Shown here: piece after piece, positions 1 through 64,000 of the stretch
How the letters are laid out: each line of letters begins with the position of its first letter
How positions within the stretch are numbered: position 1 is the stretch's first letter
From: Verrucomicrobiales bacterium
GTDB taxonomy: Bacteria; Verrucomicrobiota; Verrucomicrobiia; Verrucomicrobiales; DEV007
Assembly (NCBI GenBank): GCA_016795505.1
Contig: JAEUHH010000014.1
Coordinates: 1 to 64,000, forward strand
DNA: 64,000 bases
Direction of reading: 5' to 3'
Translations under genes and position numbers: made by a program
Notes under the pieces: generated by a model
What the model was told of the DNA's origin: nothing
What the model saw: the letters and a program-made list of their open reading frames with translations, nothing else
Database searches by the model: none

Positions 1-972
1 GTGGTCGACAAGCGCTTCATCTTCAATGCCAAGGAGAAAAACCACTTCCGGAAATGGATGCGCAAGCTGGAGGCCTTTCTCGGGGTGCAGGTGGTCACTT
101 ATTGCCTGATGTCCAACCACTTCCACCTCCTCCTGCGCGTCCCGGACCGGGCTTCGATGCCGAAACTGACGGTCGAGTCTTTGCTGGAACTGCTGCCGGT
201 CCTCTACTCCGACACGCAGAGCCTGGGCATCCGGCAGGAGATCGAGCGCGCCCAAACCGCCCGCGACGAGGCCTGGCTGGTGCGAATTCTGGAGCGCTTC
301 GAGCGGCGGCGCTTTGATCTGTCGATCTTCGTCCGCGAACTCAAACAGCGCTTCACCCGCTGGTACAATCGCACGAACAATCGTCGGGGCACCCTGTGGG
401 AGGATCGCTTCAAGAGCGTGCTGGTGGAGGGCTCGGAGCGCGCCCTGCTGACGATCGCGGCTTACATTGATCTGAATCCCATCCGGGCGGGTTTGGTGAA
501 AAACCCCGAGGACTATCGCTGGTGCGGCTACGCCGAGGCGGTGGCGGGCAAACAGGTGGCGCGCCGGGGGCTGAAAGCGATCCTGGAGCACACGAGCCAC
601 GGGGTGAATCGCGACCTGACTTGGGAGTATGTGGCCGGCGTCTATCGGGTGCTGCTGTATGGCAAAGGGCTGGAGCGCGAGGCCGATGCGGCGACAGGAG
701 CGAAAGCACGTCGCGGTTTCAGCGCGGAACGGATCGAGGCGGAAGAAAAGCGTGAGGGGCGATTGTCGATTCCGGAGATCCTGCGCTGTCGGGTGCGATA
801 TTTCTGTGATGGGGCGGTGTTTGGGACGGTGGAATTCGTAAACCGCGTGTTTGAGGCGCATCGGGGTCAGTTTCCCGCCGGGCGAAAGAGCGGAGCCCGC
901 CCCCTGCGAGGTGGAGCGGACTGGGGCGAGCTGCGGACGCTGCGCGATCTGCAGGTGAGACCATTGGGATGA
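1..972 (+). CDS. REP-associated tyrosine transposase (RAYT), 5' end cut by window
   Basis: IS200-like (Y1) HUH transposase domain of the RAYT type, which in other bacteria cleaves and joins single-stranded DNA at REP palindromes. The sequence shows the HUH motif in MSNHFHLLLRVP (about residues 42-53), the block RRGTLWEDRFKSVLVE (about 128-143), and the tyrosine-bearing helix AAYIDLNPIRAGLV, where the Tyr is the expected nucleophile. A C-terminal block RVRYFCDGAVFGTVEFV is usual for the longer members. The frame is open from base 1, and family members normally have about 20-30 residues before this point, so the true start is probably upstream and the GTG at base 1 is not trusted. It stands alone with no second transposase gene or obvious IS ends. 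Its interest lies in the palindromic repeats found elsewhere in the window. Confidence 0.85.
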   Translation: MVDKRFIFNAKEKNHFRKWMRKLEAFLGVQVVTYCLMSNHFHLLLRVPDRASMPKLTVESLLELLPVLYSDTQSLGIRQEIERAQTARDEAWLVRILERFERRRFDLSIFVRELKQRFTRWYNRTNNRRGTLWEDRFKSVLVEGSERALLTIAAYIDLNPIRAGLVKNPEDYRWCGYAEAVAGKQVARRGLKAILEHTSHGVNRDLTWEYVAGVYRVLLYGKGLEREADAATGAKARRGFSAERIEAEEKREGRLSIPEILRCRVRYFCDGAVFGTVEFVNRVFEAHRGQFPAGRKSGARPLRGGADWGELRTLRDLQVRPLG

Positions 973-1087
973 AGGTTGGCTTTTCGACGAGCGGAAGTTG
1001 CGGATTTGATTGGGCGAAGCCGGAATTTGTGTTCATAGTGTCGCCTCTGTTCCCCGGGTGACCGGGCGGAAAGACTCCCCTCCTGCT

Positions 1088-3379
1088 ATGGATGCCTCCT
1101 CACCGTCTTCGCGACTCCGCCTGCTGGTGGCCGCGTCTGATCGACAGGTCGCCTGCGATCTGCGGTCGACGCTGGAGCGGTTGGGCCATGTGGTGAGCGG
1201 GCCGTGGCCCGCGGGTGGGGCGGCGCTCACGGCCGCGGCGCGTCGGCGTCCCGATGTGGCGTTGATCGACTTGCGTCTTGGCGGCGAGCCGGATGCCGTG
1301 GCTCTGGCGACGCGGCTACGGGAGCAGGGCGGGGTGCCGGTGATTTTTGTGATCGGTCAAACGTCCGGTCCGCTCCTCGATCGGGCGATGGCGGCGCGAC
1401 CGGCAGGCTATCTGAAACGACCTCACAGCGATGCCGAGCTGGCCGCCTGTCTGGCCGCCGCCCGCGATGGCAGAGTGCTGGCGGCAGAGGCAACGGCGCC
1501 AGCCACGCCGGTGTCTGAAGCGGAGCCGATTCCCGAGCCGATGGCGCGGGGTCTGGCCCTGGCCAAGGCGGCGGAGCTGTCGCGGCGGCCTTCCTTCCGT
1601 GAGTTGCTGGGGCGCCGGGGGGCGACGCAGGACAGCAGGGCGAGCTTTTTGGAGGAAGTCGATGGCGAGGAAACGCCGTTCGATGCCGAGTCTGACTCGG
1701 ACGAAAATGCCGACGATCCTGTCTCGCTGCTGGATCTGATCGGCGATCCCGTGCTGTTGATCGACGGTGAGGGCCGCGTGGCCGAAGCGAATGCCCGGGC
1801 GCTGGTGGACTTTGGCGGCGCGTCGCCACTGATTGGTCGTGAGTTTTGGTCCGGCTTCGAGGGGGAGGAACGCGGGCGCGGCGAGTCGGAATTCTCCAAA
1901 GCCCTGCGATCGCCGACGGGCGCCTATCATTTTGGCTGGATGGATACCGCGCGGCACCGTTACTACGAAATCAGTGCCTATCGCACCCCATCGCCCGCGC
2001 CGGGCGGCGAGCCGGGGCTGCTGGTGTGGTTCCGCGATGTCTCCACCCGCCGCCGGACCGAGGCCGAGTCCCTGCGCCAGCAGCGGCTGGAGGGATTGGG
2101 CCTGCTGGCGCGGGGATTTGCCCACGATTTCAACAATCTGCTCACCATCCTGATCGGCAGCCTCGATCTGGCGGCCGAATCGCTGCCGGATGGCAGCTTC
2201 GAAGCGGTCGAGCTGGACAATGCTCGCGGTGCTGCCGGCGATGCCAGTGATCTGGTGCAGCAACTGCTGACCTTTGCCCAGGGCGGCGAGCCGATCCGCG
2301 AACCGATCCGGATCTGTGACCTGGTCCGGGCGATTCTGGGCGAGCGCCGACGCACCCGACCGGGCATCCGCTACCAGTTCCAGTCCAGCGAGGTCGGTCT
2401 GCCTGCCTCGGTCGACCCACGCCAGATTTCCCGCCTGATTGAAAACCTCGTGACCAATGCGGAGCAGGCCATGCCCGACGGCGGCGTACTGATCGCGCGC
2501 TGCCAGCGACTGCCCGGCGCCGAGGTGGGACGCTTCCGGAATACCGGCGAGGTGTTCGACGAGGAGTTTGCCATCATCGAGATCATCGATACGGGCCGGG
2601 GCATGTCCGAGGCCGAACTGGAGCAGGCCTTCGAGCCCTTTTTCACCACCCGCGGCGGCGCGAACGCTACCGGCATCGGCCTGACGGTGTGCGAATCGAT
2701 CGCGAAGGCCCACGGCGGCTTCGTGATGCTCCAGTCAAAAGAAGGGCGGGGCACCATCGCCACGCTGTGCCTGCCGCTCCGCGAGCCGGTCGCAGCCCTC
2801 TCGCCAGCCGCTGGAACCACCGGGGGATTCCTGCCCACCAATGTCTTCATGCCACGGCTGGCCACCGAGTCCGGTCCCGCAGACGCCGGGGAGATTGCAA
2901 AGGTCTCGCCACTCGAGCCGGCAAGCGACAGCCGCGAGGATCTCCCGGCCGAGACCGTCGCCAGCGATGGCGGGCGCATCCTGATCTTGGAAGACGATGA
3001 GCTGATCCGGCGCCTCATCGCCGTGACTCTACGGCGCGATGGCCACGAGGTGGTCGAGACCGCCGACGGGCACGAGACCATCGCCGCCTATCGCCAGGCG
3101 ATGGAGGAAGACCGGCCCTTCGACCTCGTCCTCAGTGACCTGACCATCGTCCACGGCCTCGGCGGTGTGGAAACCATCCGGGCGCTCCGTGACATGGACC
3201 CCGGCGTGGTGGCCATCGTCTCCAGCGGGTATTCCGATGCTCCGGCGATGGCAAGGCCAGAAGCCTTCGGCTTTTCCGCAGTGCTGCCCAAGCCCTACCC
3301 GCCGCGCGAACTCCGCAGCCTCATCGCCGACATGCTGCGACGCTGCCGCCGCGCCCGGGGCGAACTTTTCCCCGGATAA
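1088..3379 (+). CDS. Hybrid sensor histidine kinase with receiver domains at both ends
   Basis: A cytoplasmic hybrid kinase of 763 residues with no membrane segment. Order: N-terminal receiver-like domain (about 9-125; Asp61 in ALIDLRLGG, Lys110 in YLKRP), acidic linker, PAS domain (about 214-322), dimerisation helix with phospho-acceptor His346 in GFAHDFNNLL, HATPase with N-box (ENLVTNAEQAM), G1 (DTGRGM) and G2 (TGIGLTV) boxes, and a C-terminal receiver (about 630-750; acidic pair EDDE, Asp684 in LVLSDLTI, Lys in LPKPYPP). The HDFNN box is typical of NtrB-like kinases without a fused HPt. The N-terminal receiver has only one acidic residue before its first strand and may be a weak acceptor. 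The start is ATG 1088; the frame stays open to 1010 but the extra residues look non-coding. No partner regulator is adjacent, so signal and output are unknown. Confidence 0.88.
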   Translation: MDASSPSSRLRLLVAASDRQVACDLRSTLERLGHVVSGPWPAGGAALTAAARRRPDVALIDLRLGGEPDAVALATRLREQGGVPVIFVIGQTSGPLLDRAMAARPAGYLKRPHSDAELAACLAAARDGRVLAAEATAPATPVSEAEPIPEPMARGLALAKAAELSRRPSFRELLGRRGATQDSRASFLEEVDGEETPFDAESDSDENADDPVSLLDLIGDPVLLIDGEGRVAEANARALVDFGGASPLIGREFWSGFEGEERGRGESEFSKALRSPTGAYHFGWMDTARHRYYEISAYRTPSPAPGGEPGLLVWFRDVSTRRRTEAESLRQQRLEGLGLLARGFAHDFNNLLTILIGSLDLAAESLPDGSFEAVELDNARGAAGDASDLVQQLLTFAQGGEPIREPIRICDLVRAILGERRRTRPGIRYQFQSSEVGLPASVDPRQISRLIENLVTNAEQAMPDGGVLIARCQRLPGAEVGRFRNTGEVFDEEFAIIEIIDTGRGMSEAELEQAFEPFFTTRGGANATGIGLTVCESIAKAHGGFVMLQSKEGRGTIATLCLPLREPVAALSPAAGTTGGFLPTNVFMPRLATESGPADAGEIAKVSPLEPASDSREDLPAETVASDGGRILILEDDELIRRLIAVTLRRDGHEVVETADGHETIAAYRQAMEEDRPFDLVLSDLTIVHGLGGVETIRALRDMDPGVVAIVSSGYSDAPAMARPEAFGFSAVLPKPYPPRELRSLIADMLRRCRRARGELFPG

Positions 3380-3385
3380 ACGGCC

Positions 3386-3943
3386 ATGGAGTGGTACTAC
3401 GCCAATGATCGCCATGAGCAGGTGCCCTGCCGCGAGGAGGATCTGCCCCGGCTTGTGTTGAATGGCCACCTCCAGCCCGACACTCTGGTCTGGCACGAGG
3501 GCCTGCCGCAGTGGACCCCGTGCCGCACCGTCCGGCCCGATCTGTTTTCCCACCTTCCCGCGGCCGCACCGCCAGCGCTGCCTGCTGCCGCGCCACCGGC
3601 GTTGCCGTCCCAGATGGGCGGCTCTCCCCAGCGTCCGCCCGCGGCGGCGGTGCCCACCGACGGCTTGTCCGTGGCCAGCCTCATCCTCGGGATCCTCGGC
3701 CTCGTCAGTGTCGGTTGCTACGGTATCGGTGTGCCTTTTTCGATCGCCGCGATCATCTGCGGCCACATCGCCAAACGCGGACTCAGTGATCCCAGCCAGA
3801 ACAGTAACCGCAGCATGGCCGTCGTCGGCCTGGTCATCGGCTACATCGGCTTTGCCGTTGCCGCGCTGATGATCCTCGCCCTCCTCGGCTTCGTCGCCCT
3901 CGGCGCCGTTGCCGAATCTGCCAATCCGACCACCACCCCCTGA
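3386..3943 (+). CDS. GYF_2 (DUF4339) and DUF4190 membrane protein
   Basis: 185 residues. The first 50 match the GYF_2/DUF4339 pattern (starts MEWYYANDRHEQ, then LVLNGHLQPDTLVWHEGLPQW), a small presumed protein-binding module. A Pro/Ala-rich linker with a repeated PPALPAAAPPALP follows. Two hydrophobic segments (about residues 95-128 and 147-183) resemble DUF4190, a small two-helix membrane domain. The protein is probably anchored in the inner membrane with the GYF_2 module in the cytoplasm. It starts 6 bp after the hybrid kinase stop and may be co-transcribed with it. No Shine-Dalgarno is visible. The partner is unknown. Confidence 0.75.
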   Translation: MEWYYANDRHEQVPCREEDLPRLVLNGHLQPDTLVWHEGLPQWTPCRTVRPDLFSHLPAAAPPALPAAAPPALPSQMGGSPQRPPAAAVPTDGLSVASLILGILGLVSVGCYGIGVPFSIAAIICGHIAKRGLSDPSQNSNRSMAVVGLVIGYIGFAVAALMILALLGFVALGAVAESANPTTTP

Positions 3944-3949
3944 GCCGGG

Positions 3950-4618
3950 TCACGAGTCGCCCACCACGATGGTGTGCCGCTCGCCGAGCAGGATGGGCTC
4001 CGCGTGGAGCAGATACAGGTCCATCACCGCCTTGACCCGCGCCAGATACTCCCGCGTCCGCGCCCGCACCGAGTGCGGCAGGTCCACCGCCTCGCCGTGG
4101 AAAGCCACCCCGTCGATGCCCTCGCGGTCGGCGATGAACAAAGCCCGGCTCACATGAAAATCGTCCGAGATCACCGTGATCCGCTCCAGACCGTAGACCC
4201 GCTTCGCCCGCACCACTGAGTCCAGCGTGCGGATGCCCGCTCCGTCCGCCGTGATCGCCCCCGCCGGCACTCCCAGCTCCACCAGCCTGGCCGTCATGTC
4301 GCGCGGCTCATCGTAGTAGCCCGATGCCTCCCGGTGGCCGCTGACCAGCAGATGGCTCACCTTGCCCGCGTGGTAGAGCGCCGCCGCCGCCGCCAGACGA
4401 TTGTCGAAATGCGGATTCGCCTGGTCCGGGCCGATCTTCCGCGTCGTGCCCAGCACCAGGGCCGCCGGCCGCGCCTCGATGCTGTCCACCGTCCGATAGA
4501 TCCGCCCCTGCGTCGAGAGCACCACCCAGAGATTGCACCCCGCCACCACCACGACCACCGCCAGCGCAGGCCAGAACAGCAGCCAGTAGAGCGACGAATG
4601 TTTGCGTTTCCGGGACAT
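3950..4618 (-). CDS. SanA/YdcF/ElyC-family (DUF218) membrane protein
   Basis: 222 residues from ATG 4618. One N-terminal membrane segment (about residues 8-28) is followed by a DUF218 domain with the SanA-type blocks ALVLGTTRKIG, NRLAAAAALYHAGK, LLVSGH, RTLDSVVRAKRVYG and ITVISDDFHVSRALFIA. Relatives act in envelope integrity: SanA affects vancomycin entry at high temperature, ElyC affects lipid carrier use. The exact reaction is not established. The frame runs 16 residues further upstream, but ATG 4618 gives the expected short basic N-terminus. It is convergent with the GYF_2 gene, with 6 bp between the stops. Confidence 0.8.
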   Translation of the reverse strand: MSRKRKHSSLYWLLFWPALAVVVVVAGCNLWVVLSTQGRIYRTVDSIEARPAALVLGTTRKIGPDQANPHFDNRLAAAAALYHAGKVSHLLVSGHREASGYYDEPRDMTARLVELGVPAGAITADGAGIRTLDSVVRAKRVYGLERITVISDDFHVSRALFIADREGIDGVAFHGEAVDLPHSVRARTREYLARVKAVMDLYLLHAEPILLGERHTIVVGDS

Positions 4619-4806
4619 GGGGGGCTGGGGGCGTCGGCCGGACCTCCAGAGCCGCCTCCCAGCCACGTTCCCCGCGGGAAAAAAGCGGGCACACCAGGGT
4701 TGAGATTGACCGGCGAACCGGCGAGGGTGGCGGCTCCGCCGACCGGGGGAAACCGTCGCACCGCTTCAGGCCGATTTCCAACGCGAAAGCGGTCCGTCTC
4801 CCGCAC

Positions 4807-6573
4807 ATGAAAACCGTCCTCAGGGTCTTTTCCTACCTCCGCCGCTACCCCCTGCTCGCCTCCGCGCAGCTCGCCTGCGCCATCGGCATGACCCTGCTGG
4901 TCGTCGTCTTCCCCGAGGTCACCAGCCGCGTCGTCGGCGACGTCATCCCCAACCGCGACTTCGACCGGCTCCTGCCCCTGTCCCTCGCCGCCGCCGGGGC
5001 CTTTTTCCTCACCAATCTCTTCAACGGCCTGCGCATCGTCCTGAACAACACCTTCGAGCAGAAAGTCATCTACGACATCCGCTCCGACCTCTACGAAAAG
5101 ATCCAGCGCCTCCCCATGCGCTGGTTCGACAACAAGCGCACCGGAGACGTGATGACCCGCGTCACCGAAGACGTCATGGCCGTCGAGCGCGTGCTCATCG
5201 ACGGCATCGAGCAGGGAGTCGTCGCCCTGCTCCAGGTGATCGCCGTCGGCATCTTTCTTTTCACCAAGGATGCCCGGCTCGCCGCCATCGCCATGATCCC
5301 CATGCCCTTCCTCATTGCTGGCGCCGTCGCCTACACCAAGGCCGCCCCCGAGCGCCACCGCCGCGTGCGCCAAGCCACCAGCAGCATGAATTCCCTGCTC
5401 CACGACAACATCGACGGCATCCAGCAAATCAAGACCTACACTCGCGAGACCGCCGAGCTCGGCCGCTTCAATGCCGCCAGCGACCTCGTGCGCCAGGCCA
5501 CCCTGCGCCTCATGACCGTCTGGGCCGTCTACAATCCCAGCATGGAGTTCTGCCGCAATGCCGGCTACGCCCTCGTCGTCGCCTTTGGCGCCTACGGCGT
5601 CATGCAGGCCCCCGATGCCGAGGCCCTCAAAGCCCAGACCGGCGTCTTCACCGCCTTCCTCGTCGCCCTCAATCTCTTCTACGAGCCCATCACCCGCCTC
5701 AATTCGCTCAACCAGATCGTCCAGGCCGGCCGCGCCGCCGGCGAGCGCGTCTTCGAGATCGTCGATGCCGCCGAGGAGCCCGGGCTCGACACCGGCCGCG
5801 ACCTCGCCCGCCCCGTGCGTGGCCACGTCGTCTTCGACCGCGTCGAGTTTGGCTATGGGGAGAAAATCGCCACTCTCCGAGGCGTCACCCTCCAAGCCGA
5901 GCCCGGCCAGACCGTCGCCCTCGTCGGCCACACCGGCGCCGGCAAGTCCACCATCATCAATCTCCTCACCCGCTTCTACGAGTATAGCGGCGGCTGCATC
6001 TCGCTCGACGGCATCGACATCCGCGATCTGCGCAAAGAGAGCCTCCGTAGCGCCGTCGGCTATGTCACCCAGGAGAGCTTCCTCTTCAACGGCTCCGTCC
6101 GGGAAAACCTCCAACTCGCCAAGGCCGATGCCACCGACGACGATTACTGGGCCGCCCTCGACATCGCCAACGCCCGCGCCTTCGTCGAAGCCCTGCCCGA
6201 CCGCCTCGATACCAACGTCGGCGAGCGCGGGGTGAAGCTCTCCGTCGGCGAAAAACAGCGCATCGCCATCGCCCGCGTCGTCCTGAAAAATCCCCCCATC
6301 CTCCTGCTCGACGAAGCCACCGCCAGCGTCGACACCCAGACCGAAAAAGAGATCCAGATCGCCCTCGAGCGTCTCATGGCCGACCGGACCAGCTTCGTCA
6401 TCGCCCACCGCCTCTCCACCGTCCGCAATGCCGACCGCATCTACGTCCTCGACCACGGCCAGGTCATCGAGGAAGGCACCCACCAGGAACTCCTCGACCG
6501 CAACGCCCACTACGCCCGGCTGTGCCGCACCTCCCTGATGGTCGAAGCCGAGATCGAATCCTTCGCCCGCTGA
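4807..6573 (+). CDS. ABC exporter, fused permease and ATPase (MsbA/multidrug type)
   Basis: 588 residues, the standard length for a homodimeric type IV ABC exporter. The N-terminal transmembrane domain spans about residues 1-325 and the nucleotide-binding domain about 345-580. Walker A is GHTGAGKST (about 374), the signature is LSVGEKQR (about 478) and Walker B is ILLLDEATASVD (about 499), with the switch His in IAHRLSTV. The N-terminal half has the six-helix MsbA/LmrA look, including QRLPMRWFDNKRTGDVMTRV. The substrate cannot be told: lipid A precursor, other lipid or drug are all possible. It has no partner gene, so it is probably a homodimer. No Shine-Dalgarno precedes the ATG. Confidence 0.88.
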   Translation: MKTVLRVFSYLRRYPLLASAQLACAIGMTLLVVVFPEVTSRVVGDVIPNRDFDRLLPLSLAAAGAFFLTNLFNGLRIVLNNTFEQKVIYDIRSDLYEKIQRLPMRWFDNKRTGDVMTRVTEDVMAVERVLIDGIEQGVVALLQVIAVGIFLFTKDARLAAIAMIPMPFLIAGAVAYTKAAPERHRRVRQATSSMNSLLHDNIDGIQQIKTYTRETAELGRFNAASDLVRQATLRLMTVWAVYNPSMEFCRNAGYALVVAFGAYGVMQAPDAEALKAQTGVFTAFLVALNLFYEPITRLNSLNQIVQAGRAAGERVFEIVDAAEEPGLDTGRDLARPVRGHVVFDRVEFGYGEKIATLRGVTLQAEPGQTVALVGHTGAGKSTIINLLTRFYEYSGGCISLDGIDIRDLRKESLRSAVGYVTQESFLFNGSVRENLQLAKADATDDDYWAALDIANARAFVEALPDRLDTNVGERGVKLSVGEKQRIAIARVVLKNPPILLLDEATASVDTQTEKEIQIALERLMADRTSFVIAHRLSTVRNADRIYVLDHGQVIEEGTHQELLDRNAHYARLCRTSLMVEAEIESFAR

Positions 6574-6594
6574 CCTGTCGGTACCCCAAAAACG

Positions 6595-6708
6595 GTCCCG
6601 ACAGAGCCGTCCGAAGGCCTTGCGCATGCCTCTGCAGTCCCGACAGAGCCGTCCGAAGGCCTTGCGCACCCTTTTGCAGTCCCGACGGAGCCGATCGCAA
6701 ACGCTGCA
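6595..6708. repeat. 42-bp direct tandem repeat, 2.7 copies
   Basis: Two near-identical 42-bp units (6595-6636 and 6637-6678) start GTCCCGACAGAGCCGTCCGA and differ by only a few bases near their ends. A third, shorter and diverged copy follows (6679-6708). They lie in the 250-bp gap between the ABC exporter and the Pro/Gly-rich secreted protein. The period is a multiple of three, so reading frames pass through, but nothing suggests translation. There are no unique spacers, so this is not a CRISPR array. No role can be assigned. Confidence 0.85.
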
Positions 6709-6823
6709 GACGCCGCTGCTGCATACCGGCGCGCAACCTTTTCCCGTGGCGGGCGTTCGATGCAGAGACCGGGACCTCAGATTCCCGGTGCAGGAGTGAC
6801 CGAAAACATCGCATCCCGATCGT

Positions 6824-7903
6824 ATGAAACCCCATCCCCAAACCCTGTCCCGACTCATCGTCGCGACGTCCGCCTGTCTCGCCCTGGCTGCTGCCGGAGT
6901 CGCGCAGGAAAAGCCCAAACCACAGCCCGAGCCGCCCCAGGCGCCCCAAAAGACGCCGCCTCCCCCCGGCGAAGGCAAAAAGCCCGAGCCGCCCAAACCA
7001 CCCAAGCCGGCCGATGCCCCGCCTCCCGTCAAGGACGGCCAGAAGCCACAGCCGCCAGCTCCCGGCCAGCAGGCCAAGGGGCCGCACCATCCGGGCCGCC
7101 CCGGCGGCGAAGGTCCCGGCCGCCCCGACTTCGACAAAATGCGCGAGAAAATGCGCGGTCAGATGGAGGAAGTCCGCCGGCTGAAGGAGTCCGGCCAGCA
7201 TGAGGAAGCCGATCGCCGCATCGCCGAATTCCAAAACCGGATGCGCCAGATGCGCGAGCAGTTCGGCCCCCGTCCCGGCGGTCCCGACCAAGGACCGGGC
7301 AAGCCGGATCACCAGCCGCCGCATCACGCCAAAGGCCCCGACCAGGGTCCCGGTCCCAAAGGCGGCCCAGATGGCGGCCCCCGTCCCGGCGGCCCCGACC
7401 AGGGACCGGGTAAGCCGGATCATCAGCCGCCGCACCACGCCAAGGGCCCCGATCAGGGTCCCGGCCCCAAGGCAGGCCCCGGCGACCGGGGAGACCATCG
7501 CCCCCAGGCGCAGGGTCCCGAGCAGCGGAAGAAACAGGGCAAAAAGGCCCGGAAAGACAAGCGCCATCGCCATCACGGCCACGCGCATGGCGGACCACAC
7601 CGCGGCCCCGGCCATCACGGCGCCTATCGGGGACCACAGGGACCCCGCCCGCACTTCCAGCAGGGTCCCCGCCATCGCGGTTGGGGTCCGCCGCCGTGGG
7701 CGCAGCAGGGTCCGCGTGGACCGCGTCACTGGCAGGGCCAAGGCCAGGGCTGGGGACCGCGTCACGGCATGCAGATGGGGCGCGGCCAATTCCGGCCGGC
7801 ATTCCCTCCCCAGCATGGCCCGCAGGGAGCCCCTCACTGTCCTCCCGGAGGCTCCTGCCCGACACCCGGCGGTCCCCAGGGGCCTCGTGGTCCCCAGGCG
7901 TGA
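6824..7903 (+). CDS. Secreted Pro/Gly/His-rich low-complexity protein
   Basis: 359 residues. An N-terminal signal peptide (basic start, hydrophobic stretch LIVATSACLALAAAGV, probable cut near AQ) leads into a region rich in Pro, Lys and Gln, then a short charged helical part (about residues 103-145: MREKMRGQMEEVRRLKESGQ). The long remainder is rich in Gly, Pro, His and Gln, with two tandem 37-residue repeats containing PDHQPPHHAKGPDQGPG. Many His residues (HHGHAHGG, HRGPGHHG) could bind metal, though that is inference. No known family is recognised. The reading frame is favoured by the signal peptide and by the exact amino-acid repeat with synonymous DNA differences. Confidence 0.6.
   Translation: MKPHPQTLSRLIVATSACLALAAAGVAQEKPKPQPEPPQAPQKTPPPPGEGKKPEPPKPPKPADAPPPVKDGQKPQPPAPGQQAKGPHHPGRPGGEGPGRPDFDKMREKMRGQMEEVRRLKESGQHEEADRRIAEFQNRMRQMREQFGPRPGGPDQGPGKPDHQPPHHAKGPDQGPGPKGGPDGGPRPGGPDQGPGKPDHQPPHHAKGPDQGPGPKAGPGDRGDHRPQAQGPEQRKKQGKKARKDKRHRHHGHAHGGPHRGPGHHGAYRGPQGPRPHFQQGPRHRGWGPPPWAQQGPRGPRHWQGQGQGWGPRHGMQMGRGQFRPAFPPQHGPQGAPHCPPGGSCPTPGGPQGPRGPQA
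7271..7476 (+). repeat. 111-bp tandem duplication inside the Pro/Gly/His-rich gene
   Basis: Copy one begins at 7271 and copy two at 7382, each starting CGTCCCGGCGG. The period of 111 bp equals 37 codons and keeps the frame. The copies differ mostly at third codon positions, which fits selection on protein sequence after duplication. Confidence 0.75.
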
Positions 7904-7964
7904 GCCGGTGATGACATCCCTCTGATTTTTTTGCCCGGTTCCCCCCGACGGACCTCCGGGTGAG

Positions 7965-7985
7965 AAAAAACAACCCCCGCGGGGG
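7965..7985 (-). terminator. Possible rho-independent terminator for recN
   Basis: Read on the minus strand, the palindrome CCCCCGCGGGGG (7974-7985) is followed by TTGTTTTTT. It lies about 110 bp beyond the recN stop and beyond repeat element A. The stem is short with almost no loop, so the call is weak. On the plus strand there is no T-run, so it would not serve the upstream gene. Confidence 0.4.
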
Positions 7986-8034
7986 CGCGGTATCCACTGG
8001 AGGCCGCGCCCCTTTGTTTTTCGCCCGGATCGAT

Positions 8035-8083
8035 TTCCGATCAAACAGGGTTGGATCGCCGATCAGACCCTGTTCGATCGGAA
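8035..8083. repeat. Dispersed REP-like palindrome, element A
   Basis: Near-perfect inverted repeat: left arm TTCCGATCAAACAGGGT (8035-8051), right arm ACCCTGTTCGATCGGAA (8067-8083), with one mismatch between the arms. The 15-nt centre itself holds GATC-GCC-GATC. It sits between two convergent genes (the Pro/Gly-rich protein and recN). It is the cleanest simple copy of the family also found at 14.8, 23.5, 35.3, 48.8 and 55.9 kb. Confidence 0.88.
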
Positions 8084-8091
8084 AAGGCGGG

Positions 8092-9747
8092 TCAACGGTC
8101 CCCGCTGGTGAGCATGCGGGCGGCGAGCGCGAGCGTCTCCTTGCCGACGCCGCCGAGCATGCGCGCCAGCTCCGAGGTGCGCTCGTCACCCGCGACGGGC
8201 CGCAGGGTGGAGCGGGTGCTGTCCTCGGCGAATTCCTTGCACACGACGTAGTGGTGATGGGCGAGCGCGGCGACCTGGGGCATGTGGGTGATGGCCACGA
8301 CCTGGTGTCGCTCGCCGAGGGAGGCCATTTTCCGCCCCACGGCATGGGCGATCTCGCCGCCGACGTTGGCGTCGATCTCGTCGAAGACCATCAGCGGGAT
8401 CTGGTCCTGATCGGCGAGGGCGCTTTTCACCGCCAGCATGACCCGCGACATTTCCCCGGACGAGGCGACGACTCGCAGAGGTTTGGGTGGCTCGCCGGGA
8501 TTGGGGGCGAAAAGGAAATCGATGCTTTCATAGCCGCGCGCCTGGGGCTCGGTGCCGGGGGCGATCGACACGTCGAAATGCGACTGGCGAAAGCCAAGGT
8601 CCTCCAGTTGTCCGCCGATCTCGCGGGCCAGTTTCGGGGCGGCGGCGCGGCGTTTTTTCGACAGGGCGGCGGCGGCGCTGTCCAGCGCGGTCCGGCCACG
8701 GGCGACGGCGGCCTCGAGACGCTCCAGCTCGTCCTCCCGCTGGTCGATGCGCCGGAGTCGTTCGCGGGCCTGCTGGCCGTAGGCGACCACATCGGCGAGG
8801 CTCTGTCCGTACTTGCGCTTCAGGCTTTCCAGCAGATCGATGCGGCGCTCCATCTCGGCGACTTCGGCGGGGTCGAATTCGAGATCGGCGAGATAGTCTC
8901 CGAGGCTGCGGTCGATTTCCTCCAGTTCGACGCGGGCGCCTTCGAAGCCGCCGGTGAGACTTTCCAGGGCCGGGTCGAGCTTTTCCAGTTCCCGGATCGC
9001 CCGGTGCACCTCGCCGAGTTGTTCGATCGCGCTCCCGAGTCCGCGGGCGGCCTCGCCGGTCAACTCGACGAGCCGGGCACCGTTGGTGACGAGGCGGTAG
9101 CGCTGCTCGAGCTCGGTCTCCTGGTCGGGGTCGATGGCGGCGGACTCGATTTCCTCCACTTGGTAACGCAGCAGCTCGATCTCGGCATCGGTCGCCTGGC
9201 GCAGGCCGCGAAAGGCCTCGAGGGCTTCGCTGGCGGTCTGCCAGTCCCGCCAGGCGGCGGCGTAGGCGGTGCGCTCTTTGCCGGCCTGGGCGTAGGCATC
9301 GAGCATGGCCAACTGGCGGTCCTGGGACAGCAGGGACTGGTGCTCGTGCGGTCCGTGCAGGTCCACGAGCTGGTCGCCGAGGGATTTCAGCACGCCCAGG
9401 GTGCAGGGCGAGCAATTGATGAACTGCTTGTTGCCGCTGCCGCCGCCGAAGACGCGCTTCACCACCAGGGTGTTGCCGTCGCAGGGCTCCAGGCCGCATT
9501 CTTCCAGCAACAGATTGACCTGCGGCAGGTTGCCGCCCAGCTCGAAGATGGCCTCCACGCTGCAGCTCGACTCGCCGGTGCGGATGAGGTCGTGGTTGGC
9601 CCGTTCGCCGAGGATGAGCTTCAGCGCGCCGACGATCATGGACTTGCCGGCGCCGGTCTGGCCCGTCACGCCGACGAGGCCGGGACCCAGTTCCCACGTG
9701 AGATCGTCCACCAGGGCGAGGTTTTTGATCTTCAGAACGGCGAGCAT
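8092..9747 (-). CDS. recN: DNA repair protein RecN
   Basis: 551 residues, full length for RecN, an SMC-like ATPase that acts at double-strand break ends before recombination. The N-terminus MLAVLKIKNLALVDDLTWEL is typical, followed by Walker A GQTGAGKSM (about residue 30), a central coiled coil (about 160-380) and the C-terminal half with EMSRVMLAVK (ABC signature region), LMVFDEIDANVGG (Walker B) and VVAITHMPQVAA. ATG 9747 was chosen because residues after it match the family exactly; the longer open frame upstream overlaps the opposite-strand hydrolase. The bases before the ATG are pyrimidine-rich (CCTCCCTTCCTCAC) with no Shine-Dalgarno. Confidence 0.95.
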   Translation of the reverse strand: MLAVLKIKNLALVDDLTWELGPGLVGVTGQTGAGKSMIVGALKLILGERANHDLIRTGESSCSVEAIFELGGNLPQVNLLLEECGLEPCDGNTLVVKRVFGGGSGNKQFINCSPCTLGVLKSLGDQLVDLHGPHEHQSLLSQDRQLAMLDAYAQAGKERTAYAAAWRDWQTASEALEAFRGLRQATDAEIELLRYQVEEIESAAIDPDQETELEQRYRLVTNGARLVELTGEAARGLGSAIEQLGEVHRAIRELEKLDPALESLTGGFEGARVELEEIDRSLGDYLADLEFDPAEVAEMERRIDLLESLKRKYGQSLADVVAYGQQARERLRRIDQREDELERLEAAVARGRTALDSAAAALSKKRRAAAPKLAREIGGQLEDLGFRQSHFDVSIAPGTEPQARGYESIDFLFAPNPGEPPKPLRVVASSGEMSRVMLAVKSALADQDQIPLMVFDEIDANVGGEIAHAVGRKMASLGERHQVVAITHMPQVAALAHHHYVVCKEFAEDSTRSTLRPVAGDERTSELARMLGGVGKETLALAARMLTSGDR

Positions 9748-9813
9748 TTGTGAGGAAGGGAGGTCGGCATTATGTAACACTGACCGCCCGCCTTGCAAAA
9801 CTGGAAACGGATC

Positions 9814-10611
9814 ATGCCCCAGCCTGCCTTCACGCTCACTTTTCTCGGTACCGGCACCTCCATCGGGGTGCCCGTGATCGGCTGTGGCTGCCCGGTCTGT
9901 ACCTCGGGGGATCCGGTGAACGAGCGGCTCCGCTGCTCCCTGCACGTGACGGCGCCGGATGAGCGGTCGTGGATCGTCGACACTGGCCCGGACCTGCGCA
10001 TCCAGTGCCTGCGCGAGGGCATCGTGACGCTGGATGCGGTGCTCTACACCCATGAGCACACCGACCACATCATGGGTTTTGACGACCTGCGGCGCTTCAC
10101 CGTACCGGCCGATGCCGAACTGCCAATCTATGCGAATGCCGGCTGCCTCGCCCGCATCGAGACGTCCTTTCACTATGCTTTCAACGGGGAAAACCGCTAC
10201 GTGGGTTACCTGAAGCCGCGGCCGCACATCGTCACCGGCCCGTTTTCCATCGGATGCACCACCGTGACGCCGCTGGCGGTGGAGCATGGGAAAGTCAGCA
10301 CGCTCGGCTACCGGTTCGATCATCCGGAGGCTGGCAGCTTCGCCTATCTGCCCGACGTGAAAGCCATCCCGGACGCGACGCGCGACCAGATGCGCGGGCT
10401 CGACGTGCTCATCCTCGATGCCCTGCAGGAGCAGCCGCATCCCACCCACCTGAGCATCGACGAGGCGCTGGAGGTGGCCGCCGATCTCGCCGCCCGCGAG
10501 ACCTGGCTGACGCATTTTTCCTGCCGGATGGACTACCGCCGCGTCGCGCCCCGTCTGCCGGCGGGCGTGGGACTGGCCCGCGATCGCCAGCGCATCCGGA
10601 TCGGCGGCTGA
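9814..10611 (+). CDS. Metallo-beta-lactamase-fold hydrolase (PhnP-like)
   Basis: 265 residues from ATG 9814. Starts FTLTFLGTGTSIGVPVIGCG, then CPVC and the metal motif THEHTDHIMGFDDLR (HxHxDH, about residues 83-97), followed by a second-shell His in VEHGKVSTLGYRFD and the Asp in LILDALQ. This pattern matches COG1235/PhnP-type phosphodiesterases, which cleave cyclic phosphate or related esters. PhnP itself needs the C-P lyase pathway, and no phn genes are nearby, so the substrate is open. The gene is divergent from recN with a short gap. Confidence 0.85.
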   Translation: MPQPAFTLTFLGTGTSIGVPVIGCGCPVCTSGDPVNERLRCSLHVTAPDERSWIVDTGPDLRIQCLREGIVTLDAVLYTHEHTDHIMGFDDLRRFTVPADAELPIYANAGCLARIETSFHYAFNGENRYVGYLKPRPHIVTGPFSIGCTTVTPLAVEHGKVSTLGYRFDHPEAGSFAYLPDVKAIPDATRDQMRGLDVLILDALQEQPHPTHLSIDEALEVAADLAARETWLTHFSCRMDYRRVAPRLPAGVGLARDRQRIRIGG

Positions 10612-10691
10612 GCGATTTCGGGATTGCCGGTACGGCGCGGAAGGTGCTAAAGAGGGTGGGAAACCCTGTTCCACCGCCTTTTCCCACGCCG

Positions 10692-12152
10692 ATGCAGTAT
10701 CCGTCCGCGGCTTCGCAATATGAGGACTTCCTCCGGGCGGTCTTTCCACCTTCGAACGGGGAGACCGGAGCCGGCGCCCTGCGGGAGGATGCCGGACCGC
10801 GCGCGGCTGAGCCGGTGCCGGAATTGGAGGTGCAGGCGCGGTGGTTCGCCGGCGAGTTTGGCCGCGATTTCGTGGGCCGGGATGGCGAGGCGGTCGAGAT
10901 CGTGCAGTTCGGTCACTGGAATCGCTCCGCCGGTCCGGATTTCACCGAGGCAGTGGTGAAAATCGACGGCGTCGTCCGTCGCGGCGCCATCGAGGTGGAT
11001 CTCACCGCGACCGACTGGGAAGCGCACGGGCACGGGGCGAATCCCGACTACGACGAGGTGGTGCTGCACGTCCACTGCGACGGTCGGCAGGCGGCGGCGC
11101 CGCGCTTTTTCACCCGGACCTCGCGTCACCAGGCCGTGGCCCAGCTACCCATCGACCTGGCGGCCTCCGACGAGCCGGCCGGGCATTGGGGCCATCTGCC
11201 GGTGGCCCGGCGCGGCCGCTGTGCGACCCCGCTGCGGGAGATGGGCGAGGCCGCCCTGGAGTCGCTCATGACCGCCGCCGCCCAGTACCGGCTCCGTCGA
11301 AAAGCCCGGCGCCATGAGGTGCTGGCCGCGACTCACTCCGACGGGCAGGCCCTGCTCCAGGGCACGGCCGAGGCGCTCGGTTACCGCCACAACAAGCTCA
11401 CCATGGCAGTGCTGGCCCAGCGGCTCTCCCTGGCGACGCTGAAACGCCAGGCCGCTCCCGAGCGCGAGGCCCTGCTCTTCGGCGTGGCGGGATTCCTCGA
11501 CCCCGAGCGGTTCGAAAACACCGCCGACCCCGAGGCGAGGCATTATCTCAAGAGCCTCTGGGATCACTGGTGGAAGCATCGCGCCCAGCACGAGCCCGAG
11601 GCGCCCCACCGCCGATTGCCGTGGAGGATGGCCGGCACGCGTCCGGTCAATCATCCCCAGCGCCGCGTCGCCGCCCTCGCTGCGCTGGTCAATGACTGGC
11701 CCGCCTACGCGCGGCTGGTCGGAGCGCGCCCGACCGAATCGCCGGAGGGCTGGACCCGCGACCTGACGGCTTACCTCGGTCAGTTGAAGCATGCCTATTG
11801 GTCCCGCCACTACACGCTGAAGGCGAATCCCGCGCCGAAACCCCTCGCCCTGATCGGCAAAGACCGCATTCAGGACCTGCTCGGCAATGTCCTCTTTCCC
11901 GCCGCCATCTCCAGCCGGCCCAACTTATGGGCCGCCTACCGGCTGCTGCCCGGCTCGGATATGAACGAAAGCCTGAAGCGTGCCGCCCTGCGGCTGTTTG
12001 GCCCCGATTCCGCCCGCATCGCGGCGGCGACCCGGCGCTACTGGCAGCAGCAGGCCCTGCTCCAGATCTACCGCGATTTCTGCCTGCGCGACGGATCGGA
12101 CTGCGCCGACTGCCCGTTTCCCGAACAGCTCGCCCAGTGGCGCGAAGGCTGA
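10692..12152 (+). CDS. DUF2851 family protein
   Basis: 486 residues from ATG 10692. The blocks VQFGHWNRSAGPDFTEAVVKIDG, GAIEVDLTATDWEAHGHGANPDYDEVVLHVH and a C-terminal Cys cluster (CLRDGSDCADCPF) match DUF2851, a family common in Bacteroidetes and PVC bacteria with no proven function. The acidic residues in GAIEVDL and the Lys/Arg spacing recall nuclease-like folds, but this is speculation. The open frame continues to 10254 in phase, where it would overlap the hydrolase gene; family alignment supports the later ATG. No Shine-Dalgarno is present. Confidence 0.8.
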   Translation: MQYPSAASQYEDFLRAVFPPSNGETGAGALREDAGPRAAEPVPELEVQARWFAGEFGRDFVGRDGEAVEIVQFGHWNRSAGPDFTEAVVKIDGVVRRGAIEVDLTATDWEAHGHGANPDYDEVVLHVHCDGRQAAAPRFFTRTSRHQAVAQLPIDLAASDEPAGHWGHLPVARRGRCATPLREMGEAALESLMTAAAQYRLRRKARRHEVLAATHSDGQALLQGTAEALGYRHNKLTMAVLAQRLSLATLKRQAAPEREALLFGVAGFLDPERFENTADPEARHYLKSLWDHWWKHRAQHEPEAPHRRLPWRMAGTRPVNHPQRRVAALAALVNDWPAYARLVGARPTESPEGWTRDLTAYLGQLKHAYWSRHYTLKANPAPKPLALIGKDRIQDLLGNVLFPAAISSRPNLWAAYRLLPGSDMNESLKRAALRLFGPDSARIAAATRRYWQQQALLQIYRDFCLRDGSDCADCPFPEQLAQWREG

Positions 12153-12159
12153 TGGCGGC

Positions 12160-12489
12160 TTAGCCGCGCGGCGGCCGATTGCTGGAGCGATAGTCGGGCG
12201 GCCGCTTCGAGACCCAGTGGACGAATTTCACGATCTCCGGATGCGTCAGCAGGCGCTCGATGGTGTGATAGTCGCGGGCCAGTTCCCCCTCGGTGAAGAC
12301 ACTGTGGATTTTCCCATGGCAGACCGTGTGCAGGATGGCGATGGGTCCGTGCTTGCCGCCTTTCAGCTTTGGCGTCAGGTGGTGCCGGCTTTCCAGATGG
12401 GGCGGGATCGCCCGACCGCACAGGGGGCAGGTTCGCCACGGGGAGGGGGGATTGGAATTCGACACTTGCGCGCGGAGTTTCCCATTCAT
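12160..12489 (-). CDS. HNH-fold protein, probable HNH endonuclease
   Basis: 109 residues. A zinc-type CPLCG knuckle (about 21-25), RHHLTPKLKGGKHG and TVCHGKIHSVF form the expected beta-beta-alpha HNH core, with the conserved HH pair and a second Cys/His pair. The tail EGELARDYHTIERLLTHPEIVKFVHWVSKRPPDY is shared by small stand-alone HNH proteins whose biological role is not known. There is no neighbouring methylase or toxin immunity gene. Its start lies only 12 bp from the divergent lipoprotein start, so one of the two promoters must overlap coding sequence. Confidence 0.78.
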   Translation of the reverse strand: MNGKLRAQVSNSNPPSPWRTCPLCGRAIPPHLESRHHLTPKLKGGKHGPIAILHTVCHGKIHSVFTEGELARDYHTIERLLTHPEIVKFVHWVSKRPPDYRSSNRPPRG

Positions 12490-12501
12490 ACGCTTGCGAC
12501 C

Positions 12502-12702
12502 ATGAAATCGTCCACTTTCCTCACGCTGGCGACCCTGCTCGCCGCCTTTGCCGCGACCTCGCTGACCTCCTGCATCACCTGCGAGCGTTGCGCCCGCAAA
12601 CGGGCTGCCGCGGCGGCCGCTGCCACGGCTGCCCAGGCAACCGCGCCAGCCATGGCTCCAGCTCCCGCTCCGGTCGCGCCGGGCACGCAGACGGCCTGGT
12701 GA
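12502..12702 (+). CDS. Small Ala-rich lipoprotein
   Basis: 66 residues. Signal peptide MKSSTFLTLATLLAAFAATS with lipobox LTSC; the Cys would be lipidated by the Lgt encoded 0.6 kb downstream. The mature part is short: a CITCERCARKR patch with three Cys, then low-complexity Ala/Pro. No family is recognised. The coding call rests on the clear signal peptide and lipobox. Confidence 0.55.
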   Translation: MKSSTFLTLATLLAAFAATSLTSCITCERCARKRAAAAAAATAAQATAPAMAPAPAPVAPGTQTAW

Positions 12703-12708
12703 GCCGCC

Positions 12709-13173
12709 TCAATTGATCCCGATCCGTTCCGGGAGCATCGGCGTGAGGAAATCCCCTGCCGCCCGCGCGATCCACAGCCCCTCGACCGGATCGGTGCGGT
12801 CGAAATCGACCAGCAACCCTTCGGCCCAGCCGAACCGGGTGAGCCGGTCCTCAAACGCCGAGAGTTGCACAGCCGCCGCCTCGGCGCTGGCCGGATGGGC
12901 CAGCTCGATGACCGACCGTGACTCCACCACCAGATCGAGGCACTCATCCACTTCGAGCCGCTGGCCCGAAGGCCCGATGCGGCAGCGGCTGAACTGCCGA
13001 GGCCGGATGTGCTGAAATCCCAGCCCGCGCAGCTCACCGATCAGGGCCTCTGCGATCCCTTTTGGCGAGTGGCCCGGTCCCAGCCGGCCTCGTACGGCCA
13101 AACAGGCCCCGCACAGCCGCGGCAGCAGGCTGTCAGGCAGCGCCTCGTGGGGAATGGTCAGGGGACCGAGCAT
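12709..13173 (-). CDS. GxxExxY-family protein, degenerate PD-(D/E)XK fold
   Basis: 154 residues. The overall layout matches the GxxExxY family: a helix around LGPGHSPKGIAEALIGELRGLGF, a core strand DECLDLVVESRSVIELAH and a C-terminal strand WAEGLLVDFD. The defining GxxExxY motif is not intact (the Glu and Tyr are missing from LGPGHSPKGIAEAL). The catalytic Lys of the usual ExK is replaced by Ala (VIELA). It is therefore probably not an active nuclease. It is convergent with the small lipoprotein and divergent from lgt. Confidence 0.65.
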   Translation of the reverse strand: MLGPLTIPHEALPDSLLPRLCGACLAVRGRLGPGHSPKGIAEALIGELRGLGFQHIRPRQFSRCRIGPSGQRLEVDECLDLVVESRSVIELAHPASAEAAAVQLSAFEDRLTRFGWAEGLLVDFDRTDPVEGLWIARAAGDFLTPMLPERIGIN

Positions 13174-13286
13174 GGGTGTAAATTATCATATTTACACTAA
13201 TTATAAATCCAAAATTGTCGATTCCCGGCGGTTTTTGGTTCGGCTCGGCCTTGAATCCGGTGCCTTCCGCGTGTGAGGTAGCCGCC

Positions 13287-14237
13287 GTGACCGTTCTCGC
13301 CGCCTCCACCCACTGGGTCCACGACCTCAGCCCCTTTCTCGTCCGCTTCACCGAGACCTTCGGCATCCGCTGGTACGGGCTCGCCTACGTGCTCGGCTTT
13401 CTGTGCGCCTACCTGATGCTCCGCTGGCTCGTCCGCAAAGGCTGCAGCGAATTGCGCGAGGATCAGGTCGCCGATTTCATCACCTTCGGCGCCCTGCTGG
13501 GCGTCATGCTGGGCGGCCGGCTCGGCTACATGTTGCTGTATCAATTCGACGAGTTCATCCGCGCGCCGTGGATCTTTTTCCAATTCCTCCAGGGCGGCAT
13601 GGCCAGTCACGGCGGCATCCTCGGGCTGGTCATCTTTGCCTGGTTCTATGCCCGCATGAACCGGCTGTCCTGGGCGGGGCTGGGGGACAATCTCGTGGTG
13701 GTCGCCCCCATCGGCGTGTTTTTCGGACGCATCGCGAATTTCATCAACGGCGAGCTTTACGGCCACGTCACCGAGTCGCGCATCGGAGTCATTTTCCCCC
13801 GCGCCCTCAATGAAGTGCCCGACCAACTCGCCGTCGTGAGCCTGCTGAACCGCTACCATGCCGAGTCGGTCGAAGCCCTCGTCGAAATATCCCGCACCAG
13901 TGACGAACTCCAGGCCGCCATCGCCGAAATCGTGCCGCCGCGCCATCCCTCGCAGCTCTACGAAGCCGCCATCGAAGGACTGTTCCTGTTTCTGATCCTC
14001 CTGGCCGTGAGGCTGCGGTGGAAAAATCTCTCCCACGGCATCCTGACCGGCGTCTTTTTCATCCTCTACGCCGTGGGGCGCATCGCCGTGGAGACGGTGC
14101 GCGTGCCTGATGCCGGCTACATCCTCGGGTTCACCCGCGGGCAGTTCTACTCGCTGTTCATGATCGCGATCGGTGCCGCGTTTCTGGTCTGGGGCATCCG
14201 GACCAAGCGCCGGAACCGCCTGCCTGCTGCCGGCTAA
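13287..14237 (+). CDS. lgt: Prolipoprotein diacylglyceryl transferase
   Basis: 316 residues. An inner-membrane enzyme that moves diacylglycerol from phosphatidylglycerol to the lipobox Cys of lipoproteins. About seven membrane helices. The Lgt signature GRIANFINGELYG and the blocks GMASHGGILG and HPSQLYEA are intact. An insert of about 40 residues (ALNEVPDQLAVVSLLNRYHA and following) separates the signature from HPSQLYEA. The GTG at 13287 was chosen because GAGGT lies 8 bp ahead; the open frame upstream to 13215 is rich in residues unlike the family. Its stop overlaps the stop of the convergent glycosyltransferase by 4 bp. Confidence 0.92.
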   Translation: MTVLAASTHWVHDLSPFLVRFTETFGIRWYGLAYVLGFLCAYLMLRWLVRKGCSELREDQVADFITFGALLGVMLGGRLGYMLLYQFDEFIRAPWIFFQFLQGGMASHGGILGLVIFAWFYARMNRLSWAGLGDNLVVVAPIGVFFGRIANFINGELYGHVTESRIGVIFPRALNEVPDQLAVVSLLNRYHAESVEALVEISRTSDELQAAIAEIVPPRHPSQLYEAAIEGLFLFLILLAVRLRWKNLSHGILTGVFFILYAVGRIAVETVRVPDAGYILGFTRGQFYSLFMIAIGAAFLVWGIRTKRRNRLPAAG

Positions 14238-16168
14238 CGCCCCGTTTTGACCACGGCTTCCAGTTGGCGGAACCACTCGCGGTAAATGGACGTGCGATCC
14301 GGTGCCGGCTTTTCCCCGGGGAGCTTCGTTTTCAGCGGTCCCAGCACCAGGCGGCGACTGCGATCGGCCGGGCGCAGACACAGGTGATCCTGTCCGGCAT
14401 CGTCGGCCCGCGACACCAGCGCGGCATCCGCGGCGAGCCGGTCGATCGTGGCCGAGCCCAGGTCGGCATCGGCCTCGAAGGCGGCGGAAAAGCCGACACC
14501 GGTCAGGCGGGCCGCCAGCCAGGCCGTCACGGCGACTGCCGAGCGCGTGGCATGCACGTGGCCGATGTGGCGCTTGCGGATCAGCCGGGCCAGGTGCAGG
14601 GCACGTCGCGCCTGGAACAGATAGTTCTCCGTGTCGATGCCGCTGCCCAACTCATCGCGCCAATCGATGACGCGGGCGACGATGTCGGGATGCGCCGCCC
14701 ACTCGGCCTCGAGCACGAGGGCATCGGGGAAAAACTCGATTATTTCCGCCCAATCGGGCAGGGCGGTTTCCGATGAGACCCTGTTGCATCGGAGACCCAA
14801 CAGGGTTGCATCGGAGAGCGGACCCTCTCCAATCGCGGCCAGGGCGGCCAGTTCGCCACCGAGATCGCTGTCGTCGCCCGGCGCCGGTGGCCAGGCGTCG
14901 ATAACGTAAAGAATGGTGGGAGCGGGAGGATCGATGCGTTCCGCGGCGGCGAGGCAGGCATCGAAATGGGCCGCCAGTTGCCGCGAGGTCTCGCGCAACT
15001 CGAAGACACGCTCTGCTCGGGCCCGGCCAGCGCGGCCAAAACGGCGGGCGAGGTCGCGGTCGTTCGCCAGTCGCGCGAGCGCATCGGCGAGGGCGGTCTC
15101 GTCGCCGGGTGGCACGAGCAGTCCCGTCTCTTCGCTGATGACCATCTCGGGCACTCCGACAAGCTGGGTGGAGACGACCGGGAGGGAGCAGGCCATGGCC
15201 TCGGTGATCACGGTGGGCAGGATGTCGGAGGCACCCTTGGAGTCCACGATGCAGGGCAGGCAGAAGACGTCGCTCGCGGCGAGGGTCTTTTTGATCGATT
15301 CCTGGCTCTGGACGCCGGCAAAGGTGACATGGGCACCGATGCCGAGGTCGGAGACCTGTGTCTCGAGCCGCTCGCGCCACGGTCCTTCGCCGACGAGGGT
15401 CCAGTGGAACTCGATGCCCCGCGCCTGAAGCTGGGCGCAGGCGGCGGCGAGGTGGTGGAAGCCCTTGAACTCGATCAGCCGGCCGATGGACACGATGCGC
15501 AGCGCGCCGAACTCGCCGATGGGTGCGGCGGGGAACTGGTCCATCGCGATGCCGTTGTAAACGCGGTGGATTTTGTCCACCGATCCCGGGCAGGTGCGCC
15601 GCAGGAGGCCGCAGCTGTGGTCGCTGACGCCGATGATGAATTCCGCCTCGCGGCACAATTCGCGCAGCAGGTCGTCACTGCCCAGGTCGACCATGAAGTC
15701 CTGGGCGTGCGCCGTGAAGCTGAAGGGGATGCCGGCCCATTGCTTGATGAACAGGGCGGTGTGGGTGGCCCGGTTGGCGAAATGAACGTGGATGTGGCGC
15801 ACCCCGCGCTTTTGGAACAACTCGGCGAAGTAGAGGGCGTTTCGCGCGCGGGTGGACGCCTTGTAGGCGGGGCCGTAGTCGCGATCGTGCCGGGCGATCA
15901 GGTCGCCGAAGCGTGCCGGCCAGGTGCCGTCCTTTTCCCGCCGCGATTTGAGCCGGGCGAGCGCTTCCGGCGGGGGTGGGTAGAATGCCTCGGCGGCGAA
16001 CTGGTCATAGCGCTCGTGCCGGAAGGCGTTCGGCGGCGGATTGATCGACGCGACATCCAGATCGAAGCCGCGGGCCTCCAGCGCAAGCATCTCCGAGTCG
16101 CAAAAGGTCTGCGACACGACCGGAAAGCGCGAAAAAAGGTAAGCGATGCGGGGGCGGGGCAAATCCAT
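14234..16168 (-). CDS. GT4-family glycosyltransferase with extra C-terminal domain
   Basis: 644 residues from ATG 16168. Residues 1-410 form a GT-B glycosyltransferase: N-terminal IAYLFSRFPVVSQTFCDSEML, HVHFANRATHTALFI, then GRLIEFKGFHHL, LVGEGPWRERLE and the donor-binding ITEAMACSLPVVSTQLVGVPE. About 230 further residues resemble the N-terminal half of a second GT-B protein (LYVIDAWPP, HVHATRSAVAVTAWLAARLTG). The linker between them is partly encoded by REP-like element B, which passes through in frame. A role in surface polysaccharide or lipid glycosylation is likely but the sugar is unknown. It is 47 bp downstream of tatD on the same strand. Confidence 0.82.
   Translation of the reverse strand: MDLPRPRIAYLFSRFPVVSQTFCDSEMLALEARGFDLDVASINPPPNAFRHERYDQFAAEAFYPPPPEALARLKSRREKDGTWPARFGDLIARHDRDYGPAYKASTRARNALYFAELFQKRGVRHIHVHFANRATHTALFIKQWAGIPFSFTAHAQDFMVDLGSDDLLRELCREAEFIIGVSDHSCGLLRRTCPGSVDKIHRVYNGIAMDQFPAAPIGEFGALRIVSIGRLIEFKGFHHLAAACAQLQARGIEFHWTLVGEGPWRERLETQVSDLGIGAHVTFAGVQSQESIKKTLAASDVFCLPCIVDSKGASDILPTVITEAMACSLPVVSTQLVGVPEMVISEETGLLVPPGDETALADALARLANDRDLARRFGRAGRARAERVFELRETSRQLAAHFDACLAAAERIDPPAPTILYVIDAWPPAPGDDSDLGGELAALAAIGEGPLSDATLLGLRCNRVSSETALPDWAEIIEFFPDALVLEAEWAAHPDIVARVIDWRDELGSGIDTENYLFQARRALHLARLIRKRHIGHVHATRSAVAVTAWLAARLTGVGFSAAFEADADLGSATIDRLAADAALVSRADDAGQDHLCLRPADRSRRLVLGPLKTKLPGEKPAPDRTSIYREWFRQLEAVVKTGR
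14768..14815. repeat. Dispersed REP-like palindrome, element B (inside a gene)
   Basis: Contains CCGATGAGACCCTGTTGCATCGGA followed at once by an inverted AACAGGGT and a second GTTGCATCGGA. The inner stem is ACCCTGTT/AACAGGGT. At 48 bp it equals 16 codons and keeps the glycosyltransferase frame open, falling in the linker between the two domains. Confidence 0.85.
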
Positions 16169-16215
16169 GGGCTGGAGCCGCCGGGCGGCTGGGTTGGGGG
16201 GAGGGAGCCGGGAAG

Positions 16216-17052
16216 CTAGAGCGGGTTTCCGATGCCGGCAAAGCCGAAAAGTCGGTGGAAATTTGTCGCCACCTGCCCGGCCAGGACGGTCACCTCGATC
16301 CCGAGGGCGGCAGCCAGCCCCGCGTAGATGGCGGGGAGATTGGCCGGGTGATTGATCGGCTCGCCATCGATGGAGAAGAGCGGGCAGGCTTCCCACTCCT
16401 CGGGCAGCCGCATGTCGGGCGCATCTGTCTCGATGAGGATCCGATCGAGTGGCAGGCGGCGGAACGTCTCGACGACATCGGCTTTGCGCGGGTGCAGGAA
16501 ATAGCCGGAAAAGGAGAAATAGCCGCCCAGAGACGCGAAATCGTCGGTCATCTCGGCCGGACCGGCGTAGGAGTGGAGCAAGAAGCCGGCGGGAAAGGGG
16601 GCTTCGTCGCGCAGCACGGCGAGGAGGCGGCCCCAGGCGCGGAGGCAGTGGATCACGACCGGCAGGCCCAGACGCGCGGCGAGCCGGAGTTGGGCACGAA
16701 AGACGGTTTCCTGCTCCTCGATGCGATGATCACGGATCCATTTGTCCAATCCGATTTCGCCCACTGCTGCGGTGCCCGGGCGGGAGAGAAAATCGGCCAA
16801 AGCCGGCTCCCAATCGGGCGTACGGTCGGCGAGATACCAGGGATGGAGCCCGTAACAGGGCATCACTTCGGGGAATCGCTCTGCGAGACGGGCGACCTCG
16901 GGCCAATCGGTCTCGCGGGTGCCCGCCACCACCCACCGGGACACGGCACGGCGCCTCAGTTCGGCCGCGATGTCATCGAGATGGGGCCGCAGCCGGGCAT
17001 CCTGCAGGTGCAGATGGGCGTCGAGATAGACGGGTCCGGAATCGGGCGACAT
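16216..17052 (-). CDS. TatD-family metal-dependent hydrolase
   Basis: 278 residues, usual size for TatD-type nucleases/hydrolases of the amidohydrolase superfamily. Metal ligands are visible: HxH in DAHLHLQD, Glu in VGEIGLDKW, His in VVIHCLRAW, His in LLHSYAG and Asp in LIETDAPDMRL. CYGLHPWY is also a family block. Many members have 3'-5' DNA exonuclease activity, but the role of a given paralogue is hard to predict. It may be co-transcribed with the glycosyltransferase downstream. Confidence 0.88.
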   Translation of the reverse strand: MSPDSGPVYLDAHLHLQDARLRPHLDDIAAELRRRAVSRWVVAGTRETDWPEVARLAERFPEVMPCYGLHPWYLADRTPDWEPALADFLSRPGTAAVGEIGLDKWIRDHRIEEQETVFRAQLRLAARLGLPVVIHCLRAWGRLLAVLRDEAPFPAGFLLHSYAGPAEMTDDFASLGGYFSFSGYFLHPRKADVVETFRRLPLDRILIETDAPDMRLPEEWEACPLFSIDGEPINHPANLPAIYAGLAAALGIEVTVLAGQVATNFHRLFGFAGIGNPL

Positions 17053-17143
17053 GAGCGGGTGCGTTCACTCGGCATCCGGCGTGGCAAATTTGCAGACTGG
17101 CGCCTGCGTGACTGCGATCCGGGAGAGCCCCGAAAAGCCCGAA

Positions 17144-17998
17144 CTAGTCCCGGTCGGCTTCGAGAAAGCGAATCACCTCGGCGACCGAGAGATCGGTGAG
17201 GTCAGAGATTTCGGCAGGGGTCCGTCCTTTTCCGGCCATTTTCCGGATCAAATCGGCCATGCCTTTGGCGATGCCGTTGGCGAGGCCCTTCTGGAGACCT
17301 TCCTGTCTGCCCCTTTCCAAACCCTCTTCGAGCAGCTCTTTTCCGGCGCGGGTCTCGTGCAGTGGTGTGAGTTCGGCGATCATCTTGCGGATTTCCTCCC
17401 GGTTCTTGGTTTTGAAGCGTTGCAGCAACAGTAGCAGAAAAATCTCCCCGAGCACTTCCCGGTCCTCGCGACTCAGGAGGCCGTAGCCGCGGATGAATTG
17501 GTAATGTCCGGCGGCATTCTTTTCAAGTTCCGCCAGCGGCTCGCTCAGAGGCGCCAACGCGGCCACCAGCGGGGAATCTGGATGCCTTTGCTTCAGGGAT
17601 TCGAGCAATTCATCGAGGAAAAGGACGCGGGTGAGCGGGTGGCGGGTGTGGCTGGAGGGCAGCTCCGTGCGCGAGCCGAACAGCACGACGGTCTCGATCT
17701 CGCGGGGCACATAGTCGCGACGGCGGCAGTCTTTGCGAGGGTTGAGGTGTTTCCAGAGGACTTGGCGCGCCAGCTCGATGCGGTTGAAGATGGAGTGATC
17801 GTGATAGAGCTGGAATTCGACCAGATAACAAAAATCGGCGGGATCTTCCGGCTCCAAAAGGAGGTCGCAGCGGATCTCGAGTTGTTTGAGAGTCCGGGCG
17901 GAACCGCGACACCCGGCAGGGAGGGGGAGGCCGGTGAGTTCGCGCAGCCATTCCGGATGATCGCGAAAAAGTTCGTGAAAGATGTGGTCCGTATCCAA
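17144..17998 (-). CDS. Rpn/PD-(D/E)XK nuclease-family protein (DUF2887-like)
   Basis: 284 residues. The start MDTDHIFHELFRDHPEWL and the block LVEFQLYHDHSIFNRIELARQVLWKH match the DUF2887/Rpn group of PD-(D/E)XK proteins: an Asp in IRCDLLLEPED and Glu-x-Gln in VEFQL form the putative active site. The C-terminal third is helical and charged (EEGLERGRQEGLQKGLANGIAKGM), as is common in this family. Such genes are often scattered, variable and called recombination-promoting nuclease or putative transposase. Function in this host is unknown. Confidence 0.8.
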   Translation of the reverse strand: MDTDHIFHELFRDHPEWLRELTGLPLPAGCRGSARTLKQLEIRCDLLLEPEDPADFCYLVEFQLYHDHSIFNRIELARQVLWKHLNPRKDCRRRDYVPREIETVVLFGSRTELPSSHTRHPLTRVLFLDELLESLKQRHPDSPLVAALAPLSEPLAELEKNAAGHYQFIRGYGLLSREDREVLGEIFLLLLLQRFKTKNREEIRKMIAELTPLHETRAGKELLEEGLERGRQEGLQKGLANGIAKGMADLIRKMAGKGRTPAEISDLTDLSVAEVIRFLEADRD

Positions 17999-18067
17999 GA
18001 TGCGGCAAGCCTACCGGAATCGGGCACCCTTTGACAAGGAGCCATTCCTGTGGCGGGGATTCCCCGA

Positions 18068-18096
18068 TTGACAGTGGCGGAGGCCGGGCCTTAATT
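18068..18096 (+). promoter_or_regulatory. Candidate promoter for tRNA-Cys
   Basis: A perfect -35 TTGACA (18068-18073) is followed 17 bp later by TTAATT (18091-18096), a weak -10; the overlapping AATTAT at 19 bp is an alternative. The tRNA begins about 50 bp downstream. The local AT island in GC-rich DNA supports the call. Confidence 0.45.
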
Positions 18097-18144
18097 ATCG
18101 GCCTTTCCGGCCCCGGCGCGCTTCCTGCGCCGGTTTCGCGGATT

Positions 18145-18218
18145 GGCGGGATAGCCAAGTGGTAAGGCCGAGGTCTGCAAAACCTCTACCGCGGGTTCGA
18201 TTCCCGCTCCCGCCTCCA
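18145..18218 (+). tRNA. tRNA-Cys (GCA)
   Basis: 74 nt with encoded CCA. The acceptor stem GGCGGGA pairs with TCCCGCC, the discriminator is T, the anticodon stem GAGGT/ACCTC encloses loop CTGCAAA with anticodon GCA at 18177-18179, and the T-arm GCGGG-TTCGATT-CCCGC is intact. Confidence 0.96.
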
Positions 18219-18460
18219 CGCGAAACTGCCGGGACCCGGCGCCCGGATGGGCGAAAGCCGGCCCCTGACGAATCCCGCGGGCGGTAATGGCACAAATCGG
18301 GTCGGCACGTTTCGCTTGAAAGTTCCGGTTTCAGCGCTAACGCTCTTTGATAAACTTTGGATCGACTTCGCATCTCCCGTCATTTTGGCGGTGATTTTTG
18401 CCCCGGGGACCGGCTGTTCCGAAGATACAACTCTCCAACTCCAAAACCACCCTCGTCGTC

Positions 18461-18901
18461 ATGCCGCCTCTCTTCGGCCGCTTGCAGTCTTCTCTTCCCG
18501 ATTCATCAGGATTCGAGATCACCATCGAATCCCTGTCGCCGGATGATGATCTGGCGGTCGAGGTCGCGGCGGTCGCTGTCACGGTGCGCCTGTTCCCCTT
18601 TCGGATCGGCCGGGTTTCGCAGCAGGGGTCCGGTCACCGCGTCACGGCGCGGGCGTTGATGCTGGACGATCCCCGGCCGCACAATGTCTCCCGGGAACAT
18701 TGTGTCTTCGAGCTGCGTGACGGGCAGATCTGGCTGCGGGACTGTGAAAGCACGCTCGGCACCGTGCTGAATGGCGAGCATCTCGGGACGCGGCACGGGC
18801 AGGTTGACCAGATCGTCCCGCCGGGGGAAAGCGAACTGCTTCTCGGCGGGCATCACAGCCCACACCGCTTCCGGCTCTGTCTCAGCCGCCAGCCGGGCTG
18901 A
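18461..18901 (+). CDS. FHA-domain protein
   Basis: 146 residues from ATG 18461. The FHA fold is recognised by FRIGR (strand with the conserved Gly-Arg), NVSREHCVFELRDGQIWLRD and STLGTVLNGEHL; the Arg, Ser and Asn positions that contact phosphothreonine are present. No other domain. FHA modules read phosphothreonine made by Ser/Thr kinases, but none is encoded here. A large transporter with an ABCG-type ATPase is encoded 0.65 kb away, and FHA proteins are often linked to such transporters, so a link is possible but unproven. Confidence 0.82.
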   Translation: MPPLFGRLQSSLPDSSGFEITIESLSPDDDLAVEVAAVAVTVRLFPFRIGRVSQQGSGHRVTARALMLDDPRPHNVSREHCVFELRDGQIWLRDCESTLGTVLNGEHLGTRHGQVDQIVPPGESELLLGGHHSPHRFRLCLSRQPG

Positions 18902-18913
18902 CAGAACCCGCCG

Positions 18914-19477
18914 TCAGGTGCCGTGCAGGGCCAGCCGGGCCGATTCGGCGATGCCGTAGGCCGTCTCCTCGAGGGTGAGGTCGGTGGTATCCACGGCTTC
19001 GTTCGCACAGGCCCGATAGAGCGCCTCGCGGGAGGCCAACAGGTCGCGGATGGTTGCCAGCGGATCGGCCGTCTGGAGCAGAGGGCGGTCCGTATTCCGC
19101 GCCACCCGGTCGTAAATCCTCTCCGGTGTCGCCCGCAGCCAGATCACGTATCCGGCCTCGCGCAGGATTTCGTGGTTGCGCGGCTGGGTGACGATACCGC
19201 CCCCGGTGGCGATGACCTGGCGCTCGGAGGCGGCGCATTGCCGCAGGGCTTCTGTCTCCCAGCGGCGGAAAGTTTCCTCACCTTCCTCGGCAAACAGGCG
19301 CGGGATCGGCTTGCCGGTCAGATCGACGACGATCTGGTCGGTATCCACATAGGTAAAGCCCAGACTGTCCGCCACGCGGCGACCCACCGAACTCTTTCCC
19401 GTGCCCATGAAGCCGATGAGCACCACATTGCCCCGTCGCTCTGGCTGCCGGCCGCCGCTGCTGCTATTCCCTGCCAT
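18914..19477 (-). CDS. aroK: Shikimate kinase
   Basis: 187 residues from ATG 19477. Phosphorylates shikimate at the 3-hydroxyl, step five of chorismate synthesis. Walker A GFMGTGKSSVG, substrate-binding DTDQ (about residue 50), FRRWE with the conserved Arg, ATGGGIV and NTDRPLL of the lid are all present. A longer open frame reaches 19531, but ATG 19477 gives a short non-conserved tail ahead of the first strand as in other members. No other aro genes adjoin it. Confidence 0.92.
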   Translation of the reverse strand: MAGNSSSGGRQPERRGNVVLIGFMGTGKSSVGRRVADSLGFTYVDTDQIVVDLTGKPIPRLFAEEGEETFRRWETEALRQCAASERQVIATGGGIVTQPRNHEILREAGYVIWLRATPERIYDRVARNTDRPLLQTADPLATIRDLLASREALYRACANEAVDTTDLTLEETAYGIAESARLALHGT

Positions 19478-19549
19478 CTTATCTGACACCGGGTCATCAT
19501 GCCCATCCCGCCGGGTCTTGCAACGTCTCAATTCACCCGTCGCCCCGGT

Positions 19550-22500
19550 TCAGACCTTGCGCATCTGTCGCCTCAGATTCGTGTGCAGGGCGATCAGGCC
19601 GATCAGGGAGAAAATCAGCAGCATCGAGGCATTCAGCTTCAGCGTGTCGGCCTGCCAGATCACTGGTTCCTCCCCGGTCTCGTCGTCGCCGGGCTGGATC
19701 AGCCACTGCTTTTCCTTGCCGAAAAAGACATTCGGCCGGTCGTCTCCGCGGCGGTAGTCCCGGCGTTCCACCTCGGCACGGTTGAAGAGATCGAGCACCT
19801 TCTCGTTCAAATAGAGCTGCTCCGCTGTCACCGTCTCTCCCGGGGCGCTGTCGCCGAGGAAGGCCGCCGGATTGAAATCCCCGCGGGCCAGCCCGCCGCG
19901 GATCGCCTGAATTTTCGCGCGCACCTCGTCGGCATCCGCTCCCTCGAGCCCATAGACGATCGCCAGCGCATCCTTGGCAGCGTCGAGCCCGGCTTCCTCC
20001 TCCGGCGTCAGGCCCTCGCCAGACTCGTTCTTCTTCTTGTAGACGTCGAGTTGCGCGCCGATGTCGTTGATCAGCGCGCTCACCGGATTGCGCTCGGCGT
20101 GGGCGATGATGATCGACTCGTACGACCACCGCAGCGGCATGAGATGGCAGATGAAAGGCACCTTCAGCTTGCTGTCTTCCTCCTCCTTGTCACCCTGATT
20201 CGGTCCCACCCAGCGGCGGATGCTGTGGATGATGTCCAGGCCGCGATTCATCTCCTCGTATTTGATCAGCGCACCACCGAGGATGATGTTCGGGATCATG
20301 ATCAGCGGGATCACGTTCAGCGCCGTCTTTGGCGTGTTCACCACGCTGGAGATGAACAGCCCTGCCGCCACTCCGACGAACGAGGTGATGAACATCCAGA
20401 AAAGATTGTGCCAGAACATGTCCCGGATCGACAGGATGGCATCGGCGATGACCAGATAGATGATGCACTGCACCAGAGCGAAGAATCCCAGCGAGATCAG
20501 CTTGCTCAGGATGTAAAAGCCCACCCGGATGCCATGGTTGCGCTCCCGCTCCAGCAGCGTGCGGTCGCGGATGATTTCCTCGGCGCTGTTCGTCAGCCCC
20601 AGGAAGAGTCCGATCACCAGCGTGAGGAAGAGGTAGGTCGGGATGTGAAACGCCGATGCGAAGTTGTAGGCCCCGTCCTCGCTGTAGCGCAGCACCACTG
20701 CCACGAGGAAGGCCAGCGCCGGCGCCTCCAGCAGCGTCGTGGCGAGATTCGCCCGGTTGCGCATCTTGCTGAGAAAGGCCCGCTTCACCTGGTTGGTGAA
20801 TTGCGTCCAGTCATCCCGCCACGTCCGCGTCGGCCGCTGGGGCGTCTTCGAGAGCTGCACCGTGGCCGTGGCATCCGCCTCCAGCGAGCGCAGGTTCACC
20901 TCCTGCAACAGCCGGTGGGTCTGGAACCGGTCGCCCCAGAAGCCGGGGCTGAAGCGCCGTGCCGGGATCAGTTGTCCCCGCAGGTCCTGCTCGTAGATGA
21001 TGTCCCCGCTCAGGTCGCGCAGCGGCGTTTCCAGCACATCGAAGACAAAGTCCGGCGTCACCGCCTGGCCCTTCGCGCACTCGTCCGGCAGCGGCTCCTC
21101 GAACGCGTGTGACAGCACCCCTTCCTGCGACCGCGCCTCGGCGAAGTACTCCAGCATCTGTGCCGGCGTGCCGAAAAAGGCCAGCTTGCCCCCCTTGTCC
21201 AGCAGCAGCGCCTTGTCGAACATGTGGAACAGCCGGCTGCTCGGCTGGTGGATCGAGACCAGCGTGATCTTGTTGTGCGTCAGGCCCCGGATCAAATCCA
21301 GCACGTGTTCCGAGTCCTTCGACGACAGGCCCGAGGTCGGCTCGTCGAACAGGTAAATGTCCGCGATGCCGATCATGTCCATCCCTGCATTCAGCCGCTT
21401 CCGCTGGCCCCCGCTCAGGCTCTTGGTACGGTCATCGCCGGCCAGGCGGTGGCGGAATTCGCTCAGCCCCAGCTCCACCAGCTTCGCATCGGCCCGGCGA
21501 CGACGCTCCAGCCGCGACAGATGCGGGGCGCGGATCGCCGCCGCCGTGTCCAGATTCTCCTCCACCGTCAGCAGCGGGTCGAAGGCATCCTCGTGCGGGA
21601 TGTAGGCGATGTAGGGCGTCAGATCCGCCAGATGGTCATAGAGATGCACCGAGTTCAGCTCCACCCGGCCGTAGTCCGGGCGCAGTTGTCCCGCCAGCGT
21701 CTTCAGCAGCGTGCTCTTGCCACAGCCGCTCGGCCCCATCACGCAGACCATCTCGCCCCGCTGCACCGTGAAGCCGATATTGTCCATCGCCGTCGTGCGC
21801 CGGTCATAGGTGTGCGAGACATCCGTGACCCGGAGCACATTGATCACATTGCGCTCCTCCTCGATGATCCCATCGCTGAAATAACAGCGCAGATACTGCC
21901 CCTCCGTGATCGTGATGGTCACTCCGTCGCTCAGCGGGCTGGTCGCCCGCACCGGCACCCCGTCCACCTGGATCGGCTGCGGCGACTCGATCACCTCCAG
22001 TTCGCCACTCTTGTCGAAATAGTCGCACACGATCCGCAGCACCACATCGCCCCGCGCCCCCGGCGACAGGAGGATGTCTCCCTCCCGCAGGCGGTTCGGA
22101 TTGTTCGATACCAGATACTCCGAGCGGTTCGGCAGCAGATTGAAACGCCCCCCCAGCTCCCGCGCCCGGCGCCGCAGATCGCTGAAGGCAATCTCCGTGC
22201 GGTCCGCGAAGACGATCTTGTCCCGGATCGACACCTCCACCATCGCCCCCCGTCGCAGCGCCACACTGCCGATCCGCGCATCCATGTCCCGCAGCACCGA
22301 AGCCGTGATGTTCAGGCCGAACTTCACGTCCAGATAGCTCTGCTTCGTCCGCGCCTTTTCGATGAAATGCGTCCCGTCGCTGTCCTGGGCCAGGTACAGT
22401 TGCACCCCCGAGACATTCTTCTTCGCATTGAAATAGAAAGCCAGATCCTGGTAGTCCAGCACCATCTCCCCGATCAGGATGTGCTGGCTCTCGTAGATCC

Positions 22501-23272
22501 GGCAGAATTCCCCCTCATTTACCTGCCGACCCCGCGCGATGATCGACTGCGAGCCGATGTTCTTGATCAGGATCAGATCCCGGAACCGGAACGCTGCCAG
22601 CGCGTGCGAGTCCGACAGCGGCTCCAGCACCACATCCGCCGGCCGCCGGCGTCCGATGATGATCGTCTCCAGCGGCTGCTCGCCCTCGGCCGCCGCGGAT
22701 TCCGCCGCCTCCAGCGTCTCACTGGTGTTGAGCTGGTAGACGATGTTGATCGCCTCCGACGCCACCCCCAGATTCGTCATGAACTGGTAGAAAGTGATCA
22801 GATTCTCCTTCGGCAGCCCCGCCCGCGAGATCAGCACATAGAGTTGCACCCCCAGCAGGATCTTTTCGCTCAACGGCAGCCGGCCCGACAGATCCCGCGC
22901 GATCTGGTCCAGATTCTGCCGCTCCCGCAGTGCCGTCGCGTAGAGGCCCCGCAGCTCCGAGTAGACCGTCTCCGGGTAGTCGTAGCGCAGGAAGCCCAGG
23001 ATCGAGTCGATCTCCGCCTCCGCCACCCGGCCGTCCAGCTTCGTGAATCCGGCAAAGACCTGGATCAGCACCGGCAGCATCGTCTGCTCCGTGCGTTGCG
23101 GCTGCCGTCGCCGGCCTACCGACTGGCGCAGCCGCTGCCACAGCGACGAGCGGCTCCCCGCCAGTTGCGCCACCGCCTTGCCGCCCGAGCCCGACAGCGT
23201 CGCGCGCTTTTTCGCCGAGGTTGGCGGCGGCGGCGATTCGATCCCGGGCGGGGGAGAGTCAGGAGCAGTCAT
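19550..23272 (-). CDS. Giant ABCG-type transporter with TerB-like N-terminal region
   Basis: 1240 residues. After a Pro/Ser-rich start, residues about 60-180 look like a TerB helical domain (LIQVFAGFTKLDGRVAEAEI, then GVQLYVLISRAGLPKENLI). A long beta-rich part (about 200-480), possibly two FHA/beta-sandwich-like units, follows. The ATPase has Walker A GPSGCGKSTLLKTL, signature LSGGQRKRLN and Walker B IYLFDEPTSGLSSKDSEH. The C-terminal ABC2-type membrane domain (about 830-1240) has roughly six helices and a charged loop. The fused half-transporter form resembles ABCG proteins and FHA-ABC proteins such as mycobacterial Rv1747. The substrate is unknown. It probably dimerises. Confidence 0.82.
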   Translation of the reverse strand: MTAPDSPPPGIESPPPPTSAKKRATLSGSGGKAVAQLAGSRSSLWQRLRQSVGRRRQPQRTEQTMLPVLIQVFAGFTKLDGRVAEAEIDSILGFLRYDYPETVYSELRGLYATALRERQNLDQIARDLSGRLPLSEKILLGVQLYVLISRAGLPKENLITFYQFMTNLGVASEAINIVYQLNTSETLEAAESAAAEGEQPLETIIIGRRRPADVVLEPLSDSHALAAFRFRDLILIKNIGSQSIIARGRQVNEGEFCRIYESQHILIGEMVLDYQDLAFYFNAKKNVSGVQLYLAQDSDGTHFIEKARTKQSYLDVKFGLNITASVLRDMDARIGSVALRRGAMVEVSIRDKIVFADRTEIAFSDLRRRARELGGRFNLLPNRSEYLVSNNPNRLREGDILLSPGARGDVVLRIVCDYFDKSGELEVIESPQPIQVDGVPVRATSPLSDGVTITITEGQYLRCYFSDGIIEEERNVINVLRVTDVSHTYDRRTTAMDNIGFTVQRGEMVCVMGPSGCGKSTLLKTLAGQLRPDYGRVELNSVHLYDHLADLTPYIAYIPHEDAFDPLLTVEENLDTAAAIRAPHLSRLERRRRADAKLVELGLSEFRHRLAGDDRTKSLSGGQRKRLNAGMDMIGIADIYLFDEPTSGLSSKDSEHVLDLIRGLTHNKITLVSIHQPSSRLFHMFDKALLLDKGGKLAFFGTPAQMLEYFAEARSQEGVLSHAFEEPLPDECAKGQAVTPDFVFDVLETPLRDLSGDIIYEQDLRGQLIPARRFSPGFWGDRFQTHRLLQEVNLRSLEADATATVQLSKTPQRPTRTWRDDWTQFTNQVKRAFLSKMRNRANLATTLLEAPALAFLVAVVLRYSEDGAYNFASAFHIPTYLFLTLVIGLFLGLTNSAEEIIRDRTLLERERNHGIRVGFYILSKLISLGFFALVQCIIYLVIADAILSIRDMFWHNLFWMFITSFVGVAAGLFISSVVNTPKTALNVIPLIMIPNIILGGALIKYEEMNRGLDIIHSIRRWVGPNQGDKEEEDSKLKVPFICHLMPLRWSYESIIIAHAERNPVSALINDIGAQLDVYKKKNESGEGLTPEEEAGLDAAKDALAIVYGLEGADADEVRAKIQAIRGGLARGDFNPAAFLGDSAPGETVTAEQLYLNEKVLDLFNRAEVERRDYRRGDDRPNVFFGKEKQWLIQPGDDETGEEPVIWQADTLKLNASMLLIFSLIGLIALHTNLRRQMRKV

Positions 23273-23474
23273 GCAGAGAGCGCGTCGGGGAAAAAGGCGG
23301 AAAAGGATTGGTCGTTAACAGCGCCCCTCGGCGCCCGTGAAGACCGCCGAACCTAGCCGAAAAGCCGCCCGACGCAAAGCACCCGTGCCACTACCCCGAC
23401 GAAAGAACGAAAACGCTCCCTGGCCGCGATGCGCTAGCCACTCTGCTGCACGGCGTGCATTGGGGTGCATGGGA

Positions 23475-24218
23475 TCAGCATCCGCCTTGCCTGCCGCCGG
23501 GAATCTGATCGGACAGGGTTTCATCGGCGATCAGACCCGGTTGCATCGGAAACTGGGCCGCGTCCTTCGACTTCGGCATTGGCACGGGCAGCACCTCGTC
23601 GGCCAGGTCGGAGGCTTCGGCGGCATCGTGGGTGATCAGCACGACGGGGATGTCCAAGTCGGCCAGGATGCTGGCCAGTTCGCGGCGCAGTTCCTCGCGC
23701 AGCCCGGCATCGAGAGCAGAAAGCGGTTCGTCGAGCAACAGCAGGCGTGGCTTGCAGGCCAGGGCACGAGCCAGGGCGACCCGCTGCTGTTGGCCGCCGG
23801 AGAGTTGGCGCGGCCGGCGGTCGGCCAGCCCGGCGAGATCGAATCGCTGGAGGAAGCTGTCGACTTTCTCCCAGCGCCCGGCTTTGGGCAGGTCGGCTAG
23901 GCCGTAGGCGATGTTTTCCGCCACCGAGAGGTGGGGGAAGAGGGCATATTCCTGAAACAGATAGCCGACGCCGCGCTGCTGGGGGCTGAGACACCGGCGG
24001 CGCGCGGAGTCGAACCAGATCTCATCGCCGGCGCGAATCTCGCCGCATTCGGGGCGCTCCAAACCCGCGAGACAACGCAGTAGAGTGGTCTTTCCCGCCC
24101 CGGATGGTCCAAAGAGTGCAGTGATGTGCCGCCGGCCCAGCGGCAAGCGCAGGTCGCCGTGGATGGCGGGGCCGCGGCGGTGGCGCATCGTAAATCGGGC
24201 GATGAGGTCGGTGGACAT
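23475..24218 (-). CDS. modC: Molybdate ABC transporter ATPase, short form
   Basis: 247 residues from ATG 24218. Walker [13 protein letters not shown]-loop [11 protein letters not shown], signature [15 protein letters not shown], Walker [13 protein letters not shown] and switch [10 protein letters not shown] are intact. It lacks the C-terminal TOBE/molybdate-binding domain of long ModC proteins. The last 25 or so residues, after [10 protein letters not shown], run through REP-like element C and beyond, so the natural C-terminus has been replaced or extended by the repeat. Third gene of modABC; it starts 11 bp after the modB stop. Confidence 0.88.
23504..23551. repeat. Dispersed REP-like palindrome, element C (3' end of modC)
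   Basis: Reads CTGATCGGACAGGGTTTCATC (first bases from 23505), then GGCGATCAGACCCGGTTGCATCGGAAA. Both halves match the family core with base changes: GACAGGGT on the left, ACCCGGTTGCATCGG on the right. It lies within the final codons of modC; the modC stop is about 29 bp beyond the element. Confidence 0.8.
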
Positions 24219-24229
24219 CTTTCGGCGGG

Positions 24230-24892
24230 TCAGACGGTCAGAGGGCGGCGATTTAGGGCAGAGACGAGGCACAGGCTGGCAAAGGCGAAGCCAACCAGCC
24301 ACAGCGCGGTCCGCCCGGCTTCGGCGTAGTGCATGGCCTGTACGTCGTCGTAGAGGGCGATGGACAGGGTGCGGGTGACACCGGGGATGTTGCCGCCGAC
24401 CATCAGCACCACGCCGAACTCCCCGACGGTGTGGGCAAATCCGAGCACGATGCCCGAGACTACCCCGGTCCACGCCAGCGGCAGGGCGACCCGGAAAAAG
24501 GTGGCGATCCGCGACACGCTCAGGCACCAGGACGCCTCGATGAGCCGACGGTCCACTGCGGCAAAGCCGGCGATAAATGGGCGCAGGACGAAGGGCAGAT
24601 TGAACAACACCGAGGCGAGCAGGATGCCGGGAAAGCTGAAGGGCAGAGTGGTGCCAGTCCAGTCCTGATACGTCGCGCCCAGCCAGGAGCGCGGGCCGGT
24701 GGCCATGAGGATGTAAAAGCCGAGCACCGTGGGCGGCAGCACGAGCGGCAGGGCGAGCAAGGACTCGACCACGACCCGCCCGCGCCACTGGGTGGTGGCC
24801 AACCACCAGGCGAGGGGCAGGCCGAAGGCTGCCAGAATCAGCGTCGTGCTGGCGGCCAGCTTCAACGTCAGCCAGAGGGCAGTGGTATCCAT
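24230..24892 (-). CDS. modB: Molybdate ABC transporter permease
   Basis: 220 residues from ATG 24892. About five membrane helices and the permease loop GFAHTVGEFGVVLMVGGNIPG, which carries the EAA-type contact with the ATPase and matches ModB closely. PLVLPPTVLGFY is another family block. The modA stop TGA shares its A with this ATG (TGATG on the minus strand), pointing to translational coupling; a GTG one codon earlier is also possible. Confidence 0.92.
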   Translation of the reverse strand: MDTTALWLTLKLAASTTLILAAFGLPLAWWLATTQWRGRVVVESLLALPLVLPPTVLGFYILMATGPRSWLGATYQDWTGTTLPFSFPGILLASVLFNLPFVLRPFIAGFAAVDRRLIEASWCLSVSRIATFFRVALPLAWTGVVSGIVLGFAHTVGEFGVVLMVGGNIPGVTRTLSIALYDDVQAMHYAEAGRTALWLVGFAFASLCLVSALNRRPLTV

Positions 24893-25689
24893 CACGGCAC
24901 CGTGGGTGGCGGCGGACTGAAGCCGTGGCGCTCGAGTATAGCGCGTCCGACGGGTCCGAGGAGGAAATCGCGGAGTTTCTCCGCGGCGGCGGGATCGCCG
25001 GCTCCGGGCAGGATGACGCCGCTCTGCTCCAGTGGCTCGTGATCGGTATCGGGCACGAGCCAGGCATCGCCGTCGTCTTTCATCTCTGGCACGGTGGTCA
25101 GGGACAGGGCAAAGAGGCCGATTTGGGCGGCACCGGATTGGACGAATTGCGCAGCCTGTCCGACATTCTCAGCGTGGGCCAGCCGGGCGCGGATTTCGGC
25201 CTCCAGTCCGTGCTTTTGCAGGGTGGCGATGGCGGCGCGGCCGTAGGGGGCAGTCGTGGGATTGGCGATGGCGACTTTTTGTACACGGGGATCGCGCAGC
25301 GCTTCCAGGCCGCGGGTGCCTACGTCAAGACCAGCGCTTTTTGGCGCCCACAGCACCAGCCGGCCGACGGCGTAGGGGAAATCGGCTACGGCGCGGCCCC
25401 CGGCTACGAGTTGACGCGGGTATTCAGTATCGGCGGAAAGGAACAGGCTGAAGGGTGCCTGCTGCACGATCTGGGCATAGAAGCCGCCGCTCGCCCCGTA
25501 GGTCGCCTCGACGTCGATTCCGGGATGGGCCGACTCGAAGGCAGCGGCGATCTCCTCAAAGGCGTGCCGCATCGACGCAGCGACGGCCACGGTGATTTTC
25601 GTGGGAGTCTCCGGCGGGGGTGGGGCTGCTTTTTTGCAACCACTCAGGACCAACAGGGCGAGAAGCCACAGGGCGGCGGGGCGGGTCAT
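24892..25689 (-). CDS. modA: Molybdate-binding lipoprotein ModA
   Basis: 265 residues. Signal MTRPAALWLLALLVLSGCKK with lipobox LSGC, so it is anchored rather than free periplasmic. The binding protein begins ITVAVAASMRHAFEEIAAAFE, with ATYGASGGFYAQI and FSLFLSADTEYP, the usual oxyanion-contacting loops; the later ANPTTAPYGRAA block is also typical. Tungstate or molybdate is the expected ligand. It leads the modABC unit, 22 bp after the regulator stop. Confidence 0.92.
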   Translation of the reverse strand: MTRPAALWLLALLVLSGCKKAAPPPPETPTKITVAVAASMRHAFEEIAAAFESAHPGIDVEATYGASGGFYAQIVQQAPFSLFLSADTEYPRQLVAGGRAVADFPYAVGRLVLWAPKSAGLDVGTRGLEALRDPRVQKVAIANPTTAPYGRAAIATLQKHGLEAEIRARLAHAENVGQAAQFVQSGAAQIGLFALSLTTVPEMKDDGDAWLVPDTDHEPLEQSGVILPGAGDPAAAEKLRDFLLGPVGRAILERHGFSPPPPTVP

Positions 25690-25711
25690 GGAAGGGGCCG
25701 GGCGGGAAGTG

Positions 25712-26782
25712 TCAAGGCGCGGGGATGGGGCGGATCTCGCCGGTGAAACGGGACCGGTAGCCGGGCAGATCCTCAAGCAGGGCGCGGTGGGCATGGCTCT
25801 GGAGCACCCGGATGAGACCGCGGATGCGCGGCTCGGACAGTTGGGACTCGGCGACGCAGAAATCGAGGCTTTCCTCCCGCAGAGGCCGGAAGGCGAGGCC
25901 GGCCTCCTCGGCGCTGAGGCGGATGCAGACACCCGCATCGGCCCAACCGGCCCGCACGGCGCTGGCGACGCTGGCATGGCCGCGGACGACGTGTCCGACG
26001 GGTGCGCGGTCGGGTCCGAGCACGGCATCAAGGCAATCGCGGGCCGCAGAGCCGGGCTCGCGCAGCGCCCAGCGGTCACAGCGGCTCAGCAGGGCGTCGG
26101 TGGAGTCGGAGCGGCCGCCGACGGGAAGGGCGAGGCCTTCCTCCCACTCGGCGGCGCGGATCAGGGCGTGGCCGGCTCCGAGGGCATTGCGGGCGATTGC
26201 GACGTGGCGATCGGGATCGTCGGCGGTGGCAAAATGCAGCCCGGCGAGGTGGACCAGACCGCGCTTGAGGAGATCCAGCGCGTCCAGACCGCCGCGCTCC
26301 AGTACGAGTAGTCGAAAGCCAGTGGTGCGGGCATACTCGGCCGCCAACAGGCCGGCACCGGGATCGCAGCAGGCCAGCACCAGCGTCTCGGCCGCCCGCG
26401 AGGCGCCGCCGGAGCGGTGCGCGCCGTCTTTCCAGACGCCGTCGTGGGCAAAAGCGTTGGTCGACAGTGATTCGGTGGGATAGGCGAGGTGACGGGCGCC
26501 GACCCGTGCCTCCCAGTAGCGGCAGGGATGGGTCGGCGGTGCCCAAGCCCATTCGAGATCGGTTGCGGCCCCGTCAACGGTTGCGAAAAGCGATTCCACG
26601 GTGACACCCAGCGCCCGGGCCACTGCCAAGGCGGCGCTGACCGAGGGCGTGAGGCGGCGGCTCTCGATGGCGCTAATGGTCGAGCGCGGGACGCCGGCGT
26701 GATCCGCCAGATCGGACTGGGACCAATGCCGTTCGAGCCGACGGAGGGTCACCGGATGGGCAGCGGGATTTTTAATTGACAT
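25712..26782 (-). CDS. XRE-type regulator with periplasmic-binding-like domain
   Basis: 356 residues from ATG 26782. Residues about 10-65 are an XRE helix-turn-helix (RRLERHWSQSDLADHAGVPRSTISAIESRRLTPS). From about 95 on it resembles the PBP-like ligand domain of COG1910-type molybdate regulators (LVLACCDPGAGLLA, LVHLAGLHFA, GHASVASAVRAGWADAGVC, LDFCVAESQL). It sits directly ahead of modABC on the same strand, so it very probably senses molybdate, tungstate or molybdopterin and controls the unit. A TGACA-N6-TGTCA inverted repeat overlaps its own start. The usual ModE architecture (winged helix plus TOBE) is absent. Confidence 0.82.
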   Translation of the reverse strand: MSIKNPAAHPVTLRRLERHWSQSDLADHAGVPRSTISAIESRRLTPSVSAALAVARALGVTVESLFATVDGAATDLEWAWAPPTHPCRYWEARVGARHLAYPTESLSTNAFAHDGVWKDGAHRSGGASRAAETLVLACCDPGAGLLAAEYARTTGFRLLVLERGGLDALDLLKRGLVHLAGLHFATADDPDRHVAIARNALGAGHALIRAAEWEEGLALPVGGRSDSTDALLSRCDRWALREPGSAARDCLDAVLGPDRAPVGHVVRGHASVASAVRAGWADAGVCIRLSAEEAGLAFRPLREESLDFCVAESQLSEPRIRGLIRVLQSHAHRALLEDLPGYRSRFTGEIRPIPAP

Positions 26783-26792
26783 GATGCTGTCA
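26777..26792. promoter_or_regulatory. Inverted repeat, possible operator of the mod regulator
   Basis: Perfect TGACA (26777-26781), six-base spacer, TGTCA (26788-26792). It overlaps the ATG of the XRE regulator and lies 22 bp before the ATG of the divergent porin, so a protein bound here could control both directions. The site is short and the binding protein is inferred. Confidence 0.45.
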
Positions 26793-26813
26793 TTTTCGGA
26801 TAGGATGCAAGCC

Positions 26814-28199
26814 ATGTCAACTATTCCCACCCACATCCTGTCCGGCCTTGTTTCCCTCGTTCTGGTGCTACCGTTGCTACGAGGGGCGGATTCTGACGGG
26901 CCGTTCGTGACCAAAGCGGCCGCCGCCAACCGGGTCTCGGCGACGCCGGACTATGTCCAATCCCTCGCCGAAGCCGCCCAAATGTGGGAGGTGCCGTCCT
27001 GGAAGAGGCTCGACTGGCTGGATTTCGGCGTGAGCCACCGGGACCGCTACGAAGTCCGCGACCAGGATTACCGCACCGTGGACCTGATCTCGGAGGATGT
27101 CCTCTATGACCAGACCCTGCTCTATCTTGGTATCCGCGAGTTGATCGATCCGCTGCGCTTCGGGGTGGAATTCCAGGATGCGCGGCGGTTTTTCAGCGAT
27201 CGGTCGGAATCGGCCAACGAGGCGAACCACACGGAGATCCTCCAGGCTTTTGGAGAACTCTATTTCGGCGACACAATCGGGGGAGAGCCGGTGAGCGTGC
27301 GTTTTGGCCGGATGGCCTTTGACAGCGGCGACCGGCGGCTGGTGTCGCGCAACCGCTATCGGAATGCCATCAATGCGTTCGACGGTGCCCGGCTACGATT
27401 CGGTGGGGACGCCAGCGATTTCGAGTTGGATACCTTTGCCCTCCGCCCCGTGACCCGATCAGTGAGCGTCCTCGACGAGTCCAGTGACGATGCCTGGCTC
27501 TACGGCGTGCACGGCTACCTGCGCGGCAGATCACCGGCATTGTTGCTGGAACCCTATTACTTTTTGTCAGATCAGGAAGCCGGCACTGTCCGGCATCTCC
27601 ATACCACTGGGGTTCATGGTTATGGTCAGATCACGGGCACTGGGTGGGACTACGACTGGAATGTTGCCGGTCAATGTGGCGACTCTGGCGGTCGTGTCCA
27701 CCGAGCTTGGGCGGCGCATGTCGAGGCAGGGTATACGTGGTCCGGCCATTCATGGAAGCCACGGCTGGGTCTGTGGATCGACCATGCCTCCGGGGACCGC
27801 GATCCGACGGATGATCGCTCGGGGCGTTTCGACTCGCTGTTCGGCGACAGCTGGGCGCACTATGGCTACGAGAGCTATTTCGTGTGGCAAAATCAGGTCG
27901 AGCCCGCCCTGCGGTTGACCATTCAGCCCGCTACGAAGCTCCGCTGCGAGGCCTTTGTGCGCTCCGCCTGGCTGGCGAGCGAGCGGGATATCTGGGTCGC
28001 GACCCGGCGGGGCGACCCCACAGGTGGAAGCGGTCGTCACGTGGGCGAGGAGATCGACCTGAGAGCCACGTGGAAAGTGAGTCACCACCTGGAGGTCGAG
28101 GCGGGATATTCGCATTTTTTTCCCGGAGACTTCGTCGCCGGCACGGGTCAGTCGCCCGACACCAGTTTCGGCTATGTAGCGGCTATGTGGCGTTTCTAA
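26814..28199 (+). CDS. AlgE-type outer-membrane porin (alginate export family)
   Basis: 461 residues. A signal peptide (LSGLVSLVLVLPLLRGA) is followed by a beta-barrel pattern of alternating strands ending in AAMWRF, a terminal Phe as needed for barrel assembly. Blocks DRYEVRDQDYRTVDLISEDVLYDQTLLYLG, VRFGRMAFDSGDRRLVSRNRYRN and the ending GYSHFFPGDFV match the alginate_exp family of anion-selective barrels. AGGA 8 bp ahead supports ATG 26814 over ATG 26805. It is divergent from the mod regulator, so a part in oxyanion entry is a reasonable guess. No alginate genes are nearby. Confidence 0.8.
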   Translation: MSTIPTHILSGLVSLVLVLPLLRGADSDGPFVTKAAAANRVSATPDYVQSLAEAAQMWEVPSWKRLDWLDFGVSHRDRYEVRDQDYRTVDLISEDVLYDQTLLYLGIRELIDPLRFGVEFQDARRFFSDRSESANEANHTEILQAFGELYFGDTIGGEPVSVRFGRMAFDSGDRRLVSRNRYRNAINAFDGARLRFGGDASDFELDTFALRPVTRSVSVLDESSDDAWLYGVHGYLRGRSPALLLEPYYFLSDQEAGTVRHLHTTGVHGYGQITGTGWDYDWNVAGQCGDSGGRVHRAWAAHVEAGYTWSGHSWKPRLGLWIDHASGDRDPTDDRSGRFDSLFGDSWAHYGYESYFVWQNQVEPALRLTIQPATKLRCEAFVRSAWLASERDIWVATRRGDPTGGSGRHVGEEIDLRATWKVSHHLEVEAGYSHFFPGDFVAGTGQSPDTSFGYVAAMWRF

Positions 28200-28325
28200 A
28201 GGAAGGGGCGACACAGGTGATGGAGCCGTCGGATTCGTGATTGCAGCGTGTCTGGATGAGATTCGGCAGTTGAGCGGTGGCAGTCGTCGGGCGAAAATCG
28301 GGGCCTTGCTACTGCCCGCTCTCTC

Positions 28326-28853
28326 ATGGTGAAATCCGCCCGAACCCTGGCTCCACTGGTGTTGCCGCTGCTCCTCCTGCTCGGGGTGGGCCTGCTGATC
28401 GGGGTGCATCGGCAGCGGGAGGCGGCGCGGCAGGCGGCCGGGCCCGAGGCGGTGCTGGAGTTCCGGCTGCTGCTCGGCACGAAATTCGACGATGCGACCA
28501 AGCGGCCGGTTTTCAGCGAAGCGCTGCGACGTCTCGACGGGAAGCCGGTGGTGATCGCTGGCTACATGCTGTCGTCTCCGGTCTCGGAGGACGCGAAGGA
28601 TTTCCGGGGATTCCGGCTGGTGGAAAATCCCCAGGGCATGCTGATGCGGCCGCCGGCGGCGAATGAGGCGATCTACGTCGAGCAGGCGGCGCGGTCGGGC
28701 CAGGGTGCGGATGGCTTTCCCCACCAGCCGGGCAGCCTCTCCGTGCGCGGCATTCTCCGCCTGGCAGGCTACCCGGGTCCGAATCGCGGCCTGGAAAAGG
28801 GATACTGGTTCGCGATCGAAGAGGCCGAGATCGACCCGCTGGGCGCGCCGTGA
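28326..28853 (+). CDS. Membrane-anchored DUF3299-like protein
   Basis: 175 residues. One N-terminal membrane helix (APLVLPLLLLLGVGLLIGV), then a periplasmic domain with FSEALRRLDGKPVVIAGYML, FRLVENPQGMLMRPPAANEAIYVEQ and GSLSVRGILRLAG, which follows the DUF3299 outline. The usual Cys pair before PP is missing. It ends 24 bp from the convergent methyltransferase. The start has no Shine-Dalgarno. Confidence 0.6.
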   Translation: MVKSARTLAPLVLPLLLLLGVGLLIGVHRQREAARQAAGPEAVLEFRLLLGTKFDDATKRPVFSEALRRLDGKPVVIAGYMLSSPVSEDAKDFRGFRLVENPQGMLMRPPAANEAIYVEQAARSGQGADGFPHQPGSLSVRGILRLAGYPGPNRGLEKGYWFAIEEAEIDPLGAP

Positions 28854-28877
28854 GAAAAGTGGGCCGGGGATGGCTGG

Positions 28878-30149
28878 TTAGCCTTCGCGTTCGGTTTCGG
28901 ACAAAAAGTGGCTGAGCCGCGTGCCACTGCCTCCGACCCGGAGCACGTAGAAGTCACTCCAGCCGGCATCGATGCGGGAATCGATGATGTAGTCGGTCCC
29001 CGAGTCTCCAAGCGCGGCGAGGTCGGTCTCGTGGATGAGAATATGGGTGCCGGCCGGGGCGGCGGGAAGCCGGCCGGGGATCTGCCCGACGTGATCGACG
29101 ATGTCGATCCGGTCGTCGGGTCCGAATTCAGGAATGGCGGGGTGGGAGACGACGAGGAAGTGACTCGCATCGAGCTGAAACTGACTCATCATCACCGCAT
29201 GCACGGATCGCTCCGGTCCCTGCTCCCACAGCGACCAGGCGGCACCGGTCAGCAGGATGAGACTGGCCACGGCCGCGGCCGCCACGGCGAGGCGGGGGCG
29301 TCCGGCGCCGCGTCGCAGCGGCTGGGGCGACCAGGCGGCCACATCCGGATCTTCGACGGCGGGTTTGCGGGCGAGCAGGCAAGCCTCCGAGCCGAGGGAG
29401 GGGAAGAGCGATCCCCAGAGTTGGTTCAGCCGCACCCAGGGGCGGAGATTTTCGAGCGGATTGCCGGTGTGGCGGATCAGGTGGGAGCCAGTGACGAACT
29501 CGACGCCGAGTCCGGTGGACTCCATCAGCATGCGCAGTCGGTCGGGGGAAAAGCTGTTGATGTGTCCGCCACGGGCCAGCCGACCCTCTGCGAGGCGGCG
29601 ACGGAATTGCTTTTCGCGAATGTCGGCCAGCAAACCGGGCATGGTGGGCGTCGCGGTGAGGAGGAATCCGCCTCCGGACAGGGCGCGGCTGATCTCGGCC
29701 AGCGAATAGCCGACCCGCGGCAGGTGTTCGAAGACGTGGAGGGCGACCACCACGTCGGCTTCGCCATCGGTGAGAGGCAGCGGCTGGTCGAAATGACAGG
29801 GGCGGATGTCCTCATAGCCGGCGGCCCGGAGCCAGCCTTGCTCGGGCTGCCAGTCGAGCGCGATCCAGCGAGCTGCGACATCGGAGCCGACGAACCGCTT
29901 CAGCCACCCGCGACCGCTGCCATAATCGGCGATCACCGGCGGCTCCAGCCCGGCATCGGCCCGGCGTTGGCACTCCTGCCGGATCGCCTGGGCTGCCCAC
30001 CAATAGCGGAGCAGCCGGATGGAGTAGCGGGCCTTCGCCAGATGTGCCGCCAGCAGCGGGTCTGGCTCACGCTGGTCAACGGTCTCGGAAAATGGGCGAA
30101 TGGGCCAACGGAGGAACGGAAACGAGGTGCGACAGAGGGCTGGAGGCAT
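28878..30149 (-). CDS. SAM-dependent methyltransferase fused to a membrane helix and C-terminal domain
   Basis: 423 residues from ATG 30149. The class I methyltransferase part (about 40-260) has motif I VIADYGSGRGWLKRF, motif II-like IALDWQPEQ, VVVALHVFEHLPRVGYSLAEISRAL and the late block GGGFLLTATP. After a poorly conserved stretch comes one membrane helix (about 285-310: LAVAAAAVASLILLTGAAW) and about 110 residues presumed outside the inner membrane (SQFQLDASHFLVVSHPAIPEFGPDD onward). The fusion is unusual. The target is unknown; sugar or lipid methylation is common in this group. Confidence 0.72.
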   Translation of the reverse strand: MPPALCRTSFPFLRWPIRPFSETVDQREPDPLLAAHLAKARYSIRLLRYWWAAQAIRQECQRRADAGLEPPVIADYGSGRGWLKRFVGSDVAARWIALDWQPEQGWLRAAGYEDIRPCHFDQPLPLTDGEADVVVALHVFEHLPRVGYSLAEISRALSGGGFLLTATPTMPGLLADIREKQFRRRLAEGRLARGGHINSFSPDRLRMLMESTGLGVEFVTGSHLIRHTGNPLENLRPWVRLNQLWGSLFPSLGSEACLLARKPAVEDPDVAAWSPQPLRRGAGRPRLAVAAAAVASLILLTGAAWSLWEQGPERSVHAVMMSQFQLDASHFLVVSHPAIPEFGPDDRIDIVDHVGQIPGRLPAAPAGTHILIHETDLAALGDSGTDYIIDSRIDAGWSDFYVLRVGGSGTRLSHFLSETEREG

Positions 30150-30341
30150 GGCTGGGACAGGTCTGGAGGAAGAGGCGACCCTTTGACGGAGAACGGGGTC
30201 CGACCGATAGATTTTTTTTTCATTTCCCTCAAGAAAAGGGCAGGGCCGGCGGTCAGGCGTCTTTTCTCGAAAGGCGGCCCTTGAAAGAAACGCCAGTGGC
30301 GGCTTGACTGGCCGGGCCGGTCGCACCGGCGATCCCGGCTC

Positions 30342-31838
30342 ATGGCCAGCGCCACCTCCAGTGCCGATTGTCTGCCATTTCTCCGCGCGCTTTCCGATGA
30401 AAGCCGCTGGGAAATCGTGCGGCTGCTCGTGGCCACGCCGGATGGGCTCAATCTGGGCGATCTGGCGGAGCGGCTCAGGCTGTCGCTCTACAATGCCTCG
30501 CGCCATGTGCGGGTGCTCCACGAAGCCGGGATCGTCTCGGTGGAACGCGAGGGCCGCTTCAAGCGCATCGGCATCGCGCCCGCCTTTCGCCGCCGCATTC
30601 GGTCGCAGGCGGGCTCGGATGCGCTCGACCTCGGCTGCTGCCGCTTCGATTTCTCCACACCCGCGGCTGGAACGGCATCGCGGACAAAAAAACAGTTGCT
30701 TCAGCATGCAACTATCCCTACTCTCGCGACCATGTCTTCCCCTGCCCGTTACATTATGATCGGTGGCTTTCTCGGCGCCGGCAAGACGACCGCCGTCGCA
30801 GCAGTCGCCCGACACCTCGCCGATGCCGGCAAGCGGGTCGGTCTGATCACGAACGATCAGGGCCGGGAACTGGTGGATACACAGATGCTGCGGTCGCGGG
30901 GCTTTGCCACGGAGGAGATCGCGGGCGGCTGCTTTTGCTGCAAGTTCAACTCGCTGGTCGATGCGGCGAGCCGGCTCGACTTAGATGCAGCGCCGGAGGT
31001 CTTCATTGCCGAGCCGGTGGGGAGTTGCACCGATCTGGTGGCCACAGTGACCTACCCGCTGCGCCGCATCTATGGCGACCGGTTTTCCATCGCTCCGCTG
31101 TCGGTGCTGGTCGATCCGATGCGGGCGCGGCGCATCCTCGGGCTGGAGGAAGGGCGGAATTTTTCCGACAAGGTCCTCTACATCTACCGCAAGCAGCTCG
31201 AGGAGGCGGATGTGATCCTGATCTCGAAGCGCGATCTGCTCGATGAAGCCGGCGAGGCGGAACTGCGCGAGGCGCTGGAGCGGGAATTCCCCAAAGCCCG
31301 CGTGCTGGCCATCTCAGCCCGCAAGGGCGAGGGCCTCGAGGCGTGGTTCGAGATCCTGGAGTCGGAGACGCAGACCCTGGGCGCGGCGATGGAGGTCGAT
31401 TACGACACCTATGCCGAGGGCGAGGCGCTGCTGGGCTGGCTGAATGCGACGATCGAAGTGAAAGCGACGGACGAATTCGACTCCGCCCCGCTGCTGCAAG
31501 CGCTGGCCCGCGAGATCCATGCCCGGCTCGTGGCCGAGGGTGCCGAGGTCGCGCATCTCAAGATGACGCTGAGCCCAGACCAGGCCTTTGCCGGCGAGGT
31601 GGCGGTGATCAACCTGGTCCGCAATGATTTCGCGCCCGAAATGGGGCAGGAGCTCGACGAGCCGGTCGAAGGTGGCCAGATCATCCTCAATCTGCGTGCG
31701 GAGGGAGATCCCGAGGGGCTCGAAGCCATCGTGCGCGAGGCCATCGCGGCGGTGAGCACGGCCGATTGCCAACTTTCCCTCGATCATCTGGAGCGCTTCC
31801 GGCCCGGACGACCGGTGCCGACGCACCGTGATGCGTGA
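30342..31838 (+). CDS. ArsR-type HTH joined in one frame to a COG0523 (CobW/G3E) GTPase
   Basis: 498 residues if read as one protein. Residues 8-85 are an ArsR-like winged helix (FLRALSDESRWEIVRLL, YNASRHVRVLHEAGIVSVERE), ending LDLGCCRFDF. From 131 on it is a G3E metallochaperone GTPase: Walker A GGFLGAGKTT, the metal motif GGCFCCKF (CxCC), the Glu-Pro switch FIAEPVGSC and base recognition SKRD. No stop separates them. A second ATG at 30732 (MSSPARYIMIGG) lies right before the GTPase, and a palindrome sits just upstream, so two overlapping products are as likely as a fusion. Such pairs usually handle zinc or cobalt. It is only 10 bp ahead of pstS. Confidence 0.78.
   Translation: MASATSSADCLPFLRALSDESRWEIVRLLVATPDGLNLGDLAERLRLSLYNASRHVRVLHEAGIVSVEREGRFKRIGIAPAFRRRIRSQAGSDALDLGCCRFDFSTPAAGTASRTKKQLLQHATIPTLATMSSPARYIMIGGFLGAGKTTAVAAVARHLADAGKRVGLITNDQGRELVDTQMLRSRGFATEEIAGGCFCCKFNSLVDAASRLDLDAAPEVFIAEPVGSCTDLVATVTYPLRRIYGDRFSIAPLSVLVDPMRARRILGLEEGRNFSDKVLYIYRKQLEEADVILISKRDLLDEAGEAELREALEREFPKARVLAISARKGEGLEAWFEILESETQTLGAAMEVDYDTYAEGEALLGWLNATIEVKATDEFDSAPLLQALAREIHARLVAEGAEVAHLKMTLSPDQAFAGEVAVINLVRNDFAPEMGQELDEPVEGGQIILNLRAEGDPEGLEAIVREAIAAVSTADCQLSLDHLERFRPGRPVPTHRDA
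30694..30713. promoter_or_regulatory. Perfect palindrome upstream of the GTPase ATG, possible ArsR site
   Basis: AGTTGC (30694-30699), eight-base spacer, GCAACT (30708-30713). It is 18 bp ahead of ATG 30732 within the continuous frame. Its symmetry and position fit an ArsR/SmtB-type operator controlling the GTPase part. If it is an operator, the intervening DNA evolved as a promoter region rather than as a protein linker. Confidence 0.5.
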
Positions 31839-31848
31839 TGGTCGGTAA

Positions 31849-32709
31849 ATGGGCAACGATTTCTCGATGAATTCCGTTTTTTCATTTGCGGTCTCACGCA
31901 AATATTGGGTGTTGCTTGGCGGATTCAGTCTTTCCCTGGCCAGTTGCAGCAAACGCGAAGCCGGCGTCGAGACCATCACCCTCACCGGCTCCAGCACGGT
32001 GGCGCCGCTCGTCGCCGATGCAGCCAAGCGCTATGAGGAATCCCATCCCGCCGTCCGGATCGAGGTGCAGAGTGGCGGTTCGTCCCGTGGTTTGGCCGAT
32101 GCCGGCAGTGGCGTCGCCGATCTCGGCATGGTTTCCCGCGCTCTGACTCTGGAAGAGGCAAAAACACTGAAGGCGCATCGTATCGCTGCCGATGGCGTGT
32201 GTGTCATCCTCCACAAGGACAATCCTGTTGCCGAGCTCAACCGGCAGCAACTGATCGACATCTACACAAAAAAGGCGGTGAACTGGTCCACCGTTGGCGG
32301 CGCGGACGCCCCCATCGTGGTCGCCAATAAAGCCGAAGGACGCTCCACGCTGGAGGTCTTCCTTCATTTCCTCGGTCTCGACAATGCCGACGTGAAAGCC
32401 GATGTCGTCGTCGGCGAGAATCTGCACGTGATCAACTCCGTGGTCAGTAATCCCAACACCGTGGGCTACGTCTCCATCGGCACCGCCGCGAGCGAGGCTA
32501 AAAACGGCACCCCAATCAAGCTGGTCATCACGGAAGGCATCACACCCTCCATGGAGACGGTGGCCGATGGCACGTTCCCCATCACCCGGCCCTTGAATGT
32601 GGTCGAGGATGCTCAAACCTCCGCAGCGGCTGCCGCCTTCCTCCAGTTTCTAACCTCGCCGGCCATCCATGACCTCGTCGAAAAGCACTACTTTGTCCCG
32701 GTCCCTTGA
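31849..32709 (+). CDS. pstS: Phosphate-binding lipoprotein PstS
   Basis: 286 residues (or 280 from ATG 31867, which begins MNSVFSF). Signal peptide ends in lipobox LASC. The binding protein starts ITLTGSSTVAPLVADAAKRYEE, with VEVQSGGSSRGL-type phosphate loop (IEVQSGGSSRGLADAGSG), DLGMVSRAL and VNWSTVGG. This is the periplasmic receptor of the high-affinity phosphate ABC transporter. Its 3' end overlaps pstC by 41 bp. Confidence 0.9.
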   Translation: MGNDFSMNSVFSFAVSRKYWVLLGGFSLSLASCSKREAGVETITLTGSSTVAPLVADAAKRYEESHPAVRIEVQSGGSSRGLADAGSGVADLGMVSRALTLEEAKTLKAHRIAADGVCVILHKDNPVAELNRQQLIDIYTKKAVNWSTVGGADAPIVVANKAEGRSTLEVFLHFLGLDNADVKADVVVGENLHVINSVVSNPNTVGYVSIGTAASEAKNGTPIKLVITEGITPSMETVADGTFPITRPLNVVEDAQTSAAAAAFLQFLTSPAIHDLVEKHYFVPVP

Positions 32710-33571
32710 CCGGGTCTTTCGGGGAGTGCTGGGCCTGTTGGCAGCCGTATCGGGCGGGATGGTCCTCCTGATCGTGTCCTATCTGGTCACCGGAGCGTGG
32801 CCGGCCATCGAAGCGGGCCGCCTGGCCGCCTTTTTCACCGACGAGCGGTGGCAACCGGGCTCGGCGCGGGACCCGCAGTTCGGCGTGGTATCCATGCTGG
32901 TCGGCTCCCTGCTGGTCACTCTGCTCGCGGTGGGGCTGGCGACGCCCGTGGGCGTGGCGTCAGCGGTGTTTCATCGCTTTTACGCCCCGCCAGTGCTGGA
33001 GCGATGGAATCGGCGCATGCTCGAGCTGCTCATCGGTGTCCCCGCGGTCGTGTTCGGATTCTGGGGCCTGATGACGGTGGTGCCCCTGATCGTGCGGCTC
33101 GCGCCGGAAACGCCCGGGCAGAGTCTGCTCGCCGGTGGCATCGTGCTGGCGCTCATGATCCTGCCCATCGTCACCCTGACCACACAGGCTGCCCTGCAGG
33201 CGGTGCCGCGGGCGCAATTGCTCGCTGCGGCGGGACTCGGCCTGGGCCGCGCCCGCACCATCTGGGCGGTGGCCTTGCCGGCTGCGCGCGGGGGGATCGG
33301 GGCGGGCGTGCTGCTCTCGCTGGCGCGGGCCATCGGTGAGACCATGGCCGTGGTGCTGGTCTGTGGAAACATCCCGCAGATTCCCGACAGCCTGTTCGAC
33401 CCGATCCGGCCCGTCACCTCGACCATCGCGCTGGAAATGGGCTACGCCACCGCCTCCCACAAGGCGCTGCTGTTCTGCGCCGGCCTGGTGCTGGTGCTGT
33501 TCACCGCCGTCTTTGTCGGCTGGCATTCCTTCCGCCGGCAGATGGCCGATACCGGCACGGGCGGAGCTTGA
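32669..33571 (+). CDS. pstC: Phosphate ABC transporter permease PstC
   Basis: 300 residues. Six membrane helices, with IGVPAVVFGFWGL and the cytoplasmic loop ARAIGETMAVVLVCGNIPQIP that contacts the ATPase; both are PstC hallmarks. ATG 32669 lies inside pstS, an unusually long overlap of 41 bp for this operon; a later start would cut into the first membrane region. Confidence 0.92.
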   Translation: MTSSKSTTLSRSLDRVFRGVLGLLAAVSGGMVLLIVSYLVTGAWPAIEAGRLAAFFTDERWQPGSARDPQFGVVSMLVGSLLVTLLAVGLATPVGVASAVFHRFYAPPVLERWNRRMLELLIGVPAVVFGFWGLMTVVPLIVRLAPETPGQSLLAGGIVLALMILPIVTLTTQAALQAVPRAQLLAAAGLGLGRARTIWAVALPAARGGIGAGVLLSLARAIGETMAVVLVCGNIPQIPDSLFDPIRPVTSTIALEMGYATASHKALLFCAGLVLVLFTAVFVGWHSFRRQMADTGTGGA

Positions 33572-33596
33572 GAAAGCGACGCTGCCACTCCCGCTC

Positions 33597-34481
33597 ATGT
33601 CTTTTTCCGCTGACTCATCGACTCGCACAGCCACCCGGTCTGGGTGGGCGGATCGCGCTTTCGGCTTTGCCGGCGGGGCGGCGGCGTTCCTGACGGCCGG
33701 GCTGTTTGGCTGGATCGTATGGGACTTGATCCGTCTCGGGTGGCCCCACTTGTCGTGGTCATTTTTCACCGGCGAAGTCGAGGATGCCGGCCGACAGGGA
33801 GGCGTCGGGCCGCTGCTGATTTCCTCGGTCTTGATCCTGGTCTGCTGCCTCGTCCCCGCCGTTCCGCTGGGCGTCGGCTGCGCCCTCTGGCTGTCGGAAT
33901 GCGTGCGCCGGGGCAGCCTGACAGCCCGGCTCGTCACCGGCGGCGTGGATCTGCTGGCCAGCGTGCCCTCCATCGTCTTCGGGTTGTTCGGCATGGTCTT
34001 TTTCTGTCAAAAGCTGGGGATGGGATTCTCGATTCTGTCCGGTGGCCTGACCCTGGCCGGCATGATCCTGCCCATCCTGGTCAGAACGACCCTCACCGCG
34101 CTGGAGTCGCTACCCGCTGATCTCAGACCCGCTGCCGCCGCCCTGGGCCTGACCCGGACCACGTCGATCGTGCGGATCCTGTTGCCCGCCGCGATGCCGG
34201 GCATCGTCGTCGGTGTGACGCTCGGCATCGGGCGCGCACTCTCGGAGACAGCCGCCCTCCTCTTCACCAGCGGTTACTCGGTCCGCTGGCCTGAGTCCAT
34301 CCACGATTCCGGTCGCGCCCTGTCCGTCCACATCTACGATCTCGCCCTGAATGTCGCCAATGGCGGCCCCATGGCCTCGTCCACCGCGCTGGTCCTGCTG
34401 GCGCTCATCCTCATCATCAATGCCGCCGCCGTCATGCTCTCGGAGCGTTGGATGCGCCGACGGTATCATCCGGAAGCATGA
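33597..34481 (+). CDS. pstA: Phosphate ABC transporter permease PstA
   Basis: 294 residues from ATG 33597. Six membrane helices; VGPLLISSVLILV, LLASVPSIVFGLFGMVFF and the ATPase-contact loop LGIGRALSETAALLFTSGYS identify PstA. It starts 25 bp after pstC. Its stop overlaps the pstB start as ATGA. Confidence 0.92.
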   Translation: MSFSADSSTRTATRSGWADRAFGFAGGAAAFLTAGLFGWIVWDLIRLGWPHLSWSFFTGEVEDAGRQGGVGPLLISSVLILVCCLVPAVPLGVGCALWLSECVRRGSLTARLVTGGVDLLASVPSIVFGLFGMVFFCQKLGMGFSILSGGLTLAGMILPILVRTTLTALESLPADLRPAAAALGLTRTTSIVRILLPAAMPGIVVGVTLGIGRALSETAALLFTSGYSVRWPESIHDSGRALSVHIYDLALNVANGGPMASSTALVLLALILIINAAAVMLSERWMRRRYHPEA

Positions 34482-35278
34482 ATTCCGTCAACGACTCCAC
34501 CGAAACCGAGAGCATCGCCCGGCTCAGCGTCACGAGCCTGACGGTCCGCTACGGCGATCTGGTCGCGGTCCGTGATGTCACGCTCGCTTTTCCGGACGGG
34601 CGTATCACCGCCTTGGTCGGCCCCTCGGGCTGCGGCAAGAGCAGCTTCCTGCACAGCTTGAATCGTCTCACCGATCTCATCCCCGGATGCCGCGTCACCG
34701 GGGGCATCCGGCTTTTCGACGGCACGGACATCGCGCATCCCCGCGCGGATGTGCTCGCGCTGCGCCGCCGCATCGGGATCGTCTTTCAACGACCGAATCC
34801 CTTTCCCCAGTCCATCCGGCGCAACTTCGAGATCCCCCTGCGCGAGCACGGCTGGCACCGGCGGGACATCCCGGACAAGATGGAGACCGTGCTCCGGCAG
34901 GTGGGTCTGTGGAAGGAGGTCAGCGACCGCCTCCACAAAAGTGCCGTCGCTCTGTCCGGCGGCCAGCAGCAACGGCTCTGCCTCGCCCGCGCGCTCGCCC
35001 TCGACCCCGAGGTCATCCTGTTCGACGAGCCGTGCAGCGCCCTCGATCCCATCGCCTCGGGCGTGGTCGAGGACTTGATCCATTCCCTTCGCGACAGGCT
35101 CACCGTGGCCATCGTCACGCACAATCTCGCCCAGGCCCGCCGCATCGCCGATCACGTGGCCGTGTTCTGGCATCGCGACGGAGCCGGGCAACTGATCGAG
35201 TCGGGGCCGGCCGGCCGGGTGTTGGCCGCGCCCTCCGACCCCGACGCGATGAGCTATCTGGGAGGAATGCGCGGATAG
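34478..35278 (+). CDS. pstB: Phosphate ABC transporter ATPase PstB
   Basis: 266 residues from ATG 34478. Walker A GPSGCGKSSFL, Q-loop VFQRPNPFPQSI (the PstB-specific QxPNPFP), signature LSGGQQQRL, Walker B VILFDEPCSALDP and switch IVTHNLAQA. The 4-bp ATGA overlap with pstA implies coupling. No phoU follows; the next sequence is REP-like element D and a convergent gene. Confidence 0.95.
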   Translation: MNSVNDSTETESIARLSVTSLTVRYGDLVAVRDVTLAFPDGRITALVGPSGCGKSSFLHSLNRLTDLIPGCRVTGGIRLFDGTDIAHPRADVLALRRRIGIVFQRPNPFPQSIRRNFEIPLREHGWHRRDIPDKMETVLRQVGLWKEVSDRLHKSAVALSGGQQQRLCLARALALDPEVILFDEPCSALDPIASGVVEDLIHSLRDRLTVAIVTHNLAQARRIADHVAVFWHRDGAGQLIESGPAGRVLAAPSDPDAMSYLGGMRG

Positions 35279-35321
35279 TCCGTCGCCCTATTCCGTCACG
35301 GGCTTCTCCCACGCTTCCGGC

Positions 35322-35395
35322 TTTCCGATCAAACAGGGTAGCCACTCCGATCAAACAGGGTCTGATCGGTGATTCAACCCTGTTTCATCAGACCG
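35322..35395. repeat. Dispersed REP-like palindrome, element D (composite)
   Basis: Two direct copies of TCCGATCAAACAGGGT (about 35324-35339 and 35346-35361), then TGATCGGTGATTCA and an inverted ACCCTGTTTCATCAGA. It lies between convergent pstB and rfaE2-purN. Its right half encodes the last residues (GLMKQG) and the TGA stop of rfaE2-purN. Confidence 0.88.
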
Positions 35396-36465
35396 GCCCA
35401 GTGGGCGGCGATGACGCGGGGATAGAGCTCATGCTCGCGCTCCTGGATGCGGGCGTGGAGGGTCTCGGCGGTGTCGCCGGGGAGGATGGGCACGCGCTCC
35501 TGGGCCAGCATGGCGCCGCTGTCGATGCCGGAGTCGACGAGATGCACGGTGCAGCCGGTCTCGGTATCGCCGGAGGCTAGGGCTCGCCTCCAAGCCCCGA
35601 GGCCGGGATAGAGGGGCAGGAGGGAGGGATGAATATTGAGGATGCGGCCGGCAAATGCTTCCAGCACGGGGCCGCGGAGGATGCGCATGAAGCCGGCGAG
35701 GATGACGAGATCGACTGAGGCTGACTTCAGGCGGTCGGCAATCTCCTTCAGGGCGGCATCGCCGAGGCGACCACCCCTTTCTGAGCCGGGCTCGATATGC
35801 AGGGCGGGCAGGCCGCGGCTCCGGGCCAGGCTCAGCACGCGGGAGTCGGCGACATCGCTGAGGACGACGGCAATGGTGGCATCGAGCGTGCCCCGGTCGA
35901 TGGCGTCGGCGATGGCTTCGAAATTGCTGCCGTGGCCCGAGCCCAGAATGGCCAGTCGGGGCCCTGTTCCCGGGCTTTTGTCGCCGTCGCCGGCCATCCG
36001 CCGCAGGGTGGCGCTGGTGGATTGGCCAGGAACGAGCGAGAGGATGCGGATCTCGCTGCCGGCGCGGTCGAGGGCGGCGCGTTCTTCGGGATTGAGGCTT
36101 TCGGGCGTGTAATCGCCGCCCTTGGCATAGAGATGGGGCCGGATGGCGTCGATGACGCGGGTGGCGCGTTTTTCGTCGAAGACGACGACGCGGTCGACAC
36201 AGGCGAGGGCGCGCAGGATCTCGGCCCGGTCGGCGGCGGTGTTGACGGGACGGCCTTCGCCTTTCAACTCGCGTACGGAGGCATCGCCATTGAGGGCAAC
36301 GACGAGCGCGTCACCGAGAGCGCGGGCTTCCTGGAGATAGCGCACGTGTCCGACGTGGAGGAGGTCGAAGCAGCCGTTGGTCAGGACGACCCGCCGGCCT
36401 TCGCGGTCGAGGGCATCGCGCCACGCGGCCACTGTGTCAGTATCGGAAATAAAGCTAGATTCCAT
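35374..36465 (-). CDS. Fusion of RfaE2 (heptose-1-P adenylyltransferase) and PurN (GAR formyltransferase)
   Basis: 363 residues from ATG 36465. Residues about 10-145 are an RfaE2/HldE-type nucleotidyltransferase for ADP-heptose synthesis (LTNGCFDLLHVGHVRYLQEA with the HxGH motif, AKGGDY). Residues about 160-360 are a PurN-type glycinamide ribonucleotide transformylase (ILGSGHGSNFEAIADAI, VILAGFMRIL, catalytic Asn-His in ILNIHPSLLP, Asp in DSGIDSGAML). Both halves keep their active residues, so both reactions, one for LPS core and one for purines, may be done by one chain. A Met in the linker (MAGDGDK) could start a separate PurN. The last codons and stop come from element D. Confidence 0.88.
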   Translation of the reverse strand: MESSFISDTDTVAAWRDALDREGRRVVLTNGCFDLLHVGHVRYLQEARALGDALVVALNGDASVRELKGEGRPVNTAADRAEILRALACVDRVVVFDEKRATRVIDAIRPHLYAKGGDYTPESLNPEERAALDRAGSEIRILSLVPGQSTSATLRRMAGDGDKSPGTGPRLAILGSGHGSNFEAIADAIDRGTLDATIAVVLSDVADSRVLSLARSRGLPALHIEPGSERGGRLGDAALKEIADRLKSASVDLVILAGFMRILRGPVLEAFAGRILNIHPSLLPLYPGLGAWRRALASGDTETGCTVHLVDSGIDSGAMLAQERVPILPGDTAETLHARIQEREHELYPRVIAAHWAGLMKQG

Positions 36466-36536
36466 GCAATCCCGTGGGATCAATACCCCAGCGAATCCCG
36501 CCACGCATCCTGAAACCCACGAATTGATTCCCCCCC

Positions 36537-37637
36537 ATGCGCGACACGCGAATCGAACAACTGGCCCGGCAACTTGTCCGTTACTCCACCAAGGTTCAAA
36601 AAGGCGACAATGTGCTGATCGATGTCTTCGATGTGCCGGAGGATGTGGCGATCGCCCTGATCCGCGAGGTCCGGGCGGTGAAGGCGAATCCGTTTGTGAA
36701 CATCAACCAGGCCCGCATCGCCCGCGAGATGGGCATCGGCGCGACGGAGGCCCAGTACCAGACCATCGCCAAGAATGCATTGGCCCAGATGAAGTCGATG
36801 AATGTCTACATCGCGGTGCGCGGCAGTCACAACATCAATGAACTGTCCGACGTGCCGAGCGAGCGGATGCGGCTGATCTCGTCGATCATGCGTCCGGTGA
36901 TGAACCACCGGATCAATGAGACCCGCTGGTGCGTGCTGCGCTGGCCGAACCCCTCGATGGCGCAGAGCGCCGGGATGTCGACGGAGGCGTTCGAGGATTT
37001 CTATTTCCAGGCCTGTCTGCTCGACTATGCCAAGCTGGCTCCGGCGATGAAGGCGCTGGCAAAGCTGATGGATGCGACCAACGATGTCCACATCAAGGGA
37101 CCGGGCACGGACCTGCGCTTCAGCATCAAGGGGCTGAAGTCGATTCCGTGCGGCGGCTCGCACAACATCCCGGATGGGGAGTGCTTCACCGCGCCGGTGC
37201 GGAATTCGGTGGAGGGCACGATCCACTACAACGCGCCGTCGGTGTACCAGGGCATCGGCTTCGACGAGGTGAAGCTGACGTTTGAAAAGGGCCGCATCGT
37301 GAAGGCGACGGCCAACAAGGAGAAGGCGATCAACAAGATCCTCGATACGGACGAGGGCGCCCGCTATATCGGCGAGTTCGCGATCGGCTTTCATCCGGGG
37401 ATCAAGGAGCCGATGCGGGACATCCTGTTCGACGAAAAGATCGCGGGTTCATTCCATTTCACGCCGGGGCAGGCCTATGAGGGGCATGCCGACAATGGTA
37501 ACCGCAGCGCGGTGCACTGGGATCTGGTCTGCATCCAGCGGCCGGACTACGGCGGCGGCGAGATCTGGTTCGATGGCAAATTGATCCGGAAGGACGGCCA
37601 GTTCGTGCCGAAAAGTCTGCACGCGCTGAATTGGTGA
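36537..37637 (+). CDS. M29-family aminopeptidase
   Basis: 366 residues. The N-terminus [25 protein letters not shown] and the C-terminal metal-site region ([46 protein letters not shown]) match M29 peptidases (AmpS/PepS), dinuclear metalloenzymes that remove N-terminal residues in the cytoplasm. Expected Glu, His and Asp ligands are present. The start follows a C-run (CCCCCCC ATG) with no Shine-Dalgarno. It is divergent from rfaE2-purN across 71 bp. Confidence 0.9.
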
Positions 37638-37706
37638 TCGATTTCCGCGCCTGATGGAACAGGGGTTGCGGAAGGAACCGTCGGTGGTGACCTTCCGATT
37701 TCTGCG

Positions 37707-39893
37707 ATGACGACGACGGCGACGACGAGCGGCCTCGATACCCTGACCGTGCATCATGGTGATGCCAATCGCCTCGGGGCGACGTGGCGGCGGGATGGTA
37801 CGGTGAATTTCGCCGTGTTTTCCCATCATGGTGAGGCGGTGGACCTGGTGCTGTTCCGTCCCGGGTCGCCGGAGCGTGAGGCGGCGCGGGTGCGGCTGGC
37901 CGACCGCACGGGATCGGTTTGGCACGTGGCTGTGGGCGGGCTGGAGCCGGGCTGGCTTTACGGTTTTCGCGTCCACGGCCCGTGGATGCCGGAATGGGGG
38001 CAGTTGTTCAATGCGGACAAACTCCTGCTCGATCCCTATGCCCGCCAGATCCATGAGCCATCCCGGGCGCATCCGTGGCTGTATGGCGTGAATGCCTCGG
38101 GCAGGCGGGACCGTTTCGACAGCGCCACGGTGGCACCGAAGGCGGTCCTGCGCGGTCCGGGTGACGATTTCGACTGGGGTGATGACGCTCCGCCCTCCCG
38201 GCGCATGGTGGACGGCGTGATCTACGAGATGCATGTGAAGGGCTTCACCCGGCGCCTCGAGTCGGTGCCCGCACCGCTGCGGGGGACCTATGCCGGCCTG
38301 GGGCACGAGGCTGCGGTGGGCTACCTCCGTGACCTCGGCGTGACGGCGGTGCAGTTGTTGCCGGTGCATCATCACCTCGACGACGATTTCCTGCTGCGGC
38401 GGGGGTTGGTGAACTACTGGGGCTACAATACGATCGGCTTTTTCGCTCCAGAGGCCCGCTACGCGGCGACGGACGACCCGGTGACGGAGTTCAAGGCCAT
38501 GGTCCGGTCGCTGCATGCGGCGGGGATAGAAGTAATCCTGGATGTCGTGTACAACCACACCGGAGAAGCCGGTCCGGCGGGCCCGATGATCGGCTTTCGC
38601 GGGCTGGACAATCTCGCCTACTATCGGACACGGTCGAAATACCCCGAGGAGTATCAGGACTTCACCGGCTGCGGGAACAGTGTGAATGTGCCGCATCCCC
38701 ATGCTCTGCGGCTGGTGCTGGACAGCCTGCGCTACTGGGTGGAGGAAATGCGCGTTGACGGGTTCCGATTCGACCTCGCCGTCACTCTGGCGCGGGAGCC
38801 GGCGGCGTTCACCACGGAGGCGGCCTTTTTCAAGGCGGTGGCGGCAGATCCGGTGCTGTCGCGGGTGAAACTGATCGCCGAGCCGTGGGACATCGGCCGC
38901 GGCGGCTACCAGGTGGGTGCCTTCCCAACGGGCTGGGCCGAGCTGAATGGCCGGTATCGCGACTGTGTGCGCCGGTTCTGGCGGGGCGACGGGCGGGTGC
39001 TGGGGGAATTCGCCACCCGGCTGACCGGCAGCGAGGATCTATTTCACCACAATGGCCGTTCCCCGGGCGCGAGCGTGAATTTCATCACTTCCCACGACGG
39101 CTTTCCCCTGCAGGACTTGGTCAGTTGGAATGAGAAGCACAATGAGGCCAATGGAGAGGAAAACCGGGACGGCGACTCGCATAATCTTTCCTACAATCAC
39201 GGCGAGGAAGGCCCGACCGACGACCCGGAGATCCAGGCCATCCGGGAGCGGCAGTGCCGGAACTTTCTGGCCACGCTGTTCCTCTCGCAGGGATGTGTCT
39301 TCCTCCTCGGCGGGGATGAGGCGGGACGGACCCAGGGAGGCAACAACAATGCCTATTGCCAGGACAACGAAATCAGCTGGCACGACTGGTTGCGCATGGA
39401 GAGCCACGCGGAACGTCGGGAGTTCGTGAAGCGGCTGGCCGAGTTTCGCAGCCGGCACTCGGTGCTGCGTCGGCACGAGTTTCTCACCGGGCAACCGATC
39501 CACGGAGGCAAAGCCAGCGACATGGCGTGGTTCACGCCCGACGCGGAAACGATCGATCAGGCGACCTGGGACGCGGATTTGCCCGGTGTCTTTTCCGTGG
39601 TGATCAACCGCAATGCCGCCGACCATCGCTACAATGGTTGGCGCCTGCAGGAGAGCGACACGCTGCTGCTGATGTTCAACCCCAGTCCGGACGACCGCGA
39701 GTTCCGCCCGCCCGGTGGCGAGGGCATCATCTGGGAACTGGCGATCGACACTGCTCTTCCCGGTGGCTTTGCCGAGCCGGGTAAAGTCCGCTGCGACCGG
39801 TGCAGTTCCCTCACGGTCACGAGCCGGAGCCTTCAGGTCTGGCTGCTGCGGGAGGGCGGCTTTGCCCTGAGCCAGGAGCCGACGACGGAGTAG
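37707..39893 (+). CDS. glgX: Glycogen debranching enzyme (isoamylase type)
   Basis: 728 residues. N-terminal CBM48-like domain (GATWRRDGTVNFAVFSHHGEAVDLVLF, YGFRVHGPW), then a GH13 barrel: VILDVVYNHTGEAG, nucleophile Asp in VDGFRFDLAVTL, acid Glu in LIAEPWDIG and FITSHDGFPLQDLV with the transition-state Asp. GlgX cleaves alpha-1,6 branches of glycogen limit dextrins. No other glg genes are in the window. Between the M29 stop and this start (70 bp) is a weakened match to the REP-like core. Confidence 0.93.
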   Translation: MTTTATTSGLDTLTVHHGDANRLGATWRRDGTVNFAVFSHHGEAVDLVLFRPGSPEREAARVRLADRTGSVWHVAVGGLEPGWLYGFRVHGPWMPEWGQLFNADKLLLDPYARQIHEPSRAHPWLYGVNASGRRDRFDSATVAPKAVLRGPGDDFDWGDDAPPSRRMVDGVIYEMHVKGFTRRLESVPAPLRGTYAGLGHEAAVGYLRDLGVTAVQLLPVHHHLDDDFLLRRGLVNYWGYNTIGFFAPEARYAATDDPVTEFKAMVRSLHAAGIEVILDVVYNHTGEAGPAGPMIGFRGLDNLAYYRTRSKYPEEYQDFTGCGNSVNVPHPHALRLVLDSLRYWVEEMRVDGFRFDLAVTLAREPAAFTTEAAFFKAVAADPVLSRVKLIAEPWDIGRGGYQVGAFPTGWAELNGRYRDCVRRFWRGDGRVLGEFATRLTGSEDLFHHNGRSPGASVNFITSHDGFPLQDLVSWNEKHNEANGEENRDGDSHNLSYNHGEEGPTDDPEIQAIRERQCRNFLATLFLSQGCVFLLGGDEAGRTQGGNNNAYCQDNEISWHDWLRMESHAERREFVKRLAEFRSRHSVLRRHEFLTGQPIHGGKASDMAWFTPDAETIDQATWDADLPGVFSVVINRNAADHRYNGWRLQESDTLLLMFNPSPDDREFRPPGGEGIIWELAIDTALPGGFAEPGKVRCDRCSSLTVTSRSLQVWLLREGGFALSQEPTTE

Positions 39894-40082
39894 TGGTGGT
39901 GTGGTGTGGCGGGTTGGCTATTTGCCATTTCGGTCTGCGGTGGCAATTGCCATAGGGGTAAACCGTCTTACGTTACGACGATGTCAGTTCCATACGCGCC
40001 ACCTGCCTCCAGTTCACGCCGTCCGCAGGAAGATCTAGCGGCAGTCGTGGGCTTGGCGCGGTTTTTCTCTCCCGGTAGCGAT

Positions 40083-40643
40083 ATGGAAGCGAATTCACTT
40101 TATGCGAACGCCGAGCGACTTTTCATGCTTCTGGACGAGCGGCAGATACCTCACTTGCTGGTGGGAGGCCTCGCTCTGGTCTTCCATGCAGAGGCCCGCA
40201 ATACAGAAGATGTCGATCTCATCATGGCGTTGTCAGATCTGGATCGCTTGCCGGAACTCACCATAACGGATCGCAATGAATGGTTTGCGAAAGCCGCTTA
40301 CGGGCCGTTGCAGGTGGACATCCTGTTGACGGAGAATCCTCTTTTTGCTGAAGTCGCGGCAAAGCATGCCGAGACGCGGGACTACCGGGGACACCGTCTG
40401 CGTGTAGCCACGCCGGTTGGGTTGTTGCTTCTCAAGCTCTATGCTTTGCCCAGTCTCTATCGGCAGGGTCAGATCGCTCGTGCAGCCCTTTACGAGTCAG
40501 ACCTCGCGCTCTTGCTTTTGTCGCATCCAGTGGCGGATGAAACGCTCCTTGGCGCCCTGCGGCCGCACCTGATCGAAAGTGATGTCAACGCATTGGCTGA
40601 TGTACTCAGTGATGTTCGGGGACGGATGGAGCGTAAATTTTGA
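40083..40643 (+). CDS. Nucleotidyltransferase-fold protein (AbiEii/DUF6036-like)
   Basis: 186 residues from ATG 40083; the frame stays open to an ATG at 39981, which would add 34 residues unlike the family. LLVGGLALVFHAEARNTEDVDLIMAL holds the Gly-Gly and Asp-x-Asp of the minimal nucleotidyltransferase fold, and a third acidic residue occurs in LQVDILLTEN. Relatives include AbiEii toxins and uncharacterised proteins of mobile regions. No antitoxin partner is seen. The gene and the 190 bp before it are visibly less GC-rich than their neighbours, suggesting later acquisition. Confidence 0.7.
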   Translation: MEANSLYANAERLFMLLDERQIPHLLVGGLALVFHAEARNTEDVDLIMALSDLDRLPELTITDRNEWFAKAAYGPLQVDILLTENPLFAEVAAKHAETRDYRGHRLRVATPVGLLLLKLYALPSLYRQGQIARAALYESDLALLLLSHPVADETLLGALRPHLIESDVNALADVLSDVRGRMERKF

Positions 40644-40682
40644 GCGAATATTGAGGCCGCGGCTATCCTTTTGCGGCGTCAT

Positions 40683-43505
40683 TCAATGCGCCGCCAGCCA
40701 ATTTTCCCCCGTTCCGGTCTCGACCACGACGGGCACCTTCAGAGGCAGGGCTTCGCGCATGTTTCTTTCCACGAGCGGGACCACCGTCTCGCGCTCGTCG
40801 CGATGCAGGTCAAAGACGAGCTCGTCATGCACCTGGAGGATCATCCGGCTGCGATAGCCGCCTTCGCGCAGGGCGGCATCGATCCGCACCATGGCGATCT
40901 TGATCATGTCGGCGGCAGTTCCCTGGATGGGCGTGTTGATGGCGGTGCGCTCGGCGGCGTTGCGGATGGTGGCATTGGCGCTGTTGATGTCGCGCAGATG
41001 GCGGCGGCGGCCGGTGACGGTCTCGATGTAACCCTGTTGCCTCGCCGTTTCGACCGTGTTGTCCATGTAGGCTTTCACGCCCGGATACTGGCGGAAGTAC
41101 TGGTCGATGATCTCCCCGGCCTCGGAACGCGAGAGGGTGCCGAGGCGTTGTGACAGGCCGAAGGCAGAGATGCCGTAGATGATGCCGAAATTGACCATTT
41201 TGGCGGTGCGGCGCATGTCGGAGGTCACGGCATCGAGTTCCACCCCATAGACGCGCGCGGCGGTGATGGCGTGGATGTCATGCCCCGCCTCGAATGCCTC
41301 GATCATGGCCGCGTCGCCGCTCAGCGAGGCCATCACCCGCAGCTCGATCTGGGAGTAGTCGGCCGACAGCAGCACATGATCGGCGTCGCGTGGCACGAAG
41401 GCTTTCCGGATCTCACGGCCCTGCTCGGTGCGGATGGGAATGTTCTGCAGGTTGGGATTGTTCGACGCGAGCCGTCCGGTGGCGGTCATGAGCTGGAGGA
41501 AGGTGGTGTGAACGCGGCCGGTTGGCGGAAAGATCGCCGTCGGCAGGGCATCGACGTAGGTACCCTTCAATTTGGCCGCCTCGCGATAGGCGAGCAGGTC
41601 GGCGACGATGGGGTGGCTCCCCGACAGGGTGGCGAGGGTCTGCTCGTCGGTCTTGAACTGGCCGGTCTTGGTTTTCTTCGCTCCGTCGATGAGCTTGAGT
41701 CGGTCAAACAGGATCTCGCCGACTTGTTTCGGAGAATTCAAGTTAAACCGAGTCCCGGCGGCCTCGAAGACGCGGGTCTCCAGGTCCGCCATGGTGGCGG
41801 CCAACTGGGTGCCAATGTCGGCGAGGGCTGCGGGGTCGATCCGTACGCCCTCGGCTTCCATCCGCACCAGCACGGGCACGAGCGGAGCTTCGATTTCGTG
41901 AAAGACGCGGTCCTGGCCGTGTTCGGCCAGTTTTTCTCTGAGGATGCCGGCCAGTTGCCAGGTCACGTCGGCATCCTCGGCGGCATAGCGGGCGATTTTC
42001 TCCGGATCAGGGCCCGCGGGAGCGTCGGCTTGATCCAGATCGAACAGGCCGAGCTGTCCGGTCTTTTCCATCGGCGTGCCGAAGGCCTCCTCGTAGGTGA
42101 TGGGCTTGTAGCCGAGATAGGTCTCGGAGAGGTAGTCCATCTTGTGCCGCTGCTCGGGCTCGATCAGCGAGTGGGCCAGCATGGTGTCGAAAAGCGCGCC
42201 CGCCACGGAGATGCCGTGCCAGTGCAGCACGCCGATGTCGTACTTCAGGTTGTGGCCGGTCTTGGCGAGGCGCGGATCCTCCAACACGGCGCGGAAATCC
42301 TCCAGTGCCTCCGGGTTGCCCTCGGGCAGTTCGACATACCAGCCGAAATCTGGCTGCCAGGAAAAGGCGATGCCGAGCAGGCGGGCGGTCTTTTCATCGA
42401 GTCCGGTGGTCTCGATATCGAAGCAGAAGGAGTCGAGCTGTCCCAGCTCTTTCGCCAGGCTGGCGCGTCCGGCGGCGTCTCCGGCGCGGAGATGGCGGTA
42501 GTCCTTGGACACGTCGGCGATGGTGCGGAGCTTTGCGACCGTCGCGCCGTCTGCGGTGGTTTCGACGCCGTGGCCGCGTCCGGCGCTGAAATCCTCGCCA
42601 AACAGCTTTCTGCCGAGGGAATTGAACTCAAACTCGACAAACAGGCTGCGCAGCGCCTCGTCGTCGCGCGGGCCGAGCTTGAGCGCGTGGAAGTCGACCG
42701 GCACGGGCGCATCGACGATGATTTCGGCCAGTTTTCGTGACAGACGCGCCTGATCGGCGTGGGTGGCGACATTGTCCTTGAGTTTGCCTTTCAACTCGCC
42801 GGCATGGGCGAGGAGGTTGTCGACGCTGCCCCACTCGCTGACGAGTTTCTTGGCCGTTTTTTCGCCGATGCCGGGGATGCCCGGGATATTGTCCGATGCG
42901 TCGCCCCACAGTCCGAGGACGTCGATGACCTGCTCGGGCCGATCGACCAACCACTGCTCGCGGATGGCGGCGACATCGAGGATCTCTGGCGCGCTACCCT
43001 GCCGGCCGGGTTTGTAGATGAGGCAACGGTCGCTGACGAGTTGGGCGAAGTCCTTGTCGGGCGTCACCATGTAGACGGTGTAGTCGCCGACCGCCTCGGC
43101 CTGTTTGGCGAGGGTGCCGATGATGTCGTCGGCTTCGTAGCCGGGGCATTCCAGGACCGGGATGTCGAAGGCGCGGATGAGCCGCTTCACCGCCGGGATG
43201 GCGATGGCGATGTCCTCCGGCATGGCCTCGCGCTGGGCCTTGTAGGCGGGGAAAATTTCATGGCGCGGGGTCGGCTCGGGCGTGTCGAAGGCCACGGCAA
43301 TGTGGGTCGGCTTTTGATTCTCCATCAAGTCCAACAGCGTGGTGGCGAAGCCGTAGATCGCCGAAGTGTTGACCTTTTTTGAGTTGAAGATGGGCGCCCG
43401 GATCAGGGCAAAGTGGGCCCGGTAGATCAGCGCCATCCCGTCGAGGAGAAAGAGACGGTGATCGGTGGCGGCGGGTGCGGAGGTGTCGGCTTCGGGGGCG
43501 GGCAT
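40683..43505 (-). CDS. polA: DNA polymerase I
   Basis: 940 residues from ATG 43505. The 5'-3' nuclease domain (about 15-300: FLLDGMALIYRAHFAL, GYEADDIIGTLA, PDKDFAQLV, GIPGIGEKTA) is followed by a 3'-5' exonuclease domain with its acidic site intact (FCFDIETTGL, KYDIGVLHW, AEDADVTW), so proofreading is probably kept. The polymerase domain has motif A DYSQIELRVMA, motif B RRTAKMVNFGIIYG and motif C QVHDELVFDL. Used in repair and primer removal. Another ATG at 43529 would add eight residues. It lies downstream of the sigma factor gene, separated by a strong terminator. Confidence 0.96.
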   Translation of the reverse strand: MPAPEADTSAPAATDHRLFLLDGMALIYRAHFALIRAPIFNSKKVNTSAIYGFATTLLDLMENQKPTHIAVAFDTPEPTPRHEIFPAYKAQREAMPEDIAIAIPAVKRLIRAFDIPVLECPGYEADDIIGTLAKQAEAVGDYTVYMVTPDKDFAQLVSDRCLIYKPGRQGSAPEILDVAAIREQWLVDRPEQVIDVLGLWGDASDNIPGIPGIGEKTAKKLVSEWGSVDNLLAHAGELKGKLKDNVATHADQARLSRKLAEIIVDAPVPVDFHALKLGPRDDEALRSLFVEFEFNSLGRKLFGEDFSAGRGHGVETTADGATVAKLRTIADVSKDYRHLRAGDAAGRASLAKELGQLDSFCFDIETTGLDEKTARLLGIAFSWQPDFGWYVELPEGNPEALEDFRAVLEDPRLAKTGHNLKYDIGVLHWHGISVAGALFDTMLAHSLIEPEQRHKMDYLSETYLGYKPITYEEAFGTPMEKTGQLGLFDLDQADAPAGPDPEKIARYAAEDADVTWQLAGILREKLAEHGQDRVFHEIEAPLVPVLVRMEAEGVRIDPAALADIGTQLAATMADLETRVFEAAGTRFNLNSPKQVGEILFDRLKLIDGAKKTKTGQFKTDEQTLATLSGSHPIVADLLAYREAAKLKGTYVDALPTAIFPPTGRVHTTFLQLMTATGRLASNNPNLQNIPIRTEQGREIRKAFVPRDADHVLLSADYSQIELRVMASLSGDAAMIEAFEAGHDIHAITAARVYGVELDAVTSDMRRTAKMVNFGIIYGISAFGLSQRLGTLSRSEAGEIIDQYFRQYPGVKAYMDNTVETARQQGYIETVTGRRRHLRDINSANATIRNAAERTAINTPIQGTAADMIKIAMVRIDAALREGGYRSRMILQVHDELVFDLHRDERETVVPLVERNMREALPLKVPVVVETGTGENWLAAH

Positions 43506-43547
43506 GGGGCCGAGTGTAGAGCCCCGCATGCCGGGCGGCAAACGAAA

Positions 43548-43578
43548 CGGGCCTTCGCGATCATCTCGCGAAGGCCCG
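43548..43578 (-). terminator. Rho-independent terminator after the sigma factor gene
   Basis: A perfect 13-bp stem CGGGCCTTCGCGA / TCGCGAAGGCCCG with a 5-nt loop. Read on the minus strand it is followed by TTTCGTTT. It lies 37 bp beyond the sigma factor stop and before the polA start. Confidence 0.8.
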
Positions 43579-43614
43579 CTCGGGAAAAAGACGGGAAGGA
43601 TCGTCCGGCTTCGA

Positions 43615-44574
43615 TCACATGGCCAGGGCCGTCTCCGGCTCGTGGTCGTCGAAGAAACCGTCGTCGTCGTCGTCCAATTCGTCGTCGAGATCGAGATCGT
43701 CTCCGGAACCCTTCTTGCGGGGCTTCTGCCCGCGCAGCGGACGCGGACCGGGATCTTCCTTCTTCTGGAGCGCACGGCGCAGCTTCTTCAGGGCGATATT
43801 CTGCAGCTGGCGGATGCGCTCGCGGGTCACGCCGAACTCCTGGCCGACTTCTTCGAGCGTCTTCGGCTTCTGACCGTTCAGGCCGAAGCGGGCGTCGATG
43901 ATCTTGCGCTCACGCTCGTCGAGGACCTCGAGGAGGTCGTCGAGCTGCATGTGCATGTTCTTGTGGCTCAGCAGTTCCAGAGGCGTCTGGGCCTTTTCGT
44001 CACCGATGATTTCGCCGAATTCCGTGGTGTCATCGTCGCTGATGGGCGCGTCGAGCGAGGCCGGGCGCAGGGCGGCGGACTTCAGGTGCGAGAGCTTGGC
44101 GCGGTCGATGCCGATCTCTTCGGCCAGTTCCTCATCCGTGGGCTCGCGGCCCAACTCCTCGCTGAGGACCATGGCGACGCGGCGCATCTTCGAGATCTTG
44201 TCCACCATGTGGACGGGCAGGCGGATGGTCTTGCTCTGGTTGGCCAGAGCGCGCTTGATGCTCTGCTTGATCCACCAGGCGGCGTAGGTGGAGAGCTTGC
44301 CGCCCTTGTTGGGGTCGAAACGCTCGACGGCTTTCATCAGGCCGATGTTGCCCTCGGAGATCAGGTCCAGCAGGGGCAGGCCGTAGTTGGCGTAGTCCTG
44401 CGCGATCTTCACGACCAGTCGCAGGTTGGCTTTGATCATGTGGGCGCGGGCTTCCTTGTCGCCCTTCTTGATCCGTTCGGCGAGTTCGACTTCTTCTTCG
44501 CGGGTGAGCAAGGGCGTCTTGCCGATCTCCCGAAGGTAGATCTTGATGCCTCCATCCATTTCGAGGTTAGCCAT
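43615..44574 (-). CDS. rpoD: Primary-type (sigma-70/RpoD-like) sigma factor
   Basis: 319 residues. Region 1.2 (IKIYLREIGKTPLLTREEEVELAERI), region 2 (ANLRLVVKIAQDYANYGLPLLDLISEGNIGLMKAVERFDP, STYAAWWIKQSIKRALANQSKTIRLP), region 3 and region 4.2 (TLEEVGQEFGVTRERIRQLQNIALKKLRR) are full. Region 1.1 is missing. After region 4 there is an unusual tail of about 50 residues: a basic patch (GQKPRKKGSG) and then a run of Asp/Glu (DDLDLDDELDDDDDGFFDD). It is either the housekeeping sigma or a group 2 paralogue; I favour the primary factor by its close match. It has a long AT-rich upstream region. Confidence 0.88.
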   Translation of the reverse strand: MANLEMDGGIKIYLREIGKTPLLTREEEVELAERIKKGDKEARAHMIKANLRLVVKIAQDYANYGLPLLDLISEGNIGLMKAVERFDPNKGGKLSTYAAWWIKQSIKRALANQSKTIRLPVHMVDKISKMRRVAMVLSEELGREPTDEELAEEIGIDRAKLSHLKSAALRPASLDAPISDDDTTEFGEIIGDEKAQTPLELLSHKNMHMQLDDLLEVLDERERKIIDARFGLNGQKPKTLEEVGQEFGVTRERIRQLQNIALKKLRRALQKKEDPGPRPLRGQKPRKKGSGDDLDLDDELDDDDDGFFDDHEPETALAM

Positions 44575-45006
44575 GGTCGTGTTGGGTCGGGTGTGTTGGT
44601 TGGGTCAATGAAATGCGGCGGGAGTCGCCAAGTTGCGCGAACCTTAAAAACGCGGGTGCCTCTCTTCGAGAATCACGATTTTTTTCTCCCGGCCGGGCCT
44701 TTTGTGACATCGGCGGCGGCGGATGGCCGGCCGATCGTCTTGGGTCTGGATGGGGCCGATCAGGCACGGTCCCGGTCCGGAAAATGTATCGCGTCTAGGT
44801 GCGTAGACTCCCGCGTTCTACTTTCGTTCAATATTTTTTCAAGCGTTTTCTCCCCCTATTTAGTTTGGATATATGAAATTTCCACAAAAATAACAAGTTT
44901 AAATTCCAGAAATTTTGGGCGGGGAAACCCCTTCTTTGCTCGCAATCCCCGTGCCGATCTCCCCGGGATGGTTTGAAAGGCGGGTGGAACAGTGTCATTT
45001 TGCCAG
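44575..45006. promoter_or_regulatory. 432-bp divergent intergenic region, AT-rich block
   Basis: Separates the sigma factor (minus) from rtcB (plus). From about 44815 to 44930 the DNA is strikingly AT-rich for this genome. On the minus strand TTGAAA (44842-44837) and TAGAAC (44820-44815) are 16 bp apart, a possible sigma factor promoter with a leader of about 240 nt. A second pair, TTGTTA with TATATC 17 bp on, lies further upstream. No promoter stands out for rtcB. No gene, repeat element or tRNA is seen here. Confidence 0.4.
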
Positions 45007-46623
45007 ATGCCGCTCATTTCTGGCAAGGATCTTATTGAAGCCGGCTGGCCGCCCGGGCCGCAGTTTCCCGAGTGGTTGGCCGCCGCAGCCGCCTACGAGG
45101 CGCGGGGGATTGGCGATCCGGCCTACATTTTGAAGCTCCTGGACCGCGATTACGCCAGGCCGTCGCCCCGGCTGCGGATGCGGGATGAGCCACTGGCTTT
45201 TGCCGAGGCGATCGAGGCCACCAACGAGGCCGACGAGGAAAACATCGCGTCGGTGCGGCGTTTCATGCGCCAACTGATGCGCACGCCGGTGATCGAAAGC
45301 GGCGCGGTGATGCCGGACGCCTGCCCCGCGGGGGCTGCCGAGGCCACCATTCCGGTCGGTGGAGCCATCGCCGCCCGTGGCGCCATCCTGCCGGCCGCCC
45401 ACAGCGCTGACATCTGTTGTTCGATGTATGCCACTTTTTTTCGGAGCGCCCAGGAAACCGGCGCCCTGCTCGATGCGCTGACTGCCTCGACCCGGTTCGG
45501 CTTTGGCGGGCGGAAACCGGAGGATCAGGTCGTCCACCCCGTGCTCAACGAGCCGGTGTGGAGCAATCCCTACCTCCGCGGCCTGGAGCGGCATGCCGCG
45601 ATGCATCTGGCTGACCAGGGAGATGGGAATCACTTCGCCTACCTCGGCCGGCTCCGCGTCACCCGCGGCGTCATCGATGCCCTCGCGGCGGCGGGACGCG
45701 ACGAACTCGCCCGGCCCCTGCGCGATGCGGTTGGCAGCGACCTCGACGATCCCGACGGCGTCACCTTCCTCGCGCTGGTCACCCATCATGGCTCGCGCGG
45801 CCTCGGAGCGCAGGTTTACAAGCGCGGGCATCAGGCGGCGATCCGCGAGACCGATCGCATCGCCGAGGGCATCCCCAAGGCCGCCGCCTGGCTCGACATC
45901 GCCACCGACACGGGACGCGACTACTGGGAGGCGCTCGAATACGTCGGCCGCTGGACCCGCGCCAATCACGAGTGCATCCACGCCCGGTTCCTCGAGCGAT
46001 CCGGAGCGGAAAAAGTTGCCGAGTTCGGCAATGAGCACAATTTCGTCTGGCGCCGTGGCGAGCACTTCCTCCATGGCAAGGGCGCCACGCCCGCCTGGCT
46101 CGATGCCGACAGCCGCCCGCTGCCGGGCCTGATCCCGCTGAACATGGCCTCTCCGATTCTCATTACTCTGGGCAGGAACAACGCCGGGTTCGAGGGATTC
46201 GCGCCGCACGGAGCGGGCAGGAATTTTTCCCGCACCGCCATTCTGCGCCAGTTCCGCAGGGAAAACGGCGACCTCGACGAGCGCCGCGTCGCCTCCGCGG
46301 TCGCCGCCGCCACGCGGGGCCTCGACATCCGCTGGTATTACGGAAAAGCCGACCTCACCGAGAGTCCGCTCGGCTACAAACCCGCCGCCCAGGTGCGCGC
46401 CCAGATCGAACGGTTCGAGCTGGCCGACATCGTTGCCGAGATCGAGCCGCTAGGCTGCATCATGGCCGGCGACGCCGGTCCCGCGCCCTGGATGCGTCAC
46501 AAGGAAGAGCTGACTCCCAAGCAAAAGCGCCAGATCGAGCACCGCGCCGACCGCCGAAAACTGCGGCAGAATCTGCGCCACTGGGAGTCCGGCGCCGCGG
46601 ACGGAGATGACGAGGAAGACTGA
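45007..46623 (+). CDS. rtcB: RtcB-type RNA ligase
   Basis: 538 residues from ATG 45007 (a GTG at 44992 would add five). RtcB joins RNA 2',3'-cyclic phosphate or 3'-phosphate ends to 5'-hydroxyl ends using GTP and manganese. The motifs are present but altered: HSADICCSM for the usual DIGCGM (metal Cys kept), DQGDGNHFAYLG for GGGNHF, THHGSRGLG for HSGSRGLG, EHNFVW, nucleophile region APHGAGRNFSR and HGKGATPA. All expected metal and guanylation residues remain, so it is probably active but belongs to a divergent branch. No archease or rtcA/rtcR is nearby. Convergent with the cytochrome gene, 3 bp apart. Confidence 0.86.
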   Translation: MPLISGKDLIEAGWPPGPQFPEWLAAAAAYEARGIGDPAYILKLLDRDYARPSPRLRMRDEPLAFAEAIEATNEADEENIASVRRFMRQLMRTPVIESGAVMPDACPAGAAEATIPVGGAIAARGAILPAAHSADICCSMYATFFRSAQETGALLDALTASTRFGFGGRKPEDQVVHPVLNEPVWSNPYLRGLERHAAMHLADQGDGNHFAYLGRLRVTRGVIDALAAAGRDELARPLRDAVGSDLDDPDGVTFLALVTHHGSRGLGAQVYKRGHQAAIRETDRIAEGIPKAAAWLDIATDTGRDYWEALEYVGRWTRANHECIHARFLERSGAEKVAEFGNEHNFVWRRGEHFLHGKGATPAWLDADSRPLPGLIPLNMASPILITLGRNNAGFEGFAPHGAGRNFSRTAILRQFRRENGDLDERRVASAVAAATRGLDIRWYYGKADLTESPLGYKPAAQVRAQIERFELADIVAEIEPLGCIMAGDAGPAPWMRHKEELTPKQKRQIEHRADRRKLRQNLRHWESGAADGDDEED

Positions 46624-46626
46624 GCC

Positions 46627-48882
46627 TCACGGAGGCGGCAGGGTCACTGGGGTTTCCTCGCCGTTCAGACGGCGGATCAGTCCGCTGCCGTCGGGTGCCG
46701 GTGCCAGGCGGTCTTCGTAGCGCCGGCCGCCCGCTTCATAGAGAAAGGTCGGCACCCCGTCCGCATCGAGCCGGTAGCCGGAAAAGGCAGGCTCGCCCTC
46801 CGGTCCCGGCAGGCGCTCACCCAGATCGGTCACCGAATCGCCCAGCGGCTTCGCCGGCGCGCAAAAGCGATCGTCCCACGTGCTCATCGCGTCGAGGAAG
46901 CGCCCGCGCCACGCGAGCCGCCACCGGCACTCCCGCGAATCGAAAGCCACGTGGATGCCCGCCGGGTAGCCCACGGCGACGGCCTGGGTCCCGGCGCCTT
47001 CGAGGAAGGTGCGGAAGACGAGCGGGCGGCCGGCCTTTTCCGGTTTCAACTCGAATTCCTCCGTCCGCAACAGGCCATCCGGCAGCCGGTTTTGGTCCAC
47101 CTCCTTCAGGTAGGTCCAGATCTGTTCGATTTCCTGATCGGCTTTCGGGCGACCTGCAAACAGGGGCGGCATCAGGGTGCCGGGCTGCGTGGTCTGGGGG
47201 TCGAGCAGCAATTCCTTGAAAAAAGCGGGCTGGAGCCTCCCGGCCGTGTGCGTCAGATCGACCGCCGGCGCCCCGATGGCCCGTTGCCCCTTCAGACCAT
47301 GGCAGGTCACGCAGCTCAGCCCCTTCACCCCCATCAGATCGCGGCCAAAGGGCGCGCGCTGGTGCTTCGGCAGGCCCGAAACGTCGATTTCGATTGGTGG
47401 CTCGCGCCGGTCCACTTCCTTCACGTCGGCCAACAGCGCCCGCAACGGCTCCTCGCCAAATCGCGGCATGCGCGCCTCCATGTATTGCCTCACCTCGCCC
47501 TCGCCGCCCCGATGGAAAAGGATGCGGTCGAACCAGCCGTCCGTCAGCTTGCGGCCCACGCGATCCAGCGGCGGCGGGATGTTGCCCCAGCGTCCGATGC
47601 CCAGAGCGGCTGGGTCGTTCACTGCGAAATACGGCTCCCGGGCTGTCTCCGGCGCGCCTTTTCCATCGCGCTCGTGGCAGGCGTAACAATTGAGCAGGGT
47701 CATCCTCCAGTCGATCCGACCCGTGGTGTCGAGCGCACTTATCCGGCCCAGTCGCGAGAGCGCCGCTTCGATCGCCTTCTTTTGCACCTCATCGAGGAAG
47801 TAAGCCGGCACGCCTCCGCCGACCGGCCTTTCCGAGAGACAGCCGCGCCGGTTGGCCGGATCTGCCGCCAGCGAGTCCAGCGACTTGGAGCGGATCGGCT
47901 CGCCACCCGGGCTGCCGGCCGGTACGGGCTGATGACAGGCCACGCAGTTTTTCGACGAAAAAAGTCGCCGACCCGTCTCGACCAGCACCGGATCGGGCAC
48001 CAAGGGGGCCTCGGGCTGGAGCTGCTCGGCGAGCACGGGCGGCAGGTCCGGCTTCGGTCCCGCTTTCAGATAAGCCGCCAGGTCGGCGGCCTCCTGATCG
48101 GTGAGCCGGAAAGCCGGCATCCGGCCCGCCGGCCGGGTGGCGTGGGGATCGAGGAGGAAGCGGGCGAGCGAGGCCTCATCGTATTTGTCGGCCAGATTCA
48201 TCGGCACACTGGGCAGGCCGGTCAGCTCGATCTCCATGCCATCGGGCAGGTCGAGCGGCCGATAGCCGACCTCCGGTGCGTGGCAGGCCACGCAGCCGAT
48301 GCGGTGGTAGAGGCGTCGTCCCGCCTCGATGTCACCCGCCACTGGGAGCGGTTCGACGGGAGTCTTCAGCGATACGAGGAAATGCTTCAGCGCTTCCACC
48401 TCCGCCGGATCGCGATCCGGGCCGGCGAAGAGACTCGGCATCGTGGTGTCCTGCTTCACGAAGCGCGGATTGCGGATGAACAGCTCCAGATCCACCGGCG
48501 CCAGCCGCGAGCCCGTCCCGTCGAGGATCGTGGCCGGCCGGCCCGCGAGCCGTTCCCGGAGAGATTCCGGCGGAGTGTGGCAGGCGACGCAGTTCAGTTC
48601 GTTGATTAGCACCAGTCCGCCCTCGGCGAGGTAGTCCGGATCGTCGTCGCCCGAAAAAAAGCGCTCGAAGCCGACCACGAAGGGGTAGTTGACCGGCTGG
48701 GCATGGGCCGGATGCGCCCCGGTCCGCTGGCTTCCCGCGATCGCAACCACGACCGCTGCGGCGATCACGCCGAAAAGCCGGGAGGCGCCGCGCCATTCCG
48801 GACAGACAGGGTTGGGTCTCCGGACAGACCCTGTTGCATCGGAGATCCTACCCTGTTTGATCGGAATGGCGGTGTGCCGCAT
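46627..48882 (-). CDS. Five-haem cytochrome c-domain protein
   Basis: 751 residues from ATG 48882. Five CxxCH haem motifs: CVACH (three), CYACH and CVTCH. A hydrophobic signal segment (FGVIAAAVVVAIAGS) exports it to the periplasm; it is preceded by about 36 residues, some 23 of them encoded by REP-like element E. Between haems are cytochrome c folds with Met ligands such as TTMPSLFAG, GRMPAFRLT, ARMPRFGEE and TLMPPLFAG. The last 140 residues (FELKPEKAGRPLVFRTFLEG onward) lack haem sites and look like a sugar- or ligand-binding sandwich. It is probably an electron carrier tied to a periplasmic oxidation, partner unknown. No oxidase genes adjoin it. Confidence 0.82.
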   Translation of the reverse strand: MRHTAIPIKQGRISDATGSVRRPNPVCPEWRGASRLFGVIAAAVVVAIAGSQRTGAHPAHAQPVNYPFVVGFERFFSGDDDPDYLAEGGLVLINELNCVACHTPPESLRERLAGRPATILDGTGSRLAPVDLELFIRNPRFVKQDTTMPSLFAGPDRDPAEVEALKHFLVSLKTPVEPLPVAGDIEAGRRLYHRIGCVACHAPEVGYRPLDLPDGMEIELTGLPSVPMNLADKYDEASLARFLLDPHATRPAGRMPAFRLTDQEAADLAAYLKAGPKPDLPPVLAEQLQPEAPLVPDPVLVETGRRLFSSKNCVACHQPVPAGSPGGEPIRSKSLDSLAADPANRRGCLSERPVGGGVPAYFLDEVQKKAIEAALSRLGRISALDTTGRIDWRMTLLNCYACHERDGKGAPETAREPYFAVNDPAALGIGRWGNIPPPLDRVGRKLTDGWFDRILFHRGGEGEVRQYMEARMPRFGEEPLRALLADVKEVDRREPPIEIDVSGLPKHQRAPFGRDLMGVKGLSCVTCHGLKGQRAIGAPAVDLTHTAGRLQPAFFKELLLDPQTTQPGTLMPPLFAGRPKADQEIEQIWTYLKEVDQNRLPDGLLRTEEFELKPEKAGRPLVFRTFLEGAGTQAVAVGYPAGIHVAFDSRECRWRLAWRGRFLDAMSTWDDRFCAPAKPLGDSVTDLGERLPGPEGEPAFSGYRLDADGVPTFLYEAGGRRYEDRLAPAPDGSGLIRRLNGEETPVTLPPP
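48796..48866. repeat. Dispersed REP-like palindrome, element E (composite)
   Basis: TTCCGGACAGACAGGGTT, then CCGGACAGACCCTGTTGCATCGGA, then TACCCTGTTTGATCGGAA. Two inverted arms and a direct copy of the core occur within 71 bp. It is translated as part of the N-terminus of the cytochrome on the minus strand (residues IPIKQGRISDATGSVRR). Confidence 0.86.
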
Positions 48883-49094
48883 GGGCAGTTGAACAGGCTG
48901 GGGTGGGGAAAGGGGCGAAAATCGGAATGCCGGCTCGCGGCGGCGAAAGGAATCATGCCCCCCGGCGGGCGACAAGCGCGGGATGCGGGAAATCGGCGGC
49001 CGGTTGGTCGGGCGATGGAGGAGGGACGTGATGGCGCGCCGCGACGGTCTTGTCCCAGCGTGGCGAAATCGGCATGCTGTTCTGAAACTGACTC

Positions 49095-51239
49095 ATGAAA
49101 GCCCGCCCGATTCTCGTTTCCGCTTTGTTGACCACCTGGCTCGCCGGCATGGCATCCGCCCAGTCGCCGGACGACAGCCTGCGGGTGCTCGGCCCCGATG
49201 CCGGTGGTGTCCCGCCGGGAGAGCAGCTCACCGTCTGGCTGAAGCGGGGCTTTTACGAGATGGTGGAGGCCCGGAGCGCGGCATTCGAAGTGGCGATCAA
49301 GAGCGAGGCGGCCTGCCGGAAATGGCAGGAGGACCGCCGCGCCTTTTTTCTGGAGCAGATCGGCGGTCTGCCGAAACGCACGCCGTTGAACCCCCGCATC
49401 GTCGGGACGCTCCAGGGAAAGGGCTATCGGGTGGAGAACCTCCTGCTCGAGACGCGGCCCGGCTTTCATCTGACGGCGAATCTCTACCTCCCCGACACGC
49501 CGCCGCCGTATCCGGCCGTGCTGGTGCCCTGTGGTCACAGTCATGATGGGAAGGCTGTCGCCCAATACCAGCGCGCCTCCATCCTGTTGGCGCAGCACGG
49601 CATGGCCGCGATCTGCTACGATCCCATCGGGCAGGGCGAGCGCTATCAGATGCTCGACCTGTCCACCGAGCGCACTGCCTTCGAGGATGCGGCGCATGTG
49701 CCGGTGCCGCATCCGAACGTGCGGCTGTTGTGCACGACCGAGCATACCATGATGGCCATCGGCAGCGCGCTGATCGGAGCCAATGTGGCCCAGTACCGCA
49801 TCTGGGACGGGATGCGGGTGATCGACTACCTGCAGACGCGCGACGACATCCTGCCCGATAAGATCGGCTGCACCGGCAACAGTGGCGGCGGTACCGAGAC
49901 GGCCTACCTGATGGCGCTGGACGACCGCATCGTGGCTGCCGCGCCGGGGTGCTACCTGACCACCTTCCGCGCGCTGATCGACACCAAGGGGCCGCAGGAT
50001 GGAGAGCAGAATATTTTTGCCCAAATCAGCTACGGCATGGACGAGGCCGACTACTGCATCATGCGGGCGCCGAAGCCGACCCTGATCGTCGCCGGCACGC
50101 GGGACGCGACCTTCGATTTCAATGGCACGTGGGACCTCTACAAGGACGTGAAGCGCTTTTACTCCCGCCTCGGCCGCACCGACGCGGTGGACATCAACGC
50201 GCCCGATGCGCCGCACGGTTTCACCCTGCAGCAGCGCGAGGCGGTGGCGAGTTGGATGCATCGCTGGCTGCTGGGCCGGGAAAAGCTGATCCGCGAGGTC
50301 GATCCGCTGCCCGATGCCTTCACCGACGAGCAGTTGCGGGAATGGAATCAGCCGGATTGGACCCAGGAGCAACTGTACTGCACGCCAAAAGGGCAGGTGC
50401 TCCTGATGGAGGGCGAGCGCAGCGTCTTCGACATCAACGCCGCCGCCGCGGCCGACCTGAAAAAGACCCGCGCCTCGGTCTGGTCTGGCTTATCCGAAGA
50501 AGCCAGGCGGTCCCTGGTGGAGAAAGTCGTCGGGTCGAATGAGACCCTGCCCGACCCGGAGACCCGCGAGGCGGGGGAGGTGCCGCGGGACGGCTACACG
50601 ATCCGCAAGCTGGTGCTGCCGGTGGACGAGGGGCTTTCCCTGCCGGCCCTGGCTTTCGTCCCGGAAAAGCCGGCCGTCACGGCGACGCTCTACCTGCACG
50701 GCACCAGCATGGCCGCCGACGCCGCACCCGGCGGGCCGATCGAGGCGCTGGTCCGGCAGGGGCACCTCGTGCTGGCCGCCGAACTGCGCGGTATTGGCGA
50801 GACCGAGACGGGCATCGGGAAGAATGAGTTCGGCAAAGGCCGCTTCGGCCCCGATAATCTTGATCTGTGGACGGCTTACCTGATGGGGAAGAGCTATGTC
50901 GGCATGCGGACCGCCGACGCCCGGGCCTGGACGCGGGTGCTGCGCCGTCTGGCCGGGGAAAAGGCGCCGCTGCACCTCGTCGCCAGCGGCGAGGCCGCCA
51001 TCCCGGCCCTGCATGCCGCCGCCCTCGACGGGGCGCCGTTTGCCGACGTGCGCCTGACCGGCATGCTGCCCGACTGGGAGTCGCTGGTCGGCGCCGGGGA
51101 GACGCACAACCAATTCGTCAACATCGTCCACGGGGCGCTGCGCCACTATGACCTGCCCGACCTCGTGCCGCTGGCGGGCGGCCCGGAGCGGGTGGAGATC
51201 AGCGACCCGGTCGGCGCGATGGGGAGGTCGGCGCGGTGA
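49095..51239 (+). CDS. Secreted tandem alpha/beta-hydrolase (acetyl xylan esterase-like)
   Basis: 714 residues with a signal peptide (ILVSALLTTWLAGMASAQ). The first hydrolase domain (about 90-400) has an oxyanion block LVPCGHSHDGKAVAQYQ, nucleophile GCTGNSGGGTETAYL, Asp in VAGTRDATFDF and His in DAPHGFTLQQR. Its closest families are dienelactone/acetyl xylan esterases of PVC bacteria. The second domain (about 520-714) keeps the fold (TLYLHGTSMAADA, LAAELRGIGETETG, LHLVASGEAAIPAL) but has Gly-Glu-Ala after the Ser position and lacks a clear His, so it is probably inactive. Likely cleaves esters on plant or algal polymers; substrate unproven. Confidence 0.8.
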   Translation: MKARPILVSALLTTWLAGMASAQSPDDSLRVLGPDAGGVPPGEQLTVWLKRGFYEMVEARSAAFEVAIKSEAACRKWQEDRRAFFLEQIGGLPKRTPLNPRIVGTLQGKGYRVENLLLETRPGFHLTANLYLPDTPPPYPAVLVPCGHSHDGKAVAQYQRASILLAQHGMAAICYDPIGQGERYQMLDLSTERTAFEDAAHVPVPHPNVRLLCTTEHTMMAIGSALIGANVAQYRIWDGMRVIDYLQTRDDILPDKIGCTGNSGGGTETAYLMALDDRIVAAAPGCYLTTFRALIDTKGPQDGEQNIFAQISYGMDEADYCIMRAPKPTLIVAGTRDATFDFNGTWDLYKDVKRFYSRLGRTDAVDINAPDAPHGFTLQQREAVASWMHRWLLGREKLIREVDPLPDAFTDEQLREWNQPDWTQEQLYCTPKGQVLLMEGERSVFDINAAAAADLKKTRASVWSGLSEEARRSLVEKVVGSNETLPDPETREAGEVPRDGYTIRKLVLPVDEGLSLPALAFVPEKPAVTATLYLHGTSMAADAAPGGPIEALVRQGHLVLAAELRGIGETETGIGKNEFGKGRFGPDNLDLWTAYLMGKSYVGMRTADARAWTRVLRRLAGEKAPLHLVASGEAAIPALHAAALDGAPFADVRLTGMLPDWESLVGAGETHNQFVNIVHGALRHYDLPDLVPLAGGPERVEISDPVGAMGRSAR

Positions 51240-51258
51240 GTGGCCGGAGGGAGCTGTT

Positions 51259-51672
51259 TCAGATGAATGGGTTTGCCACACGCAGGCCGTTGAATGTCCG
51301 TCCGTGGGAGAGATCCTCCGAGTAAAGGGTGGTACAACCCGGTTCCAATGCAGCCGCGACGATGGTGGCGTCCCAATGTGACAGTTGGTGGCGTCTCCGG
51401 AGTGAGGTGGCTTTGACGATCAGTTCCAAGGTGATGGGAAGAACCGGAACATAGGTCGCCAGTTCCAGAGTGGCGTCGATTCCAGCCTCAGATATCCCCA
51501 GAGCCGGCTTGCGAAGCGCGTTGGCCACAAATTCCTGGAGTACTTGTGAAGAAAGCCCGAACCGCGAGTTCAGGATCAGATCGGAAGCCCGCCGCCTTTT
51601 CTCCTCATCCTCAGGGGAACCTGAGCAGGCGTAGAGGAGGACGTTCGTATCCAGAAAGACCTCAGCGGTCAT
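51259..51672 (-). CDS. vapC: PIN-domain toxin VapC
   Basis: 137 residues. PIN nuclease acidic residues are visible: Asp in VFLDTNVLLYA, Glu in LQEFVANAL and Asp in HWDATIVAAAL, with a late Asp in YSEDLSHGR. VapC toxins cut RNA, often tRNA or rRNA, and are held by VapB. Its start overlaps the antitoxin gene by 11 bp, the normal order of antitoxin first. Confidence 0.9.
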   Translation of the reverse strand: MTAEVFLDTNVLLYACSGSPEDEEKRRRASDLILNSRFGLSSQVLQEFVANALRKPALGISEAGIDATLELATYVPVLPITLELIVKATSLRRRHQLSHWDATIVAAALEPGCTTLYSEDLSHGRTFNGLRVANPFI

Positions 51673-51901
51673 AAATATCCTCGCGCTTCAGCGGTTCGAT
51701 GGGGGAAATATTGGTCGCCCGCATTGATTCGAGCAATTTCTTCAGGTCGGCACGACGTAGTTGCACATCTGATTCGTTGGAATCCCGCAAATAATCCACC
51801 AGTGCCCGGATGACGAGATCCTTCAGGGTGGAGCGGCGGTGGGCCGCCAATACCTTGGCTTTGTGGAAGATCTCATCCGGCAGATCGATGGTTGTCTTCA
51901 T
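51662..51901 (-). CDS. vapB: VapB-type antitoxin
   Basis: 79 residues. The N-terminus MKTTIDLPDEIFHKAKVLAAHRRSTLKDLVIRAL is a ribbon-helix-helix domain for DNA binding and autoregulation. The C-terminal part (ISPIEPLKREDIYD) would wrap the toxin. It is first in the vapBC pair. Confidence 0.88.
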   Translation of the reverse strand: MKTTIDLPDEIFHKAKVLAAHRRSTLKDLVIRALVDYLRDSNESDVQLRRADLKKLLESMRATNISPIEPLKREDIYDR

Positions 51902-52021
51902 GGGCCGTAAATATGGGATTACGGGTCAGAAACGCAACCCGCTTCCCGGTTCAGCCCGACTCCGAAGTTCACTCGACTGCGTGCCTTGGCTGGTAGGCCG
52001 GGCGCCTGTTTCATCGGGGGG

Positions 52022-53569
52022 ATGAATGCCCGCCTGATCACCCTCCCGCTCCTCGTCGCCACCTTCGCGACCGCCGCCGAGCCCACCGACATCGGTTCGC
52101 GCCGCGAATTGTTCGTCGATGACGCGCTGATCGAGTCGTTGTCCGGTGGGGCCCGGCTGGAATTGCACCATCCCGAGCCCCGCGAGATCGTGCTGACCCA
52201 CGACGCCCCCTGGGAGGGCAGCGGCAGCGGCTACCACAGCATTTTCCGAGACGGGGACATCTACCGGCTTTACTACAAGGCCTGGCACCTCGAAGTGAAG
52301 GACGGCAAGGTGAACACCGGCGCCCATCCGCTTTACTGTTGCTATGCGGAGAGTGACGACGGCATCCACTGGCGCAAGCCGGAGCTGGGCTTGGTGGAGT
52401 TCCGCGGCTCCAAAGCCAACAACATCGTGCTCGCGCCGGGTACCTTCGGTGCGGTGAAATCCGATCCGGGTCACCCGGCGGTGTTCCGGGACGAGAATCC
52501 CGCCTGCCCGCCCGAGGCCCGCTACAAGGCCATCATCCGCGCCAGCAAGCCGCACGGACTGCTCGTGTTCCAGTCGCCCGACGGATTGCGCTGGTCACTG
52601 GCCCATCCGGAGCCGGTCATCACCGAGGGGGCCTTCGATTCCCAGAACCTGGCTTTCTTCGATCCCAACATTGGCGCCTACCGCGCCTATTGGCGCATTT
52701 TCACCGGGGGCCAGACCGACGCGGCGAATTGGAAACCCGCCGGACTCCGCGCCATCCGCACGGCGGTGTCCCGCGATCTGATCCGCTGGGAGCCCTGGAA
52801 GGACGTCGCCTACACCGATTCGCCGCCCGAGGAACTCTACACCAACGGCGTGAAGCCCTACCCGCGGGCGCCGCACCTGCTGCTTGGGTTTCCGACCCGC
52901 TATCTCGACCGCGGTTGGTCCGAATCCATGCGCGCCCTCCCGGAACGGATTCATCGTGAGGAGCGGGCCAAAGCCACCCAGCGCTATGGCACGGCGCTGA
53001 CCGATGCCCTCTTCATGGCCGGCCGGGATGGCGTCACCTTCAAGCGCTGGAACGAGGCCTTTCTCCGGCCCGGCATTGAGCGCGACGGCACCTGGCACTA
53101 CGGGCAGCAATACCTCGCCTGGGGCCTGGTGGAGACGCGGTCTCCGCTGGCCGGTGCACCCGACGAGCTGTCCTTTTACGCGACCGAGAACTACTGGACA
53201 GGCGACAGCAGCCAGCTCCGGCGTTATGCGCTGCGGCTGGACGGTTTTGTCTCCGCCACGGCTCCGGCGACGGGCGGGGAACTGCTCACCAGGCCGCTGC
53301 GCTTCCGCGGGAGCCGGCTGTCGCTGAACCTGTCCACCGCCATCGCCGGTGGTGTCCGCGTCGAGATCCAGGATGCCGCCACGGGGCGGGCCCTGCCCGG
53401 CTTTGCGCTCGACGATTGTCCGCAGCTCTTCGGCGATGCCATCGACCGCGAAGTGACTTGGACCGGCGGCGCAGATCTGTCGTCCCTGGCGGGAAAAGCC
53501 GTGCGGCTGCGCTTTGAAATGAAAGACGCGGACCTCTATGCCTATCGGTTCGAGTCGTCCGCGTCCTGA
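52022..53569 (+). CDS. Secreted five-bladed beta-propeller, glycosidase-like protein
   Basis: 515 residues with a signal peptide (LITLPLLVATFATAAE). RRELFVDDALIESLSGG and repeated YRLYYKAW, YAESDDGIHWRKPELG, LLVFQSPDGLRWS blocks are those of GH32/GH43/GH130-type propellers found in many copies in planctomycetes and Verrucomicrobia. Candidate acidic residues occur in FVDD, AESDDG and LSFYATEN, but no catalytic triad can be assigned with confidence. The last 100 residues look like a beta-sandwich. Thirteen bases just ahead of the start (CCTGTTTCATCGG, 52005-52017) match half of the REP-like core. Confidence 0.68.
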   Translation: MNARLITLPLLVATFATAAEPTDIGSRRELFVDDALIESLSGGARLELHHPEPREIVLTHDAPWEGSGSGYHSIFRDGDIYRLYYKAWHLEVKDGKVNTGAHPLYCCYAESDDGIHWRKPELGLVEFRGSKANNIVLAPGTFGAVKSDPGHPAVFRDENPACPPEARYKAIIRASKPHGLLVFQSPDGLRWSLAHPEPVITEGAFDSQNLAFFDPNIGAYRAYWRIFTGGQTDAANWKPAGLRAIRTAVSRDLIRWEPWKDVAYTDSPPEELYTNGVKPYPRAPHLLLGFPTRYLDRGWSESMRALPERIHREERAKATQRYGTALTDALFMAGRDGVTFKRWNEAFLRPGIERDGTWHYGQQYLAWGLVETRSPLAGAPDELSFYATENYWTGDSSQLRRYALRLDGFVSATAPATGGELLTRPLRFRGSRLSLNLSTAIAGGVRVEIQDAATGRALPGFALDDCPQLFGDAIDREVTWTGGADLSSLAGKAVRLRFEMKDADLYAYRFESSAS

Positions 53570-53596
53570 GGGCCTGTCCGGCCTGTTAAGCTGGGG

Positions 53597-54049
53597 TTAT
53601 TTCGCCTTCAGCAGGTCGCGGATCTCGGTGAGGAGCTTCACATCCTCGCTCGGCTCGGCCGGAGCGGCGGGCGCCTCGTCCTTGGGCTTGTTGGCCATGG
53701 CGACGAGCTTGTTCATCGGCTTCACGATCACGAAGAAGACGACTGCCGCCGTGATGAGGAAGCTGATCACCGCCCCGATGATGATGCCGAGGTCCAGCTC
53801 GATGAGTTTGCTGACCATCTTGGTGACATCCTTGCCGTCGGCGCCCTTCTCGGTGACTTCGACCATCTTCTGCACGATGGGGATCTTCAGATCCGGGCTC
53901 GGCCCCTTGCCGGCGAGGGCGAGGATCGGCTCGACGATGCCCTTGGTGAAGGCCCCGACGATGCCGGTGAAGGCCGCGCCGATGATGACACCGGTGGACA
54001 GGTCGATGACGTTGCCTTTGAGAATGAACTTTTTGAATTCGTCGATCAT
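53597..54049 (-). CDS. mscL: Large-conductance mechanosensitive channel MscL
   Basis: 150 residues from ATG 54049. MIDEFKKFILKGNVIDLSTGVIIGAAF forms the amphipathic helix and TM1, and LGIIIGAVISFLITAAVVFFVIVKPMNKL is TM2; the C-terminal helix ends EDVKLLTEIRDLLK. It opens under membrane tension to release solutes on osmotic downshock. Convergent with the propeller gene. Confidence 0.96.
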   Translation of the reverse strand: MIDEFKKFILKGNVIDLSTGVIIGAAFTGIVGAFTKGIVEPILALAGKGPSPDLKIPIVQKMVEVTEKGADGKDVTKMVSKLIELDLGIIIGAVISFLITAAVVFFVIVKPMNKLVAMANKPKDEAPAAPAEPSEDVKLLTEIRDLLKAK

Positions 54050-54215
54050 ACAGTTTTTTGGCTTTCTGAGGTTACCGGCTCTCCTTGCCTCGGATTGACG
54101 CAAATTTCCGTGTGGTCGTCACGCCTTTTTCGGTGAATGACAGAAAAAGTCAGAGGGAAATCTCGGGATTGCGACGAGGCGGGGAATCGGCTACGAGAGG
54201 GCAATTGACGCCACC

Positions 54216-54638
54216 ATGAGCAGCCCCATGCCCGAAGATCCCGCGCTGACCCTGCTGGGCCGGTCCGAAAGCCGGCTACCGGCCTCGCCCGATGAAGCCC
54301 GGCTTGAGACCTTCCCCAATCGCAATCCCGAGCGCGATTATTGGATCACGCTCGACTGCCCCGAGTTCACCTCCCTGTGCCCGGTCACCGGACAGCCGGA
54401 TTTTGCCGTGCTGCAGATCCGCTATGTGCCCGATCAGCGGTGCGTCGAGACGAAGTCGCTGAAATTCTACCTCGCCTCCTTCCGGTCGCGGCCGTCCTTC
54501 AACGAAGAGGTGGTCAATCGCATCCTGACCGACCTCGTCGCCGCCACCGACCCGCGTCGGATGATCGTGACGGGCCGTTTCGGCTCCCGCGGCGGCATTT
54601 CCCTGTCCGTCGAGGCGTCCCACGGACCGGTTGGTTGA
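54216..54638 (+). CDS. queF: NADPH-dependent preQ0 reductase (QueF, short type)
   Basis: 140 residues. Reduces the nitrile preQ0 to preQ1 on the way to queuosine. The thioimide-forming Cys and its Asp are in SLCPVTGQPDF, and the NADPH motif is ETKSLKFYLASFR, the QueF signature. No preQ1 riboswitch was noticed in the upstream 160 bp. Other que genes are not in the window. Confidence 0.95.
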   Translation: MSSPMPEDPALTLLGRSESRLPASPDEARLETFPNRNPERDYWITLDCPEFTSLCPVTGQPDFAVLQIRYVPDQRCVETKSLKFYLASFRSRPSFNEEVVNRILTDLVAATDPRRMIVTGRFGSRGGISLSVEASHGPVG

Positions 54639-54690
54639 GCCCCGGCTATCCCGTGGGTGAAAAGTCCGCATTTTTCGGAGGAACTCCCGC

Positions 54691-54719
54691 TTGCATCGTC
54701 GCGGGGGGTGCATTACTAT
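54691..54719 (+). promoter_or_regulatory. Candidate promoter for the small basic protein gene
   Basis: TTGCAT (54691-54696), a 17-bp spacer and TACTAT (54714-54719), each four or five of six to consensus. The start codon is 34 bp beyond the -10. Confidence 0.5.
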
Positions 54720-54752
54720 CGCCGCCCCACGAAACCAGCACCGTTTTTACCC

Positions 54753-54908
54753 ATGTCGCAGCATCCCAGTCTCAAAGGTTCCAAGACCGTCGGCGCCAAG
54801 CGCAGCGTGCTCAAGCGCTTCGAGCGCGTGAAGCTGCTCCAGTCTCGTGGCGAGTGGAAAGAGGGCATGAGTGCCATGCGCCTCCCCAAAACCAAGCCGG
54901 CGGAGTAA
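54753..54908 (+). CDS. Small basic protein of PVC bacteria
   Basis: 51 residues: MSQHPSLKGSKTVGAKRSVL onward, then RFERVKLLQSRGEWKEGMSA and PKTKPAE at the end. It matches my memory of a Verrucomicrobia/Chlamydiae-specific small basic protein family (the TIGR04137 type). The high Lys/Arg content suggests nucleic-acid or ribosome contact, but no function is proven. It is a useful lineage marker. Confidence 0.8.
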   Translation: MSQHPSLKGSKTVGAKRSVLKRFERVKLLQSRGEWKEGMSAMRLPKTKPAE

Positions 54909-54936
54909 TCCCGCGCGGTTTTTCCTCTCAAACCGG

Positions 54937-55842
54937 ATGTCCCGCTCGTCATCGCCTGAGCCGGGCGTCCGCCTCAATCGGTACCTCGCCTCCTGTGGCC
55001 TCGGGTCGCGGCGCAAGTGCGAGGAGCTGATCCGCGACGGACGCATCGAGATCAACGGACGCGTCGTGGTCGATCTCGCGACCAAGGTCCTGCCGGGCGA
55101 CTACGTCCGCTTTGACGGGCGCGTGGTGCGGATGGACGAGGAGGTCACCCTGCTGCTGCACAAGCCGAAGGGCTACCTCTGCACCAAGGACGACCCCGAG
55201 GAACGGCGCACCGTCTACGATCTGATCCCGCAGAAGTTCCACGGCCTCAATCATGTGGGCCGGCTCGACTTTGAAAGTCGCGGTCTGTTGCTGCTGACGA
55301 ATTCCGGCTCGCTGAATGCGACCCTGACCCATCCCCGACATGCCGTGCAGAAGGAGTATGAGGTCACGCTGGACCGGCCCTTCGACCCCGGGCTCACGCC
55401 GCGCTTGTTGGAGGGCATCCGGCTCTCGGATGGCGTTGCCAGGGCGGAGTCGGTCCGTTTCCAGTCGCGGAAAAAGCTGACCGTGGTCCTCACCCAGGGC
55501 TACAACCGCCAGATCCGCCGGATGTTTGCCAAGCTGGAATACAAGGTGCGCGATTTGGAGCGGGTCCGCATCGGCCAGCTTACCGCCCCCGAACTGTCGG
55601 CGGGAGACTACCGCATTCTCAATGCCAAGGAGATCGCCCTGGTCAGTGCGAATCCGGCTCCAGCCAAGAAATCCGGCACCCCAAAGCCCCCGGCCGTGCC
55701 GGCGACCGAAGCCAGGCCGCCGCGGCCGGCAAAAGCGAAGGCGGCGCGAGACGCAAAGCCAGGGGCGCCCCGTCGCGGGGGAGGCCCGCCGGCAAAGCGC
55801 AGCTTCCGGTCCGGCGGGCGCCGGTCGCCGGGCCGCCGCTGA
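54937..55842 (+). CDS. RsuA/RluB-family pseudouridine synthase with basic tail
   Basis: 301 residues from ATG 54937. S4 RNA-binding domain (RLNRYLASCGLGSRRKCEELIRDGRI), then the catalytic domain with LHKPKGYLCTKDD, catalytic Asp in GRLDFESRGLLLLTN and QGYNRQIRRMFAKL. It isomerises a uridine in 16S or 23S rRNA; the exact site (RsuA, RluB, RluE or RluF) cannot be read off. The last 65 residues (after IALVSANP) are a low-complexity tail of Pro, Ala, Lys, Arg and Gly. It follows the small basic protein gene by 28 bp. Confidence 0.9.
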   Translation: MSRSSSPEPGVRLNRYLASCGLGSRRKCEELIRDGRIEINGRVVVDLATKVLPGDYVRFDGRVVRMDEEVTLLLHKPKGYLCTKDDPEERRTVYDLIPQKFHGLNHVGRLDFESRGLLLLTNSGSLNATLTHPRHAVQKEYEVTLDRPFDPGLTPRLLEGIRLSDGVARAESVRFQSRKKLTVVLTQGYNRQIRRMFAKLEYKVRDLERVRIGQLTAPELSAGDYRILNAKEIALVSANPAPAKKSGTPKPPAVPATEARPPRPAKAKAARDAKPGAPRRGGGPPAKRSFRSGGRRSPGRR

Positions 55843-55850
55843 GTGGGCTG

Positions 55851-55942
55851 GACCAGACAGGGCGGGCGATTTTCGATCAGACCCTGTCTCATCTCCGATC
55901 CAACCGGGTCTGATCGGAGATCATACCGGGTCTCATCGGAAA
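55851..55942. repeat. Dispersed REP-like palindrome, element F (longest)
   Basis: About 92 bp with at least four core-like units: ACCAGACAGGG, TCGATCAGACCCTGTCTCATC, CCGATCCAACCGGGTCTGATCGG and ATACCGGGTCTCATCGGAA. It lies directly after the pseudouridine synthase stop, before the 1164-residue gene. CCGGGT replaces CAGGGT/CCTGTT in two units, with the partner arm not always changed to match. Confidence 0.85.
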
Positions 55943-56027
55943 GCCGCGCGGCGAAATTGTCGCGAAAAAGGGGTCGCACTGGCGCGGCTCTTGCGTTCCG
56001 GGTGGCTCGCACCCAAGGTTTTCCATC

Positions 56028-59000
56028 ATGCCCCGCTCTTTGATTGATTCGATCGGCTTCGATCCCGTTCACCGTCAGGCCACTCACCCGACCCGGGATC
56101 CGCATCTCCGGGAGTACGTGAATCTGAAATTTGCCGCCCGCGGTTTTCCGATCGTGGGCGAGGAGAAGGATTTTCCTTTTCTCGAAATCGGGCGGTCGAT
56201 GCTCCAAAACTTTCAGGAGCGCCTGCGTCTGTTGAAAGATTACCGCTGCCCGGTGGATCGCCATGTGCAGGCCTGGCTGCGCGAGTATCTCGGCGAAGAC
56301 GGCACGGCGGTATTCGGCGAGGGCGGGCCGTTGCTGCCCGATGCGATGATCCTGGAGCAGCACGGGGTGGCGCGCACCCTGTCTCTGCCGGCCCGGTCGG
56401 ATCGTTTCGAGTCCTCGATTGTGTCGAGCTACCGGACGTGGCAGGGAGTCTGTCACAATCCGGCGAAGGATCGCCGGACGACGGAAGGCGTCTTTCACGT
56501 GGCGGAGGGCGGTCTGCCGGTGCCGGGTGACAAGCTGGCCGTGCCGCGGGTGGTCTTTGCCCGGATGCTGCAGGCGGCGCTGGTCCCGCCGGCGGACCTG
56601 AAGGTGCTGCCCTTCACGGCGGAGGAGCCGGAGCCGGTGGAGGCGTTTGTTTCCCTGCTGCTGCGGCCGATCGTGGTGCCGGAGGTGCCGGGGTTCACGA
56701 TGCGCAAGATGATGGAGATCCGATTTTTTGCGCCGGGCAATCTGGTGAGCAATCTGGACTTCGTGGAGTCGATTTTCGGCAATGCGGGAGATCCCTTCTT
56801 GCCGGAGAACGACGCCCGGCTCGATGTGGAGCACTGGACCGGCCACACCGGCTGCGTGATCCTGGCGCCGCATCTCTGCGGGCTGAAGAAAAAAGACCTC
56901 GGCCTGCCCCATGTGAGCGAGGCGACGGACCGGCAGCGGCGTGACGGGATGTGTTGGGAGAGGGAGGACGAGCCCTACAACGGGGGTTCTGCGTTCAAGC
57001 TGACGGCGCGGGATGCGAAGGGGGTGATGGTCACGCTGATTGCGGACAACTATTTCGGCTACTGCAAGAAGGAGGTGAAGACGCAGATCAGCTTCGCGGC
57101 GAATCTTTACGGCCTGGCCGAGGAGGAGCACGCCGGCGGGGCGCTGGTGTTTCCCAGCTTCGATCTGGGGGAGGAATTTTCGCTGAGCCAGTTCCGCCAG
57201 ACGGTGGATCACTCGTTCGACGAGGTGCTGGAGCGCTACGGGGAGATGATGGTCCTCCAGCCGGAGGGGCATGGCATCGACTGTCAGTATGGGGACATCG
57301 TCTATTTGCCGGAGGATGCGCGGATCGATCTGCATGCGACGTCGATCTCGTGGGAGAGGGGAGGGGAGGAGCGCCGCATCCGGTTGTTGCCCGGTCACAC
57401 CTACGTGATGCCCTCGGGCTACAAGGTGGAGATGCGCAAGCCGTCCCGCGGGATGCGCTGGCGGCTGGTCGGGACGAACGCGGAGGGCACTTTCTGCCAC
57501 AAGCCGTGCACGGTGTCGGGTGGCGGCAAGTCGGAGATCTCGAAGTCGCTGGCCGATGCGATGGAGGTGGGACCGATGATCATGGCGGATTTCGAGGCCG
57601 ACATGAGGCTGGTGGAGGAATTGCTGAACCGGGACTACGGCGATCGCTACCGGCACCAGAAGGATTTGGGGCGGAAAAGCCGCGGCATCCTCGATCCGGC
57701 GCGGTCGCTGGGCTCGGTGATCCGGCTGTTCTCGCAGAGTGAGGAGTACTCGGACGCGTACAATGCCTTCATCGGCTCGATCCCGCGGACGGTGCGGGAT
57801 TTCATCTTCACCCTGAAGCGCTACTACAAGCCGGACTGGGGATCGGACTGGCGCAGCCGGTTCCGGGTAGACAGCATCAATGGACAGCCGGGGACGATCC
57901 TGAAATACCGGCTGGATCCGGTGAACACGCAGTATCTGCGGGTGGGCTACGGGGCGGATGGCTCGTGGCGGATGTTTGGCCTGCGGAAGGATTTCGTGGC
58001 GGCGACGAAGCTGCAGCGGGAGGACGACATTTCCGCCTCGGTGACGGTGCCGGCCAGTCAGGTGGACCGGGCGCTGCTGCATCCGGATGTGGATTTCCCG
58101 AGTTACAAATTCGTGGAAAACTGCGAGTACCGGCTTTTCCAGAGGCCTGACGATGCCGTCCACCGCGGGTATGATCGCAAGACGGAATCCGATTTCGCGA
58201 GGCAGGGGAATTTTTTCTCCAACTACGAGCCATTGGCGCGGGGAGAGGTGCGGGAGATGGTGGAGGATGCGATCCGCTTCGAGCAGTTCACGCTGCCCAT
58301 GAGGCAAAGTCTGCGGGCTTTTGCCGCATCGCCGGACGGGACCTCGCCGGGGTACGCGATCAGTTCGGCACACCCGCGTCTGGTCGACGGGAAGCCGACG
58401 AAAAATCCGCGTTATCTCCAGAATCGCCCCGATCTGGAGGATCCGCGGGCGGAATACCTGGCCGAGGTCGGGGCGCGGCTTTACCGGCGCGTGCCGCTGG
58501 ACCGGCCGCTGCTGAATCCGGTGCATGCGGTGCTGCCGGGTCGTCGCAACAATCCCCCGGAGCGGGAGACGGGCATCCGGCCTCTCGCGGTCTACGGGCC
58601 GATTCATTTTCAGGAGTTGCCGGAGCTGTTCATGGACTTCATTGCGAGTCTCACGGGCCGTTCTCCCTCAACGACCGGCGCGGGCTCGGAGGGGGCGCTA
58701 ACGAAGGGGCCGTTCAATGCGCTGCCGCCAGTGATCGACCTGAATGCCGCGCTGCTGAGCTACATCCTGAGCGGCTATGAGGGCTTTTCGACTGCGGCGG
58801 GCTATGTGGGGCCGCGTTTTCGGGTCGATCACGATGTCAGCCTGCTGGTGCCGGAGGTGTGGAGCCGGATGTTTCTCGATGAGAGGAAGCCGGATTGGCT
58901 GATTGCGCAGGGGCATCTCGAGCCGGTGGCGGATTTCGAGCACGAAGGCCGCCTGGTGCGGGGCAGTCGCCTCGGCTACCGGATCACGGAAAGCTTTGTG

Positions 59001-59522
59001 CAGCGGTTTTTCGGCCGCGTTTTCAACGATCCGGCCACTGTCTTCACCGAGGACATGCTCCGGCCGGAACTCCAGGGGCTGGAGGACTATGTCGACGGCA
59101 TCAACAACATCGTCGAAACCCAGGAGCGGGTGGCGCGACAGTACTTTGAGGACGGGTCGATCGATCTGGCCATTCCGCCCCTGCGGGCGCTGCTCCACCT
59201 GATGCGCGATGGAACGTGGGAGGGTCGCGAGGCGTCCGACCCCGAGGTGCGTGCCCTGTTTGATCGGGAGACGGTGCTGGCTTCATCCTGGTACCGGGAG
59301 AGGCTGGAGGCCAAGCTCGCGATCCGTCATGCCACGCTGGCGACGCACATCCACTCGCTGGAATCGTTTCTGGAGCTGAAAAACTACGCCAGCGAGGCCG
59401 AGCGCATGCAGATCAGCCGCCGTCTGGAGGCCACTTTGGAGAAGCGGCAGGCGCTGGCGGAAGACCCGGAGGCCTATCTCTATACCATCAAGGGGACGAT
59501 CGGCGCCCAGCCGGTTCTCTGA
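56028..59522 (+). CDS. Candidate pyrophosphate-type phosphoenolpyruvate carboxykinase
   Basis: 1164 residues, no signal peptide or membrane segment. The length (about 130 kDa) and a P-loop-like TVSGGGKSEISKSLADAM (about residues 505-522) recall the PPi-dependent PEPCK family of Propionibacterium and Entamoeba, which links PEP and CO2 to oxaloacetate and PPi. Other notable blocks: VNLKFAARGFPIVGEEKDF, LEHWTGHTGC-like VEHWTGHTGCVILAPHLCGL and CWEREDEPYNGGSAFKL. I cannot confirm by alignment, so the name is a hypothesis; a distant ATP/GTP-PEPCK relative or an uncharacterised family are the alternatives. The codon use is like that of the neighbours. It stands alone behind element F. Confidence 0.5.
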   Translation: MPRSLIDSIGFDPVHRQATHPTRDPHLREYVNLKFAARGFPIVGEEKDFPFLEIGRSMLQNFQERLRLLKDYRCPVDRHVQAWLREYLGEDGTAVFGEGGPLLPDAMILEQHGVARTLSLPARSDRFESSIVSSYRTWQGVCHNPAKDRRTTEGVFHVAEGGLPVPGDKLAVPRVVFARMLQAALVPPADLKVLPFTAEEPEPVEAFVSLLLRPIVVPEVPGFTMRKMMEIRFFAPGNLVSNLDFVESIFGNAGDPFLPENDARLDVEHWTGHTGCVILAPHLCGLKKKDLGLPHVSEATDRQRRDGMCWEREDEPYNGGSAFKLTARDAKGVMVTLIADNYFGYCKKEVKTQISFAANLYGLAEEEHAGGALVFPSFDLGEEFSLSQFRQTVDHSFDEVLERYGEMMVLQPEGHGIDCQYGDIVYLPEDARIDLHATSISWERGGEERRIRLLPGHTYVMPSGYKVEMRKPSRGMRWRLVGTNAEGTFCHKPCTVSGGGKSEISKSLADAMEVGPMIMADFEADMRLVEELLNRDYGDRYRHQKDLGRKSRGILDPARSLGSVIRLFSQSEEYSDAYNAFIGSIPRTVRDFIFTLKRYYKPDWGSDWRSRFRVDSINGQPGTILKYRLDPVNTQYLRVGYGADGSWRMFGLRKDFVAATKLQREDDISASVTVPASQVDRALLHPDVDFPSYKFVENCEYRLFQRPDDAVHRGYDRKTESDFARQGNFFSNYEPLARGEVREMVEDAIRFEQFTLPMRQSLRAFAASPDGTSPGYAISSAHPRLVDGKPTKNPRYLQNRPDLEDPRAEYLAEVGARLYRRVPLDRPLLNPVHAVLPGRRNNPPERETGIRPLAVYGPIHFQELPELFMDFIASLTGRSPSTTGAGSEGALTKGPFNALPPVIDLNAALLSYILSGYEGFSTAAGYVGPRFRVDHDVSLLVPEVWSRMFLDERKPDWLIAQGHLEPVADFEHEGRLVRGSRLGYRITESFVQRFFGRVFNDPATVFTEDMLRPELQGLEDYVDGINNIVETQERVARQYFEDGSIDLAIPPLRALLHLMRDGTWEGREASDPEVRALFDRETVLASSWYRERLEAKLAIRHATLATHIHSLESFLELKNYASEAERMQISRRLEATLEKRQALAEDPEAYLYTIKGTIGAQPVL

Positions 59523-59606
59523 GGGGTTTTCGTGATGCGGGCTGAAAACTCCGGTCCGAATGGGGCCGGGAAGCGGTGCTTTGCGGCAATTGGGGGATTT
59601 CACGGG

Positions 59607-59636
59607 TTGACTTCGGGCCGGGAGTGAACATTTATT
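59607..59636 (+). promoter_or_regulatory. Candidate promoter for tRNA-Met
   Basis: TTGACT (59607-59612) with an 18-bp spacer and TTTATT (59631-59636). The tRNA begins 14 bp beyond the -10, so the transcript would start just before the mature 5' end. Confidence 0.55.
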
Positions 59637-59650
59637 CCCGCCATCACGGC

Positions 59651-59725
<75 letters not shown>

Positions 59726-59836
59726 AATTCGAGGCGGTTTTAGAGTTTGCCATAATTACAATAAGGCTCATTTGAGCAGTTTGTGAGGAGGGCGGTTCAG
59801 GGTTGAGAAATCTTGAAAAAATTTCGCTGAAACCGG

Positions 59837-59864
59837 TTGCGGAGAATAGGCCTCCGACTATATT
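59837..59864 (+). promoter_or_regulatory. Candidate promoter of the str operon
   Basis: TTGCGG (59837-59842), 16-bp spacer, TATATT (59859-59864). It leaves a leader of about 165 nt to the rpsL start. The gap between tRNA-Met and rpsL (59726-60035) holds no other recognisable feature. Confidence 0.5.
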
Positions 59865-60035
59865 CCCCGCCCTCGCCGCTGGAGGTTTCCGGAAACGGAC
59901 TGTCTGGTGGGTGATTCACCCGCTCGCGTTTCCGGTGATGACCTTGGAGAAATGGATCTCCGGGTTTCAACCGCGACTCGTGGAGGGAAAAATCGGGACA
60001 GTGTGCCCGGAAACATTTAGCAAAACGGAGACGTT

Positions 60036-60416
60036 ATGCCGACCATCAACCAACTTGTCCGCAAGGGCCGTCAAGACAAACCCTACAAGTCCAAATCGCG
60101 CGCTCTGTCCGAGTGTCCGCAGCGACGTGGGGTGTGTCTTCAGGTTTACACTCGTACGCCGAAGAAGCCGAACTCGGCCTTGCGGAAGGTGGCCAAGGTC
60201 CGTCTCACCAATGGGGAGGAAGTCATCGCCTACATTGGGGGTGAGGGCCACAATCTCCAAGAGCACTCAATCGTCCTGGTCCGCGGTGGTCGCGTGAAGG
60301 ACTTGCCCGGTGTGCGATACCACATCGTCCGTGGCGCCCTCGATACCCTGGGTGTCACCAAGCGAAAGCAGAGCCGATCGAAATACGGCGCCAAGAGACC
60401 GAAGCAAGGCAAGTGA
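60036..60416 (+). CDS. rpsL: 30S ribosomal protein S12
   Basis: 126 residues, full length. [19 protein letters not shown] and [14 protein letters not shown] carry the decoding-centre residues, including the Lys positions that stay wild type in streptomycin-sensitive strains. GGAG five bases ahead of the ATG is one of few clear Shine-Dalgarno sites here. First gene of the str operon. Confidence 0.98.
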
Positions 60417-60504
60417 CGGTTCTGGGGCGCTGAAAAGCGGCGCCGCAGTCCTGACAGCCTTCTTCCGGTGATACGAATGTTTTAGCCCAGACTGATTCAA
60501 TCCT

Positions 60505-60978
60505 ATGTCCCGAAGAAAACGAGTTTACGCGAAGCCCGAACTTCGCGATCCGCGATACGACAGCACCTTGGTCGCCAAGTTGATCTCCAAGGTCATGATG
60601 GTCGGGAAGCGTTCCCTGGCCGAGCGGATCGTCTATGCCGCGATTGACCGCGCCAACGAAGGTGGTGAGTCGGTTGATCCTCTCGAGGTCCTCAATCGGG
60701 CGGTGGAAAATGCCAAGCCGCGTGTCGAGGTGAAGAGCCGCCGTGTCGGTGGTGCGACCTATCAGGTGCCTCTCGAAGTGTCGCCGGACCGGCAGGAGTC
60801 GCTGGCGATGCGCTGGCTGGTCAATGCCGCCCGCGGGCGCAAGGGCACGGCGATGCATGTGGCTCTGGCCAATGAAATTCGCGACGCCAGTTCCAATCAG
60901 GGCGGTGTGATCCGGAAGCGTGACGAAGTGCACAAGATGGCTCAGGCCAACCGGGCCTTTGCCCACTTCCGCTGGTAA
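60505..60978 (+). CDS. rpsG: 30S ribosomal protein S7
   Basis: 157 residues: MSRRKRVYAKPELRDPRY, KLISKVMMVGKRSLAERIVY and the C-terminal KRDEVHKMAQANRAFAHFRW. S7 nucleates assembly of the 30S head and in other bacteria can repress the str mRNA. No Shine-Dalgarno ahead of it. Confidence 0.98.
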   Translation: MSRRKRVYAKPELRDPRYDSTLVAKLISKVMMVGKRSLAERIVYAAIDRANEGGESVDPLEVLNRAVENAKPRVEVKSRRVGGATYQVPLEVSPDRQESLAMRWLVNAARGRKGTAMHVALANEIRDASSNQGGVIRKRDEVHKMAQANRAFAHFRW

Positions 60979-61092
60979 TCTCCCACCTGTCCCCGGAAGC
61001 GAGTGCCGGGCTGCCTGCGGTCTCCGAAGCGGTCCGGCTTTTCCGTCTCTACTATTTCCCTCCCCCTTCCTCCCTCCTTTTTCTTTTCTCAC

Positions 61093-63246
61093 ATGAGCGC
61101 CAATCCGAATCATCCGAAACGTGAAATGCCGCTGGAGCGCACCCGCAATATCGGGATTGCTGCTCACATTGACGCCGGCAAGACCACGCTCACGGAGCGC
61201 GTCCTGTTCTACACGGGGATGATCCACAAGATCGGTGAGGTGCATGATGGCGCCGCCACTACTGACTGGATGGAGCAGGAGCGCGAGCGCGGCATCACCA
61301 TTACGTCCGCTGCTGTCAGCTGTAAGTGGAAGCAGATAAAGGAGGAGGGTGTGCACAAGTTGTTCGCCGGACAGGAGTTGCGGGTGAACATCATCGATAC
61401 TCCTGGTCACGTGGACTTCACCGCCGAGGTCGAGCGTTCCTTGCGTGTTCTGGACGGTGCGATCGTGGTTTTCTGTGGTGTGGCAGGTGTGCAGCCCCAG
61501 TCTGAGACGGTGTGGCGCCAGGCGACGAAGTACAATGTGCCGCGCATCGTCTTCGTGAACAAGATGGACCGCATTGGCGCGAATTTCGCCAATGTCGTCA
61601 AGGAGGTGCGCGAGAAGCTCGGTGCGGTCGCTTGTCCGATCCTGATTCCGATCGGTGCCGAAGATCAGCTCAAGGGCCAGATCGACGTGATCAACAAAAA
61701 GGCGATCATCTATTCAGACAGCGACGTGTTCGGCTCCACCTACACGGTTCAGGAGTTGTCCGACGAGCAGAAGGATGTTGCCGAACAGGCTTACAGTGAC
61801 CTGATCGAGGCTTTGGTCGATGCCGACGAAGAGATCGGCATGAAGTATCTCGAAGAAGAGGAGATCACCATCGATGACGCCAAGCGCGCGCTGCGCCGGG
61901 CCACCATCGCCAACAAGGTGGTGCCGGTGGCTGGTGGTTCTGCCTTCAAAAACAAGGGTGTTCAGTATTTGCTCGATGCGGTGGTGGACTATCTGCCGAG
62001 CCCGCTGGAGATCCCGGTGGCCAAGGGTCAGGATCCCGACGATGAGAATATCGTCATCGAGGCGGAGACGAGCGATCACGGCAAATTCTGTGCTCTGGCG
62101 TTCAAGCTGTGGTCCGACAAATTCGTCGGCAAGCTGGTCTTCATCCGCGTCTACTCCGGCACCATTTCGAAGGGTGATACGGTGGTGAACCCCCGCACCC
62201 GCAAGCGTGAGCGCGTGGGTCGCCTGATCCAGATTCAGTCCAACGAACACAAGGACATCGAGACCTGCTACGCCGGTGACATCGCCGCCATGGTGGGGGT
62301 GAAGAACGTCAAGACGGGCGACACGTTGCACGCCGAAGACTTCGACATCATGCTGGAGCCGCCGGCGTTCCCCGAGCCGGTCATCTCGATGGCGGTCGAG
62401 CCGAAGACCAAGGCCGACCAGGAGCGCATGGCCAATGCCCTCCAGCGCCTCGCTGAGGAAGATCCGACTTTCGTGGTCAGCACCGACGAAGAGACGGGCC
62501 AGACGATCATCGCAGGCATGGGCGAGTTGCACCTGGAGATCATTCAGGACCGCATGAAGCGGGAGTTCAACGTGCTCACCGACGCCGGCAAGCCGCAGAT
62601 CGCCTATCGCGAGACGATCACGCAGGGGGCCGATGGCGAATTCAAGCTCGTGAAGCAGACGGGTGGTCGCGGTCAATATGGCCACGTCGTCCTGAAGGTC
62701 ACGCCCAATGAGCGCGGCAAGGGGCTGACGATCGAAAACAAGGTCGTTGGCGGCACGATTCCCAAGGAATACATCAATCCCTGTATCGCCGGTATCACCG
62801 AAGCCATGAACAATGGTGTCATTGCTGGCTATCCGGTCGTCGATGTCCATGTCGATCTGCTCGACGGTTCCTTCCACGAAGTGGACTCCAGCGAGCACGC
62901 CTTCAAAATGGCGGCCATTCTGGCCACCAAGGAGGGCTTCAAAAAGGCCAAGTGCATCCTGCTGGAGCCGATCATGGCAGTCGAAGTGGCCACTCCCGAC
63001 GATTACCAGGGAGACATCATCGGCGACTTGAACCGCCGCCGTGGCCGCATCGGCCAAATTGACACCAAGAACGGCCTCAGCATTGTGAAATCCGAGGTGC
63101 CGCTCTCCGAAATGTTCGGCTACTCCACCGACATGCGCAGCCTTTCCAGCGGCCGCGCCAGCTACTCCATGGAGCCATCCCACTTTGAGCAGGTGCCCAA
63201 CAACATCGTCGAGAGCATCGTCGAACAGCGGGGCGGCAAGAAGTAA
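61093..63246 (+). CDS. fusA: Elongation factor G
   Basis: 717 residues from ATG 61093. GTPase motifs G1 [10 protein letters not shown]2 region [10 protein letters not shown]3 DTPGHVDF, G4 NKMD; domain IV and V follow ([31 protein letters not shown]). Catalyses translocation. A frame upstream to 61003 is open but its codons look non-coding; the bases before the ATG are a long pyrimidine run (CCCTCCCCCTTCCTCCCTCC) with no Shine-Dalgarno. No tuf follows. Confidence 0.98.
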
Positions 63247-63288
63247 TCATCCCAGAGCACTTTCAACGAATCACCGAGGCGCATCACC

Positions 63289-63597
63289 ATGCACAGCACC
63301 AGCATCAGAATCCGGCTGCGGGCCTACGACTATCGGCTTCTCGACAAGTCGACGCAGGACATCGTGGAAACCGCCAAGCGCACTGGCGCCAAAGTGGCGG
63401 GTCCCATCCCGCTGCCGACCCGCATCGAAAAATTCAGCGTGAACCGCTCGCCCCACGTCAACAAGAAGTCGGCCGAGCAGTTCGAAATCCGCACCCACAA
63501 GCGGTTGCTCGACATCGTCGATCCCACCGCGCACACCGTCGATGAGCTGAAGAAGCTCAACCTGCCGGCGGGTGTGGACATCACCATCAAGATCTAA
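63289..63597 (+). CDS. rpsJ: 30S ribosomal protein S10
   Basis: 102 residues: [39 protein letters not shown], ending [13 protein letters not shown]. It also serves as NusE in antitermination. It begins 42 bp after fusA and opens the S10 operon here. GAGG lies about 10 bp ahead of the ATG. Confidence 0.98.
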
Positions 63598-63665
63598 TTA
63601 ACAGCGACGGGAACAAACCTTATCGCTACGGACCCTTTTACTGACCTCCACTGAGGATTTCGGCC

Positions 63666-64000
63666 ATGAGCATCGGATTGATTGGCAAGAAAATTGGCAT
63701 GACCCGGATTTTCACCGACAAAGGCGAGTCGATCGCCGTGACGGTGATTGATGTCAGCGACAACGTCATTCTGCAGAAAAAGACGCAGGAGAAGGACGGC
63801 TACACCGCGGTTCAGGTGGGATACGACGACCAGAAAGAGTCGCGGATGAACCAGCCGCTGGGTGGTCATTTCAAGGCCAACGGTTCCGGCCCGAAGCGTG
63901 TCGTCCGTGAGTTCCGCCTCGACAGCGATGATCAACTGCCGGAAGGCGCCCATCCCGGAGTCGACCTATTTGAGGAAGGCCAGTGGATCGACGTGATCGG
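63666..64000 (+). CDS. rplC: 50S ribosomal protein L3, 3' end cut by window
   Basis: The first 111 codons: MSIGLIGKKIGMTRIFTDKG, with VTVIDVSDNVILQKKTQEKDGYTAVQVGY. This is the N-terminal half of L3. GAGGA sits 9 bp ahead of the ATG. The gene continues beyond base 64000. Confidence 0.95.
   Translation, partial: MSIGLIGKKIGMTRIFTDKGESIAVTVIDVSDNVILQKKTQEKDGYTAVQVGYDDQKESRMNQPLGGHFKANGSGPKRVVREFRLDSDDQLPEGAHPGVDLFEEGQWIDVI

Follow-up and report, generated by a model that had tools for sequence, protein, structure and literature searches.

Does a repressor that runs in frame into a GTPase make a single protein, or does the palindrome at their junction still control a second product from within the gene? 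The question is raised by one reading frame in a 64 kb window (the whole stretch of DNA analysed, 64,000 nucleotides of a 6.5 Mb genome), in which an ArsR-type winged helix is followed by a linker and a COG0523-type GTPase. The features of this gene are:

30342–31838 (+): fused open reading frame, ArsR-type winged helix, linker and COG0523-type GTPase (ORF call, profile matches, seven further fused genomes)
30363–30650 (+): ArsR-type domain, approximately residues 8–103 (profile match and alignment; AfArsR, 6j05, is the best PDB sequence match and the best ArsR fold match)
30369–30371 and 30636–30641 (+): conserved Cys10 and Cys99-Cys100, within the ArsR-type domain
30651–30731 (+): linker, varying in length among fused relatives with the frame always kept (comparison; residues 109–116 with pLDDT <50)
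30692–30715 (+): intragenic predicted ArsR operator, with a perfect core AGTTGC-N8-GCAACT at 30694–30713 (conservation, locus comparison, matrix scan)
30696–30724 (+): putative internal promoter, TTGCTT (30696–30701), 17 nt and TACTCT (30719–30724), read by eye and weakly matching the consensus
30732–31838 (+): predicted free GTPase of 368 aa from a conserved internal ATG, possibly leaderless (ATG and spacing kept in eight fused genomes)

The fused gene and its relatives

The frame spans 498 codons (498 aa) without an internal stop, in agreement with an earlier, sequence-only reading of this DNA which had seen none between HTH and GTPase. Pfam HTH_20 matched residues 17–68 at 40.9 bits (cut-off 27), which places this part among the ArsR/SmtB repressors, HTH_5 scored 22.3 bits (cut-off 22) and NCBIfam HTH_metalloreg 52.6 bits, slightly below its cut-off of 55. 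The GTPase part matched Pfam cobW at residues 138–319 (80.9 bits, cut-off 20.7) and possesses the P-loop GGFLGAGKTT and the CxCC motif (GGCFCC) which mark COG0523/cobW proteins, with C199 and C200 invariant in alignment A1. An AlphaFold2 model of the 498-aa fusion (mean pLDDT 81.9) consists of two confident domains and a poorly modelled linker. The closest solved structures by sequence are AfArsR (6j05, E 1.8e-9) for the ArsR part and YjiA (1nij, E 6.2e-9) for the GTPase part; in a Foldseek search with the predicted model 1nij ranked first and 6j05 was the best ArsR, at rank 36.

The fusion was detected in 8 of 74 genomes of the family searched (the window's own, G173, G047, G075, G149, G138, G168 and G089; five of the relatives are also loci L034–L038, G173 being L034/L151), whilst 387 genomes sampled across the phylum Verrucomicrobiota returned only that of the window at E 1e-30 or better. 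The distance from the CC pair to the P-loop is 37, 38, 42, 42, 42, 44, 45 and 48 codons in the eight fused genes. None of the eight linkers contains a stop, whereas one is present at each of the 11 distinct unfused junctions where a GTPase gene comes after an ArsR gene. Loss of a stop from such a tandem pair, as the sequence-only reading suggested, is the likely origin; its suggestion that the event was recent is not supported, since the fusion is common to genomes sharing 70–83% best-segment protein identity with the window (L034–L038) and is old within its clade. In a GTPase tree built by a quick method from 110 of 111 rows, six fused rows form one group with a support of 59, which the unfused L039 and L008 join at 99.

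G173 carries a free GTPase copy (L039/L143) besides the fused one, and in the other seven fused genomes no second match was found at E 1e-60 or better, which is weak evidence of absence as most are drafts. In G173, a metagenome assembly, an in-frame TAG also interrupts the ArsR part of the fused gene at codon 12, the remaining frame being open; this may be an assembly error or loss in progress.

The linker palindrome and the internal ATG

AGTTGC-N8-GCAACT occurs exactly once in the window, at the junction. All eight fused genes retain TTGC-N8-GCAACT and the following ATG in the linker without an indel between them, and only the left outer arm base varies. All eight also use the same arm codons, TTG, GCA and ACT, although these are rare (8.5% of Leu, 3.3% of Ala and 5.1% of Thr codons in the sample), which argues that the DNA, not the peptide, is conserved. 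Across the seven operator codons, synonymous differences ranged from 0 to 0.41 in pairs without the window and were <0.25 in 18 of the 21 pairs, compared to 0.24–0.74 in the flanking domains; pairs including the window were higher (0.44–0.69) because its spacer differs.

Among 111 GTPase loci compared (distinct by a 160-nt GTPase stretch, though some are near relatives of each other), every one of the 37 in which an ArsR gene is adjacent has TGC-N8-GCA at the start of the GTPase, as do 15 of the 74 others (Fisher p 1e-17). The background was 122/2220 (5.5%) in 200-nt segments drawn at random from these loci and 182/1850 (9.8%) in dinucleotide shuffles. The 37 sites, 33 distinct 24-bp sequences, come from all three gene orders: 18 ArsR-GTPase (seven fused), 12 divergent and 7 GTPase-ArsR, the fused gene of G149 having been left out as it lies at a contig end. 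An ArsR relative was absent from the stretch compared in 70 of the 111 loci, partly through short contigs and stretches. A spacer of 8 stands out, other spacers from 2 to 16 reaching at most 8 of 37. Ahead of the ArsR start the motif occurred in none of 18 unfused tandem loci; a conserved operator at that position in the fused genes was considered and discarded, as only G047 and G089 showed a TGC-N8-GCA match there, one each. A matrix built from 32 operators, the window's excluded, scored the linker site (30692–30715) at 23.1 bits and a second site (31882–31905) at 26.1 bits in the 64 kb window, with the third-best match at 10.1 bits and a best score of 13.5 in 12 mononucleotide-shuffled windows.

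As the unfused loci with an adjacent ArsR share TGC-N8-GCA at the GTPase start, the linker palindrome is by comparison an ArsR operator retained inside the fused gene, with binding as a prediction. This supports the proposal of a control element at the start of the GTPase, and the pattern which the sequence-only reading had named as counter-evidence, a linker kept as protein with the palindrome gone, is the reverse of that observed, in which the palindrome is kept and the linker varies. The palindrome lies within a translated region, and selection for an RNA hairpin or for the peptide could in principle explain its conservation, yet the fixed 8-nt spacing over three gene orders fits a DNA site bound by a dimer, and together with the invariance of rare arm codons this makes such an explanation very improbable.

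The ATG which the sequence-only reading placed at the junction was found at 30732, where it begins 16 nt past the 24-bp operator, a distance invariant in all eight fused genes. A similar cassette from operator to start precedes the free GTPases L039 and L008 and other unfused GTPase genes; a search for ArsR remnants upstream of L008 and L039 found another gene there instead. A promoter-like pair, TTGCNN-N17-YANNNT, is discernible by eye in eight of eight fused genes, although a scan of 30100–30800 found no consensus sigma-70 promoter. No Shine-Dalgarno sequence was visible before the ATG, and a message from the internal start, if used, would be nearly leaderless.

These observations bear on how many products the gene has. 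Were the fusion the sole product, the operator in the coding sequence would autoregulate by blocking the elongating polymerase and the ATG would be no more than a conserved methionine, which would account for the lack of a consensus promoter and a ribosome-binding site, and for the second site at pstS, likewise within codons as a road-block site could be. We regard this as unlikely, because all eight genes keep the ATG at one fixed distance from the operator whilst the surrounding linker varies, and because free and unfused GTPase genes have a similar operator-to-start layout. Still more doubtful, at long odds, is that the fusion itself is functionless, with repressor activity and free GTPase sufficing and the open linker a product of drift: the linker peptide is indeed poorly conserved among the eight fused genes and the ArsR part of G173 is interrupted by a stop, however the several linker lengths are all multiples of three and free of stops, and the ArsR domain is under purifying selection (pN 0.02–0.35 vs. 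pS 0.24–0.74, stops and N-terminus omitted). The gene probably makes the fused protein plus, upon induction, a free GTPase. The suggestion of one locus giving both a fused and a free GTPase thereby gains strong support from the eight genomes which keep frame, operator, ATG and spacing, the free GTPase itself being a prediction.

A second predicted site and the inducing signal

The second and stronger site, absent from the sequence-only reading, lies at the start of a phosphate transporter cluster downstream:

31882–31905 (+): second predicted operator, with a perfect core ATTTGC-N8-GCAAAT at 31884–31903, in the first codons of pstS (top matrix match of the window, 26.1 bits)
31849–32709 (+): pstS (ORF and profile matches)
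32669–33571 (+): pstC (ORF and profile matches)
about 33639–34481 (+): pstA (ORF and profile matches)
34448–35278 (+): pstB (ORF and profile matches)

The site starts 33 nt into the annotated pstS frame (31849), in signal-peptide codons, so either the true pstS start is later or the site works from within the gene. In L034/L151 a perfect second operator (26.3 bits), flanked by TTGACA and TATAGA (by eye), precedes an OMP-like gene, a rhodanese gene and pstSCAB. Given the strong site at pstS and the perfect site ahead of the L034/L151 pst cluster, the repressor probably also controls pstSCAB (31849–35278, +). We do not propose pstSCAB as a standing partner of the GTPase, as among the loci compared the full set was nearby only in the window and L034.

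Several other features were recorded in and around these loci. Next to the second operator of L034, opposite the OMP-like gene, an ArsR-like stretch (8397–8762, −) in which CC is changed to RC is apparently a decayed divergent ArsR. In the window, a frame at 35374–36504 (−) contains a cytidylyltransferase-like domain (residues 41–134) and a formyl transferase domain (residues 183–365) by Pfam, which we take to be an apparent RfaE2-PurN type fusion, and an HTH_3 and PBP_like regulator (25712–26779, −) adjoins a molybdate-type binding protein and an Alginate_exp porin (26781–28199), a group also found near the fusion in L036/L150 in a different arrangement. Within L048–L072, a small FCHCNYARVVP protein (no Pfam match) comes directly after the GTPase in 15 loci without a nearby ArsR, and a 4Fe-4S protein lies downstream of the GTPase in 16 loci, a second set of partners besides ArsR.

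Which signal would release the repressor? The motif GCCRFDF ends the HTH part and supplies Cys99-Cys100, the pair suspected there as a possible metal ligand, and its CC is found at the C-terminus of all aligned ArsRs, with a Cys10-like cysteine wherever the N-terminus is complete. The type 2 As(III) site of AfArsR uses three C-terminal cysteines (Cys95, Cys96 and Cys102, as given in PMC11868830), of which Cys102 is without a counterpart here, leaving the pair Cys99-Cys100 only; Cys10 is a possible third metal ligand. According to the same source SpArsR, with a cysteine pair only, answers methylarsenite and not As(III) (PMC11868830).

The neighbourhoods of relatives provide further evidence. 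L041 and L043 have an ars operon layout (ArsR with ArsC and/or an As(III) efflux protein or channel), in the order ArsR-GTPase-PiT-OMP-rhodanese-ArsR2-DUF6428-ArsC-aquaporin, and their profile matches alongside the ArsR-GTPase pair are PHO4, rhodanese, a second ArsR, DUF6428, LMWPc (ArsC-like) and MIP; the window has pstSCAB instead. Of 87 loci, 11 have a MIP gene near the GTPase, and, amongst the 33 and 48 of these loci which could be divided by presence of an adjacent ArsR, at least one of five arsenic-type neighbours occurred in only 12/33 with ArsR and 6/48 without. Also weighing against arsenic, a search of the window's genome returned no ACR3, and the genome's own aquaporin-LMWPc pair, considered as a further target, has no such operator.

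Trivalent arsenic or antimony is more likely than zinc as the inducer because AfArsR is the closest solved relative, because the CC pair is retained and because ArsC, aquaporin and phosphate transporters lie beside some relatives. The zinc that the sequence-only reading proposed to test appears the less likely metal on the proximity of AfArsR and the ars-type clusters. The same circuit could answer a transition metal (zinc, cobalt or nickel), with the GTPase an ordinary COG0523 metallochaperone, a reading consistent with the CxCC motif, with NCBIfam ZigA and HypB among the weaker matches and with the link of COG0523 proteins to zinc given in Haas et al. 2009 (PMC2770081). That the closest solved ArsR is an arsenite sensor and that ars-type clusters occur in some relatives weigh against it, and we hold it to be a serious if rather unlikely alternative.

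The proposed circuit and known systems

By sequence comparison we consider the fusion, its frame, the conservation of the operator and the specificity of the site established. The best explanation, to which we assign a probability of roughly 0.6, is a fusion which represses both its internal promoter, so that free GTPase appears upon induction, and pstSCAB, and which is released by a metalloid. An ArsR gene and a COG0523-type GTPase gene under its control would have become one frame by stop loss, with the operator and the GTPase start retained inside. Transcription from upstream of 30342 would then supply the ArsR-GTPase fusion at a low level, since no operator precedes the ArsR start, and its ArsR part, as a dimer, would bind 30692–30715 in its own gene and 31882–31905 at pstS; the internal promoter would thereby be shut off and read-through probably hindered. 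Binding of a trivalent metalloid, with As(III) or Sb(III) the likeliest, to Cys99-Cys100 and perhaps Cys10 would release the DNA, upon which free GTPase would be made from the ATG at 30732 and pstSCAB derepressed. Arsenic can drive zinc out of cysteine sites, and such sites might be repaired by a metallochaperone; in this circuit the GTPase may support arsenic-damaged metal sites whilst Pst, as a high-affinity phosphate transporter, would help against arsenate.

We put forward tentatively, at somewhat under even odds, that the locus is a self-contained one-gene circuit with its own operator and inducible internal start, in which arsenic switches production from the fusion to its effector part and the fusion also controls a phosphate transporter. 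If true, such a circuit would make this COG0523 subfamily arsenic-responsive. The comparison itself links a branch of a GTPase family usually discussed with zinc and cobalt to ArsR control and probably to arsenic, and the locus illustrates how two genes can fuse yet keep the control element between them, one frame being selected as both protein and regulatory DNA. The function can be tested directly, since the predicted operator (TATTTGC-N8-GCAAATA-like) is defined and its two predicted targets are neighbours. In a literature search of titles and abstract beginnings, in which subscription journals were poorly covered, we found no described ArsR-COG0523 fusion or arsenic-linked COG0523 protein.

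The two halves each resemble known proteins. With ArsR/SmtB repressors such as AfArsR (6j05) the locus shares the winged helix, a predicted palindromic operator at the controlled promoter and a C-terminal vicinal cysteine pair, but here the repressor is fused to a GTPase, the operator is embedded in the coding frame instead of preceding the ArsR gene, and a conserved Cys10 is present in place of a third C-terminal cysteine (Cys102 in AfArsR, PMC11868830). With the COG0523/G3E metallochaperone GTPases (YjiA 1nij, CobW, ZigA) it shares the P-loop, the CxCC motif and the overall fold, but differs in its N-terminal repressor and in belonging to a Verrucomicrobiota subfamily often paired with ArsR genes. 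The best NCBIfam match of the whole protein is NF041053, a CobW-related selenoprotein family, on the GTPase part (65.3 bits, below the cut-off of 180), with cysteine here where that family has selenocysteine (UxxC, as given in PMC13188914). Finally, classical ars operons (arsR, arsC, aquaporin, phosphate transporters) share ArsC-type LMWPc, MIP, PHO4, DUF6428 and a second ArsR with the clusters of the relatives, whereas the ArsR partner here is a COG0523-type GTPase and the window has only the fusion and pstSCAB together.
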